Assembly: GCA_027486845.1 (NCBI GenBank)
Contig: JAIXOL010000024.1
Coordinates: forward strand, 62,001-126,000
Source of the DNA: Cytophagaceae bacterium
Lineage (GTDB): Bacteria > Bacteroidota > Bacteroidia > Cytophagales > Spirosomataceae
Length of the DNA stretch: 64,000 bases
Reading direction: 5' to 3'
Notes under the pieces: model-generated
Told to the model about the DNA's origin: nothing
Database searches by the model: none
The model's input: only the letters and a program-made list of their open reading frames with translations
Made by a program: the position numbers and the translations under genes
Shown: positions 1 to 64,000 of the stretch, piece after piece
Position numbering within the stretch: the stretch's first letter is position 1
Layout of the letters: every line of letters begins with the position of its first letter

Positions 1-549
1 GTGGTCGCACATATAATCGGCGTGGTCAACTCGGCTATTGAGCAATTCCATCACGATTGTCACCTTTTTCTTTTCGGCATAGTTCATGATTTTCTTCAAG
101 CCTTTTGCTGAATTTTTTAGGCCATCTTCATCGCTTAGGTTTTTCTCACGATTTCCTGAAAAACATATCAAATTCTTGAATCCTGCCTTCGATGTTTCAT
201 CAATCAAATATTTATACCATTCTTCCAAACCATCGTGGTTTTCTTTTTTATTCCAGCCATTTGTTATGCCATAATCTTTGCCGATTCCCGAAACCATCGC
301 ACAAGTAAGGTCATATTTTTTTACGGTCTCAAACTCATCAACATTCAATAATTCTACTGATTGCAAACCAATATTTTTGGCAGCTCGACAAAGAGAATCA
401 AGGTCGATAGAGTCGTAGCACCAACGACAAACCGAGTGATTGATGCGTCCTTTGAGTACATCTCCCATGATATTATCGGCAGCCTCAAGGCGAGAAGCGA
501 CTACTCCTGTCCACACTGAGGCAGTTGTTCCTTCTACAATGTTTTTCAT
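1..549 (-). CDS. Sugar phosphate isomerase/epimerase (hydroxypyruvate isomerase-like TIM barrel), 3' end outside window
   Basis: Reverse-strand frame open from ATG at 549 to the window edge: MKNIVEGTTASVWTGVVASRLEAADNIMGDVLKGRINHSVCRWCYDSIDLDSLCRAAKNIGLQSVELLN...MELLNSRVDHADYMCDH. Not in the supplied ORF track because it has no stop in the window. Confidence 0.75.
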   Translation of the reverse strand, partial: MKNIVEGTTASVWTGVVASRLEAADNIMGDVLKGRINHSVCRWCYDSIDLDSLCRAAKNIGLQSVELLNVDEFETVKKYDLTCAMVSGIGKDYGITNGWNKKENHDGLEEWYKYLIDETSKAGFKNLICFSGNREKNLSDEDGLKNSAKGLKKIMNYAEKKKVTIVMELLNSRVDHADYMCDH

Positions 550-748
550 AATATTTCGGTTAGAATTGTTGTTTTATATTAGTATATTTTTTCTTCCTAA
601 AAGAGGGCTTATTGTGCAAATTGGTTTATTTAAATGTATGAGCAATTTAAGGCAAAAATATTAATAATGAATAAACTACACTCAAAATAGCTACAAAAAA
701 TTACAAAAAAAATGGTTTTATTTACATTGATATGCATTTTTAAAAATA

Positions 749-2263
749 TTATTTGACAGTAAAAACCACTCTTTGATAACGAGTCAGAGAAGGTATACCA
801 TCGTCACTTACTTCTATAATCAAATGCAATTTATCTCCAACTTTAGCACTATTTGGTATCTTTACACTGATTTGGTTTTTAATAAAATCAGTGTTTATTG
901 TTTCAAGAAAAGATGTACTTACATCCATATAGCACCAACCAAAATATTTTACTTTATTTCCATCGGGGTCGCTTATTTTAATTTTTAATTTGATTTCTTG
1001 ACCAGCTTTTACAATAATAAAATTACCTTTTTTTACCGAAACCTTCGGAGCATGATTGGCATTTTTGAAATCTTTAATACACCAATCTGCACGGGCAGCA
1101 AAATCATTTTGAATAGCAGGAATCCAACGTGCTTGAGCAAAAGCCTCATCCTTTTTTTTTGTAAAAGGATTAAAATCAGCAGCAGCCTTGCCATCTTCCC
1201 AACGGCTTGGAGTCATGGTAGATTGTACCAAACGACCACCCCAGCCACCATCTTGAGGATTATCAAGATTATTCAAACCAACATCAACTAAGTGTAAGAA
1301 AGCAGGAGAATCGCCTTCTGAAATGAAATCATATTGCCCGAAACTTCCCCATTGGTTCTTTTTAGCTTTTTCCATACTGCTGTATATATCATCAATTTCG
1401 CCCTTCGGAGGATTTCCATCGCCATAGCTATAATACATTTTTAGGAGTGGTCCATGATTATTTATTACTTCTCCCATAAATTTACCTTCTAAATAAGGGT
1501 GAAGTTCTGTTGGAACAGACCTTTTCCAAAAATAGGCAAAGCACCAAAACTGATTAGAATTATAATAAACTTTGATATCTTTCCAGCTTGGCTCTATGTA
1601 TTTTTTATAGGTAGCATCTTGGTCAAGTATGGCATAAATAATTGCTTTTTGACAAACTTTTTTATAAATTTTGTTCCATTGAGGAGTATTTTTGTATTCA
1701 TCTTCAATAGATTTCAATGCACGGGCAATCGTATTTGTTCCACCCCAAACCTGTAAATAGAGTGGTGTCATATCCTCGTCAAGCAATTTGGCTTTTATAA
1801 AATCTGAGCCCTCGGTATCTTTTGTCATTTCACCTTCAAAATCTATATTTCCGATACGAATTTGATTTTTTAAATCCATTGGTTTTGGAAAATCGGCTGA
1901 ATGCCTAACTAAATTCGTATATACTTTTCCGTAGGCATCAACCAAATCGTAAATCCATTGTTCGCCCGGCCAACGCAGTTCTATTCGTTCGCCATACATT
2001 TTTTTTGTCATTTCCATTTCAGAAGTAAACTTTGTGCCTTTTCCATCACCTTTGTAGTGCCACTGAGAACTACTTATGATTAAACCTTCCAACTTAAATT
2101 CATTGGAATATAACAAAAGTCTTATGAATGAATCTACGTCATCTAATTCGCCATCGGTCGTAACGATTGTGCGAGCTTTAGCCGTTTTAGAAACTTGTCC
2201 TATAGCAGTACAGTTTATAAGGCAAACAAAAAAGATATAGAAATAAAATTTATAAAATTTCAT
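749..2263 (-). CDS. DUF1593-type nucleoside hydrolase-like secreted protein
   Basis: ORF 749..2350; start trimmed to MKFYKFYFYIFFVCLINCTAIGQ (signal peptide). ARTIVTTDGELDDVDSFIRLLLYSNEF resembles DUF1593 nucleoside-hydrolase-like proteins. Confidence 0.75.
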   Translation of the reverse strand: MKFYKFYFYIFFVCLINCTAIGQVSKTAKARTIVTTDGELDDVDSFIRLLLYSNEFKLEGLIISSSQWHYKGDGKGTKFTSEMEMTKKMYGERIELRWPGEQWIYDLVDAYGKVYTNLVRHSADFPKPMDLKNQIRIGNIDFEGEMTKDTEGSDFIKAKLLDEDMTPLYLQVWGGTNTIARALKSIEDEYKNTPQWNKIYKKVCQKAIIYAILDQDATYKKYIEPSWKDIKVYYNSNQFWCFAYFWKRSVPTELHPYLEGKFMGEVINNHGPLLKMYYSYGDGNPPKGEIDDIYSSMEKAKKNQWGSFGQYDFISEGDSPAFLHLVDVGLNNLDNPQDGGWGGRLVQSTMTPSRWEDGKAAADFNPFTKKKDEAFAQARWIPAIQNDFAARADWCIKDFKNANHAPKVSVKKGNFIIVKAGQEIKLKIKISDPDGNKVKYFGWCYMDVSTSFLETINTDFIKNQISVKIPNSAKVGDKLHLIIEVSDDGIPSLTRYQRVVFTVK

Positions 2264-2492
2264 GTTTTGGAATGATTGGAATAGTGTAATTAGATAAGTA
2301 AGTAGTTGAGTACGCTTTTTGTATGACTCATACAAACAAATATATGGCAAATAAATATTTTAATTGATGTACAGTGTCTTTATTGTAATTTTAAATGATA
2401 AATTAAGGTATTTGTCAAACATATTTCATTTTTTGTTGAACGGTGGTATAATTTTAGATGTTATCATTCTAACAATTTTAAAGTTAAGTCTC

Positions 2493-3299
2493 ATGAACAA
2501 AGAATTTTTCCAACATATCTTCGACAAACATCAACAAGCTGAGCCAGTTCCGCCAACTAAAGAAATTGCAACATGGGCTTTAAGAATTATTCGATTGTTG
2601 TTTCCTGAGCAAACAAAGGAATATTTTCGTTCGGAAGAAGAAATTGAGATTCAGTTTAAAAACCTCGAATTGGATTTAAGAAATATTCTAATTTCAACTT
2701 ATCAATGCAAAAATTGTAACCCTGAAAGCGAAGCAAATGAATTTATCGAACGAATTCCTGAAGTTTACCAAATCTTAAAGACTGATATTCAAGCAATTAT
2801 TGAAGGCGACCCCGCTGCCAAAAGTGAATTTGAGGTTGTGAGAGCATATCCTGGGTTCTATGCCATTATGTTTTACAGAATCGCTCACGAATTGCACAAA
2901 TTGGATATTCCATTATTACCACGAATATTGACCGAATATGCACACTCGAAAACAGGCATTGATATTCATCCAGCTGCTCAAATCGACGAATATTTCTTTA
3001 TTGACCACGGCACAGGAATTGTAATTGGTGAAAGTTGTGTTATCGGTAAACACGTAAAACTTTATCAAGGTGTTACTCTAGGTGCATTGAGTGTTGAGAA
3101 AAGTTTAGCAAATACCAAACGCCATCCAACCGTAGAAAACAATGTGGTTATATACTCAGGAGCAACAATTTTAGGAGGGAATACCATCATTGGCGAACAT
3201 TCAATTATCGGTGGAAACGTTTGGCTTACAAAGTCAGTACCTTCGTATTCAACGGTTTATCACAAACCTGAAATTAAGGTTGTGGAACGTGTAATGTAA
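2493..3299 (+). CDS. cysE: Serine O-acetyltransferase
   Basis: Left-handed beta-helix hexapeptide repeats (GIDIHPAAQIDEYFFIDHGTGIVIGESCVIGKHVKLYQGVTLGALS); adjacent to cysM. Start trimmed to MNKEFFQHIF. Confidence 0.85.
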   Translation: MNKEFFQHIFDKHQQAEPVPPTKEIATWALRIIRLLFPEQTKEYFRSEEEIEIQFKNLELDLRNILISTYQCKNCNPESEANEFIERIPEVYQILKTDIQAIIEGDPAAKSEFEVVRAYPGFYAIMFYRIAHELHKLDIPLLPRILTEYAHSKTGIDIHPAAQIDEYFFIDHGTGIVIGESCVIGKHVKLYQGVTLGALSVEKSLANTKRHPTVENNVVIYSGATILGGNTIIGEHSIIGGNVWLTKSVPSYSTVYHKPEIKVVERVM

Positions 3300-3404
3300 A
3301 AAGTTTACAGTTTTCAGTCAATAGTTTACACCCGTCAGTTCACTGTTATTGATACTGTGATTTTACATTATCAATTATTCATTTTACATTCTCCATTAAA
3401 AAAT

Positions 3405-4277
3405 ATGGCAACAATCATAGACCTCGTAGGAAATACTCCACTCGTTGAATTAACGAAACTCAATCCAAATCCAAACGTAAAGATTTACGGCAAACTCGAA
3501 GGTAATAATCCTGCGGGAAGTGTAAAAGACCGCCCTGCTTTAAATATGATTAGGAGTGCAGTTGAGCGTGGTGATATTAAACACGGCATGAAACTCATCG
3601 AAGCAACAAGCGGAAATACTGGCATTGCTTTAGCGATGATTGCCCGATTGTTTGATTTAGAAATCGAACTTGTAATGCCCTCAAACTCAACTCGAGAACG
3701 AACACTGACGATGGAAGCCTTCGGTGCGAAGGTAATTTTGCTCGAAAATATCGAAAAATGTAGAGATTATGCAGAAGAACAAGCAAAAACAGACGAATAC
3801 TTTATGCTCGACCAATTTGCAAACCCTGATAATTATTTAGCTCATTATAAAACCACTGGACCAGAAATTTGGAGAGATACAAACCAAAAAGTTACGCATT
3901 TTGTGAGTTCTATGGGAACAACAGGTACAATTATGGGAACTTCGATGTTTTTGAAAGAAGTGAATCCCGATATTCAGATTGTGGGCTGTCAACCAACTGA
4001 AGGTTCGTCAATTCCTGGGATTCGACGTTGGCCTGCGGCATATTTACCCAAAATATTTGATGCAAGCAGAGTAGATAAAATAATGGATATTGACCAATTT
4101 GAAGCAACCGAAATGGCTCAAAAATTGGCAAAAACCGAAGGAATTTTTGCAGGAATGAGTTCGGGTGGAGGAGCCTCGGCAGCCATCAGATTAGCCCAAG
4201 AATTAGAATCGGGTGTAATTGTCTTCATCTGCTGCGACCGTGGCGATAGATATTTATCGAGTAATTTGTTTGGGTGA
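3405..4277 (+). CDS. cysM: Cysteine synthase (PLP-dependent, CysM-like)
   Basis: MATIIDLVGNTPLVELTKLNPNPNVKIYGKLEGNNPAGSVKDRPA and EATSGNTGIALAMIA motifs. Confidence 0.9.
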   Translation: MATIIDLVGNTPLVELTKLNPNPNVKIYGKLEGNNPAGSVKDRPALNMIRSAVERGDIKHGMKLIEATSGNTGIALAMIARLFDLEIELVMPSNSTRERTLTMEAFGAKVILLENIEKCRDYAEEQAKTDEYFMLDQFANPDNYLAHYKTTGPEIWRDTNQKVTHFVSSMGTTGTIMGTSMFLKEVNPDIQIVGCQPTEGSSIPGIRRWPAAYLPKIFDASRVDKIMDIDQFEATEMAQKLAKTEGIFAGMSSGGGASAAIRLAQELESGVIVFICCDRGDRYLSSNLFG

Positions 4278-4687
4278 TATAAGTCGTGATATCTAAATTA
4301 TGAAATTCTAAGACAAGAGATAATTATAACTCATCATTCTTATCTTTTACATATTTATACTCAAAAGGCACAGAACTGCAAAGGTTCAAAGGCGACCGTC
4401 GCTCGGTGCAAAATACTAATAATGAGGCAATAAAATCAAGGATTTTTATCGTAGAAAAATAGTTAATACACTCAAAGAATTAACGTTTAGTTTTAACGAA
4501 TATCAAGTAAAACTATCATTTTTTGCAATTTTGCCCGGTGAATTAACAAAGAAAATTGAGGAGAATAAAGATTAAATTTTCTGGCCATAAGGTTCAAAAT
4601 GTTTTGTAATTTTGCATTATAATTTAGGATTTTGGGGACAAAACATTACAATACGATTTGTGTTTTACAAAATATTTTCAACTAAAA

Positions 4688-5200
4688 ATGATTATTAAAG
4701 CTACAATTTCTGATATTCCCGCACTAAATATTCTAATTAACTCAGCTTATCGAGGAGAAACTTCAAAAAAAGGTTGGACAACAGAAGAGCATCTACTCGG
4801 TGGAATTAGAACTGACGAAGCAAATCTTACCGAACTTTTTCTTAAAGAAAATGCAACAATTTTAAAATACACTGAAAAAAATCAAATCATTGGTTCGGTT
4901 TATCTCGAACAACAAGACAAAAAATTATATCTCGGTATGCTCACAGTTTCGCCCGAATTGCAAGGTTGTGGTATTGGCAAGAAATTAATACAAGCGGCTG
5001 AAAGTTTTGCCCGAAACGCAAAGCTTAAGACAATCTCAATGACCGTAATTTCTGTAAGAAAAGAATTAATAGCATTTTACGAAAGAAGAGGTTATAAAAA
5101 CACAGGTGAAACAAAACCCTTCCCGATGACAGAGCCTAAATTTGGTTTACCCAAACAATTTTTAGAGTTTATAGTTATGGAGAAAGAAATACTCCAATAA
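4688..5200 (+). CDS. GNAT family N-acetyltransferase
   Basis: LYLGMLTVSPELQGCGIGKKLIQAAE acetyl-CoA binding motif A; start trimmed to MIIKATISDIPALN. Confidence 0.8.
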   Translation: MIIKATISDIPALNILINSAYRGETSKKGWTTEEHLLGGIRTDEANLTELFLKENATILKYTEKNQIIGSVYLEQQDKKLYLGMLTVSPELQGCGIGKKLIQAAESFARNAKLKTISMTVISVRKELIAFYERRGYKNTGETKPFPMTEPKFGLPKQFLEFIVMEKEILQ

Positions 5201-5435
5201 CTTACCTAATTTCTATTTTAATAAATCAATTACAGTTTTTTTGCTAATTAAAACACATTCTAAGATCATTTCAAGTTATTCTACAATTGAAGGATTCAAT
5301 AATTATTGTCTAAAAACCTCAATTATTTAGCCCCTAACTATTGTTTTTCAAAGAAATTTGTACAAATTATCAGTTTTTTTCGTATCTTTGCATACTTTTT
5401 TGGAAGCACCTCCCACTAATCAATATATTTTAGAT

Positions 5436-6248
5436 ATGCGTAAACTTCGTATTCTGTACGTAGCAAGTGAGATAAATCCCTTCCTGCAAGTTTCAGAAGT
5501 AGCTGATTTTCTTCGTAAACTTCCGCAAGCCATGCAAGAGAAAGGCATGGAAATCAGAATTTTAGTTCCTCGTTTTGGATCAATCAATGAGCGAAAAAAT
5601 CGCCTTCATGAAGTTGTACGACTATCAGGTATCAATATTACTGTCGGAGATGATGAAAAACCTTTGATTATCAAGGTTGCTTCAATACCAACTGCAAAAT
5701 TGCAAGTTTATTTTTTAGACAACGAAGACTATTTTAATAGAAAATACGTTTTCTTAGATAAAGAAGGAAGTTTCTATGATGATAATGATGAAAGAACTAT
5801 TTTCTTTTGCAAAGGAGTTCTAGAAACAGTAAAAAAACTTGGTTGGGCACCAGATATAGTACATTGCACCGATTGGATGACAGCGTTGATTCCGTTGTAT
5901 TTAAAGACAACTTACAAAAACGACCCTGTTTTCAAGGATACAAAATCAGTATTCACCGTCTACAATAACACCTTTGAGCATAAATTCGATGAAAACATAA
6001 TCGAAAAAGCTAAATCAATGGACGTTTCGGATGAAAATTTAGCTAATTTACGATCGGCTGATTTTGAAGGATTTATTAAGATAGGTTGCCAATATGCTGA
6101 TGCAATTGTTAGAGCCAACGAGGAATCGAATGAAAAATTAAGTAAACTTTTGAATGAAATTGCAGCAAACACAATCGAAGCAAGTATCGAAGATGACAAT
6201 GTTACGGAAACGTATTTTAACCTTTACACAGAACTTGTTCCTGAATAA
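5436..6248 (+). CDS. Short glycogen/starch synthase-like protein (GT5 N-terminal domain only)
   Basis: MRKLRILYVASEINPFLQVSEVADFLRKLPQAMQEKGMEIRILVPRFG...DIVHCTDWMTALIPLYLK matches the GT5 N-terminal half; the ORF stops without a C-terminal GT-B domain. Confidence 0.75.
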   Translation: MRKLRILYVASEINPFLQVSEVADFLRKLPQAMQEKGMEIRILVPRFGSINERKNRLHEVVRLSGINITVGDDEKPLIIKVASIPTAKLQVYFLDNEDYFNRKYVFLDKEGSFYDDNDERTIFFCKGVLETVKKLGWAPDIVHCTDWMTALIPLYLKTTYKNDPVFKDTKSVFTVYNNTFEHKFDENIIEKAKSMDVSDENLANLRSADFEGFIKIGCQYADAIVRANEESNEKLSKLLNEIAANTIEASIEDDNVTETYFNLYTELVPE

Positions 6249-6285
6249 TATTTGGAAAGATGTAAAGTTTTTACATCCTACATCA

Positions 6286-7620
6286 ATGCGGAATTTAGCG
6301 GTATTGCTACTTTCCGCATTATTTTTCTCATGTCAAGACCCCATAGGTATCGTTATTGATACTCCTAGCACTGGTGGGCAAATTACTACTGTTTTTACGG
6401 ATACGCTTAAAGTAGCCACTTCAACAGTTTTGTTTGATTCTACTTTTACTTCTGGTCAGGCTAATGCTGTAGTTGGACGCTACAAAGACCCAATTTTTGG
6501 AGAAGTTTCGGCTAAAACATTTGCTCAAATTACCCTTCCACTACTCAGTTCTGATGCTTTTACAGCTCTGAAATTCCCAAAGGCAGACTCTGGATTAACA
6601 GTTTATGATTCGGTTTATGTATATATCTCACATAATGGATTTGCTTATGGAGACACCACAAAAACGTATAGCTTGGCATTACACCGTCTGACTCAAGATT
6701 TTGTAAGTACTAAAAGATACACAAAAGATGATGTTCTGGATTATAATCCTACGCCTATGGCAAGTGGAACGTTTAAGTACGCTGATATTAAACGTGCCAA
6801 CTCAACAGCACAAGATAGTCTTTTGAAGTTCAAATTACCTAATACAATTGGTAAGGAATTATATGATTTGGTCAATACTGATACAGGTGCTACAATTGAA
6901 AAATTTACTGCTGCTGTAAAAGGAATGGCTTTTGTGGCAAATTCTACTAGCGAAAATGCTTATGGATTAGCAATTTCTGGTAGCTACATCCAATTGTATT
7001 ACCATACTACTAATTCTACTGATAGAAAAAGTATTCCTTTGACTTTTTATTCTCAACGTTTTAGTCAAATTATCGGCAATAGAAATGGTACTGTTTTACA
7101 GAATTTAAAAACATTACAACCCATTTCTTCGAGTGCTACAAACAATCGTACTTACTTACAGACAGGTATTGGTATCTCACCAAAATTAACATTTCCTAAT
7201 TTGGCGGCTTTACAGAAAAATGGAAATATTACGATAAATAAAGCTGAATTAGTTTTTGAACCAGATTTAGACCAAATTTCGGGTAATTATAAAGTACCCT
7301 CTCAAGTAGCTTTAGTGCAACTTGAAACCAATAACCGTATCAAAAAAGCTAATGGAAGTTTAATTGATTTTGTGGCATTAGATGGGCTTTCGGGTACGCA
7401 ATATGTAGCATCTTATAATTCGACATCTAATAATTATAGTTTTAATTTTACCTCTTTCTTGCAAGATTTGGTTTCAAAAAAGAAGACAACGAATGGCATT
7501 GCCTTGGTTCCAAGTTTATTGAATACGACAAACTCTACTATTTCTGTTTATAATAGTAATGTAGCCAGAATGGTAATTAAGAATGTAAAACTCAATATTT
7601 ACTATTCTACGAAGAAATAG
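6286..7620 (+). CDS. DUF4270-type lipoprotein
   Basis: MRNLAVLLLSALFFSCQDPIG lipobox; lies between the GT5-like gene and glmS, a neighbourhood typical of DUF4270 proteins in Bacteroidota. Confidence 0.7.
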   Translation: MRNLAVLLLSALFFSCQDPIGIVIDTPSTGGQITTVFTDTLKVATSTVLFDSTFTSGQANAVVGRYKDPIFGEVSAKTFAQITLPLLSSDAFTALKFPKADSGLTVYDSVYVYISHNGFAYGDTTKTYSLALHRLTQDFVSTKRYTKDDVLDYNPTPMASGTFKYADIKRANSTAQDSLLKFKLPNTIGKELYDLVNTDTGATIEKFTAAVKGMAFVANSTSENAYGLAISGSYIQLYYHTTNSTDRKSIPLTFYSQRFSQIIGNRNGTVLQNLKTLQPISSSATNNRTYLQTGIGISPKLTFPNLAALQKNGNITINKAELVFEPDLDQISGNYKVPSQVALVQLETNNRIKKANGSLIDFVALDGLSGTQYVASYNSTSNNYSFNFTSFLQDLVSKKKTTNGIALVPSLLNTTNSTISVYNSNVARMVIKNVKLNIYYSTKK

Positions 7621-7630
7621 TAATTATCAG

Positions 7631-7678
7631 AAAAACAAAAATCCCAGTTTGAAGTTTCAAACTGGGATTTTTGTTTTT
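7631..7678. terminator. Perfect inverted-repeat terminator (23-bp arms)
   Basis: aaaaacaaaaatcccagtttgaa-gt-ttcaaactgggatttttgttttt. Confidence 0.85.
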
Positions 7679-8010
7679 CTGCAATAACAAACGACCATTT
7701 AATTTTTGATTAAAAATAGGTCAATTTTACGTTTTTCTCCTATGTTTTTTAAAAAAATAATTTTCTATTTCTAACTTTTTTTTAAATATTTATAAGATAT
7801 CGACAGCCTCTTTGAATTATTTTTTAAAGCTTAATTTTAACAAAAAATTGTCGATATGAACTACTTTTTATGTTGTATTTTTTATCTACATTTGAATAAG
7901 TATCTAATAAATAGCACTATATGTTATTTTTCTTAGATAAAATATTGCTTTTTCTGTAAATCTCGCAATTATAATTTTTTAATCAAAAACAATCAATAAT
8001 CGAACAGAAT

Positions 8011-9849
8011 ATGTGTGGAATTGTAGCTTATGTGGGTGGTCGTGAAGCAGCCGCAGTCATTATTAAAGGACTAAAAAGATTAGAATATCGTGGATATGAC
8101 AGTGCAGGTATTGCACTTTTAAATGGGGATGGTTTAAAAGTTTATAAAAAGAAAGGGAAGGTTTCGGAACTCGAAAATGAAATTAAAGATAAAACATTAC
8201 TTGCCAAAATAGGGATTGGACATACACGTTGGGCAACTCACGGTGAACCAAATGATGTAAATGCTCACCCGCATTATTCAAATAGTGGGCGGTTTGCGAT
8301 AATTCATAATGGTATTATAGAAAATTATGGTTCTATAAAACAAAGTTTGATAAATAAAGGATACACTTTTCAGAGCCAAACCGATACTGAAGTATTGGTT
8401 AATTTTGTTGAGGATATTCAGAAAAACAAAAACTGTTCACTCGAAGAAGCAGTAAGAATTGCCCTACATGAAGTTGTTGGTGCTTATGCCATCGTTATTA
8501 TGGACGCTGAAAATCCGACGCAATTAATTGCAGCAAGAAAAGGTAGTCCACTAGTAATTGGTGTGGGCGACGATGAATATTTTTTTGCATCAGATGCCAC
8601 TCCAATTATTGAATACACCAAAGAAGTTATCTATTTAGATGATTATGAAATTGCAATTGTGAAGAATAATGAGCTGATTATCAAGAACTTATCGAACGAA
8701 GAAATTGACCCGTATATTCAAACAGTTGAGCTTGAACTAGAGGCGATTGAAAAAGGTGGATATGAGCATTTTATGCTAAAAGAGATTTTTGAGCAACCTC
8801 GTTCGATAGCAGATTCAATGCGTGGACGTATAATACCTGAAGATGCCTCTTTACTTTTAGGTGGTTTGGGTAACTATTTGGATAAAATTGCCAAAACTAA
8901 ACGTATTGTAATTGTAGCCTGTGGTACTTCATGGCACGCAGGTTTAGTAGGTGAATATCTTTTGGAAGAATTGGCACGTATCAATGTTGAAGTTGAATAT
9001 GCGTCTGAATTCCGATATAGAAACCCCATTATCAAAGAGGGTGATATCGTAATTGCAATTTCACAATCGGGTGAAACTGCCGATACAATGGCTGCTTTGG
9101 AATTAGCAAAATCGAAAGGTGCTATTATTTTAGGTGTTTGTAACGTAGTTGGTTCATCTATCGCACGCATCACTCATGCAGGAGTTTATACCCACGCAGG
9201 GCCAGAAATTGGTGTGGCAAGCACAAAGGCTTTTACCGCACAGGTTTCAGTTTTGAGTTTAATTGCGATTGCAGTAGCTCAGAAAAAAGGCATCATTAGT
9301 AATGAACTTTACCGTGAATTAATCTTTGGTTTAGACGCAATTCCTGCGAAAGTTGAGAAGATTTTGAAAAACGCCGATAAAATAAAAGATATTGCCAAAC
9401 TTTTTACATTTGCTTCTAACTTTATATTTTTAGGTCGTGGTTTAAACTTTCCAGTTGCTTTAGAAGGTGCTTTGAAACTAAAAGAAATTTCATACATTCA
9501 TGCAGAAGGTTATCCTGCGGCCGAAATGAAACACGGCCCGATTGCTTTAATTGACGAAGATATGCCTGTCGTATTTATTGCCATCAAAGATAGTTCTTAC
9601 GAAAAAATTGTATCGAATATTCAGGAAGTAAAGGCTCGTAAAGGTCGAGTGATTGCTATTGTAACAGAAGGCGACACGCAAATTTCGAATATGGTTGACT
9701 TTACGATTGAAGTTCCTCGTACCAACGAGTTACTATCTCCGCTATTGACTTCAATTCCATTACAATTGATTTCATATTATATTGCCGTAATGCGTGGCAG
9801 AAACGTTGACCAACCTCGTAATTTGGCGAAATCAGTTACCGTGGAGTAG
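8011..9849 (+). CDS. glmS: Glutamine-fructose-6-phosphate aminotransferase (isomerizing)
   Basis: MCGIVAYVGGREAAAVIIKGLKRLEYRGYDSAGIAL; SIS domains; C-terminal PRNLAKSVTVE. Confidence 0.97.
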   Translation: MCGIVAYVGGREAAAVIIKGLKRLEYRGYDSAGIALLNGDGLKVYKKKGKVSELENEIKDKTLLAKIGIGHTRWATHGEPNDVNAHPHYSNSGRFAIIHNGIIENYGSIKQSLINKGYTFQSQTDTEVLVNFVEDIQKNKNCSLEEAVRIALHEVVGAYAIVIMDAENPTQLIAARKGSPLVIGVGDDEYFFASDATPIIEYTKEVIYLDDYEIAIVKNNELIIKNLSNEEIDPYIQTVELELEAIEKGGYEHFMLKEIFEQPRSIADSMRGRIIPEDASLLLGGLGNYLDKIAKTKRIVIVACGTSWHAGLVGEYLLEELARINVEVEYASEFRYRNPIIKEGDIVIAISQSGETADTMAALELAKSKGAIILGVCNVVGSSIARITHAGVYTHAGPEIGVASTKAFTAQVSVLSLIAIAVAQKKGIISNELYRELIFGLDAIPAKVEKILKNADKIKDIAKLFTFASNFIFLGRGLNFPVALEGALKLKEISYIHAEGYPAAEMKHGPIALIDEDMPVVFIAIKDSSYEKIVSNIQEVKARKGRVIAIVTEGDTQISNMVDFTIEVPRTNELLSPLLTSIPLQLISYYIAVMRGRNVDQPRNLAKSVTVE

Positions 9850-9855
9850 CTTCAT

Positions 9856-9886
9856 AGCCCTCCCCTATGTGGGAGGGTTTTTATTT
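9856..9886 (+). terminator. Intrinsic terminator downstream of glmS
   Basis: ccctccc-ctatgt-gggaggg followed by ttttta. Confidence 0.75.
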
Positions 9887-9937
9887 TATACAAAATTAGG
9901 TTATGACGCCTATTTTATCAAAAATATCTTCGTTCAA

Positions 9938-12223
9938 TCAAGAAAGTGCTTTAATCGTTATCACTACCGATTTTGAGGTAGGCGTTTTACTAATATCGGC
10001 AAAGCTATCAATCGGCACTAAAACATTGGCTTCTGGAAAATAAGTAGCTACGCATTTTCGTGGAATGTTGTAAGGTACGACTATGAATTTTTCGGCTACT
10101 CGCTCTATTCCTCCGTGATGATTAAAAAGATTTACAACTTGGTATTTTTCTAATTTTGCTTCTGCCATATCTTTTTCATTCATCATAATAATTCTTCGCT
10201 CATTATAAATCCCACGGTAACGGTCATCTAAGCCATAAATGGTTGTATTAAACTGGTCATGACTACGAATAGTCATCATAATATACTCACATTCAAGTAA
10301 TTGAATCGTTTCCAGTTCATTGATTGAAAACTTTGCTTTTGCCGAATCCGTACCAAATTTCCGTTCACGAGGGAGGTTTGGTAAATAAAAACCACCATCT
10401 TGACGCACTCTGTAATTGTATTTTTCAAAGCCTGCAATGGTCTTTTCAATCAAATCTCTTATATGATCATAATTCGCCACGAGTTTATCCCAGTCGAGAT
10501 TTTTGTTTGCTAAAGTAGCTTTTGCCATTCCAGCAACAATAGCTGGTTCTGACAAAAGATGCTCTGAAATTGGCTCTAAAACTCCCTTACTACTATGCAC
10601 GACTCCCATCGAATCTTCAACTGTCACAAACTGCTCGCCATTGATTTGCAAATCAAGGTCAGTTCTACCCAAAGTTGGTAGAATTAAGGCAGTTTTACCA
10701 TGAATTAAATGACTACGATTTAGTTTTGTAGAAATTTGAACAGTTAAATCACAATTTTGTAATGCCTTAGCCGTAAACTCAGTATCAGGTGTGGCAGAAA
10801 GGAAATTACCTCCCATTGCTATAAAAACTTTTACTTTGCCTTCTGACATCGCCTTTATGGACGCTACTGTATCAAGACCATGCTTTCTTGGAGGGTCAAA
10901 ATCAAAGACTTTTTGCAGATTATCAAGTAAAATTTTTGGTGGTTTTTCGTAAATTCCCATCGTGCGATCGCCTTGAACATTTGAATGTCCACGAACAGGG
11001 CAAGTACCTCCACCTTCAATTCCGATACTTCCTTTAAGTAAAAGTAAGTTGACTACTTCACGAATCGTAACGACTGAATTTTTATGTTGCGTAAGCCCCA
11101 TTGCCCAACAAACAATGATTTTTTTGTGATCAATAATCAGTTGAGTTGCTGCTTTTATTTCATCCAAGGCAATTCCACAAGCTTCGGAAAGTTGTTCCAA
11201 ATTCTCACTTTCAAGACTTTCTATATAATTTTCATAGTTTTCTGACTGATTAAAAATAAAGTCTTTATCAAATACATTTCCTGATTTTTGTTCGGCTTCA
11301 AGCAAGAGTTTATTCATTGCTTTGAGCAAAGCCAAATCACCATTGATTCTGATTTGTAGGTAAATATCTGTCAGTATTTCTCCTCCGAAAAGCACATCTC
11401 GCAATTCTTGCGGATGTTTGAATTTCAATAAACCTGCTTCAATTAAGGGGTTGATTGAAATAATCTTTGCACCCGAACGTTTGGCTTTTTCGAGAGCTGA
11501 CAGCATTCTTGGGTGATTTGTGCCAGGGTTTTGCCCCAAAATCAAAATTACTTCTGCCTTCTCAAAATCATCTAATTTTACCGAACCTTTACCTAATCCC
11601 AAAGTTTCGCCTAGAGCCGAACCACTTGATTCATGGCACATATTCGAACAATCAGGCATATTATTTGTGCCGTACATTCGGATAAAAAGTTGATATAAAA
11701 ATGCCGCTTCGTTGCTCGTTCTGCCCGAAGTATAAAAAATTGCCTCATCGGGCGAAGGCAAACTATTTAGTTGATTACCAATAAGTTTAAAAGATTCCTC
11801 CCAAGAAATTTTCTCGTAATGTGTTTGTCCTTCTCTCAAAACCAATGGCTGCGTCAAACGCCCCTGCTGACCTAGCCAATAATCAGATTTTTGAGAAAGT
11901 TGGGATACCGAATATTTTTGAAAAAAAACAGGTGTTACTTTTCGAGTAGTTGCTTCCTCGGCAATTGCTTTTGCACCATTTTCGCAATATTCGGCAATTT
12001 TCGAGCGTTCTCCGTCAGGGTCAGGCCATGCACAACTTGGGCAATCAACACCACCTTTTTGATTGAGATTTAATAAAGATTTTAAACCTCTCCTAACTGG
12101 CATTGCACCAAAAACGTGCTTCATTGATGAAAAAACAGCCGAAAAGCCAGCGGCTTCGGTAGCAGGTTTTGAAGTTTCGATTCCTGTAAAATCGGTTGGT
12201 GCTTGGGGGTTTATTTTTGGCAT
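9938..12223 (-). CDS. FdhF/YdeP-family molybdopterin oxidoreductase (formate dehydrogenase alpha-like)
   Basis: CPSCAWPDPDGERSKIAEYCENGAKAIAEE, TSGRTSNEAAFLYQLFIRMYGTNNMPDCSNMCHESSGSAL, GLTQHKNSVVTIREVVNLLLLKGSIG; downstream of fdhD. Confidence 0.9.
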   Translation of the reverse strand: MPKINPQAPTDFTGIETSKPATEAAGFSAVFSSMKHVFGAMPVRRGLKSLLNLNQKGGVDCPSCAWPDPDGERSKIAEYCENGAKAIAEEATTRKVTPVFFQKYSVSQLSQKSDYWLGQQGRLTQPLVLREGQTHYEKISWEESFKLIGNQLNSLPSPDEAIFYTSGRTSNEAAFLYQLFIRMYGTNNMPDCSNMCHESSGSALGETLGLGKGSVKLDDFEKAEVILILGQNPGTNHPRMLSALEKAKRSGAKIISINPLIEAGLLKFKHPQELRDVLFGGEILTDIYLQIRINGDLALLKAMNKLLLEAEQKSGNVFDKDFIFNQSENYENYIESLESENLEQLSEACGIALDEIKAATQLIIDHKKIIVCWAMGLTQHKNSVVTIREVVNLLLLKGSIGIEGGGTCPVRGHSNVQGDRTMGIYEKPPKILLDNLQKVFDFDPPRKHGLDTVASIKAMSEGKVKVFIAMGGNFLSATPDTEFTAKALQNCDLTVQISTKLNRSHLIHGKTALILPTLGRTDLDLQINGEQFVTVEDSMGVVHSSKGVLEPISEHLLSEPAIVAGMAKATLANKNLDWDKLVANYDHIRDLIEKTIAGFEKYNYRVRQDGGFYLPNLPRERKFGTDSAKAKFSINELETIQLLECEYIMMTIRSHDQFNTTIYGLDDRYRGIYNERRIIMMNEKDMAEAKLEKYQVVNLFNHHGGIERVAEKFIVVPYNIPRKCVATYFPEANVLVPIDSFADISKTPTSKSVVITIKALS

Positions 12224-12750
12224 TAGAATATTAAGTCTGGATAAACTTTTTGGAACATTTCTACAATCTTAGGTATGAGTTCATGAAAGTTTTTATTCTT
12301 CTTATTTACCATTAAATAGGCACTTATTGAAGATTCTTCGAGGTGGGAGAAAGCTGTTTTTGCGAAAAAATTTAACATCAATTTAGTATATATCCTAAAA
12401 CGTTGGGTATTTGTCTCTCCTTCACTTTCTCCATTACTTATGGTATTAGCCCCGATAAACCCAAAACTTGCTAAAGGTTTTTCAGCTAAAATATCAAGCA
12501 TAATGTTAATACAAGTCCGAATAACACGAGGAGCATCATAATCATTAAAGATGACATTATATTTTTTATCTGAAAGCTTATGGCTAACGGGAAAGAATTT
12601 AACAATAAAAACTTGGAATTCATATTCTTCAACAACTGCAATATATCGGCGTTTTGAAGCACGAAAATTGTATAAATGCTGTCTTAAAAATAGTTTCTCC
12701 GATACTTTTGTTATACTAATCCGATGATATTTATGTCCACTGTCAAACAT
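12223..12750 (-). CDS. Conserved hypothetical protein, 175 aa, overlaps the fdhF-like start by 1 nt
   Basis: ORF; stop/start overlap TAATG with the downstream gene (positions 12221-12225). Confidence 0.65.
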   Translation of the reverse strand: MFDSGHKYHRISITKVSEKLFLRQHLYNFRASKRRYIAVVEEYEFQVFIVKFFPVSHKLSDKKYNVIFNDYDAPRVIRTCINIMLDILAEKPLASFGFIGANTISNGESEGETNTQRFRIYTKLMLNFFAKTAFSHLEESSISAYLMVNKKNKNFHELIPKIVEMFQKVYPDLIF

Positions 12751-12918
12751 TTATTCTACCAAATATTTATACGCAGGATTTCTTCGAGCATCAATTTCTG
12801 CATCAGTCAAAACATGATAATTTATCTTGCCATCGGGGCGAGGCTTACGAGGTGGATCATTTGGACTTTTGAGTTTTTTGGTTGCAAGTGGTTTGCGTTT
12901 TTCAACAAGAGTTTCCAT
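12751..12918 (-). CDS. Small 55-aa basic hypothetical protein
   Basis: METLVEKRKPLATKKLKSPNDPPRKPRPDGKINYHVLTDAEIDARRNPAYKYLVE; stop codon directly abuts the ATG of the 175-aa ORF. Confidence 0.55.
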   Translation of the reverse strand: METLVEKRKPLATKKLKSPNDPPRKPRPDGKINYHVLTDAEIDARRNPAYKYLVE

Positions 12919-12975
12919 TTTGCTTTTATTTAATAGTCAAATCTACTTACTTTTTACGAATAATAAGCATTTTTA

Positions 12976-13809
12976 TCAAAAAATTCTATCGGTGTGAGTA
13001 TATACATTAAAGCTCTCTTCTCTAAGAAATCCTATCAAAGTAATACCCAAAACTTGGGCAGTCTCAATGGCCAAACTCGAAGGCGAGCCTACACAAGCCA
13101 TAATTGGAATACCAGCCATTGCAGCCTTCTGAATCAACTCAAAACTGGCTCGACTACTCATTATCAAAACAACATCAGATAAGGGTAAAAGATTTTGTTG
13201 TAGAGCAGTACCGATTACTTTATCAAGGGCGTTGTGGCGACCGATGTCCTCTCTTAAAAAACATTTTTCTAACTTATTTAGAATCATTGCAGCATGAAGC
13301 CCACCGGTATGTTTGAAAAAAACTTGATTATTCACTAAAACTTCGGGTAAAGTTTTTATAAACTTTGCTGAAACTTTGAAATCAGTCTTTATCAAAATTG
13401 GACATTTTTGTTCGATGGCTTCGATTGAGGCTTTTCCGCAAATCCCACAGCTTGAAGTTGCATAAAAATGACGTTCGAGGCTTTGTAAATTTACTTCAAT
13501 TTGGGGTTTTAGTTCAACTCTTACGATATTTTCTTCAGCTTGCCGGCCAGTATCTTTGCAATAATGAATGGATAAGACATCATCAAACGAAGAAATAATT
13601 CCTTCAGTAAACAAAAAACCTAAAGCCAATTCAAAATCATGGCCCGTTGGTGTTCGCATTGTTACAGAAATACTTTTTTGCTGTCGGCTGTCTTCTTCTC
13701 CAAAACCCAAACGAACCTCCAAAGGCTCTTCAATTACCACCAAATCAGAGATTTCTTCGATACCTTTTGGCTTGAATTTCTTTATTTCAAATGTTTTTAT
13801 TCCGTACAT
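12976..13809 (-). CDS. fdhD: Formate dehydrogenase accessory sulfurtransferase FdhD
   Basis: ATSSCGICGKASIEAIEQKCP conserved Cys motif; GLHAAMILNKLEKCFLREDIGRHNALDKVIG. Confidence 0.93.
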   Translation of the reverse strand: MYGIKTFEIKKFKPKGIEEISDLVVIEEPLEVRLGFGEEDSRQQKSISVTMRTPTGHDFELALGFLFTEGIISSFDDVLSIHYCKDTGRQAEENIVRVELKPQIEVNLQSLERHFYATSSCGICGKASIEAIEQKCPILIKTDFKVSAKFIKTLPEVLVNNQVFFKHTGGLHAAMILNKLEKCFLREDIGRHNALDKVIGTALQQNLLPLSDVVLIMSSRASFELIQKAAMAGIPIMACVGSPSSLAIETAQVLGITLIGFLREESFNVYTHTDRIF

Positions 13810-14022
13810 TTGTTTTGGATTTTGTTGTTAGGCTAATTTAGTAAAACTTCTTTGATTGACTTTTGTTTATCACTTAAAAAGTATGTTGTGATTAAGTTTA
13901 CAGTAAAACTACAATCACAATTCATCAGACATTTAAAAAATTGTTAAACAATAAATTCATCAATAACAAAAATCATTCATCAATAACAAATATAATCAGA
14001 CGCATCATAAGACCTTAAAACT

Positions 14023-16116
14023 ATGAAAAAAATCCTTATTTCTCTCTTGTTCCCCAGTTTAGCAATGGCACAGTACAATTATCCAGTTACAAAAAAAATC
14101 GACCACACAGACAATTATCACGGCACGACCGTTGCCGATCCGTACCGTTGGCTCGAAGATGACCGCTCCGCCGAAACTTCCGAGTGGGTGAAGCAACAAA
14201 ATGCGGTAACGACAAAGTATTTCGAGCAAATTCCTTATCGTGCTGATATAATGAAAAGGTTGGAAAAAATCTTTAACTATGCCAAATACTCATCACCTTC
14301 TCGCAAAGGGGAATGGTTTTATTTCTACAAAAATGATGGCTTACAAAACCAGTCGGTGCTTTATCGCCAAAAAGGCTTGAATGGAAAGCCCGAATTGGTG
14401 ATTGACCCGAATAAACTTTCAACTGACGGTACTACTCGTTTAGTACAGTTTGTGCTATCGAAAGATGGAAAATACGGTGCAATGGCTTTATCAAAAGGTG
14501 GTTCGGATTGGCAAGATATTTTGATTATGGATATGGCAACGAAACAAAATCTCAGCGATAAACTCGAATGGGTGAAAGTTTCAGGAATTTCGTGGCAAGG
14601 AAAAGGCTTCTATTATAGTCGCTATCCTAAACCCGAAGGAAGTGCTTTGGCTGCCAAAAACGAAAATCACCAAGTATTTTTTCATAAAGTGGGTACAAGT
14701 CAAGAAACTGATGAGTTAGTATTTGAAGACAAAGCAAATCCGCAACGTTTCAATGGTGTTTACACAACAGAAGATGAGAAATTTGCTTTCTTGAGCATCA
14801 GCGACCGTGGTAAAGGGAAAGATGGTAACGCCTTGTATTACAGAGCTTTAGGTCAAAAAGAATTCAAGCCGATTGTTTCAGAAATCACTGATTTTAGCTT
14901 TGGTGTAATTGATAATGTTGGACAAACATTTTTGATTAAAACTAACAAAAATGCCCCGAATGATAAGGTAGAAAAATATGACATTGCAACTGGAAATTGG
15001 AGTAGTATTTTACCCGAAAAACCTGAGCCATTACAAGGTGTAGGAACGGCAGGCGGAAAATTATTTGCAACTTATTTGAAGGATGTTACAACTCGTGCTT
15101 ACGTTTATGATTTGAAAGGAAAACTCGAAAACGAAGTACAGTTACCAAGCTTAGGGTCGGCTGGTGGCTTTGGTGGTGAAGCTGACGATAAATTTGTATT
15201 TTATACTTTCAGCACTTTCAACTACCCTCCTACTATTTTCAGATACGATATTGCAAGCAAGAAAAGCACGGTTTTCCGCTCGCCAGAAGTTGATTTTAAA
15301 GCAACCGATTTTGAGACAAAACAAGTTTTCTATACAAGCAAAGACGGAACGAAAATCCCGATGTTTATCGTCTATAAAAAAGGCTTGAAACTCAACGGAC
15401 AAAATCCAACTTTGCTTTATGGCTATGGTGGTTTCAATATAAATCTCAATCCAAGTTTTAGTCCAACTTTGATTCCGTTTTTGGAACAAGGTGGTGTTTA
15501 TGCTTCGGCAAACTTGCGTGGTGGCGGCGAATATGGTGAAAAATGGCACGAACAAGGCATGAAACTCAAAAAACAAAACGTTTTTGATGATTTTATTGCG
15601 GCAGGCGAATATTTGATTGCTCAAAAATATTGTGACAATTCACATTTAGCTATTCGTGGTGGCTCAAATGGTGGACTTTTGGTAGGGGCAGTAATGAACC
15701 AAAGACCAGATTTGGCAAAAGTCGCTATTCCGCAAGTGGGTGTAATGGATATGCTGCGTTTTCAAAAATTTACAATTGGCTGGAATTGGATTGCCGATTA
15801 TGGTTCGTCAGATAATGCTGAAGAATTTAAAGTTCAATTTACCTATTCGCCATTGCATAACATCAAGGCTGGCATTAATTATCCTGCAACGCTCATTACA
15901 ACGGCTGACCACGATGATAGAGTTGTACCTGCACATTCATTCAAATATGCAGCCACTTTGCAAGAAATCGGAGCGTCAAGCACTAAAAATCCGTTATTGA
16001 TAAAAATAGACACCAACTCTGGACACGGAGCAAGTAATACCAAGAAAAACCTCGAATCAACGGCCGATATTTATGCCTTTATTTGGTGGAATATGGGTTT
16101 TATACCGAAGTTTTGA
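14023..16116 (+). CDS. Prolyl oligopeptidase family S9 serine peptidase
   Basis: YPVTKKIDHTDNYHGTTVADPYRWLEDDRSAET; catalytic serine motif IRGGSNGGLLVGAVMNQRPDL; signal peptide. Confidence 0.93.
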   Translation: MKKILISLLFPSLAMAQYNYPVTKKIDHTDNYHGTTVADPYRWLEDDRSAETSEWVKQQNAVTTKYFEQIPYRADIMKRLEKIFNYAKYSSPSRKGEWFYFYKNDGLQNQSVLYRQKGLNGKPELVIDPNKLSTDGTTRLVQFVLSKDGKYGAMALSKGGSDWQDILIMDMATKQNLSDKLEWVKVSGISWQGKGFYYSRYPKPEGSALAAKNENHQVFFHKVGTSQETDELVFEDKANPQRFNGVYTTEDEKFAFLSISDRGKGKDGNALYYRALGQKEFKPIVSEITDFSFGVIDNVGQTFLIKTNKNAPNDKVEKYDIATGNWSSILPEKPEPLQGVGTAGGKLFATYLKDVTTRAYVYDLKGKLENEVQLPSLGSAGGFGGEADDKFVFYTFSTFNYPPTIFRYDIASKKSTVFRSPEVDFKATDFETKQVFYTSKDGTKIPMFIVYKKGLKLNGQNPTLLYGYGGFNINLNPSFSPTLIPFLEQGGVYASANLRGGGEYGEKWHEQGMKLKKQNVFDDFIAAGEYLIAQKYCDNSHLAIRGGSNGGLLVGAVMNQRPDLAKVAIPQVGVMDMLRFQKFTIGWNWIADYGSSDNAEEFKVQFTYSPLHNIKAGINYPATLITTADHDDRVVPAHSFKYAATLQEIGASSTKNPLLIKIDTNSGHGASNTKKNLESTADIYAFIWWNMGFIPKF

Positions 16117-16120
16117 GTTA

Positions 16121-16160
16121 AAAAAATGTGCGAGGTTCATGGAACTTCGCACTTTTTTTT
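16121..16160. terminator. Bidirectional intrinsic terminator
   Basis: aaaaaatgtgcgaggttc-atg-gaacttcgcactttttttt between convergent genes. Confidence 0.8.
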
Positions 16161-16169
16161 AAAAATTCA

Positions 16170-17114
16170 TCAAACTTGCTCGACAAGTTTTCTAAAATCA
16201 CTTTCCGTTTCTTGATATAAAGCTTGTTGAGTATTTTTTTCAGCTATCACTTTTTCTTTTAATAAGGTTACTGAGTTAAAAAGAGATAGTGTGGAGTTGT
16301 AAGCATCCAAAATCCTTTCTTTTATTTCCATATCTACGAATATATTATCGAAAAAATAATCTGCGAACTCCCATGATGTATTAAGTTTTATTTCGGTTGG
16401 CAACAAATCAGGTTTAAGGTCTTTTAGTTCTCGTCTGAGCTTATCAAGAGCATAATTTATTTCAGTAATTCCCAACTTAGCTTTGTGCATCTTTTCGCGT
16501 TTAAGATAAGTTGCCATTGTTCCTCCACCAACCATATCCCAAGTTGCATAACCTTTTGCATCTTGTAAATCTTCGATTACTTTGGGAATCACACCTAACA
16601 CTTTTTCAGCAGCCGAAATTGCTTCCTGAATTTCGTTTTTATAAGCATCAATCTTTACTAATTCTTCTTGCTTTATAAAAATATCAACCAATCGTGGATG
16701 ATTGTTTTCTTTCAATAATTTTACTTTTTCTTGAACAAGACCTTCATATTGGACTTTAATCGTTTCAAAATCAAACAGTTGAGCGTTGTAAGACTTTATT
16801 TCTAGTGAAAGACTATCAAATTTATTTTGCTGACTTTCAAACCTAATTTTCGCTTGATAATACTCAGCTTGTTCACGCTCCAATTCAGCAAATTTCTTGT
16901 TCAATAAATCGTACCAAACAGATTTCAACGTAAACGTTTCAAGGTCTTTAACATCTTGAAACTCTTCGTTCATACGTTGTTTTGTAGCTTCAAGTTTGAT
17001 ATGCTCGGCTGCTTGAACTCGCTTTGCTTCTTGCATTTTCTGTTCAATTTGCTTTCTATTTTCAAGCTTCTGACTAATGTTTAATAATTCGGCATTGAGT
17101 GAATCTGGTATCAT
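16170..17114 (-). CDS. Coiled-coil hypothetical protein
   Basis: Heptad-rich; contains YATWDMVGGGTMATYLKREKMHKA. Confidence 0.55.
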   Translation of the reverse strand: MIPDSLNAELLNISQKLENRKQIEQKMQEAKRVQAAEHIKLEATKQRMNEEFQDVKDLETFTLKSVWYDLLNKKFAELEREQAEYYQAKIRFESQQNKFDSLSLEIKSYNAQLFDFETIKVQYEGLVQEKVKLLKENNHPRLVDIFIKQEELVKIDAYKNEIQEAISAAEKVLGVIPKVIEDLQDAKGYATWDMVGGGTMATYLKREKMHKAKLGITEINYALDKLRRELKDLKPDLLPTEIKLNTSWEFADYFFDNIFVDMEIKERILDAYNSTLSLFNSVTLLKEKVIAEKNTQQALYQETESDFRKLVEQV

Positions 17115-17225
17115 ATTTTTCGGTTTAATTAGTCAGCAAATCTTAAACAAAAAAGCGATTTACTAAAACTGATTTAAGCCAAAAGCCTTTTTTCAATGAT
17201 GTTGGGGCAAAAAGGGGGATGAATT

Positions 17226-19013
17226 TTACTTTACATTCCCACCATCCACTTCCTGATGTTTCCAAAGTTCTTGAAAAATTGAATTCTTAGCTTTCAAAGC
17301 CTCAAAAGTACCTTCGGCAACAACTTTTCCTTGATTAAGAACATATACATAATCGAAGTATCGCAATAAATGCAAGCGATTCAGCGAAGAAATAACTGCT
17401 TTTTGGACGAAAATTTCAAATAACTGCTCATAAATCAACGCCTCGGTTTTTGGGTCAACACTGCTCGTTGGTTCATCCATCAGTACCACTTCGCTGGTTT
17501 GAGCCGCCAAAATTCCACGAGCCAAAGCCAAACGCTGTTTTTGACCACCCGAAAGATTAACACCCTTTTCTTGAATGCTTGACTCTAAACCATTCGGTGA
17601 CTTTCTGGCCGTATCAGCAAAATAGGCTTCTTCACAAACTTTCCAAACGGCTTCCTCAAATGGCAGTCCAAGTGTAATATTATAGCGAATTGTATTCTCA
17701 AAAATCTCTGGTTCTTCTGGAAAAAGCGTCACGGTTTCATTAAGTGTAGCAACCTGAAACGATTGTCCATCAACCTCAAATTTCAAACTTGTTTCTGACT
17801 CATAAAGTCCTCTCAACAAAGCCAAAAGTGTACTTTTTCCACTACCGCTTTCACCGATAAAAGCAATCTTTTTCCCTCGCTCAATTTTTATCGAAATATC
17901 GTGCAAACTCTGTGGTGCGTGACCTTCATCATATAAATCTCGGTGCGAAAAACTCAGATTTTCAATCTTTATTTGCTTCCAATTCCTAGGCAAAGTTTCA
18001 ACCGTCTCAGGACGGTGACTACTGGCATAATCTTCATTTATCGAACGAGCGGTTTGTACATCAGTATTGTACTGCACAATTTCGGTATATTGCCAAGCCA
18101 CATCATGGAAAACACTCGTAAACTGATTCACAAAACCCAAAAGCGTGACTAGTCCACCCACATAAAAAACCTTATTTGGCTCATAGTTTTGATAAACGTA
18201 ACCGAGCGTAATGACCACGTAGGTAAGCCACACCAGCATTTCAGCCGTAAACCATTTCCATTCATTTATCACCACATTTTTGCGGAATGGTGGAAATAAA
18301 TCTTTCACCTTTGCCATCAAACCCGACTCCATACTTTTCTCTAAACGCAAAGTAATGACCGTAATGATATTTGAAAGACTATCAAAAAGTGTAGAAGAGA
18401 TTGTATGTTCCTTTTCGTTGACTTCTTCAAGGGTTTTGATGAAAGGTTTATCGAATTTAAAAATCACCCATATCGTAAAAAAGCCAATAAGAATGCCAAT
18501 TCCACCATAAAGAGGCGAAAAATAGAGCATCGCACCAAACGAAAAGATAAATTTTGAAAGTGCATGCAAAAACATAAAGCCATTTTGAAAGAAATTTTTA
18601 AGTGCTTCGTAAGCCTTACGAATTCGGTTGATAGTTGAACCGCTGTGATGGTCTTGGTGCCATTTTACGGGCAAATGCAAGACTTGGTGGTACATTTCCT
18701 GCAAGAAATTTCTACTCAAATTAAAGGCCAATTGACGCTCCATCACACGGGCGGGGCCATGGAAAGTCCATTCAAAAAACTTCAAACCCAAATACCCCAA
18801 GGCATACCAAATCGTATATTTGATAGTATGTTGACCATCTTGCTGAATTTTATTGATAAACCACCCAAACAAAATCGGATTCAATGAAAAAATGACATTG
18901 GCTACCGCAAACATGGCGTAAATCAGTAAATAGCGTTTTCGCTCATGCTTGGCATACTTCCATGCCGTTTGAAGTAATGAAATATATGGATTTTTCGATG
19001 TTTTCACCTGCAT
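17226..19013 (-). CDS. ABC transporter, fused permease/ATP-binding protein
   Basis: Walker A GESGSGKST, signature LSGGQKQRLALARG, Walker B VVLMDEPTSSVD; start trimmed to MQVKTSKNPYIS. Confidence 0.9.
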   Translation of the reverse strand: MQVKTSKNPYISLLQTAWKYAKHERKRYLLIYAMFAVANVIFSLNPILFGWFINKIQQDGQHTIKYTIWYALGYLGLKFFEWTFHGPARVMERQLAFNLSRNFLQEMYHQVLHLPVKWHQDHHSGSTINRIRKAYEALKNFFQNGFMFLHALSKFIFSFGAMLYFSPLYGGIGILIGFFTIWVIFKFDKPFIKTLEEVNEKEHTISSTLFDSLSNIITVITLRLEKSMESGLMAKVKDLFPPFRKNVVINEWKWFTAEMLVWLTYVVITLGYVYQNYEPNKVFYVGGLVTLLGFVNQFTSVFHDVAWQYTEIVQYNTDVQTARSINEDYASSHRPETVETLPRNWKQIKIENLSFSHRDLYDEGHAPQSLHDISIKIERGKKIAFIGESGSGKSTLLALLRGLYESETSLKFEVDGQSFQVATLNETVTLFPEEPEIFENTIRYNITLGLPFEEAVWKVCEEAYFADTARKSPNGLESSIQEKGVNLSGGQKQRLALARGILAAQTSEVVLMDEPTSSVDPKTEALIYEQLFEIFVQKAVISSLNRLHLLRYFDYVYVLNQGKVVAEGTFEALKAKNSIFQELWKHQEVDGGNVK

Positions 19014-19244
19014 AGCTTTTCTTAATCTTCGTTCTACACTTCTTCGGGTATTCGACCACAATTTACTGCATTTTAATCGCTCATAAAACATTAGTTTCTC
19101 ATTCTCCCAATTTTGGGTAAGAAATCATTTGAAACTCATATGGTAGTATTTACCTTTACTGAATTAATTTTTAGTTTTTCAGCACTTTTTTGAAAAATAA
19201 AGTATAAATTTCTAACAGTTTATTCTTATCTAAAATACAGCATT

Positions 19245-22200
19245 ATGAAAAATATCATCTTGATAATTGTTTTATTTTTGGTTTTCGAGCCATCAATCGG
19301 ACAACAAAAAGAATATAATTTCATAAATTTCAGTAGCAAAGACGGGCTTGCTTCTAACACTACTAACGCTATCTTGAAAGACAAATACGGCTTTATGTGG
19401 TTTGGTACCGAAAATGGCCTTAATAAATTTGATGGTCAAAAAATTACCCTCTACAAACATCAAGAAAACGATAGCACGAATATTGGTATTGGCTCTGTAA
19501 TGGGAATTGTCGAAGACAAAAACGGCAATTTATGGGTAGGCACAAATATCACGCTTTCGATGTATAATAGAAGTTTGGATAATTTTACGAATTATGATTT
19601 TTCAAAGTATGGCTGGATTCGAAGTTTATGTGCTGACCATCTTGGCAATATTTGGGTTGGAACTTACACAGGCTTATATTATTTCAACACAAAAACTAAA
19701 AAAATAAAATCGTATAAAGCACAACCAAATGATATTAATCAACTAAACTCGGGGCTAATACTTAGTATTTTTGAAGATTCTAAATACAATATTTGGGTGG
19801 GTACGAAGGTGGGGCTACATCTTTTCAAACCTCAAACCGAAACTTTTCAAAGATTTCTACACAGTGAAAATGACCCCAAATCAATTTCAGACAATGTAGT
19901 TCGGACGATTGTCGAAGATAAAAATGGAAATCTTTGGATAGGTACTGACATTGGTGGCCTAAACGTCATGAATCCGAACAATTTTACGTTTAGTTGTTTC
20001 AAAAAAGTCGAAAACGATGAAAAAAAACTAAGTAGCAATCGAATATTCAAAATCGCTTTTGATAATAACAATAAATTATGGCTTGGTACAGAATTGGGAG
20101 TAAACATTTTTGATATTTCGACAGGACAAGTTGAAAGAATTAAAAGTTCGTCATTCAATAAATACAACTTGTTTGGTGGGTTTGTGGGTTATTCCATCAA
20201 AGATATTTATATCGACAAAGCAGGTATTTATTGGGTGAGTTCGTTTCAGAGTGGTATCAATAAATACGATAGTAATTTGGCCTTTTTCAATTACAAATCA
20301 TACTCACCATTCGATGCTAAAGGGCTTAGTTCTTCGTCTATCACATCATTCACCGAAGGTACTTCGGGCAATATTTATGTAGGCACTGATGGAGGTGGAC
20401 TTCATTTATTCGACCGAAAAGCCAATACCATTAGGCTAATTTCCGGACAAAACTCACTAAGCGATAAAAGTACAGTTTTAGCACTTGAAAAAAAACAAAA
20501 TATACTTTGGGTCGGAACTTACAGTCATGGTTTGTTTGGTATTGACCTTAGCAATAATAGTGTAAAATATACCCAATCAATCAAAGAAAACACGAATAAC
20601 GGTGTTTTAGTACCCATCAACTGCATAAAAGCCGATAAAAGTGGACATTTATGGCTGGGAACGAACGGAAATGGTGTATATCGCTTTAATCAACTGACGG
20701 GCGAATTGATTCCTTTTGAAAAGCTCATTCATCCAAAATACAAAAATAAGTTAAATCTTAATGGCTTTATTAATTGCATAATTGAAGATAAAGCAGGTAA
20801 TATCTGGATTGGCTCGAACGGAAATGGCATAGCCGTTTTTGACCCTGTGAACAGTGATATAAAGATGTTCAACCATACCAATAGTGAATTGCCGATTGAT
20901 AAAGTACTAACGATTTTTTCAGACCGTGAAGGCAAGATTTGGGTGGGAGTTTTGGGCGGAGGCTTGTGTTTGTTTAATCCAAAAACAAATAAATTTCAGC
21001 AATTCTACGAAAATAACCTATTCTCTAATAACCTAATTTTCAAGATTTTAGAAGACGATTCTGGTAAACTTTGGCTTAGTACCCAAAAAGGAATTTCGGT
21101 GTTTGACCCAATCAAAAAAAAATTCAAAAACTATATTCATCAAAATGGCATCCAACATGGCACTTTCAACATCAATGCAGGGATGAAAACCAGCACTGGC
21201 GAAATGTACTTTGGAGGGCTTGATGGCTTTAATTACTTCAATCCTAAAAATCTTTTTAAGAATATCAATACTCCGCCACTCGTAATAACTGGTCTGAAAA
21301 TCAATAATAAACAAACTAATCCGATTGAAAATTCGGAGATTACCGACCACATTTCGATGGCTAAGGAAATAAACCTCAGCTACAAACAAAACTTTTCGTT
21401 AGACTTCATTGCCTTAAATTATACCGCTCCACACGAAAATCAGTATTCATATATGCTCAAAGGCTTTGATAAAGAGTGGATTAACGTTGGCAATACCACA
21501 ACTGCCGTTTATACCAACCTCGACCCTGGAACATATACATTCAAGCTTAAAGCCCAAAGTGAAGATGGCTCTTGGCAAACTCCCGAAAAAGCTATTAGAA
21601 TCATCGTAAATCCACCATTTTGGCGTACTTATTTTGCATATTTTGTTTATTTGCTCATTTTAGGAATAAGTCTTTGGGCTATACGTCACCGTGGAATTCA
21701 GAAATTGAGAAACGAATTTTCATTAGAACAAGAACGCCGTGAAGTTAAATACTTGATTGAAAGAGAACGTCGTGAAGCAGAACGCAAAATGGAAGTAGAA
21801 CAAATAAAAATCAAGTTTCTGACCAATCTTAGCCACGAGCTAAAAACTCCGCTTACATTAATTCTCAATCCGATTGAGAATCTTTTGAACAACGAAAAAA
21901 ATACCGAAAAACTTGAAATCATTGACATCATCAATCGGAATGCCAAAAGACTCTTAAACCTTGTCAATCAATTACTTGACTTACGCAAAATTGAAGAAAA
22001 CGAGATAAAACTCAACCTCGCTGAAGGAGATATTGTGTCTTTTGCAAAGGAAATTTTCGATTCGTTCAAATATATATCCGAACGCAAACACATTAGTCTT
22101 GATTTTGAAAGTTCGATAAATGACTATAACACAAATTTCGATAAGAATAAGGTAGAGCGAATTTTGATAAATTTGCTCTCGAACGCCATTAAATTTACCA

Positions 22201-23351
22201 ACGAAAACGGAAATGTCTATTGTCAGATTGAATCTGATGATAACAAAGGTATCAAGCTAATCATTGGCGACTCAGGTGTTGGTATTCCCGAAGAGATGCA
22301 AGCCAAGATTTTTGAGCGTTTCTTTCAAATCAACAATAGTACAAATATTCTCAATCAAGGAAGCGGTATTGGCTTATCAATTGCCCAAGAATTTGTCAAG
22401 CTTCACAGTGGCACTATCACGCTCGAAAGTGAAGAAAATATGGGTAGTATTTTTACAGTCTATTTGCCATTTGTTCGCACTACAATCAAATCTGCAGACA
22501 TCAACTCAATAGAAATCATATCGCTTGAAAACCACGAAAACGAAGTCAAACAAAAAGAAACCGAGCAAGTATCAATAAAAAAACCTGTACTATTGATTGT
22601 TGATGATAGTGAAGATCTTAGGGCATATTTGAGAGAAAGCTTAAAATCGAATTACAAAATAATTGAAGCTTCGGATGGCAAACAAGGCTGGCAAAAAACC
22701 CTTGCATCGCATCCCGAAATAATTGTGAGTGATATAAATATGCCAAATATGGATGGTATCATGTTGGTCAAAAAGATAAAAAACGATATTCGTACAAAAC
22801 ATATTCCAGTTGTATTGTTGACTGTTTTAGGGGAAGAAATAGAACAACTAAAAGGACTCGAAACTGGTGCAAACGATTACCTCACGAAGCCATTTAGTTT
22901 GAAATTATTGAATATTAAAATCAATAACCTTCTTAATCTCAATCATACCTTAAAACATATTTACAGCAAGCAAATCAATCTGGATGTGCCAGCCATCGAG
23001 GTAGTTTCGGAAGATGAAAAATTCTTATTGAAAATCGGACGTTTCATCGAAGAGCATATCACTGACTCTGAACTCTCAATCGAAGAACTGAGCCAAAAAA
23101 TGTACATGAGCCGTGGCACACTATACTCAAGAATATTAAGCCTAACTGGCGAAACACCCGTTGAGTATGTACGTTCGTTCAAACTCAAAAAGGCAGTAGA
23201 ACTCCTCGAAAAAAGCGATATGAAAATTTCTCAGATTGGCTATGAAGTTGGGTTCTCAAATCCCAATTATTTTGCTCGTGCTTTCAAAGCCAAATACGGC
23301 ATTTCTCCGACCGAATATATCAATCTAAAACGAGAACCAGCCAAAATATGA
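19245..23351 (+). CDS. Hybrid two-component system sensor/regulator (HTCS; beta-propeller, Y_Y_Y, histidine kinase, receiver, AraC HTH)
   Basis: Repeated W-x-G-T propeller motifs (GNLWVGT), NLSHELKTPLTLI H-box, VDDSEDLRAYLRES receiver, C-terminal AraC HTH (ISQIGYEVGFSNPNYFARAFKAKYGISPTEY). Confidence 0.95.
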   Translation: MKNIILIIVLFLVFEPSIGQQKEYNFINFSSKDGLASNTTNAILKDKYGFMWFGTENGLNKFDGQKITLYKHQENDSTNIGIGSVMGIVEDKNGNLWVGTNITLSMYNRSLDNFTNYDFSKYGWIRSLCADHLGNIWVGTYTGLYYFNTKTKKIKSYKAQPNDINQLNSGLILSIFEDSKYNIWVGTKVGLHLFKPQTETFQRFLHSENDPKSISDNVVRTIVEDKNGNLWIGTDIGGLNVMNPNNFTFSCFKKVENDEKKLSSNRIFKIAFDNNNKLWLGTELGVNIFDISTGQVERIKSSSFNKYNLFGGFVGYSIKDIYIDKAGIYWVSSFQSGINKYDSNLAFFNYKSYSPFDAKGLSSSSITSFTEGTSGNIYVGTDGGGLHLFDRKANTIRLISGQNSLSDKSTVLALEKKQNILWVGTYSHGLFGIDLSNNSVKYTQSIKENTNNGVLVPINCIKADKSGHLWLGTNGNGVYRFNQLTGELIPFEKLIHPKYKNKLNLNGFINCIIEDKAGNIWIGSNGNGIAVFDPVNSDIKMFNHTNSELPIDKVLTIFSDREGKIWVGVLGGGLCLFNPKTNKFQQFYENNLFSNNLIFKILEDDSGKLWLSTQKGISVFDPIKKKFKNYIHQNGIQHGTFNINAGMKTSTGEMYFGGLDGFNYFNPKNLFKNINTPPLVITGLKINNKQTNPIENSEITDHISMAKEINLSYKQNFSLDFIALNYTAPHENQYSYMLKGFDKEWINVGNTTTAVYTNLDPGTYTFKLKAQSEDGSWQTPEKAIRIIVNPPFWRTYFAYFVYLLILGISLWAIRHRGIQKLRNEFSLEQERREVKYLIERERREAERKMEVEQIKIKFLTNLSHELKTPLTLILNPIENLLNNEKNTEKLEIIDIINRNAKRLLNLVNQLLDLRKIEENEIKLNLAEGDIVSFAKEIFDSFKYISERKHISLDFESSINDYNTNFDKNKVERILINLLSNAIKFTNENGNVYCQIESDDNKGIKLIIGDSGVGIPEEMQAKIFERFFQINNSTNILNQGSGIGLSIAQEFVKLHSGTITLESEENMGSIFTVYLPFVRTTIKSADINSIEIISLENHENEVKQKETEQVSIKKPVLLIVDDSEDLRAYLRESLKSNYKIIEASDGKQGWQKTLASHPEIIVSDINMPNMDGIMLVKKIKNDIRTKHIPVVLLTVLGEEIEQLKGLETGANDYLTKPFSLKLLNIKINNLLNLNHTLKHIYSKQINLDVPAIEVVSEDEKFLLKIGRFIEEHITDSELSIEELSQKMYMSRGTLYSRILSLTGETPVEYVRSFKLKKAVELLEKSDMKISQIGYEVGFSNPNYFARAFKAKYGISPTEYINLKREPAKI

Positions 23352-23484
23352 ATCAATATTTTGTACCCTACTTTGAAGATTTAGTATAATTCGCAGAGAC
23401 TTTGTGTGTATACTTTCTTGACTACCTTTTCTTGCTATTTTTTTCAATATCCTCTTTATTAAATTTCTTTATTCATATTATTAA

Positions 23485-23526
23485 GTGTCAAAATGACATA
23501 TTTTTATCCCTTAAACATTCGGGATA
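23485..23526. promoter_or_regulatory. Two dyads upstream of susC (candidate regulator-binding region)
   Basis: TGTCA-aaa-TGACA (23486-23498) and TATCCC-10 nt-GGGATA (23505-23526). Confidence 0.3.
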
Positions 23527-23646
23527 TAAAATTGACGATATGTGCTACTTATTTCTTCAAGCATCAACTTACTTTACACCACCAAACAAAGCTTCGTTCT
23601 ATGGAAGTTTAAACTTTTTATAAAAACTATCATATTTCTATTAACT

Positions 23647-26600
23647 ATGAAACAATTTAACAATTCCATTTTACAACGGCACAAAACACAGTACTTCAAG
23701 GTATTCTGCATGTTGCTACTATCGTTTTTTAGTCTTGCTTTACATGCCCAAACCGTAAAAGGTACGGTAAAAACTAAAGCAAATGAGGCTCTGCCAGGAG
23801 CATCGGTTTCGGTGAAAGGAACAAGCAAAGGAACAGTAGCAAATTCTGATGGTAGCTACACTATTATTTGTTCGTCAAACGAAACATTAGTGTTTAGTTC
23901 GATTGGTTATAAAGCTCAAGAGGTTGTAGTAGGCAATAAATCTACGATTGACATGGTGATGGAAGAAGACCAATCTACCCTTAACGAAGTTGTTGTGGTA
24001 GGTTATGGTACTCAGAAAAAAGTGGATTTGACTGGCTCAGTGGCGAGAGTTAATTTAGAGGTACGAGAAGGAGCCCCAAACACCAACATTGCACAGTTTA
24101 TGCAAGGAGCTGTTCCAGGACTCAACGTGGGTGTCGCAACTAATTCAGGTGGTACTCCACCGATTGCGATTAGAGGGCAAACTACTTTGGGCGGTAACAG
24201 AAGCGTATTGATAATCCTTGATGGTATTCAGTACAATGGTTCTTTGTCTTCAATTAACCCAATTGATATTGCTTCAATTGATGTCTTGAAAGATGCAAGT
24301 TCAACGGCAGTTTATGGAGCTCAAGCTGCTAATGGAGTAATTTTAATCACTTCAAAAAAAGGAGGTTACGATAAAAAAACAACTGTTTCGTTTACATCGG
24401 CATACACCACTCAAAATCCGACTGTTGGTGCGACACTGAAACCTTATAATAGAGAACAGTTTTTAAATGCACTCGCCGAAGGTTTTTATGACCAAGCCTA
24501 TTTAGCACCTAATTACACCGAGAGAAATCCAAACTTTGATGTAAGAAGAGTGGTAGATGCTACGATGGCAACTCCAAATCGAACTGAGCTACTGCCAAAT
24601 GACTATAATTGGGCTAATGAAGCAACAAACACAGGCTCAATCATTGAAAACAACCTAAGTATTTCGGGAGGTAGTGGAAAAGCTCAATATTTACTTTCGG
24701 GTAGTTTTGTTGACCAAAAAGGCTATATCGTCAATGATATTTTCAAAAGAAACACTGTTAGAGCGAACCTTGAAATTAGACCTCTAAATTGGTTGAAATT
24801 TGGTTTGGTTTCATCAGGTTCATTTGTAAATCAAGATGGTGCTGAACCAAGTTTTGGAGTTTTAAATATCACATCCCCTTTGTTAGTTCCTTATGATGCT
24901 AATGGAAATGTCATTCCAAATCCTACAAATACGGTTGTTCCAAACCCTTTCAACACCTATTTTGTAGATGATAAAGACCGCAATAATTATCTATTTGCGA
25001 ATGTTTTTGCCGATGTAGATATTCCATTTATTAAAGGGTTAAACTATCGTTTGAACTTTGGAAATAATGGAAGAACTTCTGAGCGATATACTTCAAGTCA
25101 ATTTGAAGGTAATTTGACTGGCCGTGTTAGCAAAAGACTCCAACATTATTATGATTATACCTTAGATAATATTCTTAACTATACCAAAGCTTTCGGTAAA
25201 AATGAAATATCTTCCACCTTGTTATACGGTGCTATCGAACGTAAATTCAATGAAACTTTTGTTGAAGGTGTTGGTTTTTCAAGACTAAATCTAAGTTTTA
25301 ACGAACTCGGAAATGCTGATGTAAGAAATGCGTCTTCAACATCAAACAGACAAGCCCTCGCCTACCAGATGGCAAGAGTAAATTACAAATATGACAATAA
25401 ATATTTGCTAACTGCAACAATTCGCCGTGACGGTTTCTCTGGATTTGCAAAAAATAATAAGACAGCAATATTTCCTACTTTTGCCTTAGGTTGGATTGCC
25501 TCGGAAGAAGCATTTATCAAGAATATTAGTGCGATTGACTTCTTGAAATTCAGAGTGGGTTATGGCGTAGCTGGTAATCAAACACCTGCATTCTCATCTT
25601 TGGCATTAGTTGGAGTTAATCAATCATACATATTCGGAAATGGTGGAGCTACTGCTTTTGGCCAGCAAGTAAATAGTCTTGGTAATGATAATCTAAAGTG
25701 GGAACGTACGGCTGGATTGAACGTTGGTTTAGAGTTTGGGCTATTTAAAAGCAGATTGTCTGGAACTTTAGAATACTACAATAACCAAACTTATGATTTG
25801 CTTTTTAGTGTGCCATTACCGAATTTAACTGGATTTAGTAATATCCAATCAAATGTTGGTCAATTAAGCAATAAAGGATTTGAAGCAACAATTAATTATG
25901 ATGTATTTAAAGGAAAAAACTTCAAGTGGAATACTTCGTTCAACTTGTGGGGAAATGCCAATAAAATTGTAAAGTTAACTGGGGCTGATAATAACAAAGA
26001 TGGAATTGAAGATGACATCGTAGCTACTGGTACAGGTGGTTTGTATATTGGAAAAAGTATTAATTCAATATTTGACTATCAAGCAAACGGCATTTATCAA
26101 CTAAACGAAGAAAGACTTCCTGGTTTTCAATTGGGTGGATATAAAGTAGTTGACCAAAACGGAGACAAAGATATTAATGCTATAGATAGAGCGTTTTTAG
26201 GCACATTAGAGCCTAAGTTTAGAATGAGCTGGCAAAACAATTTTACCTACAAACAATTCTCACTTAATGTTTTCTTTAATTCGATTCAAGGTGGTAAAGA
26301 TGGATTCCTAACGGGTGGAAATTTTGTAAATGGATCGTTCGTTACAAACACTCGTACATATTTTAGAGATGATAATGCCATCAGAAATAATGACCTTGTT
26401 GGTCTTGATTACTGGTCGCCTTCAAATCCTGATGGAAAATATGCGAGAGTAATCACTGGCACAAGGTCTAAAGTAGAACCTACATTATATGAAAAGCGTA
26501 ATTTTATCAGATTACAGGATGTTACTTTCTCTTATGAATTACCAAGTGAAATTCTCAAAAAAATCAAAGCTGACAGAATAAACTTCTACGTTAGTGGTAA

Positions 26601-26718
26601 AAACCTTTTAACATTTACAAAGTTTGATGGTTGGGACCCCGAGACTGGTCAAGGTATGATTACTGATGGAAGACCAGTTCTTCTAGGATTCACAGGTGGT
26701 CTTATGCTTACATTCTAA
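23647..26718 (+). CDS. SusC/RagA-family TonB-linked outer membrane protein
   Basis: VKGTVKTKANEALPGASVSVKGTSKGTVANSDGSYTI carboxypeptidase-like domain; LNEVVVVGYGTQKKVDLTGSV; plug motifs. Confidence 0.96.
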   Translation: MKQFNNSILQRHKTQYFKVFCMLLLSFFSLALHAQTVKGTVKTKANEALPGASVSVKGTSKGTVANSDGSYTIICSSNETLVFSSIGYKAQEVVVGNKSTIDMVMEEDQSTLNEVVVVGYGTQKKVDLTGSVARVNLEVREGAPNTNIAQFMQGAVPGLNVGVATNSGGTPPIAIRGQTTLGGNRSVLIILDGIQYNGSLSSINPIDIASIDVLKDASSTAVYGAQAANGVILITSKKGGYDKKTTVSFTSAYTTQNPTVGATLKPYNREQFLNALAEGFYDQAYLAPNYTERNPNFDVRRVVDATMATPNRTELLPNDYNWANEATNTGSIIENNLSISGGSGKAQYLLSGSFVDQKGYIVNDIFKRNTVRANLEIRPLNWLKFGLVSSGSFVNQDGAEPSFGVLNITSPLLVPYDANGNVIPNPTNTVVPNPFNTYFVDDKDRNNYLFANVFADVDIPFIKGLNYRLNFGNNGRTSERYTSSQFEGNLTGRVSKRLQHYYDYTLDNILNYTKAFGKNEISSTLLYGAIERKFNETFVEGVGFSRLNLSFNELGNADVRNASSTSNRQALAYQMARVNYKYDNKYLLTATIRRDGFSGFAKNNKTAIFPTFALGWIASEEAFIKNISAIDFLKFRVGYGVAGNQTPAFSSLALVGVNQSYIFGNGGATAFGQQVNSLGNDNLKWERTAGLNVGLEFGLFKSRLSGTLEYYNNQTYDLLFSVPLPNLTGFSNIQSNVGQLSNKGFEATINYDVFKGKNFKWNTSFNLWGNANKIVKLTGADNNKDGIEDDIVATGTGGLYIGKSINSIFDYQANGIYQLNEERLPGFQLGGYKVVDQNGDKDINAIDRAFLGTLEPKFRMSWQNNFTYKQFSLNVFFNSIQGGKDGFLTGGNFVNGSFVTNTRTYFRDDNAIRNNDLVGLDYWSPSNPDGKYARVITGTRSKVEPTLYEKRNFIRLQDVTFSYELPSEILKKIKADRINFYVSGKNLLTFTKFDGWDPETGQGMITDGRPVLLGFTGGLMLTF

Positions 26719-26741
26719 TTGTTAAATTCTAATTCAAAAAA

Positions 26742-28445
26742 ATGAAAAATATATATAAAATTTTGTTGGGACTCACGCTGTGTTTGACAACAATTTCATG
26801 CGAAAAAACTTTCCTTGACGAAAAAAGTGAGAGTAGTTTAACCCCCGAAAATGCGTTTAATTCAAATAAGGATTTTGAAGCATCAATAAATAATCTTTAC
26901 CGATTAGTACGTCAAGAATTATATTCTCGAAACGATTTCCAGCCTTGGGATTATGCTTACAGAACCGATATTGGCTTTCCAATAACGGCCTCTGCACCTA
27001 ATCTTAGTGCCGATTATAATGCAGTGAACGGTTTTTCAAATGGTCACTGGAATCCATATTTTAAAATTATAGCCGAGGCAAACACAATCATTGGCAGAGT
27101 ACCTACATCAAAACTTACTGATGCACAAAAAAAAGAATATGAAGCACAGGGTCGTTTTTTTAGAGCATTTGCTTATCGTTGTTTAGCATATCTTTACGGT
27201 GGTGTACCGTTGATTTTAGAAGAGGTAAAAGCACCAAAAATTGATTTTGTAAGGGCAACACGTAAAGAAGTTTATGCTCAAGTTATTACCGATTTAAAAT
27301 TTGCAGCCGAAAACCTAAAGGCCATCACTGCCGTAAAAGATGGTCAAATATCGAATTTGGTCGCACAGCATTACCTTTCTGAAGTTTACATTGCTGACGG
27401 CCAATTTCAAAACGCTGTAACTGCCGCTGATGTAGTTATAAATAATTCTACCGTAAGATTGATGACAAACCGATTCGGTAGCCGCCGTACCGAAACTCCA
27501 GGTGACGTTTATTGGGATTTATTCCGTGCCAATAATCAAAACAGAGCGGGAAACACAAATACTGAAGGTCTTTGGGTGATACAGTTAGAGCCTGACACCC
27601 CAGGAGGTACTTCGCCAACAACTGTCGGTTTCTTAAATGAAAATGCGTTTCTTTTTGAGCGTGTACACGCTCCTTTACTTAGAGATTTAAGAATTAACGG
27701 TGTTTCACCTTTCAACTGGCCAATTGGTGATTATTCAGGTGGTAGAGGCGTGGGTTTCTTAGCTCCATCAAAATATTTCATTGATAATGCTTATGATGAC
27801 CCAACAAATGACATCAGAAATGCCAATCACAACTTTGTAAGAAAGTTTAGAGCTAATAATCTAAGTAGCCCACTATTTGGAAGAGAAATTGATTTTGCAA
27901 ATATCCCTGCTGGAACAACAGGTGTAAACGGTGTAAGAGTTAATTCTGGAGTGAGCGATAGAGCCATATATCCATATCAAACAAAATGTACTGACCCATT
28001 TGGTCATCCAGCAGGATTGTTGGCGGGTACTGACTCAAGATACCCATTGCTACTAAAAAGTGGTGCTGGTGCAACGTATCAAGACCAATATTTGGTACGT
28101 TTAGCTGAGACATACCTACTTAGAGCAGAAGCAAACTTGGGATTAAATAAATTAGATGCGGCAACGGCTGATATAAATGTGGTTCGTTCGAGAGCAAAAG
28201 CAAAAGCCGTAACTCCATCTGAGGTTAACATTGATTACATTTTAGATGAACGCATCAGAGAATTTGGTTTTGAAGAAAAACGTATGTTTACCTTGATGCG
28301 TCTGGGAAAATGGGCAGAAAGAGTAAGAAAATGTAATCCTTTCTATGCCTCGCAAGTAAGAGATACTTATAATCTGTGGCCAATTCCACAAGGTGAAATC
28401 GACCGTAATAGTGGTGCAGTTTTAGCACAAAACCCTGGTTATTAA
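26742..28445 (+). CDS. SusD/RagB-family nutrient-binding outer membrane lipoprotein
   Basis: Lipobox near TTISCEKTFLDEKS; EAQGRFFRAFAYRCLAYLYGGVPLI; DYILDERIREFGFEEKRMFTLMRLGKW. Confidence 0.96.
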   Translation: MKNIYKILLGLTLCLTTISCEKTFLDEKSESSLTPENAFNSNKDFEASINNLYRLVRQELYSRNDFQPWDYAYRTDIGFPITASAPNLSADYNAVNGFSNGHWNPYFKIIAEANTIIGRVPTSKLTDAQKKEYEAQGRFFRAFAYRCLAYLYGGVPLILEEVKAPKIDFVRATRKEVYAQVITDLKFAAENLKAITAVKDGQISNLVAQHYLSEVYIADGQFQNAVTAADVVINNSTVRLMTNRFGSRRTETPGDVYWDLFRANNQNRAGNTNTEGLWVIQLEPDTPGGTSPTTVGFLNENAFLFERVHAPLLRDLRINGVSPFNWPIGDYSGGRGVGFLAPSKYFIDNAYDDPTNDIRNANHNFVRKFRANNLSSPLFGREIDFANIPAGTTGVNGVRVNSGVSDRAIYPYQTKCTDPFGHPAGLLAGTDSRYPLLLKSGAGATYQDQYLVRLAETYLLRAEANLGLNKLDAATADINVVRSRAKAKAVTPSEVNIDYILDERIREFGFEEKRMFTLMRLGKWAERVRKCNPFYASQVRDTYNLWPIPQGEIDRNSGAVLAQNPGY

Positions 28446-28476
28446 CAAATTTAGGTTAAAAAATGTGATGAAATAC

Positions 28477-28508
28477 GAAGGGATAGCTTTTATCCCTTCT
28501 ATTTTTTT
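28477..28508 (+). terminator. Intrinsic terminator between susD and the GH30 gene
   Basis: gaagggata-gcttt-tatcccttc followed by tattttttt. Confidence 0.75.
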
Positions 28509-28556
28509 GCCTTAAATTTCACCAAAGATACAATTCAAACATTTCCTAAATTACAC

Positions 28557-29858
28557 ATGAAAACAGTTTCAAAAACACTCACCTACATTATACTTTCTTA
28601 CGTTGTGTGCCTTGCTTGCAAGAAAGCTGAGGTTAATACACCTATGGTTGATACAAAGCCTAATCCAACAAAAATTGTTATCAATCCACAAACCACGTTT
28701 CAAACAATAACTGGTTTTGGTGGAGCAAATAGAATGTGGGGTACGCAGTTTTTGAAACCATCAGAAGGTCCAAAAGCATTTGGCTTAGCCGATGGACAAC
28801 TGGGCTTGAGTATATTCAGAGTTAGACTGTCGTCGAACAAAACCGAATGGCCACTAATCATAGAATCGGTAAAAGAAGCAAAAAAATATGGAGCAAAAAT
28901 TTTGGCTTCACCTTGGTCGCCACCACCAGCTCTAAAAAGCAATAAAAGTGATATTGGCGGGCATTTACTTCCCGAAAATTACAAAGCATTTAAAGATTAT
29001 ATCAACGAATTTATTGTTTATATGGCACAAAATGGAGCTGTAGTTGATGTAGTTTCGATTCAGAACGAGCCAGATATAAAAGTTACTTATGAATCATGCG
29101 ACTGGACAGCTGAAGAAATGATTAATTTTTTGAAAGCACCCGGGCAAATTGTAGGAGCAAAAGTAGCCGCTCCTGAATCTTTCAATTTTAGTCAAAACAT
29201 AACAAATGCTCTTTTAGCCAACAACGAAGCCTCTCAGAAATTTGATATTGTAGCGGGGCATATCTACGGTGGTGGTTTGGCAAAATTCCCTGCCGCAGAA
29301 CAACAGAAAAAAGAAATCTGGATGACCGAATATCTAATGAATCTGAATGTTGGAAATGCTGGTGCTGCTAAATGGATTACGTTTTCGGAGGCTGCCAAGT
29401 GGGGAGAAACCCTAAAAATGCTCACTTCAGTACATGATTCCATGATAAACAACTGGAATGCGTATATTTGGTGGTATTTACAGCGTTTCTACTCATTTAT
29501 TGGTGATGGAGAGGAGGGTACAACCAATGGCGAAGTGCTGAAACGTGGCTTTGCATTTTCGCATTTTTCAAGATTCGTAAGACCTAATTTTGTACGAATA
29601 GGTGTTGATAATCCTTCAACGAATACTTTGAGAATCACGGCCTATAAAAAAGATAGTCAAACGATTGTTGAGATTCTGAACACTGAAAGTTTTTCCGTAA
29701 AAAATATTCAACTCAGTGGCTTGACTCCCACATCGGCTATAGCCTACACAACCACCGAAACCATCAATTTAGAAAAGAAAACTCTATCAATCGTAGATAA
29801 AAACGTTGAAATTGATATTTTCCCAAATAGCATAACGACCGTCGTAATCACTAATTAA
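28557..29858 (+). CDS. Glycoside hydrolase family 30-like lipoprotein
   Basis: QTITGFGGANRMWG; SPWSPPPALKSN; acid/base region SIQNEPD; nucleophile region EIWMTEYLMN. Confidence 0.85.
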   Translation: MKTVSKTLTYIILSYVVCLACKKAEVNTPMVDTKPNPTKIVINPQTTFQTITGFGGANRMWGTQFLKPSEGPKAFGLADGQLGLSIFRVRLSSNKTEWPLIIESVKEAKKYGAKILASPWSPPPALKSNKSDIGGHLLPENYKAFKDYINEFIVYMAQNGAVVDVVSIQNEPDIKVTYESCDWTAEEMINFLKAPGQIVGAKVAAPESFNFSQNITNALLANNEASQKFDIVAGHIYGGGLAKFPAAEQQKKEIWMTEYLMNLNVGNAGAAKWITFSEAAKWGETLKMLTSVHDSMINNWNAYIWWYLQRFYSFIGDGEEGTTNGEVLKRGFAFSHFSRFVRPNFVRIGVDNPSTNTLRITAYKKDSQTIVEILNTESFSVKNIQLSGLTPTSAIAYTTTETINLEKKTLSIVDKNVEIDIFPNSITTVVITN

Positions 29859-29864
29859 TTTATA

Positions 29865-32624
29865 ATGAAAATAAATCTCACCCTTCGTTTTAACTTAAAA
29901 ACATTCATTTTAGCCTTCGTGACATTGATTAGCTTAGAAAATCATGCTCAAACACCGTCGTCTAAAATCCCAGCGACTAAATCATCTTCAAGGCAACGAA
30001 TCAAACTCAACGAAGGGTGGCATTTTATGCGGTACAGTACAGAACCCGACAAATTGATGTATGACACCAGACCCGAAATCAGTGAGGTAAACGATAGTAA
30101 AGTAGCTGACTCTCGCCCGACTGATGCAATTCTGATTGAATCGAAAGAAAACGTACTGAAAAAATGGGTTTTGCCAACTGCCAATGATTTCATAAAAGAT
30201 GTCAACAAACGATACACCAGACCAACAGGCGACCCTGGTTCTGACTTCCCATTTGTAAAAAACGATTTTGATGATAAAAACTGGGAAAAAGTAACTCTCC
30301 CACACGATTGGGCAATCAAAGGTCCATTTTATGTGGGCGACACGCCAGTAGTTGGAGGTGGAATGGGGCGTTTGCCAAGTCAAGGTGTTGCGTGGTATCG
30401 AAAAAAACTGGAGATTACGAATACCGATAAAGGCAAAACCATCTATTTAGATATTGATGGAGCGATGTCGTATGCGATTGTTTGGCTAAACGGTCATTTG
30501 GTTGGTGGTTGGCCTTATGGCTACAACTCATTTAGATTAGACCTCACGCCATACCTAAATTTTGATGGAGAAAATCAATTGGCTATCAGAATTGATAACC
30601 CTAATTATTCGGCCAGATGGTATCCAGGTGGTGGACTTTATCGAAATGTTTGGCTGAGCAAAGTCTCACCTATTCACGTGGCTCAGTGGGGAACTTTCGT
30701 CACAACTCCTAAAGTTTCGACTACCGAAGCAAGTATAAAACTCGACCTTCAGATTGAAAATCAAGAAAAAACCAACCAAAATATTGAAGTCAAAACCGAA
30801 ATTTATGCCTTAGATAAAACAGGAAAAATTACAGGAACAGCCATAGCGACATTTACTCCTGAAAAAATACTCGTAGAAGCACAGAAAACATACGCTTTTA
30901 CCAAAAAAATAAATCTCAAAAATCCAAAACTTTGGGGGCCTTATCCAACTCAAAAACCCAATTTGTATGCGGCCAAAACCAAGATTTTTAGAGAAAATAT
31001 TTTAATTGACGAATACGAAACCCATTTCGGCATCAGAAACATTATTTTCGACCCCCTTGAAGGAATTTTAGTAAACAATGTGCCAATAAGAATACAAGGC
31101 GTCAATCAACACCACGACTTAGGGGCATTAGGAGCAGCATTTAATGTTCGAGCCGCCGAACGACAACTCGAAATCCTACGTGAATTGGGCTGTAATGCCA
31201 TCAGAATGTCGCATAATCCACCAGCACCCGAACTTTTGGATTTAACCGACCGTATGGGCTTTTTGGTAATCGACGAAATATTTGATAGTTGGGAAAAGAA
31301 AAAAACTCCGCATGATTTTCACCTAATATTTACTGAATGGCACGAAGCTGATACGAGAGCATTTATACGTCGAGATAGAAATCACCCATCAATTATGTCG
31401 TGGAGTTTCGGAAACGAAGTAGGCGAACAATACACCGAAACCGAAGGAGCAGCACTGGCAAAAAAACTCCGTGACATTGTGCATCAAGAAGACCCCACAA
31501 GACCAGCGTCGGCATCTCAGAATTATGCAAAACCCGATATGCCTTTTACGAAGGAGATGGATTTTCTGAATCTAAACTATCAAGGTGAAGGAATCAGAGA
31601 TGCACCTGCATACGCACATCTGAAAGGTATTCGTACATCACCTATGTATCCTGCATTTCAGAAAACATTTCCCGATAAAGTAATATTAGGCACCGAAACA
31701 GCTTCAGCTCTCAGCACTCGTGGCACTTATATTTTCCCAGTTTTTGAAGGTAATTCTGCACCTGTTGGCAATGAAGTTGGTGGCGACCCAATCAAACAAC
31801 AAGTGAGTGCCTACGAACTTTATACCGCAGCTTTTGGTTCATCAGCAGATAAAGTTTTTGCTACCCAAGACAAACACCCGTACGTAGCAGGCGAATTTGT
31901 TTGGACAGGCTGGGATTACATTGGTGAGCCAACCCCCTACTACACTGCTCGAAGCTCCTACAGTGGCATTATTGACCTCGCAGGTTTCAAAAAAGACCGT
32001 TTCTATTTATATCAATCTCGTTGGCGTCCAACTTTGCCAATTGCACATATTTTACCACATTGGAACTGGCCCAATCGTAACGGTGAAATTACTCCTGTAC
32101 ACGTTTTTACATCAGGCGATGAAGCAGAACTTTTTTTGAATGGAAAATCACTCGGAAGAAAAAAGAAAGCGGAATTTGAATATCGAATCCGATGGGATGA
32201 TATAAAATATCAAGCGGGAGAATTATCAGTAATTGCCTACAAAAACGGCAAAATTTGGGCAAAAGAAAGTATTCAAACAACCGATAAAGCCGCCAAATTA
32301 TCAGCAAAAACTGACCGAAGCCTAATTAATGCCGATGGTGAAGACCTTGCCTTTATAACTGTGAAAATTATAGACAAAAATGGCTTGGTGGTACCTAACG
32401 CCAACATCAAAGTAAGTTTTACATTAGAAGGAAACGGCGAAATAGTAGCAACTGATAATGGCGACCCTGCCGATATGACATCGTTTGTATCAAGTGAAAG
32501 AAGTTCGTATAATGGTTTGGTTTTGGTAATTATTCGTACAAAAAAAGGAATGACTGGTAAACTTAAACTAACAGCAAAAGCGACTGGTTTGGCAAGTACA
32601 CAAGTCGAAATTACGAGTAAATAA
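29865..32624 (+). CDS. Glycoside hydrolase family 2 (beta-galactosidase-like), with Ig-like C-terminal region
   Basis: VTLPHDWAIKGPF; GVNQHHDLGALGAAFNVRAAERQLEILRELGCNAIRMSHNPP; SWSFGNEVGE; C-terminal invasin-like repeat. Confidence 0.93.
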   Translation: MKINLTLRFNLKTFILAFVTLISLENHAQTPSSKIPATKSSSRQRIKLNEGWHFMRYSTEPDKLMYDTRPEISEVNDSKVADSRPTDAILIESKENVLKKWVLPTANDFIKDVNKRYTRPTGDPGSDFPFVKNDFDDKNWEKVTLPHDWAIKGPFYVGDTPVVGGGMGRLPSQGVAWYRKKLEITNTDKGKTIYLDIDGAMSYAIVWLNGHLVGGWPYGYNSFRLDLTPYLNFDGENQLAIRIDNPNYSARWYPGGGLYRNVWLSKVSPIHVAQWGTFVTTPKVSTTEASIKLDLQIENQEKTNQNIEVKTEIYALDKTGKITGTAIATFTPEKILVEAQKTYAFTKKINLKNPKLWGPYPTQKPNLYAAKTKIFRENILIDEYETHFGIRNIIFDPLEGILVNNVPIRIQGVNQHHDLGALGAAFNVRAAERQLEILRELGCNAIRMSHNPPAPELLDLTDRMGFLVIDEIFDSWEKKKTPHDFHLIFTEWHEADTRAFIRRDRNHPSIMSWSFGNEVGEQYTETEGAALAKKLRDIVHQEDPTRPASASQNYAKPDMPFTKEMDFLNLNYQGEGIRDAPAYAHLKGIRTSPMYPAFQKTFPDKVILGTETASALSTRGTYIFPVFEGNSAPVGNEVGGDPIKQQVSAYELYTAAFGSSADKVFATQDKHPYVAGEFVWTGWDYIGEPTPYYTARSSYSGIIDLAGFKKDRFYLYQSRWRPTLPIAHILPHWNWPNRNGEITPVHVFTSGDEAELFLNGKSLGRKKKAEFEYRIRWDDIKYQAGELSVIAYKNGKIWAKESIQTTDKAAKLSAKTDRSLINADGEDLAFITVKIIDKNGLVVPNANIKVSFTLEGNGEIVATDNGDPADMTSFVSSERSSYNGLVLVIIRTKKGMTGKLKLTAKATGLASTQVEITSK

Positions 32625-32721
32625 TACTCTTGGCTTTAAAAAGTACCATTTTTGAGCATCAAATCATTTGAAACTCGAAATGGTACTTTCTACTTTTACT
32701 AGTCAAATTTTTCGACCCTAA

Positions 32722-34425
32722 TATGCAATACATTGCTCAACAAACATTCCTCAAACAATTCCTCGAAGTTGGCACTTTATTGACTTTTTCAGCTTAGTTT
32801 TCATCGGCAAATGACGATAAAGAAGCTTTTTTCGAGAAAATCGTTAAAGCCAATTACCAAGAAGTTACCAAACTTATAATTGCCTTAGAACCAGAAATCA
32901 CCGAAATTCGTCGCCGATTAGTTTTCGATTTTACTAATCTTTCAGCTGCATTAGCTGAGCTAATTTCTCGTTTTTATCAGAAAGATGCTCTTGTGACTTA
33001 CATCCAGTATTTTTTAATAAAATATCAAAAAACTGATGGTACGCTCGACCTCGAAAATTTAGCTTCTCAGCCCGATACGGCATTTATTTTAGAGCCAATT
33101 TGTGCAGCCGCTCTCATTTTACGAAAACTCACAATGCCTGCACTTTCAGAAGTAAAAGTACTTTTAAAAGATTCTATTTCGAAATCTGGCGAAGCCATTC
33201 GTTCAGGTGGCGTTCATACGCCCAACCAACATTAGGTAATTTCAGCTACTTTGGCACGCATCAATAATTTGTATCCCGATAAAAAATACGTTAATCGTAT
33301 TGACAAGTGGCTTTCAGAAAATATAGTATGATTTACGGGGAAGTAACCAATAACGCCTAATTACAGTCGCTCACTTACTAAAACGCCCAAAATTATATAA
33401 TCATGTACGTAAAAATCTCCGAATGATTATCATTAAATGGAGCCAAACGGCAAAATTGTGACCAACGATTCGAGGCGACAAGACCAGTTTATTGGCATGA
33501 ATGTCCTACCATTTTATTTAGATTATCGTCACATGGCTTTGCACGAGAAAAATACCGAATTTGCCGCCATCAGCAAGTAAATTGAGCAAACCAAAGGCTT
33601 TGATGAAAAAACAATGCCCGATTTATTGGCATTATTTACCGAAGACCCCGATTTATGTAAGATTTTGCCCAAACCTGCAATTTTAAACACGAATTTCGTG
33701 CAGTTTTTCAAGACAACCAACTTGGTCAGAATTCGTAGAAATAATACCATGATGACTATTTTTGGCGGTACTGATAAGCAAACAATCATTAGTTCGGGAC
33801 GCTCAACGGTTGCCAGTTTCATTACTTTCCGCAAAGGTAAAGCAATTTTGAAATACCTGCGTTTTTCGACTGATTTTATTAGTACAGGTTATTTCAGAAG
33901 CGATGGATTGAAGAAGGAAGGCAATAAATATATACTTAGCCAAAAAATCGAAGCTCCTTACTATCAGCCACTTCCTGCAAAACCCAAAAGAGCAGATGGA
34001 AATTATCAGCATAGCAAAAGTACTGATGGATATTTTTGAAAAAAATAGATTTTAAAAATCGCCCTCAGAGTAATATCAAAAATATAGAAACCATTATTAG
34101 TGTAGAAAAAAAAATGGCGGTGTAGTACTAAATTTTGACGTAAAAGGTGCTGATAATGTATAAGTAACGATAGAGTTTTGTTTCAAAGAGGCTGGTCAAC
34201 TCATTGGCTTGAAAAAATTAGATAATGCACCTGATAATTATACGCTCGAAAGTGGCACAGGTGAATATAAGTTTTGTAAAGACTGCATCAAATTTGGAGA
34301 AGGAACTTTCAAATATTCAAGGCTTCGTGGACTAGAGGGCGAAATCTAGACTTCGCATTTCGGTAGCCTCCGCACCGCAGGAATGCACGTTTTCTTGACA
34401 GGCATTACACCTTTTGATCATTAGA
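32722..34425 (+). pseudogene. Decayed secreted enzyme gene, possibly heparinase II/III-like or PUL-associated
   Basis: Successive in-phase and frame-shifted fragments read as one protein with several stops: MQYIAQQTFLKQFLEVGTLLTFSA*, EAFFEKIVKANYQEVTKLI..., GGVHTPNQH*VISATLARINNLYPDKKYVNRIDKWLSENI*, NGKIVTNDSRRQDQFIGMNVLPFYLDYRHMAL..., ...STDGYF*KKIDF, ...KFGEGTFKYSRLRGLEGEI*. Confidence 0.6.
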
Positions 34426-34670
34426 TTGTGCTTTCATGGTTTAATTCCACATTTTATTCATTGACGTCTGTTTTATGAGACGGATTCTGATATAAAAATC
34501 TAATTCGCTTTAGCCAAAACTTCTTTCGGATAGTTTGGGCTAAAGGCAAATATGTTTTATTCTCTTATTTATCCGTCAGCTAAAGCACACGGGGTTGCCC
34601 ATTCGGCAACGACATTTTACCAATTTCACAGTAACCAATACACAAATAACTAATACACCAGTAACCAAAA

Positions 34671-36911
34671 TCAAAGATTCAACCAATAAGTCACTTTTGC
34701 TAAAATTGCTCTATTTTTCGGCATCCAGGTTTCGGTGTTATAATTATCAGTATAAACCAAGAAGAAATCAGACACTGGAGCAAAACGCCATTGCAAACGA
34801 GAATTGACGTTTACGTTTTTAAATTGGCTATTATACTGCACATAAGTTGTCCAAAACAAACTTTTTGTAAATGTTAAATCAAGTTTTGGACCAACTAAAT
34901 ATACTTGATTTTTGCCAGTTGAAAGATTGATATTGTTATAACTAAAATTAACGGAGAAAAAACCATAAGGCTGAAAACGGTAAGAAGCATTTCCGACTAA
35001 ACTCACGATATTTCCATCAAAATACTGCCCAATGAGTGGCTGGAAAAATACCGCCAGTTTTTTACGTTGGTCAGTAACATAAGTTGCCGAAAAATTATAG
35101 TAAGTATAGCTTGTACCCTTTTTGAGCGATGGCAATTTTCGATTGCTACGCAAAGCATCAAAATCATTGAAAAGAAAAGTATAATTTTGGTTGAAAGTCA
35201 TCAAGAAATTTGATGTATTCTGAAAACCCAAAAGTAAAAACGGTCCCGCTTGGCGGTCGGTAAGTCCCAAACCTGGCTGATTGAATTGGTCATAAGCCAG
35301 TCCATAACTTACCCTATTGAGCAAACGTGAATTCGGAAAATAATTAAAACCAATCGTTGGGTTGATATGAAAGAAATTTTTGCGAGGCACAAAACCCACT
35401 TCCGCATCAAAGCCCTTCCCTACCCAATCATGCGACCACTTAGCAATTAATTTACGAACGCTATAATTGAGCATGAAGCCGTGAGCAAATTTTTCGTTTA
35501 TATCGGTCGGACTGAACACTTGATGATAAAATGCTTTTCCTGTCCAACGATTATCTTTCGAAGCCAAATTATACTCCAAACCAGCCACTCGATTATAAGG
35601 ATTAACTCCTTCCCTTTCTCTTCCTAAAACTTGTTTATTAACAAATATCGCCGCAATATTCGAGCGTCCAAATACTTTTCGTTGCAGAGCAGCAACCGAA
35701 TAATTCATACTTGGCGTTCCTTTAAAATCATCGGCCAATGTCTGCGTATTTAGCACTCCAACTCGCCAATTATCATCAATTTTTCCGCTGATTCTTGCTC
35801 CATATAAAATCCTATTCTGCACATTTGTACCCGTTGCAGTATCGAGACTAATACCAATTTGTCGAGAGAAAAATGGACTTACTAACTGATTACCAGCCGA
35901 TGTGCCGAGCGTTCCCGATGGTGGCACAAATGGATTTGTATTAAAACTTCCGAAGCCAGTAAAAAGGTCTGAGTTTTCGAGAAAAAACTGGCGTTGTTCG
36001 GGGAAATTTACATCAAAACGAGTCAAGTTTACAACTTGTCGGTCAGCCTCGACATTTGAAAAGTCGGGATTTGCTGTCAAATCAAGATTCAAACCCGAGG
36101 TAATCCCGATTTTAGCATCGCCTCCAAAATTAAGCTTATTTCCAGCGGCAGGGTTTTCAGGATGCTCAAAATCACGGGTAGAACTGGCAGACAAATAAGG
36201 TATCAAGGAAATATTTGCACCCGATTTTTTTAATGGTTTTTCAAAAATGATTGGCATTGAATATCCCAAATTCATAATAATCTGATTCTGTGGAATCCGC
36301 ATCAAAGTCGATTGTTCATTGGCTTGGGTATCAAATCTATATGCCTTAAAATTCCATTGTGTACTTCCTTCTTTAAAACGCAGAGTTGTGAATGGAATTG
36401 ACAACTCACATATCCAATAACCCTCATACATTTTCGAAATAGCATTCCATTTATTATCCCAATACATATTGAAATACTCATTGGCCGTTCCGCCGTTATA
36501 AAGCAAGGCTTCACGCATGACTCCAAATGGGTTCATACCAAACAAAAAACTGTTGGTTTTGTCATTGAAGGTATCAAACAAAAAACTCACATTATCATTA
36601 CCTCCAGCTCTAAAATCTCGCCTAAAAGAAGGAGTAACATAATTATTTCCAGGCGAATATAATTTTGCTCCGATGTAAATATTTTTTTCATCATAAGCCA
36701 ACTTGATTTCGGTCTGATATTTTGCTTTAATGCTATCTTTTGGAAAAAACTCCCAAAATGAAGGCATTTTTTCAGCAGTTTGCCAAGCTTGCTCGTCCAA
36801 AACGCCATCAAGTTTAATCTTTTCAGTAATAAATTTTACCTTTGGTGCTTGTTGAGCTTGCGTTTGTAATAAAAATAAAAATGATATAAACAATAGAAGA
36901 AGTCTATTCAT
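34671..36911 (-). CDS. DUF5916-type outer membrane protein with N-terminal CBM9-like domain
   Basis: KLDGVLDEQAWQTAEKMPSFWEFFPKDSIKAKYQTEIKLAYDEKNIYIGAKLY; C-terminal beta-barrel-like region. Confidence 0.75.
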   Translation of the reverse strand: MNRLLLLFISFLFLLQTQAQQAPKVKFITEKIKLDGVLDEQAWQTAEKMPSFWEFFPKDSIKAKYQTEIKLAYDEKNIYIGAKLYSPGNNYVTPSFRRDFRAGGNDNVSFLFDTFNDKTNSFLFGMNPFGVMREALLYNGGTANEYFNMYWDNKWNAISKMYEGYWICELSIPFTTLRFKEGSTQWNFKAYRFDTQANEQSTLMRIPQNQIIMNLGYSMPIIFEKPLKKSGANISLIPYLSASSTRDFEHPENPAAGNKLNFGGDAKIGITSGLNLDLTANPDFSNVEADRQVVNLTRFDVNFPEQRQFFLENSDLFTGFGSFNTNPFVPPSGTLGTSAGNQLVSPFFSRQIGISLDTATGTNVQNRILYGARISGKIDDNWRVGVLNTQTLADDFKGTPSMNYSVAALQRKVFGRSNIAAIFVNKQVLGREREGVNPYNRVAGLEYNLASKDNRWTGKAFYHQVFSPTDINEKFAHGFMLNYSVRKLIAKWSHDWVGKGFDAEVGFVPRKNFFHINPTIGFNYFPNSRLLNRVSYGLAYDQFNQPGLGLTDRQAGPFLLLGFQNTSNFLMTFNQNYTFLFNDFDALRSNRKLPSLKKGTSYTYYNFSATYVTDQRKKLAVFFQPLIGQYFDGNIVSLVGNASYRFQPYGFFSVNFSYNNINLSTGKNQVYLVGPKLDLTFTKSLFWTTYVQYNSQFKNVNVNSRLQWRFAPVSDFFLVYTDNYNTETWMPKNRAILAKVTYWLNL

Positions 36912-37108
36912 AATGTCAGGGGCGTTAAAAATAAGCTACAAAAATACACTTTTCTAAGCCGTATTATGTCTATTTTTGATTTATTTTAGAGTTTTTTTAA
37001 GCGTTATTAATTATTTTTTATATAAAACATATTCTGTCATACCTTTGCTATACAAAATACAATTTTGCAGAATTACGAATAAACTCAAATTTTTAATCTC
37101 TTTATTAT

Positions 37109-38161
37109 ATGAAATCCATTTTTGTTATTTGCACACTGTTTACTGTTAATTATTCACTAATTTTCGCACAAATACCCGACGAAAAACACCTCAAAAACCT
37201 TCGTCAATTGACTTTTGGTGGCAATAATGCTGAAGCCTATTTTAGCCGTGATAGCAAATACATTAGTTTCCAGTCGGACAACCCAGCGTGGGGACTTTCA
37301 TGCGACCAGATTTTCTATATGGATGTTGAAAAAGGTTTGAAAGACCCAAAAGTGCGTCCCGATTTTATAAGTACTAGTTTTGGACGCACAACTTGTAGCT
37401 TTTTTATGCCAAATGGCAAAGAAATTCTATACGGAAGTACGCACGAAATGGGTGGACATGCTTGTCCTCCAGTACCTGAAATGGGCAAAAAATATCTTTG
37501 GGCAATCTACGATAGTTTTGATATATACGTGGCCGATTTGAAAGGGAAAGTAAAAAGACGTTTGACAAATACGCCAGGCTACGATGCTGAAGCGACGGTT
37601 TCACCCGATGGTAAAAAAATTGTTTTTACCAGTACTCGAAATGGTGATTTAGACTTATACATCATGGATATTGATGGCAAAAATGTAAAGCAAATTACAA
37701 ATGAATTAGGCTACGATGGCGGTGCATTTTTCTCGCCCGATAGTAAGAAATTGGTTTTCCGTGCGTCACGTTTTTCGAGCGAAGAAGAGCGTAGTGAGTA
37801 CAAAGAAAATCTAAAGAAAAACTTGGTTGCCCCTACTAACATGGAGATTTTTACATGTAATGTTGATGGTTCAGATTTGAAACAAATCACTAAATTAGGC
37901 AAAGCCAACTGGGCTCCATATTTCACACCCAAAGGAGATAAAATCATTTTTGCATCAAATAATCATTCACAACGTGGATATGATTTTCAGTTATATTTGA
38001 TAAATATTGATGGAACAAATCTCCAAAAAATCACATCCGAAAGTAATTTCAATGCTTTTCCGATGTTTAGTTATGATGGTAAAAAATTGATTTTCAGCTC
38101 AAACAGAAACAATGGTGGTACAAGAGATACCAATCTTTTTATTGCTGATTGGGTAGAATAA
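37109..38161 (+). CDS. TolB-like beta-propeller (PD40) protein
   Basis: Repeats such as AEATVSPDGKKIVFTSTRNGDLDLYIMDIDGKNVKQIT. Confidence 0.85.
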   Translation: MKSIFVICTLFTVNYSLIFAQIPDEKHLKNLRQLTFGGNNAEAYFSRDSKYISFQSDNPAWGLSCDQIFYMDVEKGLKDPKVRPDFISTSFGRTTCSFFMPNGKEILYGSTHEMGGHACPPVPEMGKKYLWAIYDSFDIYVADLKGKVKRRLTNTPGYDAEATVSPDGKKIVFTSTRNGDLDLYIMDIDGKNVKQITNELGYDGGAFFSPDSKKLVFRASRFSSEEERSEYKENLKKNLVAPTNMEIFTCNVDGSDLKQITKLGKANWAPYFTPKGDKIIFASNNHSQRGYDFQLYLINIDGTNLQKITSESNFNAFPMFSYDGKKLIFSSNRNNGGTRDTNLFIADWVE

Positions 38162-38304
38162 TTGAAATCTATCATATCTGACTGACTCATTTAAAAAATT
38201 GAAGCGGGGTCGCCCGTGCGATTAAAGATTGGAAATTGTAGATTTAAGTAAAAAACGCTAAAATCATCAATTTCTAATCCTTAATCTTCAATAGAAATAC
38301 AATC

Positions 38305-39678
38305 TTACCCTCTCAAAGCCTCAACTTCCTCTACAGTTTTCGGAATTGAATTTCCAAGCGTTTTGCTACCATTTTCCGTGACCAAGCAATTATCTTCGAT
38401 TCTGACTCCGCCAAAATCTCGGTAAGCATCAAGTTTTGCGTAATTTACAAAATTCGTAAACTTGTTTTCTGCCTTCCATTTATCAATCAATTCTGGAATA
38501 AAATAAATACCTGGCTCAACCGTCAGCACATTTCCTGCCTCCAATTCTTTTGCTAATCGTAATGATTTTAAGCCCAATTGTGTGCTTCGCTCCAAACCAT
38601 CACGGTAGCCCACATATTTTTCACCCAAATCCTCCATATCATGCACGTCGAGACCAATAGCATGACCTAAACCATGTGGCATAAAAAGCCCTTGAACACC
38701 TTCGGCAAGCATTTCGCTTACATCTCCGTTCAAGAAACCTAAATCTTTCATGCCTTCCAGCATGATTCGATTGGCCGAAATATGAATTTCTCTGTATTGA
38801 ATATTTGGTCGAAGTGCTGCAATCGACTCAGTTTCCATTTTCAATACCAAATTATAAATTTCCTTCTGTTTTTCGGTAAATCGTTTGCTCACGGGAATTG
38901 TTCGAGTAATATCCCCTGCATAAAACATAGCATTTTCAGCACCAGAATCGTTAATTACCAAACGACCTTCGGTCATTGTATTCCCATGATAATGATTGTG
39001 TAACGTTTGTCCATTTACCGAAAAAATAATTGGATAGGATAATTCTCCACCACCTTCCAATGCTTTGGCATGAATCGCTGCCGCAATTTCATACTCTTTT
39101 TTTCCTGCTTGAGTCAATTGCATAGCAATTATATGCATTTCACGAGAAATATTGACGGCGTGTTCCATTTGCACAATTTCTTCATCAGTCTTTATTGAGC
39201 GTAATGCTACAATCGCTTTGATGAGTTCAACCGATGCTTTTTCTTTCAATTGAGCAGTTGGAATATCCAACCACTCACTCATTCGAATCATGTTATCGAA
39301 GCGATACGGTGGCGTAAAATGTACTTTTGAAGACTTTTTTAGCCTTTCTGACAATTTTGAAGGTTCCTCCGTACGATAAACACCCACCATTCGAGCTTGC
39401 TCAGCCAAAGTTGCTTGTGGGCCGACCCAAATTATATCGTCAATCGTAAATTCGTGTCCGAAGATAATTTCTTCACCCGAATCTATATCAATGACTGCAG
39501 TCAAGCCTGCGTGGCTGATGCCAAAAAAATACAAAAAATTGCTATCTTGACGAAAACGGTAAGTATTATCGTGGTAATTCATAGGTGCTTCTTCATTGCC
39601 CATTATCAGAATTAAGCCACTTCCAACTGCTTTTTTGAGTGCGTTACGACGCTCGGTGTAAGTTTGTACAGAAAACAT
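38305..39678 (-). CDS. pepP: Xaa-Pro aminopeptidase (M24, aminopeptidase P-like)
   Basis: NDSGAENAMFYAGDITRTIPVSKRFT; MPHGLGHAIGLDVHDM; LTVEPGIYF. Confidence 0.9.
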   Translation of the reverse strand: MFSVQTYTERRNALKKAVGSGLILIMGNEEAPMNYHDNTYRFRQDSNFLYFFGISHAGLTAVIDIDSGEEIIFGHEFTIDDIIWVGPQATLAEQARMVGVYRTEEPSKLSERLKKSSKVHFTPPYRFDNMIRMSEWLDIPTAQLKEKASVELIKAIVALRSIKTDEEIVQMEHAVNISREMHIIAMQLTQAGKKEYEIAAAIHAKALEGGGELSYPIIFSVNGQTLHNHYHGNTMTEGRLVINDSGAENAMFYAGDITRTIPVSKRFTEKQKEIYNLVLKMETESIAALRPNIQYREIHISANRIMLEGMKDLGFLNGDVSEMLAEGVQGLFMPHGLGHAIGLDVHDMEDLGEKYVGYRDGLERSTQLGLKSLRLAKELEAGNVLTVEPGIYFIPELIDKWKAENKFTNFVNYAKLDAYRDFGGVRIEDNCLVTENGSKTLGNSIPKTVEEVEALRG

Positions 39679-40060
39679 GATTTATTGATTTTTTTATACC
39701 ACGAAATAAAGAAAAGATAGGCAATTTGTCATTATGAAAGCCAAGTAATTATTTGATTCACCAAAAAAGGTGGGACTCATTTCTGCATCATCAAAAAAAG
39801 TTTTATAATATTTCTAAGTTTTTTTTATCTTATTAAATCATAATATTTATAATTGGATAAACAATAAAAGATATTGATAAAGAGACAATTAGATTCTAAA
39901 TAACTAACAATCAAAGAGTTAAGTTTTAGTTCTAAGCAATACGTTAGAGAAAATAAAATTAAAAAAAACTTTCAGAATATTTTGAAAATTCAAAAAGGTT
40001 ATTTTACTTTGGGGTACAATTATACTTACGTGCTTAAATATAAAAAGTTTTAAAACGAAG

Positions 40061-40576
40061 ATGGCTTTAATGGAATTAAAAGAAGCGAAAGATAAATTTA
40101 TCCATACATGGGGTACGCTTGCCACTCAATGGGGTATAAACCGCACTATGGCTCAGATACACGCTTTGCTTTTGCTTTCACCTCGGTCAATGAATGCTGA
40201 TGAAATCATGGCCGACCTACAAATTTCGAGAGGAAACGTGAACATGAACCTCAGAGATTTAATGGATTGGGGATTGATTTACAAACAACTCTTACCCGGA
40301 GAAAGAAAGGAATTTTTCATTGCAGAGAAAGATATTTGGAAAGTTGCCAAGCAAATTGCTAAAGAACGACGACGCCGAGAAATCGGGCCATTAATCGAGG
40401 CAATGGAAGATTTAAAGGAGGGAATACAACCCGACACAGAAGAAAAAGAAGAATTCTTGAAAATAGTAAACGAAATTAGCAAGGTTTCGGTATTTGCCGA
40501 TAATACAATGACATCTTTACTAAAATCAGATGAAAATTGGTTATTAAATAATTTTATAAAAGTCTTTAATAAATAG
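40061..40576 (+). CDS. GbsR/MarR-family transcriptional regulator
   Basis: FIHTWGTLATQWGINRTMAQIHALLLLSPRSMNADEIMADLQISRGNVNMNLRDLMDWGLIYK winged helix. Confidence 0.88.
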   Translation: MALMELKEAKDKFIHTWGTLATQWGINRTMAQIHALLLLSPRSMNADEIMADLQISRGNVNMNLRDLMDWGLIYKQLLPGERKEFFIAEKDIWKVAKQIAKERRRREIGPLIEAMEDLKEGIQPDTEEKEEFLKIVNEISKVSVFADNTMTSLLKSDENWLLNNFIKVFNK

Positions 40577-40579
40577 TGA

Positions 40580-40664
40580 CATGACTTCTCGGAGTCATGG
40601 TTTTTTGGAGTTTTTGTGGTCAAGCAGTAATTTTCTCATAGATAGAGAATTACTGCTTTTTTTA
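40580..40664. terminator. Two consecutive hairpin/T-tract structures
   Basis: catgact-tctcgg-agtcatggtttttt and agcagtaattttctc...gagaattactgctttttttt. Confidence 0.65.
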
Positions 40665-40813
40665 TCTGAAGAAGGACATTGATAAGTTCGACAACAAATT
40701 AGTAAACAAAAATACCCTACTTAAATTACTGATAATCAATACTTTATCACTTCGAATAACCGTATCGAATTATGTATCTTGTTTCTTTTGTCTGAATACT
40801 TAAATACGACCTG

Positions 40814-40966
40814 CTAAAATGACCTTTCAATATTTTTCTTTTTTTTCCAAGGTGCAGTAGTTTGTCGAGATAAATCATATAAAAAATATAAGACTACTCC
40901 CAAAAAAATAAGAAAAATAATTCGAAATATTTTTTGATTCCGATTTGTAGAATTATTATTTGACAT
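40814..40966 (-). CDS. Small 50-aa single-pass membrane protein
   Basis: MSNNNSTNRNQKIFRIIFLIFLGVVLYFLYDLSRQTTAPWKKKKNIERSF; below the length of the supplied ORF track. Confidence 0.45.
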   Translation of the reverse strand: MSNNNSTNRNQKIFRIIFLIFLGVVLYFLYDLSRQTTAPWKKKKNIERSF

Positions 40967-41027
40967 AACAAATGCTTTTTATTAACTCTTAGATAAGCGT
41001 TATAGTCGCAAAGGCGTTTTTATTAAT

Positions 41028-41540
41028 TTAAGATTGGTTGATATTCTGTGGAGAATAATAACCCAAAAACTTAGCCATTTTACTTGATACCTCCGCCCAT
41101 TTGATATTTTCAAAAGCTAAAATCATAACACCTGATTTATCCATTGAGCCGCCAACATCTGCACGGGTAAGATATTCTGAAAAAAATGTAACATCTGGAT
41201 TATGACCAAAAATAGCTACAACATTAACAGTTTCATCTAATTGATTAACTGCTGATAAATAACTACGAGGACCACCACCATAAAGGGCATCATCAATTAA
41301 GATTGCATCGGCATCGTAGTTTAATTGTTCTGCAAAAATCTTTGCAGTCGCTTTGGCTCGTTCGGCGGCACTACTTACAATAAGGTCGAATTTAACATCA
41401 GTTGCGGCCAAAAACTTACCCATTCGGGCAGACTCAATGATACCAGTTGAGGTTAAATCTCGGTCGATATCACGAAACATTGGAGAGTTTCCTCCCTCTT
41501 CAGCTGTCGCATGACGAATTAAGTATAGGGTTTTATTCAT
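41028..41540 (-). CDS. sixA: SixA-like phosphohistidine phosphatase (histidine phosphatase superfamily)
   Basis: LYLIRHATAEEGG; LIVSSAAERAKATAKIFAEQL; AIFGHNPDV. Confidence 0.85.
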   Translation of the reverse strand: MNKTLYLIRHATAEEGGNSPMFRDIDRDLTSTGIIESARMGKFLAATDVKFDLIVSSAAERAKATAKIFAEQLNYDADAILIDDALYGGGPRSYLSAVNQLDETVNVVAIFGHNPDVTFFSEYLTRADVGGSMDKSGVMILAFENIKWAEVSSKMAKFLGYYSPQNINQS

Positions 41541-41667
41541 AGTTTCCATGGTTTTGGCACGAATATACGAGCATTGTTGAAAAAAAACTTAATTTTACCT
41601 AAATTTTTATTGAATAAAAATCGAAAATTCTGCCGAAGTATTTATTTAGTCTATTAAGTATCGACAA

Positions 41668-42108
41668 TTAAAATGGTATCTCTTTTTTCATTACCACAGC
41701 CGAGGACGGACAAACCAACGCAAATTGTTGACTACTTTGAATTTCAATTGGCACATTTACTCGTTTAATTACTGCATAATTGCACTTTTTCTCAAAAAAA
41801 TCTTTTGCGGTCGTTGTGAATAAATAAAGTACTTTTATATTTTTTGTTTTGACATATGCTTCTAAGTTTTGAACAATTAAAAGCCCATAACCTTTTCCTT
41901 TTTGGGATTCAATGACGCTCAACGAACGTAGCAATCCAATCTTACCATTCATTTCCAAACCAGCCGTACCTATTATTCTACTGTCCATTTCTAAGGAAAA
42001 CAATTCTACATTTTTACCAATATCGCTTATTGGCAAATTTGCCAGCGAAAGCAATGCCAATACTTGCGAAACTTTTTCGGGTGATGTTTTCTTGAATTCG
42101 AGATTCAT
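41668..42108 (-). CDS. GNAT N-acetyltransferase, ArsN2-like
   Basis: GLLRSLSVIESQKGKGYGLLIVQNLEAYVK motif and C-terminal CPSSAVVM motif. Confidence 0.65.
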   Translation of the reverse strand: MNLEFKKTSPEKVSQVLALLSLANLPISDIGKNVELFSLEMDSRIIGTAGLEMNGKIGLLRSLSVIESQKGKGYGLLIVQNLEAYVKTKNIKVLYLFTTTAKDFFEKKCNYAVIKRVNVPIEIQSSQQFALVCPSSAVVMKKEIPF

Positions 42109-42369
42109 GGTATTATAGTGATGATTAAAAGACCTCTTACTCAATCTTTAGCACAATAATGCAATGTTTATTATCTCTTCCAAAAGAAATTAAAAAAACT
42201 TTATCTTTGTAGGTCAAAACAAATAATCACTGAGACACGAGAAACAGGATTCGATACGGTTTGCTACAACAATAAAAAACTGACTATCAACATATTAACA
42301 ATTATATTTTCACCGATTTTTTCGTTAAAGTAATTAAAAATCAATCATAAAACACTCCTGAATAGTATT

Positions 42370-43242
42370 ATGTTTATTTATAATCCAAAAGATTGGTGGA
42401 AACTCATTTTTTATTTCCACAAAGCCGACACTTTCCGTAAACTTTTACCAGCAATGGCGGGAGTAATGATTTATACATTCTTTATTTCTTATCTCGAAAA
42501 CGAAGTTTTCCATTTCATGCCTCTCAAAAACCCGCTTGCCATTCACTCCTTGGTTGGTTTTGTACTTTCATTGTTATTGGTTTTTCGAACGAATACCTCT
42601 TATGACCGTTGGTGGGAAGGACGTAAAATTTGGGGAAGTTTCACGAATAATTCTCGAAATCTCGCCCTAAAACTCAATGCTTTCCTTCCCGAAAAACATG
42701 AAAGTCGAGAAATTTTCAGGATTTTGATTGGCAATTATATTCACATGGTAAAAGACCATCTTCGTGAAAATATAAATCATAAATATTTAGAGTTTGTGGC
42801 TAAGTATGATGAAGGTTTTTACCTAAATTATAAACATATTCCCAATAGAATCGGACAGGCTATTTATTTGGAAATCAATCGTTTGTATAAATTAGGTATA
42901 ATCAACGGGGAACAGTTATTAATTTTGAATAATGAATTGAGTTCGTTTTCAGATAATTTGGGGGCGTGTGAGCGAATTCGAAATACATCGATTCCATCTT
43001 CATACAATATTTTTATCAAAAAAATGATATTTTTGTATGTTTTCACAATGCCACTGGGATTTGTACTGGAGTTTAAATATTGGGCAGCACCTATTGTTAC
43101 GCTGGTATTTTATGCTTTTGCAGGAATTGAAATGATTGCCGAGGAAATCGAAGACCCATTTGGCACCGACAACAATGATTTACAACTTGATAGTATCGTA
43201 AAAAATATTAAAGCTAACTTAATTGAAATTTTTAAAAATTAA
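42370..43242 (+). CDS. Bestrophin-family ion channel
   Basis: LLVFRTNTSYDRWWEGRKIWGSFTNNSRNLA; CERIRNTSIPSSYNIFIKK. Confidence 0.92.
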   Translation: MFIYNPKDWWKLIFYFHKADTFRKLLPAMAGVMIYTFFISYLENEVFHFMPLKNPLAIHSLVGFVLSLLLVFRTNTSYDRWWEGRKIWGSFTNNSRNLALKLNAFLPEKHESREIFRILIGNYIHMVKDHLRENINHKYLEFVAKYDEGFYLNYKHIPNRIGQAIYLEINRLYKLGIINGEQLLILNNELSSFSDNLGACERIRNTSIPSSYNIFIKKMIFLYVFTMPLGFVLEFKYWAAPIVTLVFYAFAGIEMIAEEIEDPFGTDNNDLQLDSIVKNIKANLIEIFKN

Positions 43243-43331
43243 TTAGTGACAATCGAATATACGTCATAACATTCTTCGTAACCTATCGTTTATAATTAAC
43301 GTCATTAAATTCAAAAAATAATCAACAATCT

Positions 43332-44768
43332 ATGAAGACCAAATTGAATAAGTTTTTTTTAATAATTCTAGTAGTTGGAGTTTTTTCTTGTAAAATAGAT
43401 ACAGTAGAGCCTACCACGACAGGCACTACAACAAGCACAATAACAAGCCCTAATGCTGCGGCAAATAGCTGGGTTTATGACCAACTCAAAGAGTGGTATT
43501 TATGGTCGGATAAGCTACCAAGCAAAGATAAAACTAACTTGGCTTTAGTGACAGGTAAAGATGGTGAAGCCGCCGACATAACGAAACATTATTTCTACTC
43601 ATTGCTAAATGATTATCCAAATACTGACCGATTTTCGTGGATTCGTGAAAATGTTGCCGACCTTACTGCTTCATTGAGTGGTATAAGTACTTCTTTTGGA
43701 TTTTCTCGTAGTGCTGTTTATTTAGATAATACACAAACAAACGTAGTATTCTTTATTTCAAACGTAATTTTGGGTAGTCCAGCCGAAAAAGCCGGCTTGA
43801 AACGTGGGGATATTATATTGACAATCAACGGTACACAAATTAATGGCACAAACTTTTCATCGTTAATTGCAAATAACGAAACCGCTACTTTTGGTTTAGG
43901 TGAATTTAAGAATGGTGCTTATGTACTTTCGGGAAAAACCATTACGGCTACAAAAGGTGTTGTGCAAAATAATCCGATTCAATTTTCAAAAATCATTGAA
44001 AAAGGAAATAAAAAAATTGGTTATTTAGTTTATACGCAGTTTTTAGAAACTTTTGACGAGCAACTAAAACAAGTTTTCGGACAGTTTAAAACTGCTGGTG
44101 TCAATGAATTAATATTAGATTTACGCACAAATGGTGGTGGCAGAATTTCTTCAGCGGATTTGATTTCTTCGTTAGTTGTAAAAAACCTAAACATCAATAA
44201 TGTAATACATCAAGATGAATGGAATGCCACAATAAAAGCTAAATACCCATCTGTTGCTACACCAACGAAGTTTTCTAATCAACCAAATAATTTGAATCTT
44301 AACCGTTTGTTTGTGCTTACTTCAAACTCAACAGCCTCTGCCAGTGAACTAGTTATCAATAGTTTACGCCCCTATATGGATGTTGTAATTGTTGGTCAAA
44401 ACACTTATGGTAAAAATGTGGGTTCGATAACACTTAAAGACGAATCAAGTCCAGCTCGTTGGTCTTGGGGTATGCAACCAATTGTATTGCGTACTGTAAA
44501 TTCGAAGGGAGAATCAGATTACGGCACGAAAACTGGTTTTTCTCCAAATTTTGTAGTATCTGACAACATATATCCCTTCAAACCGTGGGGCGATGAAAGT
44601 GAGACTTTACTTAAAAAAGCTCTTGAAGTCATTACAGGTGTGGTTATTCCTGCAGAAGCATCGGCGAGTCGTTCATTTAGAACTATGAGTACAACAGTTC
44701 TTGAACAGAATGTATCTGATAACCCGGCAGATAATCGTAAAGATATGTTTGTAACTTTTCCTAAGTAA
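43332..44768 (+). CDS. S41-family C-terminal processing peptidase, lipoprotein
   Basis: Lipobox GVFSC; PDZ region SPAEKAGLKRGDIILTING; LDLRTNGGGRISSADLISSLV; TSNSTASASELVINSL. Confidence 0.9.
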   Translation: MKTKLNKFFLIILVVGVFSCKIDTVEPTTTGTTTSTITSPNAAANSWVYDQLKEWYLWSDKLPSKDKTNLALVTGKDGEAADITKHYFYSLLNDYPNTDRFSWIRENVADLTASLSGISTSFGFSRSAVYLDNTQTNVVFFISNVILGSPAEKAGLKRGDIILTINGTQINGTNFSSLIANNETATFGLGEFKNGAYVLSGKTITATKGVVQNNPIQFSKIIEKGNKKIGYLVYTQFLETFDEQLKQVFGQFKTAGVNELILDLRTNGGGRISSADLISSLVVKNLNINNVIHQDEWNATIKAKYPSVATPTKFSNQPNNLNLNRLFVLTSNSTASASELVINSLRPYMDVVIVGQNTYGKNVGSITLKDESSPARWSWGMQPIVLRTVNSKGESDYGTKTGFSPNFVVSDNIYPFKPWGDESETLLKKALEVITGVVIPAEASASRSFRTMSTTVLEQNVSDNPADNRKDMFVTFPK

Positions 44769-44788
44769 AAGAACGTTATGAGAAAGAA

Positions 44789-44823
44789 AAAGAAGCTGCC
44801 ACAAGGGTAGCTTCTTTTTTTAT
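44789..44823 (+). terminator. Intrinsic terminator
   Basis: aagaagctgcc-acaag-ggtagcttctttttttt. Confidence 0.8.
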
Positions 44824-44967
44824 ATAGTTTTCCTAAACCACATCACTATTCTACGATAATCTCTTCAAAAACGCCTTTATTTATATCATTACAAAAGTGC
44901 TATTTTGCACGTTTTTTTTTACATTTGATTATTCAAAAAATCCTAAAACCTTATTGATAGAAGCCTC

Positions 44968-46212
44968 ATGAAAATTCGCCACCGAGTCCTTTTTATGCTA
45001 TTCTTACTTTCGATTATTACTTTTCTCGACCGTGTGTGTATGAATGTAGTAAGTAAGTACGTAAAAGCAGATTTACACCTCGACAACCAATCTTTTGGCT
45101 ATATTTTAGGGGCATTTTCACTGGCTTATGCTCTTTTTGAATTACCAACAGGTATTCTTGGTGACAGAATTGGCCCTCGAAAAATTTTGACTCGTGTGGT
45201 GTTTTGGTGGTCTAGTTTTACTGCCCTAACTGGCACGGCATTTGGATTTGTTTATTTACTCATTGTCAGATTTTTATTTGGTGCAGGTGAAGCGGGTGCA
45301 TACCCAAATGCTTCAATTGTAATTTCTCGTTGGTTTCCAGCTGTTGAAGTTGGTAGAGCTCAATCAGTAATTTGGGCAGCTGGCCGAATCGGTGGAGCAT
45401 TGACTCCCCTTTTGGTAATTCCTTTGGTGCATACATTTGGTTGGCGTTATGCGTTTTTTATACTTGGAGTGGTTGGCTCTGCATGGGCAATGGTATGGTA
45501 TTTTTGGTTTCGTGATAACCCTGCCGAACATAAAGGAATTACCCCACAAGAAATTGAAGAAATAGAATCGGCTCGCCGACAAGCACCGGTTAGTCATAAA
45601 ATCAGTTGGCAGACTATTATCCGAAACCCAAATATTTGGATCCTAATGCTTATGTGTCATTTGTTTTTTTATGCCTCTTATTTCTTCACAAATTGGTCAT
45701 CGACTTACTTTCAGGAAGGGCGACACATGAATGAAGACCAAGCCAAAAACTTTGTTTCATTATCTTATTTTTTAGGTGCAATCGGCTGTGTGGTGGGTGG
45801 TTTTGCAAGCGATATTTTCAGTAAAAAGTTTGGTTTAAAACTCGGTCGAAGAATTGTTGGAGTAGCAGGTTTAGGCTCATCGAGCATCTGTTTTTTAGCC
45901 GCTGGAATCACGACCAATAACGAAACAGCGGGATATTTATTAGCTCTTTGTGTATTACTAAAAGACCTAACTTTGCCAGTAGCTTTTGCAGTTTGTGTAG
46001 ATATTGGCAAACGAAATTCAGGAACGGTGACGGGAGCGATGAACTTTGCAGGTCAAATGGGTGGATTTTTTATCACCATTATTTTCGGCACAATCGTGCA
46101 GCAAACTGGCAATTTCAACTACCCGCTTTTCTTGATTGCGGCTTGCTTGATTGTAGCTTCGGGGCTTTGGTTTTTTATTGATCCAACGAAAGAGATTGTT
46201 TCGACTGATTGA
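44968..46212 (+). CDS. MFS transporter (anion:cation symporter-like)
   Basis: LGAFSLAYALFELPTGILGDRIGPRKIL; about 12 hydrophobic segments. Confidence 0.9.
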   Translation: MKIRHRVLFMLFLLSIITFLDRVCMNVVSKYVKADLHLDNQSFGYILGAFSLAYALFELPTGILGDRIGPRKILTRVVFWWSSFTALTGTAFGFVYLLIVRFLFGAGEAGAYPNASIVISRWFPAVEVGRAQSVIWAAGRIGGALTPLLVIPLVHTFGWRYAFFILGVVGSAWAMVWYFWFRDNPAEHKGITPQEIEEIESARRQAPVSHKISWQTIIRNPNIWILMLMCHLFFYASYFFTNWSSTYFQEGRHMNEDQAKNFVSLSYFLGAIGCVVGGFASDIFSKKFGLKLGRRIVGVAGLGSSSICFLAAGITTNNETAGYLLALCVLLKDLTLPVAFAVCVDIGKRNSGTVTGAMNFAGQMGGFFITIIFGTIVQQTGNFNYPLFLIAACLIVASGLWFFIDPTKEIVSTD

Positions 46213-46284
46213 AAAATATCACATGAAAATTAACATCGGCAAGGTTTAAACCCATAGTGGAACTGATTGCCGATGTCTACATTC

Positions 46285-47130
46285 TCAAATTTCATAATTT
46301 AATAAAGCTTGCACCTCAGCAATATCATGTTTGCTCGTAAGGTCGGGCAGCACATCTGCAATCTGAATTGTATAAATTCCTTTCGGATTTTCGTTGGCCC
46401 ACATACGCACAGTAACTGGAATCTCCTTTTCATTTCTGACAGGATGAAGTGGCGTTTTCTCCAAAAAAGGCATCAAATCTGCACTCGTGAAGGCAAAAAT
46501 ATTCCAACTAATACCAATTCTTGGCATTGTTTTTACTATTTCTACCCATTCTTCATCGCTTGGTTTTTCGAGCAAATCAATCAAATAGCCTTCTGAATCT
46601 TTCTTAATAATGGCACAATTTCTCACCCTATCTACCGTATAGCCTTCGGTATCCCAATCGAGCATAGCATTCGGGTACGTTTCATCAAGCAGCAATTCAA
46701 AAGCTTTTACTGGATACAAATTATCGCCATTACAAACAATAAATCGGCTATTTTTCCATGCAGGAAATTGATTGAGAGCTTGCTCAATCGCATCAGTTGT
46801 GCCGAGTGGTTTTTCACGTCCTACCGGAATATATTGGCGAGCAAAGCCAATTTGCAAACCCCAAGATTTTCCTTCTTGCATCAATTTTTCATAGTGAAGT
46901 TGCGAAACATCATCTTTAGGATTAAGTAAAAGTACCACTTCTTTGACCCCCGCCACTGACGCATTATATAAAACGTAGTCAAGAAAGGGGCGGCCATCTT
47001 TGCCAAGTCCAATCATCGACTTTGGTAAGGTATTGGCTTGTTCAATCAATTTTGAATCGAGGTTGGTATTTCCTTCTAAATTCTTTTTCATGCGAGATGA
47101 CATCCCGCCTGCTAGTATCAATAATTTCAT
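46285..47130 (-). CDS. Sugar-phosphate nucleotidyltransferase-like protein
   Basis: MKLLILAGGMSSRMKKN; LDYVLYNASVAGVKEVVLLLNP; FIVCNGDNLY. Confidence 0.85.
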   Translation of the reverse strand: MKLLILAGGMSSRMKKNLEGNTNLDSKLIEQANTLPKSMIGLGKDGRPFLDYVLYNASVAGVKEVVLLLNPKDDVSQLHYEKLMQEGKSWGLQIGFARQYIPVGREKPLGTTDAIEQALNQFPAWKNSRFIVCNGDNLYPVKAFELLLDETYPNAMLDWDTEGYTVDRVRNCAIIKKDSEGYLIDLLEKPSDEEWVEIVKTMPRIGISWNIFAFTSADLMPFLEKTPLHPVRNEKEIPVTVRMWANENPKGIYTIQIADVLPDLTSKHDIAEVQALLNYEI

Positions 47131-47236
47131 TTTGTGTAAAAAAAACGCATCGACAGCTATATTCCATTTGTTAGATTACGGTGAATCATTTACAAGTCGA
47201 AACGTCGATGCAACTGTTCAAAAAAATTTATTCATT

Positions 47237-49210
47237 TTATTTAACGATTAATGTCTTTCCAAAATATTGGTCATTGATTCGTAAACGCACCAAAAATATT
47301 CCACTTGAAAATTCATTCAATGAAATTTGTTTAGAATAATTACCAAATCTTAAAAATTCAATCGCTTCTGATTTAAGCCTTTTGCCTAATTTATCGAATA
47401 TTTCTACTTCGACTTCGGCTTGTTTTGATAATCCAAAACTCACAACTAATTGATTATCAGCAGGATTTGGATAAATATTCCAATTAACTAAATTCGCATC
47501 TTCTTCATTGCCTGTGATGGCTGATGTAACTTTGTTTTCGCTTACATCTTTCAATATTTTACTTTCTGGGTCAAAAATCACTTGCGAAATTGCTCCTTGC
47601 GGTTTTGAAAACGTAATTTCTTGGGTTGCTTTATCGATAAACACTGTTGTGAGACTTTCTGAACCATCGGCCATTACGATTTTTATATCAACTGGCATCG
47701 AAAATACAACTGGGTTTGTACCCGAAGACTGGGCAATGGTAATTTTCAATTCCTTTGATGTTTCGCTTGGATTATATGTATAGGTGTATTTTGGGTAGCC
47801 TTCGCCGTAGACCCATTCCTTAAAAAAGTAATCAAGCTTTAAACCTGTCGTTTCTTCTGCTACTTTCTGAAAATCTTCGGTGGTGGCAGCCGCATGAGCA
47901 ACACTCGAGGTAAGGTAATTTTGAAGAATCTTGTAAAATTTATCATCACCCACAATTCCTCGCAACATGTGCAGCACCATTGCCCCTTTGGAATAACTAC
48001 GATTATTACTAAAAATTTCGTCTTCGCTATTTATATTCTGCACATACAGCGTCCCGACGGCTCGTTTAGCACGGGTAGCATTACTTGAAATATTAGTTTG
48101 ATACCCACTTTTACCCCCCAAAGCTTCTGCATAAATAGCTTCTCCATAAGTAGCAAATCCTTCATTGAGCCAAATATTTTCCCAATTTTTACAAGTAATT
48201 TTATTGCCAAACCATTGATGAGCCAATTCGTGAGCAACTAAACCACCACCATAACTGCCCATCGAACTGCAAGTTTGATGTTCCATGCCGCCACTAAAAC
48301 CACATTGAGCGTGTCCATATTTTTCTTTGATAAATGGGTAAAGTCCAAATTTTTCCGAAAAAAGCTTGAGCATAAAAGGTGTTTGGTCAAGTTGATTTTT
48401 TACATTTGCCGTAAAAGATTCGGGATAAACAAAATGATTAATTGTCATTGAATCACGATCAGAATACTTAAAATAGTTTTTGTATTCAGTATAATTTGAA
48501 CAAGCAATCGAAATTAAATATTGAGCAATTGGATAACGATTTTTCCATTGATAAGTGCGTGTATTATCCTTATTATCAAGCACTTTAGTTAAAACACCAT
48601 TCGAAACTGATACGAAAGAAGCAGGCATTGTAATCCAAACATCAGATGAATCGGCTTTATCGGCAGGAGTATCTTTACATGGAAACCAATCGGGAGCACC
48701 GTAGGGTTCGCTCAAACTCCACACTACTGGTGAATTACTACTTCCGTGTGTTGCAAACGTAAAACTACCGAATGCTGATGAATTGGGTTTACCTTGGTAA
48801 AATACAATTACACTCAAAGCTTGACCTTGCGAATATGATTTATCGAAATTCAGATTTACCTTATTGGCATCTTGTACAAAAGTTATGCGTTTGTTATCTA
48901 ATTTGATAGAATCGACCTTGAGCGGACTACGCAAATCTAAAAAGCAATTCGATGAAGCCGATTTGAGTTTAAAACCAACCGTAACCTCTCCTTTTAGATA
49001 CTGGGACGTATACGAAATGTTCAAATTTAACTTATAGTAAGTCACATCAATTTTATCATCACCAGGGTACGCCACTCTTGCATTCCGTAAATCTCGAAAA
49101 CGCTTAAAAGCTGCTTGCTTTGACTCCGAACAAATACCTGCTCCGTTATCTTGAGCATAACAAGCAAAAGATAAAAGACTGATAAAAAGCACTTTAAGGA
49201 TATTTTTCAT
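47237..49210 (-). CDS. M1-family metallopeptidase with T9SS C-terminal sorting domain
   Basis: GGMEHQTCSS, GGLVAHELAHQWFGNKITCKNWENIWLNEGFATY zinc motif; C-terminal NWNIYPNPADNQLVVSF...GIFLVRLRINDQYFGKTLIVK. Confidence 0.93.
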   Translation of the reverse strand: MKNILKVLFISLLSFACYAQDNGAGICSESKQAAFKRFRDLRNARVAYPGDDKIDVTYYKLNLNISYTSQYLKGEVTVGFKLKSASSNCFLDLRSPLKVDSIKLDNKRITFVQDANKVNLNFDKSYSQGQALSVIVFYQGKPNSSAFGSFTFATHGSSNSPVVWSLSEPYGAPDWFPCKDTPADKADSSDVWITMPASFVSVSNGVLTKVLDNKDNTRTYQWKNRYPIAQYLISIACSNYTEYKNYFKYSDRDSMTINHFVYPESFTANVKNQLDQTPFMLKLFSEKFGLYPFIKEKYGHAQCGFSGGMEHQTCSSMGSYGGGLVAHELAHQWFGNKITCKNWENIWLNEGFATYGEAIYAEALGGKSGYQTNISSNATRAKRAVGTLYVQNINSEDEIFSNNRSYSKGAMVLHMLRGIVGDDKFYKILQNYLTSSVAHAAATTEDFQKVAEETTGLKLDYFFKEWVYGEGYPKYTYTYNPSETSKELKITIAQSSGTNPVVFSMPVDIKIVMADGSESLTTVFIDKATQEITFSKPQGAISQVIFDPESKILKDVSENKVTSAITGNEEDANLVNWNIYPNPADNQLVVSFGLSKQAEVEVEIFDKLGKRLKSEAIEFLRFGNYSKQISLNEFSSGIFLVRLRINDQYFGKTLIVK

Positions 49211-49273
49211 GTTCTTATAACTCAAAATTTTTGTTGCTTTACTGTTCACTATTGCCATTTAATGGTGGACTAA

Positions 49274-51613
49274 TTAAAACTCCCATCTATAACTCAAAAT
49301 CGGAATCAAGCCCATTTGATATTGTCTAACGATTTTATTCTGCAAAATATCATAATAACTATACGAAACATTCTGATAATTGGCAATATTTTGAATATCA
49401 AGAGCTAAGGTACGAGAATATTTTTCCTTCGATTTTTTCAAATATATACGAAAATCTGGTCTAAAATAATCGGGTTGTTTTATTGTAAAAGCATCAGCAT
49501 TTCTATAAATCAAACGTTTATTATCAATCGATGCCTGCTCATTAACTTCTCTTTCGTAGAACCCGCCGAGCCAAATTACCCTTATGCTCGTTCCGAGGGT
49601 TCGGTTTTCACTTCTTTCCCACTCTTTTCCGAACGTTAGATTAAAAATATGCTTTCCATTAAAGCGACTATTCCGCTCTACGCCATCGTTATTTTTATAG
49701 GTCGCCTTATAAAGTGTAGCATTTGTAAGGGCATAAAAACCATTGATAAGATATTGCTGATAAGTCAATTCTAAACCATAATTACGGCCTGTTCCTGCAT
49801 TCTGTAGTGGCTCTGGCGTGAAATCTTCAACTAAATTAAGGGTTGAAAAAGTAGGATTCAATAAAGCAGCCGGCACATTAAATATTTGTTGGTAAAATAG
49901 CTCTGTTTTGAAATTAGCCCCCTTTTTTATTGAATACTTATGGCTCAAAACATAATGACGCGACTTCGTTAAATCAAGCCTTGCATTACCCAAAAACGCA
50001 CTATTTTGTGTAGCTAATGCAAAATATACTTCAGGTTGCTGCAACTGACTATGCAAGCCATAGGAAAAGCTAAGGGTCTGATTATTAGATAGTTGATACT
50101 GAAGCGAAAAACGTGGCTCAGCCGATTTAGTCTGATTGAATGTATAATTGAGATAATGCAAACCGATATTGGTTGAAAGTTTCGGAAGAATAGTCCAATG
50201 TAAATTTGCATAAGGTTGAATAATTAAACCCATGGCGGCACCGTTCGCTCTTTTATCTGCCGATCTTGAAAATAATTCATCGTATTGTTGGGTTACAAAA
50301 ATACCAACTTTCAGATTGGATTTGTCATTAAACTTATAACTCAAACTCGTCGTTATTGAAGTTTTTGCACGAGCCGAAGAGTCTGCTTGAATCAAAAACC
50401 GTTGAAAATTCACTTTACTCAATACATAACCTTCACGGGTATTTTTCAAGCTAGATGTAGCAAAAACCGTTCGCCAAAGCAGTTTCTTACCAATATTAAG
50501 GCCATGAGTAAGTCCAACAGCACCCATTTGGTTTTTAAAATATATATCAAATCCATCTTTTTGGACAATCCATTGCGAAGTATCTCTTGTTGCTTCAAAA
50601 ATGTTGCTGCTCAATCCCGCCATTCCGAAAAGCATAAATTTACCAGCTTTTTTTTTTTTTTTTTTAAGGTTAAACGCTAAATCTTGAAATCTAATGTCTT
50701 CTCCGCCAAATTTCACACCCATCGTTGCCAATAAGCCCGTAAATGAATAACGATAGTTGACAAGATAACTCGCCCCACGTTTCCCAATCGGGCCTTCTGC
50801 TGCCAAATCAATACCAATTAGGCCAGCTTGTGCCGTAAATTCATGTTTTTTATCATTTCCTTGACGCAAACGCATATCCATTACTCCCGAAAGAGCATTT
50901 CCATATTCGGCAGGAAAAGCTCCTGTCAAGAAATTCATGTTTCCCAATAATTGAGCCGACAATATGTTTACACCACCCGAATTTTGAGTAATTCGGTCGC
51001 TGAAAGTTCCTGCATTACTCAAATGGTTTGGGTTTACGATTTCTACACCTTCCAAACGCCACTGCATCCCGTTGGGAGAGTTTCCTCTGACAACCAAACC
51101 ATTTGCTTGATCGTTTGAATTCGCCACCCCTGCGTAGGCCGTTGCCAAACGTGCAGGGTCGAGGTAAGTGCCTGGATAACGAAAAATTTGTTCGGTTGAA
51201 ATATTCTGAATACTCGTAACTGCCCCCGAAAGATTAGCCGATGGAGCTCTCACAACAGCTTCGGCCAGTTGATTAGATGTTGTATGTAACCTTACTTCCA
51301 ACACCATTTCTTTGCCCGATTCAAGTAAAAGTTCGGATATAATTTGACTTTCGTAGCCAACAGAACTTACTTGTAGCTGATAACGACCAATAGGTGTTTG
51401 TCCAAACAAAAAACTACCATCGGTATCGGTTTGAGTACCTTTTTTTAAACTCAATAACGTAATTGAAGCTCCAATGACTGGTTGTTCACTCACAAAATCG
51501 ATTACTTTTCCACGGATAGTTTGAGAAGCCAATAGGGTATTTTTAGGTGATTGGGCAATCACGCCAAAGCATGTGCCTATCAAAATTATTACTATGATAA
51601 ATCCTCTATACAT
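49274..51613 (-). CDS. TonB-dependent receptor with carboxypeptidase-like regulatory domain
   Basis: IRGKVIDFVSEQPVIGASITLLSLKKGTQTDTDGSFLFG; plug region VVRGNSPNGMQWRLEGVEIVNPNHLSN; C-terminal aromatic YRWEF. Confidence 0.92.
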   Translation of the reverse strand: MYRGFIIVIILIGTCFGVIAQSPKNTLLASQTIRGKVIDFVSEQPVIGASITLLSLKKGTQTDTDGSFLFGQTPIGRYQLQVSSVGYESQIISELLLESGKEMVLEVRLHTTSNQLAEAVVRAPSANLSGAVTSIQNISTEQIFRYPGTYLDPARLATAYAGVANSNDQANGLVVRGNSPNGMQWRLEGVEIVNPNHLSNAGTFSDRITQNSGGVNILSAQLLGNMNFLTGAFPAEYGNALSGVMDMRLRQGNDKKHEFTAQAGLIGIDLAAEGPIGKRGASYLVNYRYSFTGLLATMGVKFGGEDIRFQDLAFNLKKKKKKAGKFMLFGMAGLSSNIFEATRDTSQWIVQKDGFDIYFKNQMGAVGLTHGLNIGKKLLWRTVFATSSLKNTREGYVLSKVNFQRFLIQADSSARAKTSITTSLSYKFNDKSNLKVGIFVTQQYDELFSRSADKRANGAAMGLIIQPYANLHWTILPKLSTNIGLHYLNYTFNQTKSAEPRFSLQYQLSNNQTLSFSYGLHSQLQQPEVYFALATQNSAFLGNARLDLTKSRHYVLSHKYSIKKGANFKTELFYQQIFNVPAALLNPTFSTLNLVEDFTPEPLQNAGTGRNYGLELTYQQYLINGFYALTNATLYKATYKNNDGVERNSRFNGKHIFNLTFGKEWERSENRTLGTSIRVIWLGGFYEREVNEQASIDNKRLIYRNADAFTIKQPDYFRPDFRIYLKKSKEKYSRTLALDIQNIANYQNVSYSYYDILQNKIVRQYQMGLIPILSYRWEF
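50648..50665. repeat. T18 homopolymer tract inside the TonB receptor CDS
   Basis: accagc-T18-aaggtt; encodes six Lys on the minus strand (NLKKKKKKAGKF). Confidence 0.9.
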
Positions 51614-51689
51614 CAGTGTATTGATTAAGAAAAAACATATTTTACTACTAAAATCTAAACATTTAGGTACAACAAAGGTTTATTTGTAA

Positions 51690-52340
51690 ATGAATGCAGA
51701 TATGATACATAGTCAGTTCGAAACCAAATTTTATGAGCAATTGGATACTTTTCTCCAACTGCACGGATTTGGTTTTCTGCCTGATCAAAAGCAGTACCGC
51801 AAATCTACACAAAACGGATTTCAGAATATAATTTTTTCTATTTCAGAATCACAAAATGTATTTTGGGTTGAAGTGAATTTTGGCGTAAGGTTTGAATTTG
51901 TCGAGCAAATAGCCCAGCAATTCCTCAACAATAGTTTTGGTTATCGGCCAGCAGCCAATACCTTAGTGATAAGCATTGGTAAATTTTTGGAGAAAAAATA
52001 TTTTAGATTTAAGGTAAGTAACGAAGAAGATTTTGATAAAGTTACGCAGGAAATTAGAAGCTTTTTTGAGGAAAAAGGATTTGCGTTTTTGAAGACTGCC
52101 GACTCCTTAAATTTTATTGAAGAAACCATAAATGACTCACCAACGATACCTTGCCGATATTTGTATAATCAAATACATCGGTGTTTTAAAGGAATAGTTG
52201 CTGCAAAAATAAACGACAACTGCAATTTTGCAACGATTACGAATATCTATCGCCATTTTCTACTCAAAAATGGAACTGAAGAAGATTTGTTGAGCTACGA
52301 ACGACTCATCTCATTTTTGCATCATTATAATGCGAATTGA
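51690..52340 (+). CDS. Hypothetical protein (DUF4304-like N-terminal region, low certainty)
   Basis: Full ORF; FETKFYEQLDTFLQLHGFGFLPDQKQYRKSTQNGFQNIIFSISE. Confidence 0.55.
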   Translation: MNADMIHSQFETKFYEQLDTFLQLHGFGFLPDQKQYRKSTQNGFQNIIFSISESQNVFWVEVNFGVRFEFVEQIAQQFLNNSFGYRPAANTLVISIGKFLEKKYFRFKVSNEEDFDKVTQEIRSFFEEKGFAFLKTADSLNFIEETINDSPTIPCRYLYNQIHRCFKGIVAAKINDNCNFATITNIYRHFLLKNGTEEDLLSYERLISFLHHYNAN

Positions 52341-52507
52341 AAATTAATTCTAAAAATGAACCACAAAGTGGTTTAAAATGAGTAGCCGTAGGGTGTAACC
52401 TTCAAGTGAAAATTAGGGTATTTTAATTTTAAGGCACGAGGGAGGAAAGTTTCAAAAGCACAAAGTTACATTTATTTTGTCTTTGTGCCTTTGAAATTAA
52501 TCTTCTT

Positions 52508-53287
52508 TTAAAACCGATACCCAAAATTAAATCCAAATCCACGTAGGTTTAAGTAATTTAACGGGCGTACATTATCAATCCTTACACCTTGATTATCAAC
52601 TACTAAACCTAAGTATTCTTCATTAATTTTAAACGTTGTAAGAATTTTATCTCTCAATCGAGTTCTGAAATCAACATCAAACCCTTCAAGATTTTGGTTC
52701 GATTCTCCGTGTACACTTACTCTACCAAAATGAGCTCCAATGATATAACAATCGAAGGTAAAACGATTGCCTAGACGAAACTGATGCCCGACCATCAAAC
52801 CCGCAGTAGTTGTTTTCAACTTAGTATCAACTGGTAGCTCTAACCGAACGGGAACACCTCTATAATCAGTATCTATAAATACTGGCAAATCACCTTTAAA
52901 ATTATTATATTTTGCAAAAACCGATAAATAAGTACCAATTGGAGCTTGTTTTTTGCCTAAGTAAAATCGTATCTCAGGTGTAAAATGAAAAAGTCCGATA
53001 GTTGCTGCTTCCTTTCTTACATTATCAAAACTTATATACTCTACTTTATCATCACCATAATTAATATATTTATCGAAGTATTGAACGTAAGGAATTCCTT
53101 TTTTCGGACGATAACCCGTACCCAAAGCTAATGAAAAACGCTTGCCAAAAACCGCTTCATATTGAACCGTAACAGCACCCAATGCAGCAGCAGAAAGATT
53201 TACTTTCAGTACTTTACGCTTTTCTTCTTGGGCAAAAGAATGAATTGATACAAGAACAAAAAAGAAAATTCTAAGGCTTTTTTTCAC
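52508..53287 (-). CDS. DUF3575-like outer membrane beta-barrel protein
   Basis: Signal peptide; LKVNLSAAALGAVTVQYEAVFGKRFSLALGTGYRPK; terminal FGFNFGYRF. Confidence 0.65.
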   Translation of the reverse strand: MKKSLRIFFFVLVSIHSFAQEEKRKVLKVNLSAAALGAVTVQYEAVFGKRFSLALGTGYRPKKGIPYVQYFDKYINYGDDKVEYISFDNVRKEAATIGLFHFTPEIRFYLGKKQAPIGTYLSVFAKYNNFKGDLPVFIDTDYRGVPVRLELPVDTKLKTTTAGLMVGHQFRLGNRFTFDCYIIGAHFGRVSVHGESNQNLEGFDVDFRTRLRDKILTTFKINEEYLGLVVDNQGVRIDNVRPLNYLNLRGFGFNFGYRF

Positions 53288-53386
53288 AATTTAGTATCTA
53301 TATAACAGTCGCATCGGCAAACTGTTGTTATTGAAATTACGTTTTTAAGAAACAGGTTGCAAACCTGTTCCACATTCTTAACGAAC

Positions 53387-54409
53387 TTAACCAACTTTTC
53401 TGATATTTTTCTCAAATTCAGTCAAATGCTCATCCGTAAAATCAAGGTGAGTTACAAATCTCACTAGGTGCTTTCCAAATACTACGCACCCGATATTTTG
53501 TTCTCGCATCTTTGCCACGAAATCGCTTGCCAAAATAGTCTCTGGCAATTCAAAAATCACAATATTAGTATCAATCGGATAAATATTTTTTACGAACGAA
53601 AGTCCTTCTAATACTTTACCGATTTGTTTAGCACGAGCGTGGTCTTCTCGCAAACGTTCGATATTATTTTCTAAAGCATAAATTCCGGCAGCAGCCAAAA
53701 ATCCTGCTTGTCGCCAGCCTCCGCCCATTACTTTACGAAAACGACGAGCCTTTTTGATAAAATCTTTGTTTCCTAAAAGTAAAGAACCAACAGGGCAACC
53801 CAAACCTTTCGATAAGCAAATTGAGATAGAATCGAATAGTTTCCCATAAATTTCTGGACTTTCATTGGTTTCTACTAAGGCATTAAATAACCTTGCTCCA
53901 TCAAGATGCAGTGGCAAATTCTTTTCCTCACAAACGACTTTAATTTGCTCAATATCAGATAGTTGATAATAGCACCCACCCCCCTTATTCATCGTATTTT
54001 CGAGCGAAACTAAACCGGTAGTTGGTTGATGAATATCGTCAGGATTATTGATTGCGTCACGCACTTGTTGAGCATTCAGTCGGCCTCTATCACCATCTAA
54101 AAGTTTCAAAGATGAAAAAGAATTCAAGGCAACTCCCCCACCCTCGTATAAATAAATGTGTGAATATTTATCGCAAATAACCTCGTTTCCAGGGTGAGTG
54201 TGCACACGAATCGCCAGCTGATTTGTCATTGTACCTGAAGGACAAAACAGTGCGGCTTCCATGCCAAACATCTCGGCAGTTTGAGCTTCCAAAGCCAAAA
54301 CCGTAGGGTCATCGCCAAAAACATCGTCACCAACTTCGGCCAAAAACATGGCTTCTTTCATGCCCTTGCTGGGCTTCGTAACAGTATCGCTTCGTAAATC
54401 AATAAACAT
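53387..54409 (-). CDS. ltaE: Low-specificity threonine aldolase (GntG-type PLP aldolase)
   Basis: MFIDLRSDTVTKPSKGMKEAMFLAEVGDDVFGDDPTV; LHLDGARLFNALV; CLSKGLGCPVGSLLLGNKDFIKKARRFRKVMGGGWRQAG. Confidence 0.93.
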   Translation of the reverse strand: MFIDLRSDTVTKPSKGMKEAMFLAEVGDDVFGDDPTVLALEAQTAEMFGMEAALFCPSGTMTNQLAIRVHTHPGNEVICDKYSHIYLYEGGGVALNSFSSLKLLDGDRGRLNAQQVRDAINNPDDIHQPTTGLVSLENTMNKGGGCYYQLSDIEQIKVVCEEKNLPLHLDGARLFNALVETNESPEIYGKLFDSISICLSKGLGCPVGSLLLGNKDFIKKARRFRKVMGGGWRQAGFLAAAGIYALENNIERLREDHARAKQIGKVLEGLSFVKNIYPIDTNIVIFELPETILASDFVAKMREQNIGCVVFGKHLVRFVTHLDFTDEHLTEFEKNIRKVG

Positions 54410-54482
54410 GGCTTGAGATAAAGGTAAATTTCTTTGCAAAAGTCTAAATTTTTAAGAAATTTTACGTTATAAATCTTGAAAA

Positions 54483-54550
54483 TAGTTATTGGTTATTGGG
54501 GAATTGGTTACTGGGAAACTGGTTATTGGAAAAACCAATAACCAATTCTC
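54483..54550. repeat. Palindromic TTGGTTATTGG / CCAATAACCAA repeat cluster, left of the four-helix bundle gene
   Basis: ttattggttattggggaattggttactgggaaactggttattggaaaaaccaataaccaattctc. Confidence 0.8.
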
Positions 54551-54556
54551 AAAAAA

Positions 54557-54943
54557 TTATTCTTCATCTTTGGGCTTTTTAGCTCTTTTAAGATAATTGA
54601 TATAACCATTTAGCAATTTTCCGCAAGAATCTATCTTAGATTTAAAAGTCAATAGTTCTTGTTCAGAAATATATTTTTCATCAAAAGCAGTAATTAGATG
54701 TTCTAAAGTTTCAGTTAAAGAACCTCTTGAAGTTCGACAAAACTGAATATTTTCTTTGAAATAATATCTACCATAACCTTCAGCAATACAGGCAGTTACG
54801 CTTCTTGAGCTGCGAAGGATTTGGTCAGAAAGTTTAAATTTTTCCTCAATTGGAAAATTAGTTTTCACTAAATTTGAAATATTTATTCTAAGTTGACGAC
54901 ATTCTTTATAAACCTCTAAATCTGTAAAATTTAAATAATTCAT
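54557..54943 (-). CDS. Four-helix bundle protein (S23/IVP-like)
   Basis: MNYLNFTDLEVYKECRQLRINISNLVKTNFPIEEKFKLSDQILRSSRSVTACIAEGYGRY motif typical of the family. Confidence 0.88.
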   Translation of the reverse strand: MNYLNFTDLEVYKECRQLRINISNLVKTNFPIEEKFKLSDQILRSSRSVTACIAEGYGRYYFKENIQFCRTSRGSLTETLEHLITAFDEKYISEQELLTFKSKIDSCGKLLNGYINYLKRAKKPKDEE

Positions 54944-54954
54944 TTCTGGCAATT

Positions 54955-55080
54955 AGCTATTGGAAAACTGGTTATTGGAAAATTATAAGATTTTGCAAAT
55001 ATACAAATACCATCAAGTAACCAATAACCAATTCCCTAATAACCAATAACCAATTCTCCAATAACCAACCAGTAACCAAC
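54955..55080. repeat. Palindromic CCAATAACCAA repeat cluster, right of the four-helix bundle gene
   Basis: ggttattggaaaat ... gtaaccaataaccaattccctaataaccaataaccaattctccaataaccaaccagtaacc. Confidence 0.8.
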
Positions 55081-55086
55081 AAAAAA

Positions 55087-55551
55087 ATGGCAATATTCAA
55101 CCTTACCGTAAACGGAAAAAAAACTAAAGTAGATGTCGAGCCTGATATGCCGCTACTTTGGGTTGTGCGTGACTTCGTGGGCCTAAAAGGCACAAAATTT
55201 GGCTGTGGAATAGCTCAGTGCGGTGCTTGTACAGTTCATGTGAATGGAGAGGCAACTCGTTCGTGCCAAATTCCAGTTTCTTCGCTTGCCAAAAACGCCA
55301 AAATTACAACCATCGAAGGAATTGGCGAAACGCAATTGCACGCTGTTCAACAAGCTTGGATTGAGGAGCAAGTTCCTCAATGTGGCTATTGCCAATCTGG
55401 ACAAATCATGTCGGCGGTGGCTTTATTGAAAACAACGCCCAATCCAACTGATGCAGATATTGACACTTATATGAGTGGAAATCTTTGTCGCTGTGGTACT
55501 TATGACCGTATTCGCAAAGGAATTCATCGTGCAGCAGAAAGTTTAAAATAA
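55087..55551 (+). CDS. iorA: (2Fe-2S)-binding subunit of molybdenum hydroxylase (isoquinoline 1-oxidoreductase alpha-like)
   Basis: [25 protein letters not shown] and [16 protein letters not shown]...[16 protein letters not shown]. Confidence 0.93.
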
Positions 55552-55604
55552 GTCCACCGTCGATAGTCCGCAGTCAACAGATTCTTAACTTTTAGTCTAA
55601 GAAA

Positions 55605-55940
55605 ATGAGTAATATTCCCTTTATTACACAAATCATCAAAGTTGAGCCTTTCAAAATTACCAGTTTATGGAATATTGGCGAAGCGAGAGTCAATGATTTT
55701 GAAGACGAATTTAATGAGCCAAACAAGCATGAAGCTTTTTGTCAATTAGCTGACTATGACATTTTTAAATATGTTTCGATTGGTGATGTAGGCACTTTGC
55801 AGTGGGTAAATTTACCAATAACGATTACCTTCGCCCAAGAAAAAATGACATTGCCATTTGATTTAGACCCGATTGTTTTATACGAAAAAAGTCAACCCAT
55901 CTCTAAGTATCGTTTGGTGCAAACCAATGAACTTGTTTAA
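55605..55940 (+). CDS. DUF2442-like small protein between iorA and iorB
   Basis: Two-part pattern ITSLWNIGEARVNDFEDEF...FCQLADYDIFKYVSIGDVGTLQWVNLPITITF...DLDPIVLYEKS. Confidence 0.5.
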   Translation: MSNIPFITQIIKVEPFKITSLWNIGEARVNDFEDEFNEPNKHEAFCQLADYDIFKYVSIGDVGTLQWVNLPITITFAQEKMTLPFDLDPIVLYEKSQPISKYRLVQTNELV

Positions 55941-55955
55941 AATACTTAAAAAACT

Positions 55956-58172
55956 ATGGAACATATAGAAAATAATTTTATCGAAAAAGCCACATCTGGG
56001 GATTTAGGGGCTACCTCACGTCGCTCATTTATTAAAACTGGCTCACTTACGGGAGTCGGTTTGATGGTTGGGCTTAATTCTTTCGCTAAAGAAAAACATC
56101 CTAAAAAGATTTCTCATACCGACCCAAAATCGGCAGTTCTCGACCTAGAAATCAATCCTTTTATCATCATCAGCACCGATGGAAGCATTGCTTTGATTAA
56201 TCCTCGCCCCGATATGGGACAAGGCTCTACGCAAGCCGCACCTTCGTTGATTGCCGAAGAATTGGAAGTCAGTTTGGATAAAGTAAAACTCATCCAATCG
56301 GGTGGGCAAGAAAAATATGGTAGCCAACAATCGGGTGGAAGTAGCACTGTTCGTGGCTTGTGGACTTCGCTCCGCAAGGCTGGTGCAGCGGCCAAAGAAA
56401 TGCTTATCGAAACTGCCGCCAAACGCTGGAATGCCTCAATATCAGACTGTTACGCCCAAGAAGGCAAGATTTATTTGAAAAATTCTGATAAATCATTCTC
56501 TTTCGGCGAATTAGTTGATGATGCTTCAAAACTACAAGTTCCGAAAAATCCGAAACTCAAAGACCCGAAAGATTTCAAAATTTTGGGAAAATACAACAAA
56601 CGTCTTGATGTGCCTGAACGTGTTACAGGAAAAGCTGTTTACGGAATCGATATCGAAGTGCCAAACATGGTTTATGCATGTATGCAGCACTCGCCAACTA
56701 TTCACGGAAAAATCGTTTCTATTGATGATAGCGAAACGTTGAAAGTGAAAGGTGTTTTGCAGGTAATTAAAACCAAAAGACCAATGCCGCACCGTGGAGC
56801 AGATGCAGTTGCAGTAATTGCAACAAATTGGTGGGCAGCTCTCAAAGGTAGAAAAGCCTTGAAAGTTACATGGGATAACGGCGATTTAGCTAAAACCATG
56901 ACAACCGATAATTATTTTGCGGCAACTTACGAAGCTGCCAAAAAAGAAGGTATCAGATTCGAAGAAAAAGGCGATTTCAATGCGAAATTTGCTAATGCCA
57001 AGCAAAAACTGGAGTTTAATTACGAAACTCCATTTTTGGCTCATGCTCCAATCGAGCCAGAATGTGCGGTTGTGCATGTAAAAGATGATGGTACGGCCGA
57101 AGTTTGGGCACACGTACAAGGCCCAGATGGTGGCTTGGCCGATGTTTCGAGAGCATTGGGAATCAGCAAAGATAAAATCAAATTCAATGTTCCGTTGCTT
57201 GGTGGTTCGTTTGGTAGAAAAGCTTACCACGACTATTTGAACGAAACTTGTTTATTGGCAAAAGAATTGAAAAAGCCTGTAAAAATGATTTGGACGCGTG
57301 AAGATGATATTACGCAAGGGCCATATCGCCCAGGAATGCTGAGCCACATGCAGGGCTTTGTTGATAAAGGCAAAATCACTGGTTTTCATCACCACGCCAT
57401 TGGCGAATCAATTGTTGGTCAAGTATTTGGAGGTTTAGCTCCTGACGAATCTGACCCGTGGTTATCGGGTGAAATCAGCACTGAAAATAGCAAATATGAG
57501 TTTCCTGTTTCAAAAATTTCTTGGACAAACGTAAAAACTGAAATTCCTATCGTTTGGTGGCGTTCGGTTTATGCCTCAAATTTTGGTTGGGGACAAGAAT
57601 GTTTCATTGACGAATTAGCTCAGTTGGCAGGAAAAGACCCGCTACAAGCCCGTTTAGACTTAGTGAAAGATGCTCGCTACCGAAAAGTACTGGAAACAGT
57701 TTCCGAAAAAGCCAATTGGAAAGAAAAACTCGGAGCAGGACAAGGCAAAGGAATAGCCGTTTTTGCTTCGTTTGGTAGTATTTCAGCTTGTTGCATTACG
57801 GTTACAAAAGATGGAGCGGGTGTAAAAATCGACAAAGTTGTGTCGGTACTCGACTGCGGATATTATGTAAATCCTGACAACGTAAAAGCCCAAACTGAAG
57901 GAAATATTGTAATGGGTATTACAGCGGCAATCAAAGGTGGAATAACGTTTACAAATGGCGTTTGCGACCAAACCAATTTTCATCAGTACAACGTCATGCG
58001 ATTGAACGAGGCTCCAAAAATGGAAATTCATATTATTGACAGCGGCGAAAACCCTGGTGGAGTTGGCGAGCCTGGTTTACCGCCAATTGCCCCAGCACTC
58101 GGTAATGCGATTTTTGCAGCAACTGGCAAGAGAATCAGAAAATTACCTTTTGATATTGCTAATTTGGGGTAG
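55956..58172 (+). CDS. iorB: Molybdopterin-binding aldehyde/isoquinoline oxidoreductase large subunit
   Basis: Twin-arginine leader [107 protein letters not shown]. Confidence 0.95.
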   Translation: MEHIENNFIEKATSGDLGATSRRSFIKTGSLTGVGLMVGLNSFAKEKHPKKISHTDPKSAVLDLEINPFIIISTDGSIALINPRPDMGQGSTQAAPSLIAEELEVSLDKVKLIQSGGQEKYGSQQSGGSSTVRGLWTSLRKAGAAAKEMLIETAAKRWNASISDCYAQEGKIYLKNSDKSFSFGELVDDASKLQVPKNPKLKDPKDFKILGKYNKRLDVPERVTGKAVYGIDIEVPNMVYACMQHSPTIHGKIVSIDDSETLKVKGVLQVIKTKRPMPHRGADAVAVIATNWWAALKGRKALKVTWDNGDLAKTMTTDNYFAATYEAAKKEGIRFEEKGDFNAKFANAKQKLEFNYETPFLAHAPIEPECAVVHVKDDGTAEVWAHVQGPDGGLADVSRALGISKDKIKFNVPLLGGSFGRKAYHDYLNETCLLAKELKKPVKMIWTREDDITQGPYRPGMLSHMQGFVDKGKITGFHHHAIGESIVGQVFGGLAPDESDPWLSGEISTENSKYEFPVSKISWTNVKTEIPIVWWRSVYASNFGWGQECFIDELAQLAGKDPLQARLDLVKDARYRKVLETVSEKANWKEKLGAGQGKGIAVFASFGSISACCITVTKDGAGVKIDKVVSVLDCGYYVNPDNVKAQTEGNIVMGITAAIKGGITFTNGVCDQTNFHQYNVMRLNEAPKMEIHIIDSGENPGGVGEPGLPPIAPALGNAIFAATGKRIRKLPFDIANLG

Positions 58173-58195
58173 TGAAAGAATAAAATCCAATTATT

Positions 58196-58417
58196 ATGAC
58201 TATAGATATAACACCCAAAAAAGGTATTAGTTACGTAACTAATAGTGCAGGAAAAAGAACTGCTTTGATGCTTGATCTCAAAAACAAAGTCATTCGTGAA
58301 TTAGCCGAGGATTTATTAGATAACTTAGCTATCATCGAACGTCAAAATGAAACAAGTCGTCCTTTTGAAGAGATTGATAGTGAAATTTTAGCTAAAATAG
58401 CTCGTAAAAATGGCTAA
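58196..58417 (+). CDS. Putative antitoxin of a RelE/ParE-type module
   Basis: 73-aa ORF overlapping the downstream toxin ORF by 8 nt. Confidence 0.65.
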   Translation: MTIDITPKKGISYVTNSAGKRTALMLDLKNKVIRELAEDLLDNLAIIERQNETSRPFEEIDSEILAKIARKNG

Positions 58418-58667
58418 ATATACAATTTCTATCAAGAAAAGTGCTGAAAAAGAATTAAAAAAACTATCAGCAGAGATGTATTTGAGAGTCAAAAAGGGTA
58501 TTTTAAATCTTGCCGAAAATCCTCGTCCAAATGGTTGTAAAAAGCTAAAAGGAAAAGAGTCGTATCGAATTCGTGAAGGAAATTTTAGAATCATTTATGA
58601 AATAGAAGACGATGTTTTAATTATTATGGTTGTTAAAATCGGGCATCGCAAAGAAGTGTATGATTAA
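58410..58667 (+). CDS. RelE/ParE-family toxin
   Basis: YTISIKKSAEKELKKLSAEMYLRVKKGILNLAENPRPNGCKKLKGKESYRIREGNFRIIYEIEDDVLIIMVVKIGHRKEVYD. Confidence 0.92.
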   Translation: MAKYTISIKKSAEKELKKLSAEMYLRVKKGILNLAENPRPNGCKKLKGKESYRIREGNFRIIYEIEDDVLIIMVVKIGHRKEVYD

Positions 58668-58703
58668 TTTTTGAGTAACGTTTTTTGTTACCAAAATCAA
58701 TGT

Positions 58704-58745
58704 TAAGCGTCTAAGAATTATAAACTCTTAGACGCTGTTTTTTTG
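58704..58745 (+). terminator. Repeated terminator hairpin, copy T1
   Basis: aagcgtctaagaattataaactcttagacgctgttttttt; preceded by the small dyad GTAAC...GTTAC (58675-58691). Confidence 0.85.
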
Positions 58746-59269
58746 CCCTATGAATTTGAAATTGCTGTTTTAGAAATAGGACAATATCAATTGGCAAATT
58801 TGTGAACAGTTAAAAAGCTGATTATCAACTATTGATAACTTGGTGACTATCGTCCGAGGATTATTAAATAAATAATTTAACTTATAATAATTACTTGCGT
58901 ATAATTCGCACATTTGAAAATAAAACACAATTAGTTGCGTCTATTAACTTGTTGGTGGCTACGGCATATGAATACTAATCAAAATAAATTTGGAAAATAT
59001 GAACGCATAGGATTTAAGATAAATAATAATCTCATATTCAGAAGAAGAGGTAAAAAAATACTGAATGAAATTGAACTTAGAAGTGCTGCACTTTGTGGTC
59101 AAACATAATATCGCTTAAATTACAAACAGGACATTTATTGGAAACTCATACAAAAGTAGTTAGAAGAGCCTCTTGAAAATTTAGGACTGAAAATGTCATG
59201 AAATATATCACTATTAAATAATTTCTTGGTGATTAATTGGTAAAAGTGAATTTATATTAACTTTGCTTC

Positions 59270-60139
59270 ATGGAAGCATTGTACACAGACGACCAAATAT
59301 TTATTCCGATAATCTCGGATTATGGTTTTAAAGCCACTTTTGGCAATGAAGCCAATACGCTTTTCTTGCGTAAGGCTTTGCAAGCACTTATCAATTCAGA
59401 AGTACCTATAAAAGAGGTAAAATTTGACAAGAATACCTTTGAAGGTATCACACAAGATAGCAGAAGTGGGATTTTTGATTTAGCCTGTACTGACGAAAAT
59501 GATAACCATTTTATAGTAGAAATGCAGTATGGCGATGCACCGTATTTTGTTCAACGCATGAAATTTTATGCTTTGCATAAATTTAACGCAATGGTGAAAC
59601 GAGGCAAATTTGACTACGGAACGTTGACAAAAATATATTGTGTGGCTATTTTAGCGAACGACATTCTACCCTATCCACAGTTTCATTCAGTTGCGAACTT
59701 ACAAAATGAACAAGGCGAACTTATTGACAACCAAATGACGTTTATTACGGTAGAATTAGATAAATTTACCTTGCAAGAAGTTGATTGTCAAACAGATTTA
59801 CAAAAGCTGATTTATACAATGAAAACGATACATACAGTAACACAGACAACCCAGTTTCCAAAATTTTGGGACGAAGCTTGGCTCAAAGTAGCCATTGACG
59901 AACTGGACAGCCGTAAAATGACACCTGATGAAAAGGCGTCATTGGAAATTCTAATTGCGAGAAATGCTGAATCAGTAAAAGCTGAGAGTAGGAAAATTAA
60001 ACAAGCTATTGACATAAAAAACATTGAAACTGTTACAAATGCTTTAACTATGGGCTTGACAGTAGAACAGTGTGCAAAATTAGCAAATGTTTCCGAGGAC
60101 TTTGTTTTATTTGTTAAACGACAGCTTTCTACAAACTGA
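59270..60139 (+). CDS. Rpn-family recombination-promoting nuclease / PD-(D/E)XK transposase-like protein
   Basis: FIPIISDYGFKATFGNEANTLFLRKALQALIN; FDLACTDENDNHFIVEMQYGDAPYFVQRMKFYALHKFNA; C-terminal AKLANVSEDFV. Confidence 0.9.
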   Translation: MEALYTDDQIFIPIISDYGFKATFGNEANTLFLRKALQALINSEVPIKEVKFDKNTFEGITQDSRSGIFDLACTDENDNHFIVEMQYGDAPYFVQRMKFYALHKFNAMVKRGKFDYGTLTKIYCVAILANDILPYPQFHSVANLQNEQGELIDNQMTFITVELDKFTLQEVDCQTDLQKLIYTMKTIHTVTQTTQFPKFWDEAWLKVAIDELDSRKMTPDEKASLEILIARNAESVKAESRKIKQAIDIKNIETVTNALTMGLTVEQCAKLANVSEDFVLFVKRQLSTN

Positions 60140-60141
60140 GC

Positions 60142-60396
60142 ATTACGGCGGCAATCAAAGGTGGAATAATGTTTACAAATGGTGTTTGCGACCAAACTAA
60201 TTTTCATCAATACAACGTCATGCGATTGAATGAAGCTCCAAAAATGGAAATTCATATCATCGACAGCGGCGAAAACCCTGGTGGAGTTGGCGAGCCTGGT
60301 TTACCGCCAATTGCCCCAGCACTCGGTAATACGATTTTTGCAGCAACTGGCAAGAGAATCAGAAAATTACCTTTTGATATTGCTAATTTGGGGTAA
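60142..60396 (+). pseudogene. Duplicated 3' fragment of iorB
   Basis: 255 nt aligning without gaps to 57918-58172, with 10 differences counted by eye; encodes the same C-terminus ([42 protein letters not shown]). Confidence 0.95.
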
Positions 60397-60419
60397 TATT
60401 TTACAAATTATAAAAACCT

Positions 60420-60476
60420 GTTACTTCTTGTAACACTAAGCGTCTAAGAATTAAAAACTCTTAGACGCTTTTATTT
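60420..60476 (+). terminator. Repeated terminator hairpin, copy T2
   Basis: GTTAC-ttctt-GTAAC then aagcgtctaagaattaaaaactcttagacgcttttatttt. Confidence 0.8.
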
Positions 60477-60653
60477 TGCCCAATCAAAAAGAGAATTTTG
60501 ATGTTGCTGTTTAACTTACCTATTACTTGGCTTTTTGCTCAACAAAATTCAGAAGTAATTATATGAGTTATAGACGCTACTAAGATAAAGGATTCGTATA
60601 TTACTAAGTATGCACTAAAAAATGAAAAACGATTTCAAATTAAAGAATTTGAT

Positions 60654-60661
60654 TATATTTG
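60654..60661 (+). promoter_or_regulatory. Candidate Bacteroidota -7 box upstream of the RT leader
   Basis: TATATTTG matches TAnnTTTG; no convincing -33 element seen. Confidence 0.35.
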
Positions 60662-60664
60662 TAA

Positions 60665-60769
60665 CGAGTTTGAACTGTGAAACTGCGGTTCAGTATAATA
60701 TGAAAGGTAATTATTACACAGAAAGAGAAGTCGTACGGCTTCTCTTTTCCGTTTTAATCAATTTATAAA
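60665..60769 (+). ncRNA. Candidate structured leader / msr-msd-like RNA upstream of the RT
   Basis: Two hairpins: TGAACTG-8 nt-CGGTTCA (60671-60692) and AAAGAGAAG-tcgtacgg-CTTCTCTTT (60722-60747), ending directly before the GTG start; possible 7-bp a1/a2-like pairing TTGATTA (60649-60655) with TAATCAA (60755-60761). Confidence 0.35.
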
Positions 60770-62467
60770 GTGGGCGGAAAAAGACAACGTAGACAACAAG
60801 GTGAAAGAATAAAAAGGGCAAATCAAAAATTGACGAAAGAACAAATCGAGATTGCTTTAAATAGTTTTTATTCAATTAAAACCCCAAAAGAGTTATGCGA
60901 ATTACTTAACATTTCGTATGATAGATTATTATCGGTATTTTTCTCTAAATATAATTCTTTTAAAATACTCAAAAAAGGAAAAGAAAGAGAAATTCAAAAA
61001 CCTGATGTTTTACTTTTGGAAGTTCAAATTAGATTGTCTTATTTTCTGAATTGTGCATATATAAATACAATAAATAGTAGAGATATTCATAATTCCTATG
61101 CTTACATACCAGCATTAAAGGAAAATACTTCAAAAAATTCGGTTAAAAATATTGTTAGTAACGCAAATAATCACACAAATAAAAAACTCGTTGCTAATCT
61201 TGATTTAGTAAATTTTTTCAATTCTATTCATAAATCAAAAATAGTAGATTTATTTAAAAATGAACCATTTAATTTCAATAATGAGTTAATTGATTTTATT
61301 GCAGAGATTGTAACAAATGATAATAGTTTACCTGTTGGTGCAGCAACTTCGCCAATATTATCAAATTTTATAATGCTTGAAATTGATGAACAATTCCAAA
61401 AAATACCAAATATTATTTATTCGAGATTTTCCGATGATTTAACCTTTTCAACAGATTTTTATTCAATTTCTGAATTTGAAAATATACTATCTTTTGTTAT
61501 TAAAATTATCGATAATAGTGGATTTGAAATTAATTATTCAAAAAAGACGATTAAAAAATCTACTCAGAAACAGATTGTTACAGGTATTATTGTAAATAAA
61601 AAAGCAAATGTTGACAGAAAATATATTAGAAATATTCGTGCAATTTTACATTCAATAACTACGATTGGTTGGTTAGAAGCTGGTGAGAAATATGTTGAGC
61701 TTAATAAAAGTAAATTTTTAAGAGCAATAAGGAACTATTTCAAAACAGAGAATAATTGGATTTTATCTGATGAAATTATTGATACTCATGTTACGTATAG
61801 TAAGGAATGGTATTTTAATAAGTCATTGAGAGCAAAAATTGAACACATAGGTTATGTTAAAGGTAAAGACGATGATATTTATAGAAACTTATTGCAAACT
61901 TATTTAAACCTAATTGAATCTAACGGGATAATGATAAGAGTTTCACCCAAATTATCTTTAATTAATGATATTGTATTTGTTACGAATGCAACTGCAAATT
62001 CAATTGTTTTTTATGCTTATTCATTTTTAAAGAATTGTGGATTAAACGATTTTGAAATAAGTGATTTAAGAAGTAAATTTTATTTCAATGGGTCTAATAA
62101 AATATCTTATGAAGAGATTTTGAGAAATTTTCAAAATCAAAGTGCTTATTTTATGAATTTATTTACATTTATGACCAATTACGATAGATTTGAAAGTTTT
62201 GTGACAGAAATTGAAAATCAAAATAGATTTCATAAAATATTCAAAAATTATGGTAACTCACTTGAATTAATAAGACAGTATAATAGAAGAATATATCATG
62301 CTAATATTGAATGTGAGTATTTAAGGAATGATTTTAACGAAGGTGACAAATATTTCAAAAATACAGGAGTTTTTTTTGAGGAAAACAAAGAAATGAAACA
62401 AAAATATTATGTCTTAAAACGTTCGTTTTTAGATGTATTAAAAATGAGAAAATGTGAAAAATGCTAA
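60770..62467 (+). CDS. Retron-like reverse transcriptase with C-terminal extension (565 aa, GTG start)
   Basis: NANNH in SNANNHTNKKLVANLDLVNFFNSI; LPVGAATSPILSNFIM; catalytic YSRFSDDLTFS; VTGIIVNKKANVDRKYIRNIRAILH; thumb-like SLRAKIEHIGYVKGKDDDIYRNLLQTYLNL; then about 170 aa of unrecognised sequence. Confidence 0.88.
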   Translation: MGGKRQRRQQGERIKRANQKLTKEQIEIALNSFYSIKTPKELCELLNISYDRLLSVFFSKYNSFKILKKGKEREIQKPDVLLLEVQIRLSYFLNCAYINTINSRDIHNSYAYIPALKENTSKNSVKNIVSNANNHTNKKLVANLDLVNFFNSIHKSKIVDLFKNEPFNFNNELIDFIAEIVTNDNSLPVGAATSPILSNFIMLEIDEQFQKIPNIIYSRFSDDLTFSTDFYSISEFENILSFVIKIIDNSGFEINYSKKTIKKSTQKQIVTGIIVNKKANVDRKYIRNIRAILHSITTIGWLEAGEKYVELNKSKFLRAIRNYFKTENNWILSDEIIDTHVTYSKEWYFNKSLRAKIEHIGYVKGKDDDIYRNLLQTYLNLIESNGIMIRVSPKLSLINDIVFVTNATANSIVFYAYSFLKNCGLNDFEISDLRSKFYFNGSNKISYEEILRNFQNQSAYFMNLFTFMTNYDRFESFVTEIENQNRFHKIFKNYGNSLELIRQYNRRIYHANIECEYLRNDFNEGDKYFKNTGVFFEENKEMKQKYYVLKRSFLDVLKMRKCEKC

Positions 62468-62671
62468 AAAAGTACATAATGTTCAATAATTACGGGCTTT
62501 TTTGTTAGGTTGAAACAGTTTAAAAAATGGTCTCACAAATTGAAACGGTAGTGCCTTGAAATCCCGCAAAATATGCATTTTGTTTTTCGTTATATGCCAT
62601 TCTGAAACCTCAATTAATTAGATTTAACTTGACGACATCTGAACAATATTTCGTAAATTATAGAAATATCC

Positions 62672-62729
62672 GTTACTTCTTGTAACACTAAGCGTCTAAG
62701 AATTAAAAACTCTTAGACGCTGTTTTTTT
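62672..62729 (+). terminator. Repeated terminator hairpin, copy T3
   Basis: GTTAC-ttctt-GTAAC then aagcgtctaagaattaaaaactcttagacgctgttttttt. Confidence 0.85.
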
Positions 62730-62987
62730 CCTTATGAATTTGAAATGGCTGTCTAAGAAATAGGATAATATCAATTGGCAAATTGGCAAACAGCTAAATA
62801 GCTGACTATAAGCCATTTATCTTTATATAGACTTGGTGATTATTGACAGTGGAATGTGTGATAAATAAAATTTACTTGAAATAATTGCTAGCTGTAATTT
62901 ACATATTTGAAAAATTAAACGCAATAAGTTGTATCTATGTACTCGTGGCATGCAACCCTAATTGTGACCAAGACCATTTGGACAGAC

Positions 62988-63257
62988 CTAGACCATCAAA
63001 TTGTACGACTGACTTGGTGGAAACAACAAATCCAACGAATTGGGATTTATCCTAACAGTTATACCTTTCTCTATGACACTTCCAGATGCTTTTCTTTCTA
63101 TCTAATGGTCGAGTCTGATGATTCCTTGTTCTAGTAAAATATCAAATTGCGACACTATCGGTTTCTTGGTATGCTCTACTTTTTTGTACTGAAAAAACTC
63201 TTTCCCATCAATAATTTTTGAATCGGCAGCAATCCAAAAAGTTTCATTATGCTTCAT
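62988..63257 (-). pseudogene. C-terminal remnant of an MvaI/BcnI-like restriction endonuclease
   Basis: Minus strand: MKHNETFWIAADSKIIDGKEFFQYKKVEHTKKPIVSQFDILLEQGIIRLDH*IERKASGSVIEKGITVRINPNSLDLLFPPSQSYNLMV*; one in-frame TAG at 63102-63104, N-terminal catalytic part missing. Confidence 0.65.
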
Positions 63258-63342
63258 TTAACATTGCTGGTACAAGTTCTCATTGGGCAATTTTATTCAA
63301 CATTTTGAGCAATTCATCTGCAAACTCGTTCGATAAATAATA

Positions 63343-64000
63343 TTACTCGAATCTCTCAAACCATTCTTCATCGACTGATACTTTTTCAACAATTTCTAAT
63401 TTTACTCCTAAATTTAACTCTTTTAATTTTTCAGCTAATTTATTCCCATCAATTAAATCAATTGTTGGTGCACCATCTCTTGTAGCTTCTGCCAAGGCGT
63501 TGTGTGTAAAATTTCCAGTCGTAATAAATAACCCTTTATCAGTTCTACCAGCCATTGCACCTCTAAAATCTCTAATTTCTTTAGAAGAAACTTTACCCAC
63601 ATATCTTTTACATTGAATAATGATATGAAAACTTAAAATCCCATTAATTTTTGCAATTCCTCGCAAATCAATTCCCCCATCATTACTACGCCCAGTAACT
63701 TCAACTTGTTCAAAGCCTTTTTCACGTAGAAATCTTTGAATTAATCTTTCAAATCCACTTGGGGTTACTTTATTTAAAATTACTGATATGATTTTTTCTT
63801 TCCAGTTTTCTTCGTCCTCTAATTGTTGATTAATTCTATCAATAAGAGTTTTATCACCTCCCTTTCTAAGTAAAAATTGCACATCATCCATATTGATGAT
63901 AGACCAAACTCCTCTTTGAGAATTTTCTATCGAACCTTGATTTTTCAACATAGTCCGAACCCAAGCTAACTGATAAGACAATTCAGTTTGTAATGTATCT
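63343..64000 (-). CDS. mrr: Mrr-like restriction endonuclease, 5' end outside window
   Basis: GFERLIQRFLREKGFEQVEVTGRSNDGGIDLRGIAKINGILSFHIIIQCKRYVGKVSSKEIRDFRGAMAGRTDKGLFITTGNFTHNA PD-(D/E)XK core; frame open to 64000. Confidence 0.92.
   Translation of the reverse strand, partial: DTLQTELSYQLAWVRTMLKNQGSIENSQRGVWSIINMDDVQFLLRKGGDKTLIDRINQQLEDEENWKEKIISVILNKVTPSGFERLIQRFLREKGFEQVEVTGRSNDGGIDLRGIAKINGILSFHIIIQCKRYVGKVSSKEIRDFRGAMAGRTDKGLFITTGNFTHNALAEATRDGAPTIDLIDGNKLAEKLKELNLGVKLEIVEKVSVDEEWFERFE

Follow-up and report, generated by a model that had tools for sequence, protein, structure and literature searches.

A probable retron in a Cytophagaceae bacterium combines a compact, diverged RNA with a new domain fused to its reverse transcriptase

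INTRODUCTION

Retrons are anti-phage systems in which an msr hairpin of the noncoding RNA (ncRNA) is used for starting DNA copying, and a retron RNA is recognized by complementary a1 and a2 ends of about 8 to 30 nt. The reverse transcriptases (RTs) of retrons are characterized by a NAXXH motif, a VTG motif, and an xxDD core, and in the retron Ec86 the core bound by the RT consists of a small loop on a stem of 8 bp (PMC6868368). For Eco2, a single msr stem-loop suffices (PMC12405507).

Here, we describe a locus in a 64-kb stretch of DNA from a Cytophagaceae bacterium (the window) that is probably a retron, with an RNA that is compact and diverged and an RT to which a new domain is fused. In the reading that we favor and consider probable, the leader of the RT gene is a compact retron ncRNA, made up of a1, a GAGT motif, msr, msd, and a2, that serves an RT with a fused domain (Table 1).

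RESULTS AND DISCUSSION

Table 1. Positions of the retron features in the window and of related genes on other contigs
Feature	Position	Strand	Remarks
Cassette-borne leader with probable retron ncRNA	60606..60769	+	Congener similarity ends at 60605 and resumes at 62586
a1 candidate TTGATTA (weak)	60649..60655	+	7 bp with 60755-60761
TATATTTG, Bacteroidota -7 box-like	60654..60661	+	Motif match, exact TAnnTTTG
GAGT, candidate priming-guanosine motif	60666..60669	+	Relatives have TATGAGT/C there, about 10 nt after a1
msr stem-loop (hairpin 1), TTGAACTG[TGAAACTG]CGGTTCAG	60670..60693	+	Top R2 match, stem covariation
Predicted msd template region	60694..60754	+	Placed from the msr and a2 positions
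Probable msd hairpin (hairpin 2), 12 bp, 4-nt loop	60721..60748	+	Position analogous to relatives' msd stems
a2 candidate TAATCAA	60755..60761	+	8 nt before GTG; relatives' a2 likewise close to the RT start
Retron-type RT of 565 aa, extended at the C terminus, start codon GTG	60770..62467	+	RVT_1, E = 2.4e-17
NAXXH, retron region X (NANNH, residues 131-135)	61160..61174	+	
Catalytic FSDD (residues 220-223)	61427..61438	+	YADD variant
VTG, retron region Y (residues 270-272)	61577..61585	+	
C-terminal domain (about residues 401-565)	61970..62464	+	Common to a stand-alone gene in L033-L035
Two-gene pair, genes of about 194-210 aa and 251-254 aa	L033:4159-5507, L034:4114-5507, L035:287-1626		
DnaB_C helicase-like genes	L003:75-1172, L008:2747-3829, L014:1645-2499, L117:467-1348		

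The RT groups with retron RTs

The xxDD core, NAXXH, and VTG are all present in the window RT, and in PADLOC its RT part is matched best by the RTs of type XI, I-C, and XII retrons. The best fold match is the retron Eco2, with structures of non-retron defense RTs (DRTs) scoring lower. In a tree of 132 RTs, the window RT falls among the Bacteroidota RTs L002 to L017 with moderate support (SH-aLRT 93) and has a long terminal branch (1.26). We found no RT relative closer than about 44%, and single-protein scans of genome and viral contigs returned no close relative. These results bear on a reading of the leader as the template RNA of a DRT-like enzyme, copied without a 2'-OH branch. The weak a1/a2 complementarity described below and a possible transcript start at the msr hairpin would suit such an RNA, but NAXXH and VTG, the placement in the retron clade, and the ranking of the fold matches argue against it, and we regard it as highly improbable.

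The RNAs of the relatives provide the reference for the leader. Fifteen RT relatives, all in the tree group of the window RT, have a canonical a1-msr-msd-a2 ncRNA of 138 to 169 nt on the 5' side of the RT, which it directly precedes in nearly all cases (in the exception, L014, it lies about 400 nt upstream). RNAalifold on these relatives recovers helices for both a1/a2 and the msr, and 12 of the 18 pairs show compensatory changes; the a1/a2 boundaries were chosen by hand, which favors the a1/a2 helix. With respect to gene content, many Bacteroidota retrons have a DnaB_C helicase-like gene directly 5' of the ncRNA and RT, for which PADLOC holds no model beyond a weak mad8 match, and these DnaB_C-linked retrons are possibly an unlisted retron type. 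In another retron-type RT, of 532 aa, the fusion partner is a restriction-nuclease domain, Mrr_cat (L146:790-2385, minus strand).

Hairpin 1 corresponds to the msr stem-loop of retron relatives

The 130 nt before the GTG (60640-60769) fold at -29.6 kcal/mol (z = -3.13), with 1 of 200 shuffles equally good, and both of the successive hairpins given in the preliminary description are present. Hairpin 1, with 8 bp and an 8-nt loop, lies 77 nt 5' of the RT start and has an ensemble pair probability of 0.99. R2, a covariance model trained on the msr hairpins of 24 retrons other than that of the window, places 60670-60693 first among the 128,000 strand positions of the window (14.9 bits; E = 0.2 over the whole window and 0.0016 over the 501-nt leader). 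Across the 25 sequences, the msr stem is 88.7% paired, and its covariation is higher than in any of 500 shuffles (0.525 versus 0.217) and also exceeds that of every slid version. The stem-loop common to the relatives has a G-C closing pair and a UGnnnC(U)G loop, a form that hairpin 1 fits, with A-U pairs in place of their mostly G-C pairs; on the two strands of the 64 kb, only this one loop of the family is carried by a stem of 5 bp or more.

By its homology, hairpin 1 is the retron msr stem-loop, by which the RT would recognize its RNA, and this homology, together with the covariation, provides the chief grounds for regarding the leader as a retron RNA. The preliminary description had proposed a candidate msr/msd upstream of the RT and had named a lack of conservation in homologues as evidence to the contrary; hairpin 1 is kept and covaries in them. 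The proposal is thus supported by an msr stem-loop common to retron relatives, and further by the retron signatures of the RT and its grouping with RTs that have unmistakable upstream retron RNAs.

Hairpin 2 (ensemble pair probability 1.00) is the probable msd stem. It is followed by a T-rich tail and scored as terminator-like (1 found versus 0.3 expected), as would be expected if the leader were that of an ordinary mRNA, with hairpin 2 an attenuator or terminator, hairpin 1 incidental, and the RNA of the RT encoded elsewhere or nonexistent. The TATATTTG box, which suits a start near 60668, also agrees with such a leader. Nevertheless, the best retron msr match of the window is hairpin 1, all close RT relatives have an ncRNA upstream of the RT, and we found no second copy of the leader in the genome, all of which argues against an ordinary mRNA leader and leaves it very improbable.

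The a1/a2 pair is weak and the leader has diverged

In the eight relatives tested, at most 2 of 200 shuffles have an a1/a2 helix as strong by energy as the real one. The 7-nt TTGATTA/TAATCAA pair that had been proposed for the leader is indeed present, but its duplex energy is no better than that of shuffles (521/1000), in keeping with the accompanying caveat that an AT-rich match of 7 bp could be due to chance. The probability of this pair in the ensemble is 0.17. With respect to geometry, a 7-bp helix at the spacing of the relatives arises in 91 of 4,000 mononucleotide and 196 of 4,000 dinucleotide shuffles (P of about 0.02 to 0.05, for a geometry picked post hoc). The end of the a1 candidate lies 10 nt from GAGT, as in relatives, and this GAGT aligns with their GAGT/GAGC, which makes it a candidate site of the priming base. 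A search for a better a1/a2 with a2 inside the RT gene gave one helix of 10 bp and one of 11 bp, both with G-U pairs and far away, which we dismissed as chance.

Both the first msr hairpin of the relatives and the conserved GATAATT 5' of their a2 are missing from the leader. A full-length model of 15 relatives (R1) leaves the leader undetected at 4.7 bits, with its best window matches being noise elsewhere. Rfam matched neither the leader nor the RT relatives with clear retron RNAs, so that its miss is uninformative for the leader. These losses could indicate a decayed retron, in which a1 and the first msr hairpin are gone and the leader is a remnant that no longer gives rise to msDNA. The a1/a2 energy at chance level, against strong a1/a2 in all eight relatives tested, the failure of R1, and the long terminal branch of the RT are in line with decay, which we nonetheless consider unlikely: all 565 codons of the RT form an unbroken frame in which the catalytic and retron motifs are retained, compensatory A-U changes preserve the msr stem, and a1 and a2 candidates stand at the spacing seen in relatives.

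The TAnnTTTG-like box pointed out 5' of hairpin 1 in the preliminary description proves to be an exact match, and it shares two bases with the 3' end of the a1 candidate. Since TAnnTTTG is common in the window (134 sites versus 96.5 expected), the TATATTTG box alone says little, and yet it may be real, because TATATTTGTAA lies just 5' of a1 in the same-order retrons L119 and L123. As had been cautioned, a start from this box near 60668 would leave a1 out of the transcript, so that, if the box is real, a1 would be dispensable or another promoter would be used. A minimal retron could be imagined on these terms, with a transcript that starts at the msr stem-loop, no functional a1/a2 clamp, and an RT fused to a new effector that derives from a separate two-gene defense pair; we judge it quite unlikely. 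A sigma-70-like promoter reading reached only chance level.

The C-terminal domain recurs outside retrons

Residues 401-565 of the window RT, when searched separately from the RT part, had no match in Pfam, PADLOC, PHROGs, or the PDB. Neither Pfam nor PADLOC found a trypsin-like protease or a TIR domain, as in types XI and XII, in this region, and AlphaFold gave low confidence for the domain both by itself and within the full protein. The PADLOC I-C match of the RT extends to residue 544, but a degenerate Toprim was rejected (hhalign probability 0.0; separate scans without a match). The domain is also found in the second gene of a conserved, unannotated two-gene pair on three genome contigs, where the last 165 aa are 43 to 48% identical to the window RT residues; the first gene of the pair weakly resembles DUF6621. 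Few genomes besides these carry the domain. In the window retron, the domain probably serves as the effector, as judged by analogy with the RT-Toprim, RT-protease, and RT-TIR fusions of other retrons.

Genomic context

A ParE toxin gene preceded by that of a 73-aa probable antitoxin (58196-58667), a PDDEXK_2-family transposase-like gene within the hotspot described below (59270-60139), and a gene for an Mrr-like restriction endonuclease (Mrr_cat) next to the cassette (63343-63999, minus strand) surround the retron. The acquired cassette itself (about 60606-62585) lies behind a duplicated dehydrogenase 3' end (57913-58171 and 60137-60395, 95%) and is flanked by copies of one terminator-like repeat (58676-58744, 60409-60477, and 62661-62729). 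Congeners have other cargo at the insertion point of the cassette, with a different gene there in L165. Judged from these sequences, the slot is a cargo-swapping, defense-type hotspot.

Proposed mechanism and implications

In the favored reading of the leader as a compact retron ncRNA, a short a1 would be followed by GAGT with the priming guanosine, then by a single msr stem-loop and a short msd hairpin, and finally by a2 just before the RT start. The RT would bind the msr stem-loop, which homology supports as the binding element, and would prime from the 2'-OH of the guanosine, in analogy with Eco2 (PMC12405507) and with the retrons reviewed in PMC6868368. The msd would then be copied into a short hairpin DNA, and the fused domain would presumably be kept inactive by the complex of RT and msDNA, with release once a phage disturbs this complex, in the manner of the single-gene retron Eco2 (RT-Toprim). 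The homologous msr stem-loop, the retron signatures of the RT, the clear ncRNAs of its relatives, and the fusion are observed; from them we infer that a1 and a2 pair, which base primes, that msDNA is produced, and that the C-terminal domain acts as an effector.

If functional, the locus would add to the single-gene retrons one whose fused domain is of an unrecognized kind and whose ncRNA measures about 113 nt, and would suggest that other putative defense operons are a source of effectors captured by retron RTs. The leader would also allow a direct test of minimal a1/a2 pairing, which is of practical interest for retron-based DNA production.

Comparison with known systems

The two-gene pair of L033 to L035 differs from the window locus in that it contains no RT. 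Types XI (RT-protease) and XII (RT-TIR) are, like the window retron, single-gene fusions and give the best PADLOC scores over the RT, whereas the window protein is without a protease or TIR domain. Eco2/Ec67 (type I-C, RT-Toprim) likewise fuses an RT to a C-terminal domain of similar length in a single gene, and Eco2 also has just one msr stem-loop, which is of the kind seen in the window (loops like that of Eco2 are found in L061 to L065); however, the RTs are only about 25 to 29% identical, the C-terminal domain of the window RT is unrelated to Toprim by profile comparison, and the a1/a2 of the window is much weaker. The DnaB-linked retrons (L002 to L015, L116, and L117) differ by a DnaB_C gene upstream (in those examined), by RTs of about 340 to 400 aa without an extra domain, and by longer ncRNAs (138 to 169 nt) in which a1/a2 is strong and there are mostly two msr hairpins, but they form the nearest RT group and share with the window retron an upstream ncRNA and a homologous msr stem-loop.

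Follow-up and report, generated by a model that had tools for sequence, protein, structure and literature searches.

What does a reverse transcriptase (RT) do when it ends in an extension that resembles nothing known and has no partner gene beside it? Retrons consist of an RT and a small RNA and normally serve as an anti-virus alarm; a retron's type is set by its effector, and the single-gene retrons are the least understood. One open reading frame near the end of the window (the whole stretch of 64,000 nucleotides analysed here, from a Cytophagaceae bacterium) was originally predicted to encode a retron-like RT whose C-terminal extension might itself be the effector. The features on which the present analysis rests are collected in Table 1.

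Table 1. Coordinates of the features in the window and in the related two-gene cassettes
Feature	Position	Strand	Basis or remark
Low-GC cassette, ncRNA and single gene	60478..62644	+	Bounded by direct repeat
Retron RT with fused C-terminal domain	60770..62467	+	ORF, 565 aa; GTG start uncertain
RT domain with its thumb (residues about 30-384)	60857..61921	+	PADLOC/PDB matches, junction alignment
Window junction KIEHIGYVKGKDDDIYRNLLQTYLNL	residues 356-381		End of RT domain; junction alignment
Novel C-terminal domain, proposed effector, residues 396-565	61955..62464	+	No family or fold match; RT-less homologues
Predicted retron ncRNA (msr-msd)	60646..60764	+	Between a1/a2 repeats; folds better than shuffles
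msr segment	60660..60697	+	Conserved hairpin GAACUG-UGAAACUG-CGGUUC at 60672-60691
Predicted msd hairpin, 13-bp arms AAAGAGAAGTCGT/ACGGCTTCTCTTT	60722..60747	+	Inverted repeat, folding
Two-gene cassettes	L053:5165-6513, L006:287-1626, L054:5117-6510		Stop and start overlapping

The reverse transcriptase and its relatives

All of the motifs named in the original prediction were located in the 565-aa protein: NANNH at residues 131-135, GAATSPILSN at 190-199, FSDD at 220-223 and QIVTGIIVN at 268-276. The protein matches the Pfam family RVT_1 (E = 2.4e-17), and it is a retron-family RT with NAxxH (region X), VTG (region Y) and an intact DD. The FSDD box, which had been put forward as non-canonical, is indeed present, but is hardly unusual: in a set of 46 related RTs this motif reads YADD in 38, FADD in three, YVDD in two, and YSDD, FVDD and FSDD in one each, the single FSDD being that of the window RT. 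Because each substitution is found in other RTs and both catalytic aspartates are retained, FSDD represents a mild variant.

HMM searches and phylogeny both placed the protein with the retron RTs that carry fused effectors, away from the RTs of group II introns and CRISPR systems, as had been predicted. The best PADLOC retron RT models were RT-Protease_XI (E = 3.9e-75, over residues 31-406), RT-Toprim_I-C (E = 1.2e-68) and RT-TIR_XII (E = 1.9e-67), and the nearest solved chain in a PDB search was that of the retron Ec67/Eco2 (E = 1.4e-27). In a maximum-likelihood tree of the RT and thumb (46 rows, 395 columns), the window RT lies inside a set with SH-aLRT 100 that also contains RT-Toprim, RT-trypsin, RT-TIR, RT-AAA and RT-Mrr proteins. 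The tree gives it no exact position within this set, and its end branch is long (1.44).

The members of the set and the window RT have a common segment after VTG, a common thumb and a common junction, GK(I/L)xxxGxVKGKxDxxYxxxxxxxxxL, which in the window reads AKIEHIGYVKGKDDDIYRNLLQTYLNL and has residue 381 as its last. The tails found after this junction are Trypsin_2 (L061, L064), AAA_5 (L063), TIR_2 (L058), Mrr_cat (L005) and a HisKin-conflict domain (L016), all by Pfam, and Toprim-type tails in L007, L062, L068 and L069 (by Ec67 family annotation or judged by eye). The C-terminal domain of the window protein occupies exactly the place of these effectors. Types XI (RT-trypsin) and XII (RT-TIR), which gave the best RT profiles, resemble it in the junction GKIxxxGxVKGKxDxxY and in the thumb; in the window, however, the protease or TIR is replaced by a new domain, and the matches to these types stop at residues 388-424.

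At L005:790-2385 (minus strand), an RT of the retron group carries a nuclease of the Mrr type (PF04471, E = 2.8e-6) as a fusion and is preceded by the same msr hairpin as the window RT; this effector fusion is absent from the PADLOC retron list shown. At L016:1156-3168 (plus strand), an RT of the same group is fused to the HisKin-conflict domain (PF22561, E = 2e-65), and L040 and L020 encode RTs of the same kind with long C-terminal regions of no assigned family.

The predicted upstream RNA and the limits of the cassette

A structured msr-msd ncRNA with a group-specific msr hairpin is predicted directly upstream of the RT gene. The region folds more stably than its shuffled versions (z = -3.1 for 60640-60769 and -3.7 for 60649-60762). 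The presumed a1 and a2 repeats, TTGATTA at 60649-60655 and TAATCAA at 60755-60761, pair in the centroid fold over 7 perfect bp (or 9 of 10 with one mismatch), a pairing so short that it could be due to chance and is weak by itself. The msr hairpin, 98 bp upstream of the RT gene, is conserved: an upstream hairpin of 6 bp with a loop of 8-9 nt, usually preceded by ATTT, was found in 12 related loci. When the window was left out, 98.5% of the cells in the remaining 11 loci were able to pair, five of the six pairs exhibited changes on both sides, and the covariation score was reached by none of 500 shuffles.

A covariance model (R1) built from these 11 loci found the window hairpin as its best match in the 661-nt upstream region (15.0 bits, E = 0.0054; next match, 7.1 bits). 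Across the full 64 kb the E-value is 0.52 and the window hairpin is one among several equal scores, as expected for so short a model. The strict hairpin pattern is unique in the 64-kb window, the pattern having been written after the window copy was seen. A search of the upstream region against Rfam gave no match. The hairpin with 13-bp arms downstream of the msr is likely the msd stem. The msr of Eco2 is a single stem-loop that begins 4 nt past the branching guanosine, G15 (PMC12405507); by such a layout, G60666 (or G60668) is the candidate branching guanosine in the window.

The cassette has a GC content of 25.7%, against 35.6% for the window, and is flanked by a direct repeat (60395-60477 and 62645-62729; 83 and 85 bp, 88% identical) that includes the terminator of the upstream oxidoreductase gene. 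Since this insert holds the predicted ncRNA and the RT gene only, no partner is encoded in it; the direct repeats leave no room for one, as the original prediction had supposed. One of the closest known systems is Eco2/Ec67 (type I-C, RT-Toprim), likewise a single gene with a homologous RT, a fusion at the effector position after the thumb, no partner, and one msr stem-loop shortly after the branching guanosine. It differs from the window system in that the C-terminal domain of the latter is unrelated to Toprim, the RT identity is only about 35%, the msr stem and loop have other sequences, and the a1/a2 repeats of the window are much shorter.

The C-terminal domain and its RT-less relatives

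The original prediction counted about 170 unrecognised residues at the C-terminus. No match to a known effector was found by sequence or fold, and the start has been moved to near residue 396-403, right after the thumb, which leaves about 165 aa. Residues 385-565 matched no family in Pfam, NCBIfam or PADLOC, and without a Toprim, trypsin-like or TIR match the protein cannot be filed under types I-C, XI or XII. The alignment of the PADLOC RT-Toprim_I-C model (PDLC02965) did extend to residue 544; since the C-terminal part by itself had no PADLOC match, Toprim was rejected. Scans of all seven domain members against Pfam, PHROGs and PADLOC gave no consistent family; the scattered Pfam and PHROG matches differ from member to member and were dismissed, as was a weak match to Hfq (E = 0.37) that is inconsistent between members. 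A PDB profile search with the domain gave no match. An AlphaFold2 model based on the 7-row alignment reached pLDDT 73 and pTM 0.73, the best of the five predictions standing well above the rest, and Foldseek found no fold match for it in the PDB (best E = 1.8) or BFVD (best E = 1.4). As the model is of medium confidence, this lack of a known fold is moderate evidence only.

Homologues of the domain, 31-48% identical to that of the window and devoid of RT, were recovered by the domain profile only; a search with the full-length protein returned nothing from the genome contigs and viral contigs. Three of them lie in two-gene cassettes, in the Bacteroidetes MAG SZAS-91 (L006/L052), Tenacibaculum piscium (L053) and a Flavobacteriales MAG (L054), and the others in three species of Pontibacter (L055-L057), where the domain lies at the C-terminal end of a protein of 333-335 aa. 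The Pontibacter domain is 31% identical to that of the window over 178 aa, but follows a different, 135-aa N-terminal region, and neither an RT nor an NYN neighbour was seen beside it. In the two-gene cassettes, the second gene (251-254 aa) carries the same domain (48% identical over 166 aa), but with an 84-aa region before it, an NYN-fold gene as neighbour and no RT.

The first gene of these cassettes is a distant relative of DUF6621 (24% identity to a Bacteroides protein, E = 2e-6). Its model (pLDDT 88.9) has its best fold matches in 2qip, the MARF1 NYN domain and Rae1/YacP; we take 2qip and Rae1 to be NYN/PIN-like. The MARF1 match (probability 0.99, TM 0.53/0.66) has an E-value of 0.023 and is not significant at 1e-3; the model is suggestive of an NYN-like protein with an RNase fold. 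With such a partner, the C-terminal domain may work in a setting connected with RNA, and the two-gene cassette is a candidate defence or toxin system. Directly upstream of the cassette in L053 lies an AlbA_2/Schlafen-like gene, and the Pontibacter domain proteins (L055-L057:5593-6600) are divergent from a CoiA-like gene (both judged by eye).

The invariant residues of the family include T405, N406, R434, Q457, S458, N463, DRFE at 472-475, R506, H510, C515, D521, E524, N531, T532, C562 and C565, of which H510, C515, C562 and C565 probably form a zinc site. The family is rare: it was found in two of the 396 sampled Bacteroidota genomes, the window's genome included, and in one of the 151 genomes of the window's own taxonomic family, and no relatives were found in the plasmid, phage or viral contig collections. 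A further weak genomic match (L072, E = 5e-4) was discarded because its reading frame is unrelated and interrupted by stops. The fusion to an RT was found once, in the window's genome, every other homologue being without one. Judged from these homologues, the domain represents a real, mobile module family.

Possible function and genomic surroundings

The reading that we consider probable is that of a single-gene retron in which damage by phage to the msDNA or its complex would free the fused C-terminal domain as a toxic effector. The folded upstream ncRNA (about 60646-60764) would be bound by the RT domain, which would prime from a guanosine immediately ahead of the msr hairpin and copy the msd into branched msDNA. 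The C-terminal domain would be kept inactive by the RT and msDNA until an infecting phage damages or modifies the msDNA or the complex; once released, it would stop the cell (abortive infection) as a toxic effector in the manner of the RT-Toprim fusion Eco2. The full-length RT-Toprim of Eco2, together with its msDNA, inhibits itself and is not toxic, while the Toprim part on its own is a toxic RNase (PMC12405507); the trigger is DenB, a phage nuclease. Position and modularity are the grounds on which we infer that the domain is an effector and propose an Eco2-like logic with a new output domain. This favours the extension as the effector of a one-gene system, as originally suggested; no known retron effector was recognised in it, and its homologues require no separate known effector. 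Since relatives of the domain also occur without an RT, it probably represents a novel kind of output module in virus defence. From the probable H/C/C/C zinc site and the NYN-like protein of the two-gene cousins, its most likely activity would, very tentatively, be that of a zinc-containing enzyme or binder that acts on RNA or the translation machinery.

Because the domain has no recognised catalytic signature, it could also be a sensor, scaffold or regulator. It might thus serve in regulation, oligomerisation or nucleic-acid binding, the effector being elsewhere or the RT product itself acting, and the NYN-fold protein paired with it in three cassettes, itself a possible nuclease, fits this idea. 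We regard it as rather unlikely, since the domain sits exactly where related RTs have TIR, Toprim, protease, Mrr or AAA domains and is the one element common to three architectures, while the window cassette contains no other gene and the Pontibacter domain has no NYN neighbour.

Much less credible is the idea that the retron has decayed or is a chimera, in which an RT became linked to a foreign domain by accident and lost its function. The single occurrence of the fusion, the long RT branch, and the rearrangement indicated by the flanking duplications and a nearby transposase could be explained in this way, but 565 codons have stayed open at 24% GC with every RT motif intact and both DD kept, the invariant C-terminal residues are retained against homologues at 31-48% identity, and the msr hairpin is preserved. 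Another class of RT (group II maturase, DRT, Abi or CRISPR-associated) has next to no probability and is refuted at the sequence level: in NCBIfam, Drt3a (1.4e-11) and the group II maturase (4.6e-10) match weakly, as expected of any RT, and the retron models are better by 40-65 orders of magnitude; NAxxH, VTG and the msr hairpin are present, and cas1 and a maturase domain are absent.

A family that has no counterpart in Pfam, NCBIfam, PADLOC or the PDB occupies an effector position on a retron RT and recurs in RT-less cassettes. A stronger claim, to which we give somewhat less than even weight, is that the domain is a toxic effector with a fold and chemistry new to defence, set on at least three Bacteroidota sensor heads; these might, with the same reserve, be the retron RT, the two-gene cassette with the NYN protein, and another, third domain at the N-terminus. 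If true, this would establish both a new type of retron and a new family of modular effectors in defence. For seeking a new toxic activity there are a short list of residues (the eight invariant ones listed from H510 onwards) and three natural contexts, and the cassette, which comprises a single gene and its ncRNA in about 2.1 kb, is easily cloned and tested.

The oxidoreductase gene upstream of the cassette (aldehyde/xanthine-oxidase-like) has its 3' end duplicated (57918-58171 and 60142-60395, 96%), a further repeated pair lies at 58704-58952 and 62689-62946, and copies of the terminator are found at 58704, 60437 and 62689. This gene end with its terminator is repeated around successive inserts, namely a toxin-antitoxin pair, a PDDEXK transposase and the retron, as if it were a repeated integration site. 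The RelE-like toxin-antitoxin pair and the transposase are inserts similar to the retron cassette and adjacent to it; the former consists of two small ORFs (73 and 85 aa) at 58196-58667 and is RelB/RelE-type as judged by eye. An Mrr-type restriction endonuclease (PF04471, E = 2.9e-31; 268 aa in full) is encoded in the opposite orientation at 63343-64000, 0.7 kb past the downstream end of the cassette, and continues in L073 to 6149.
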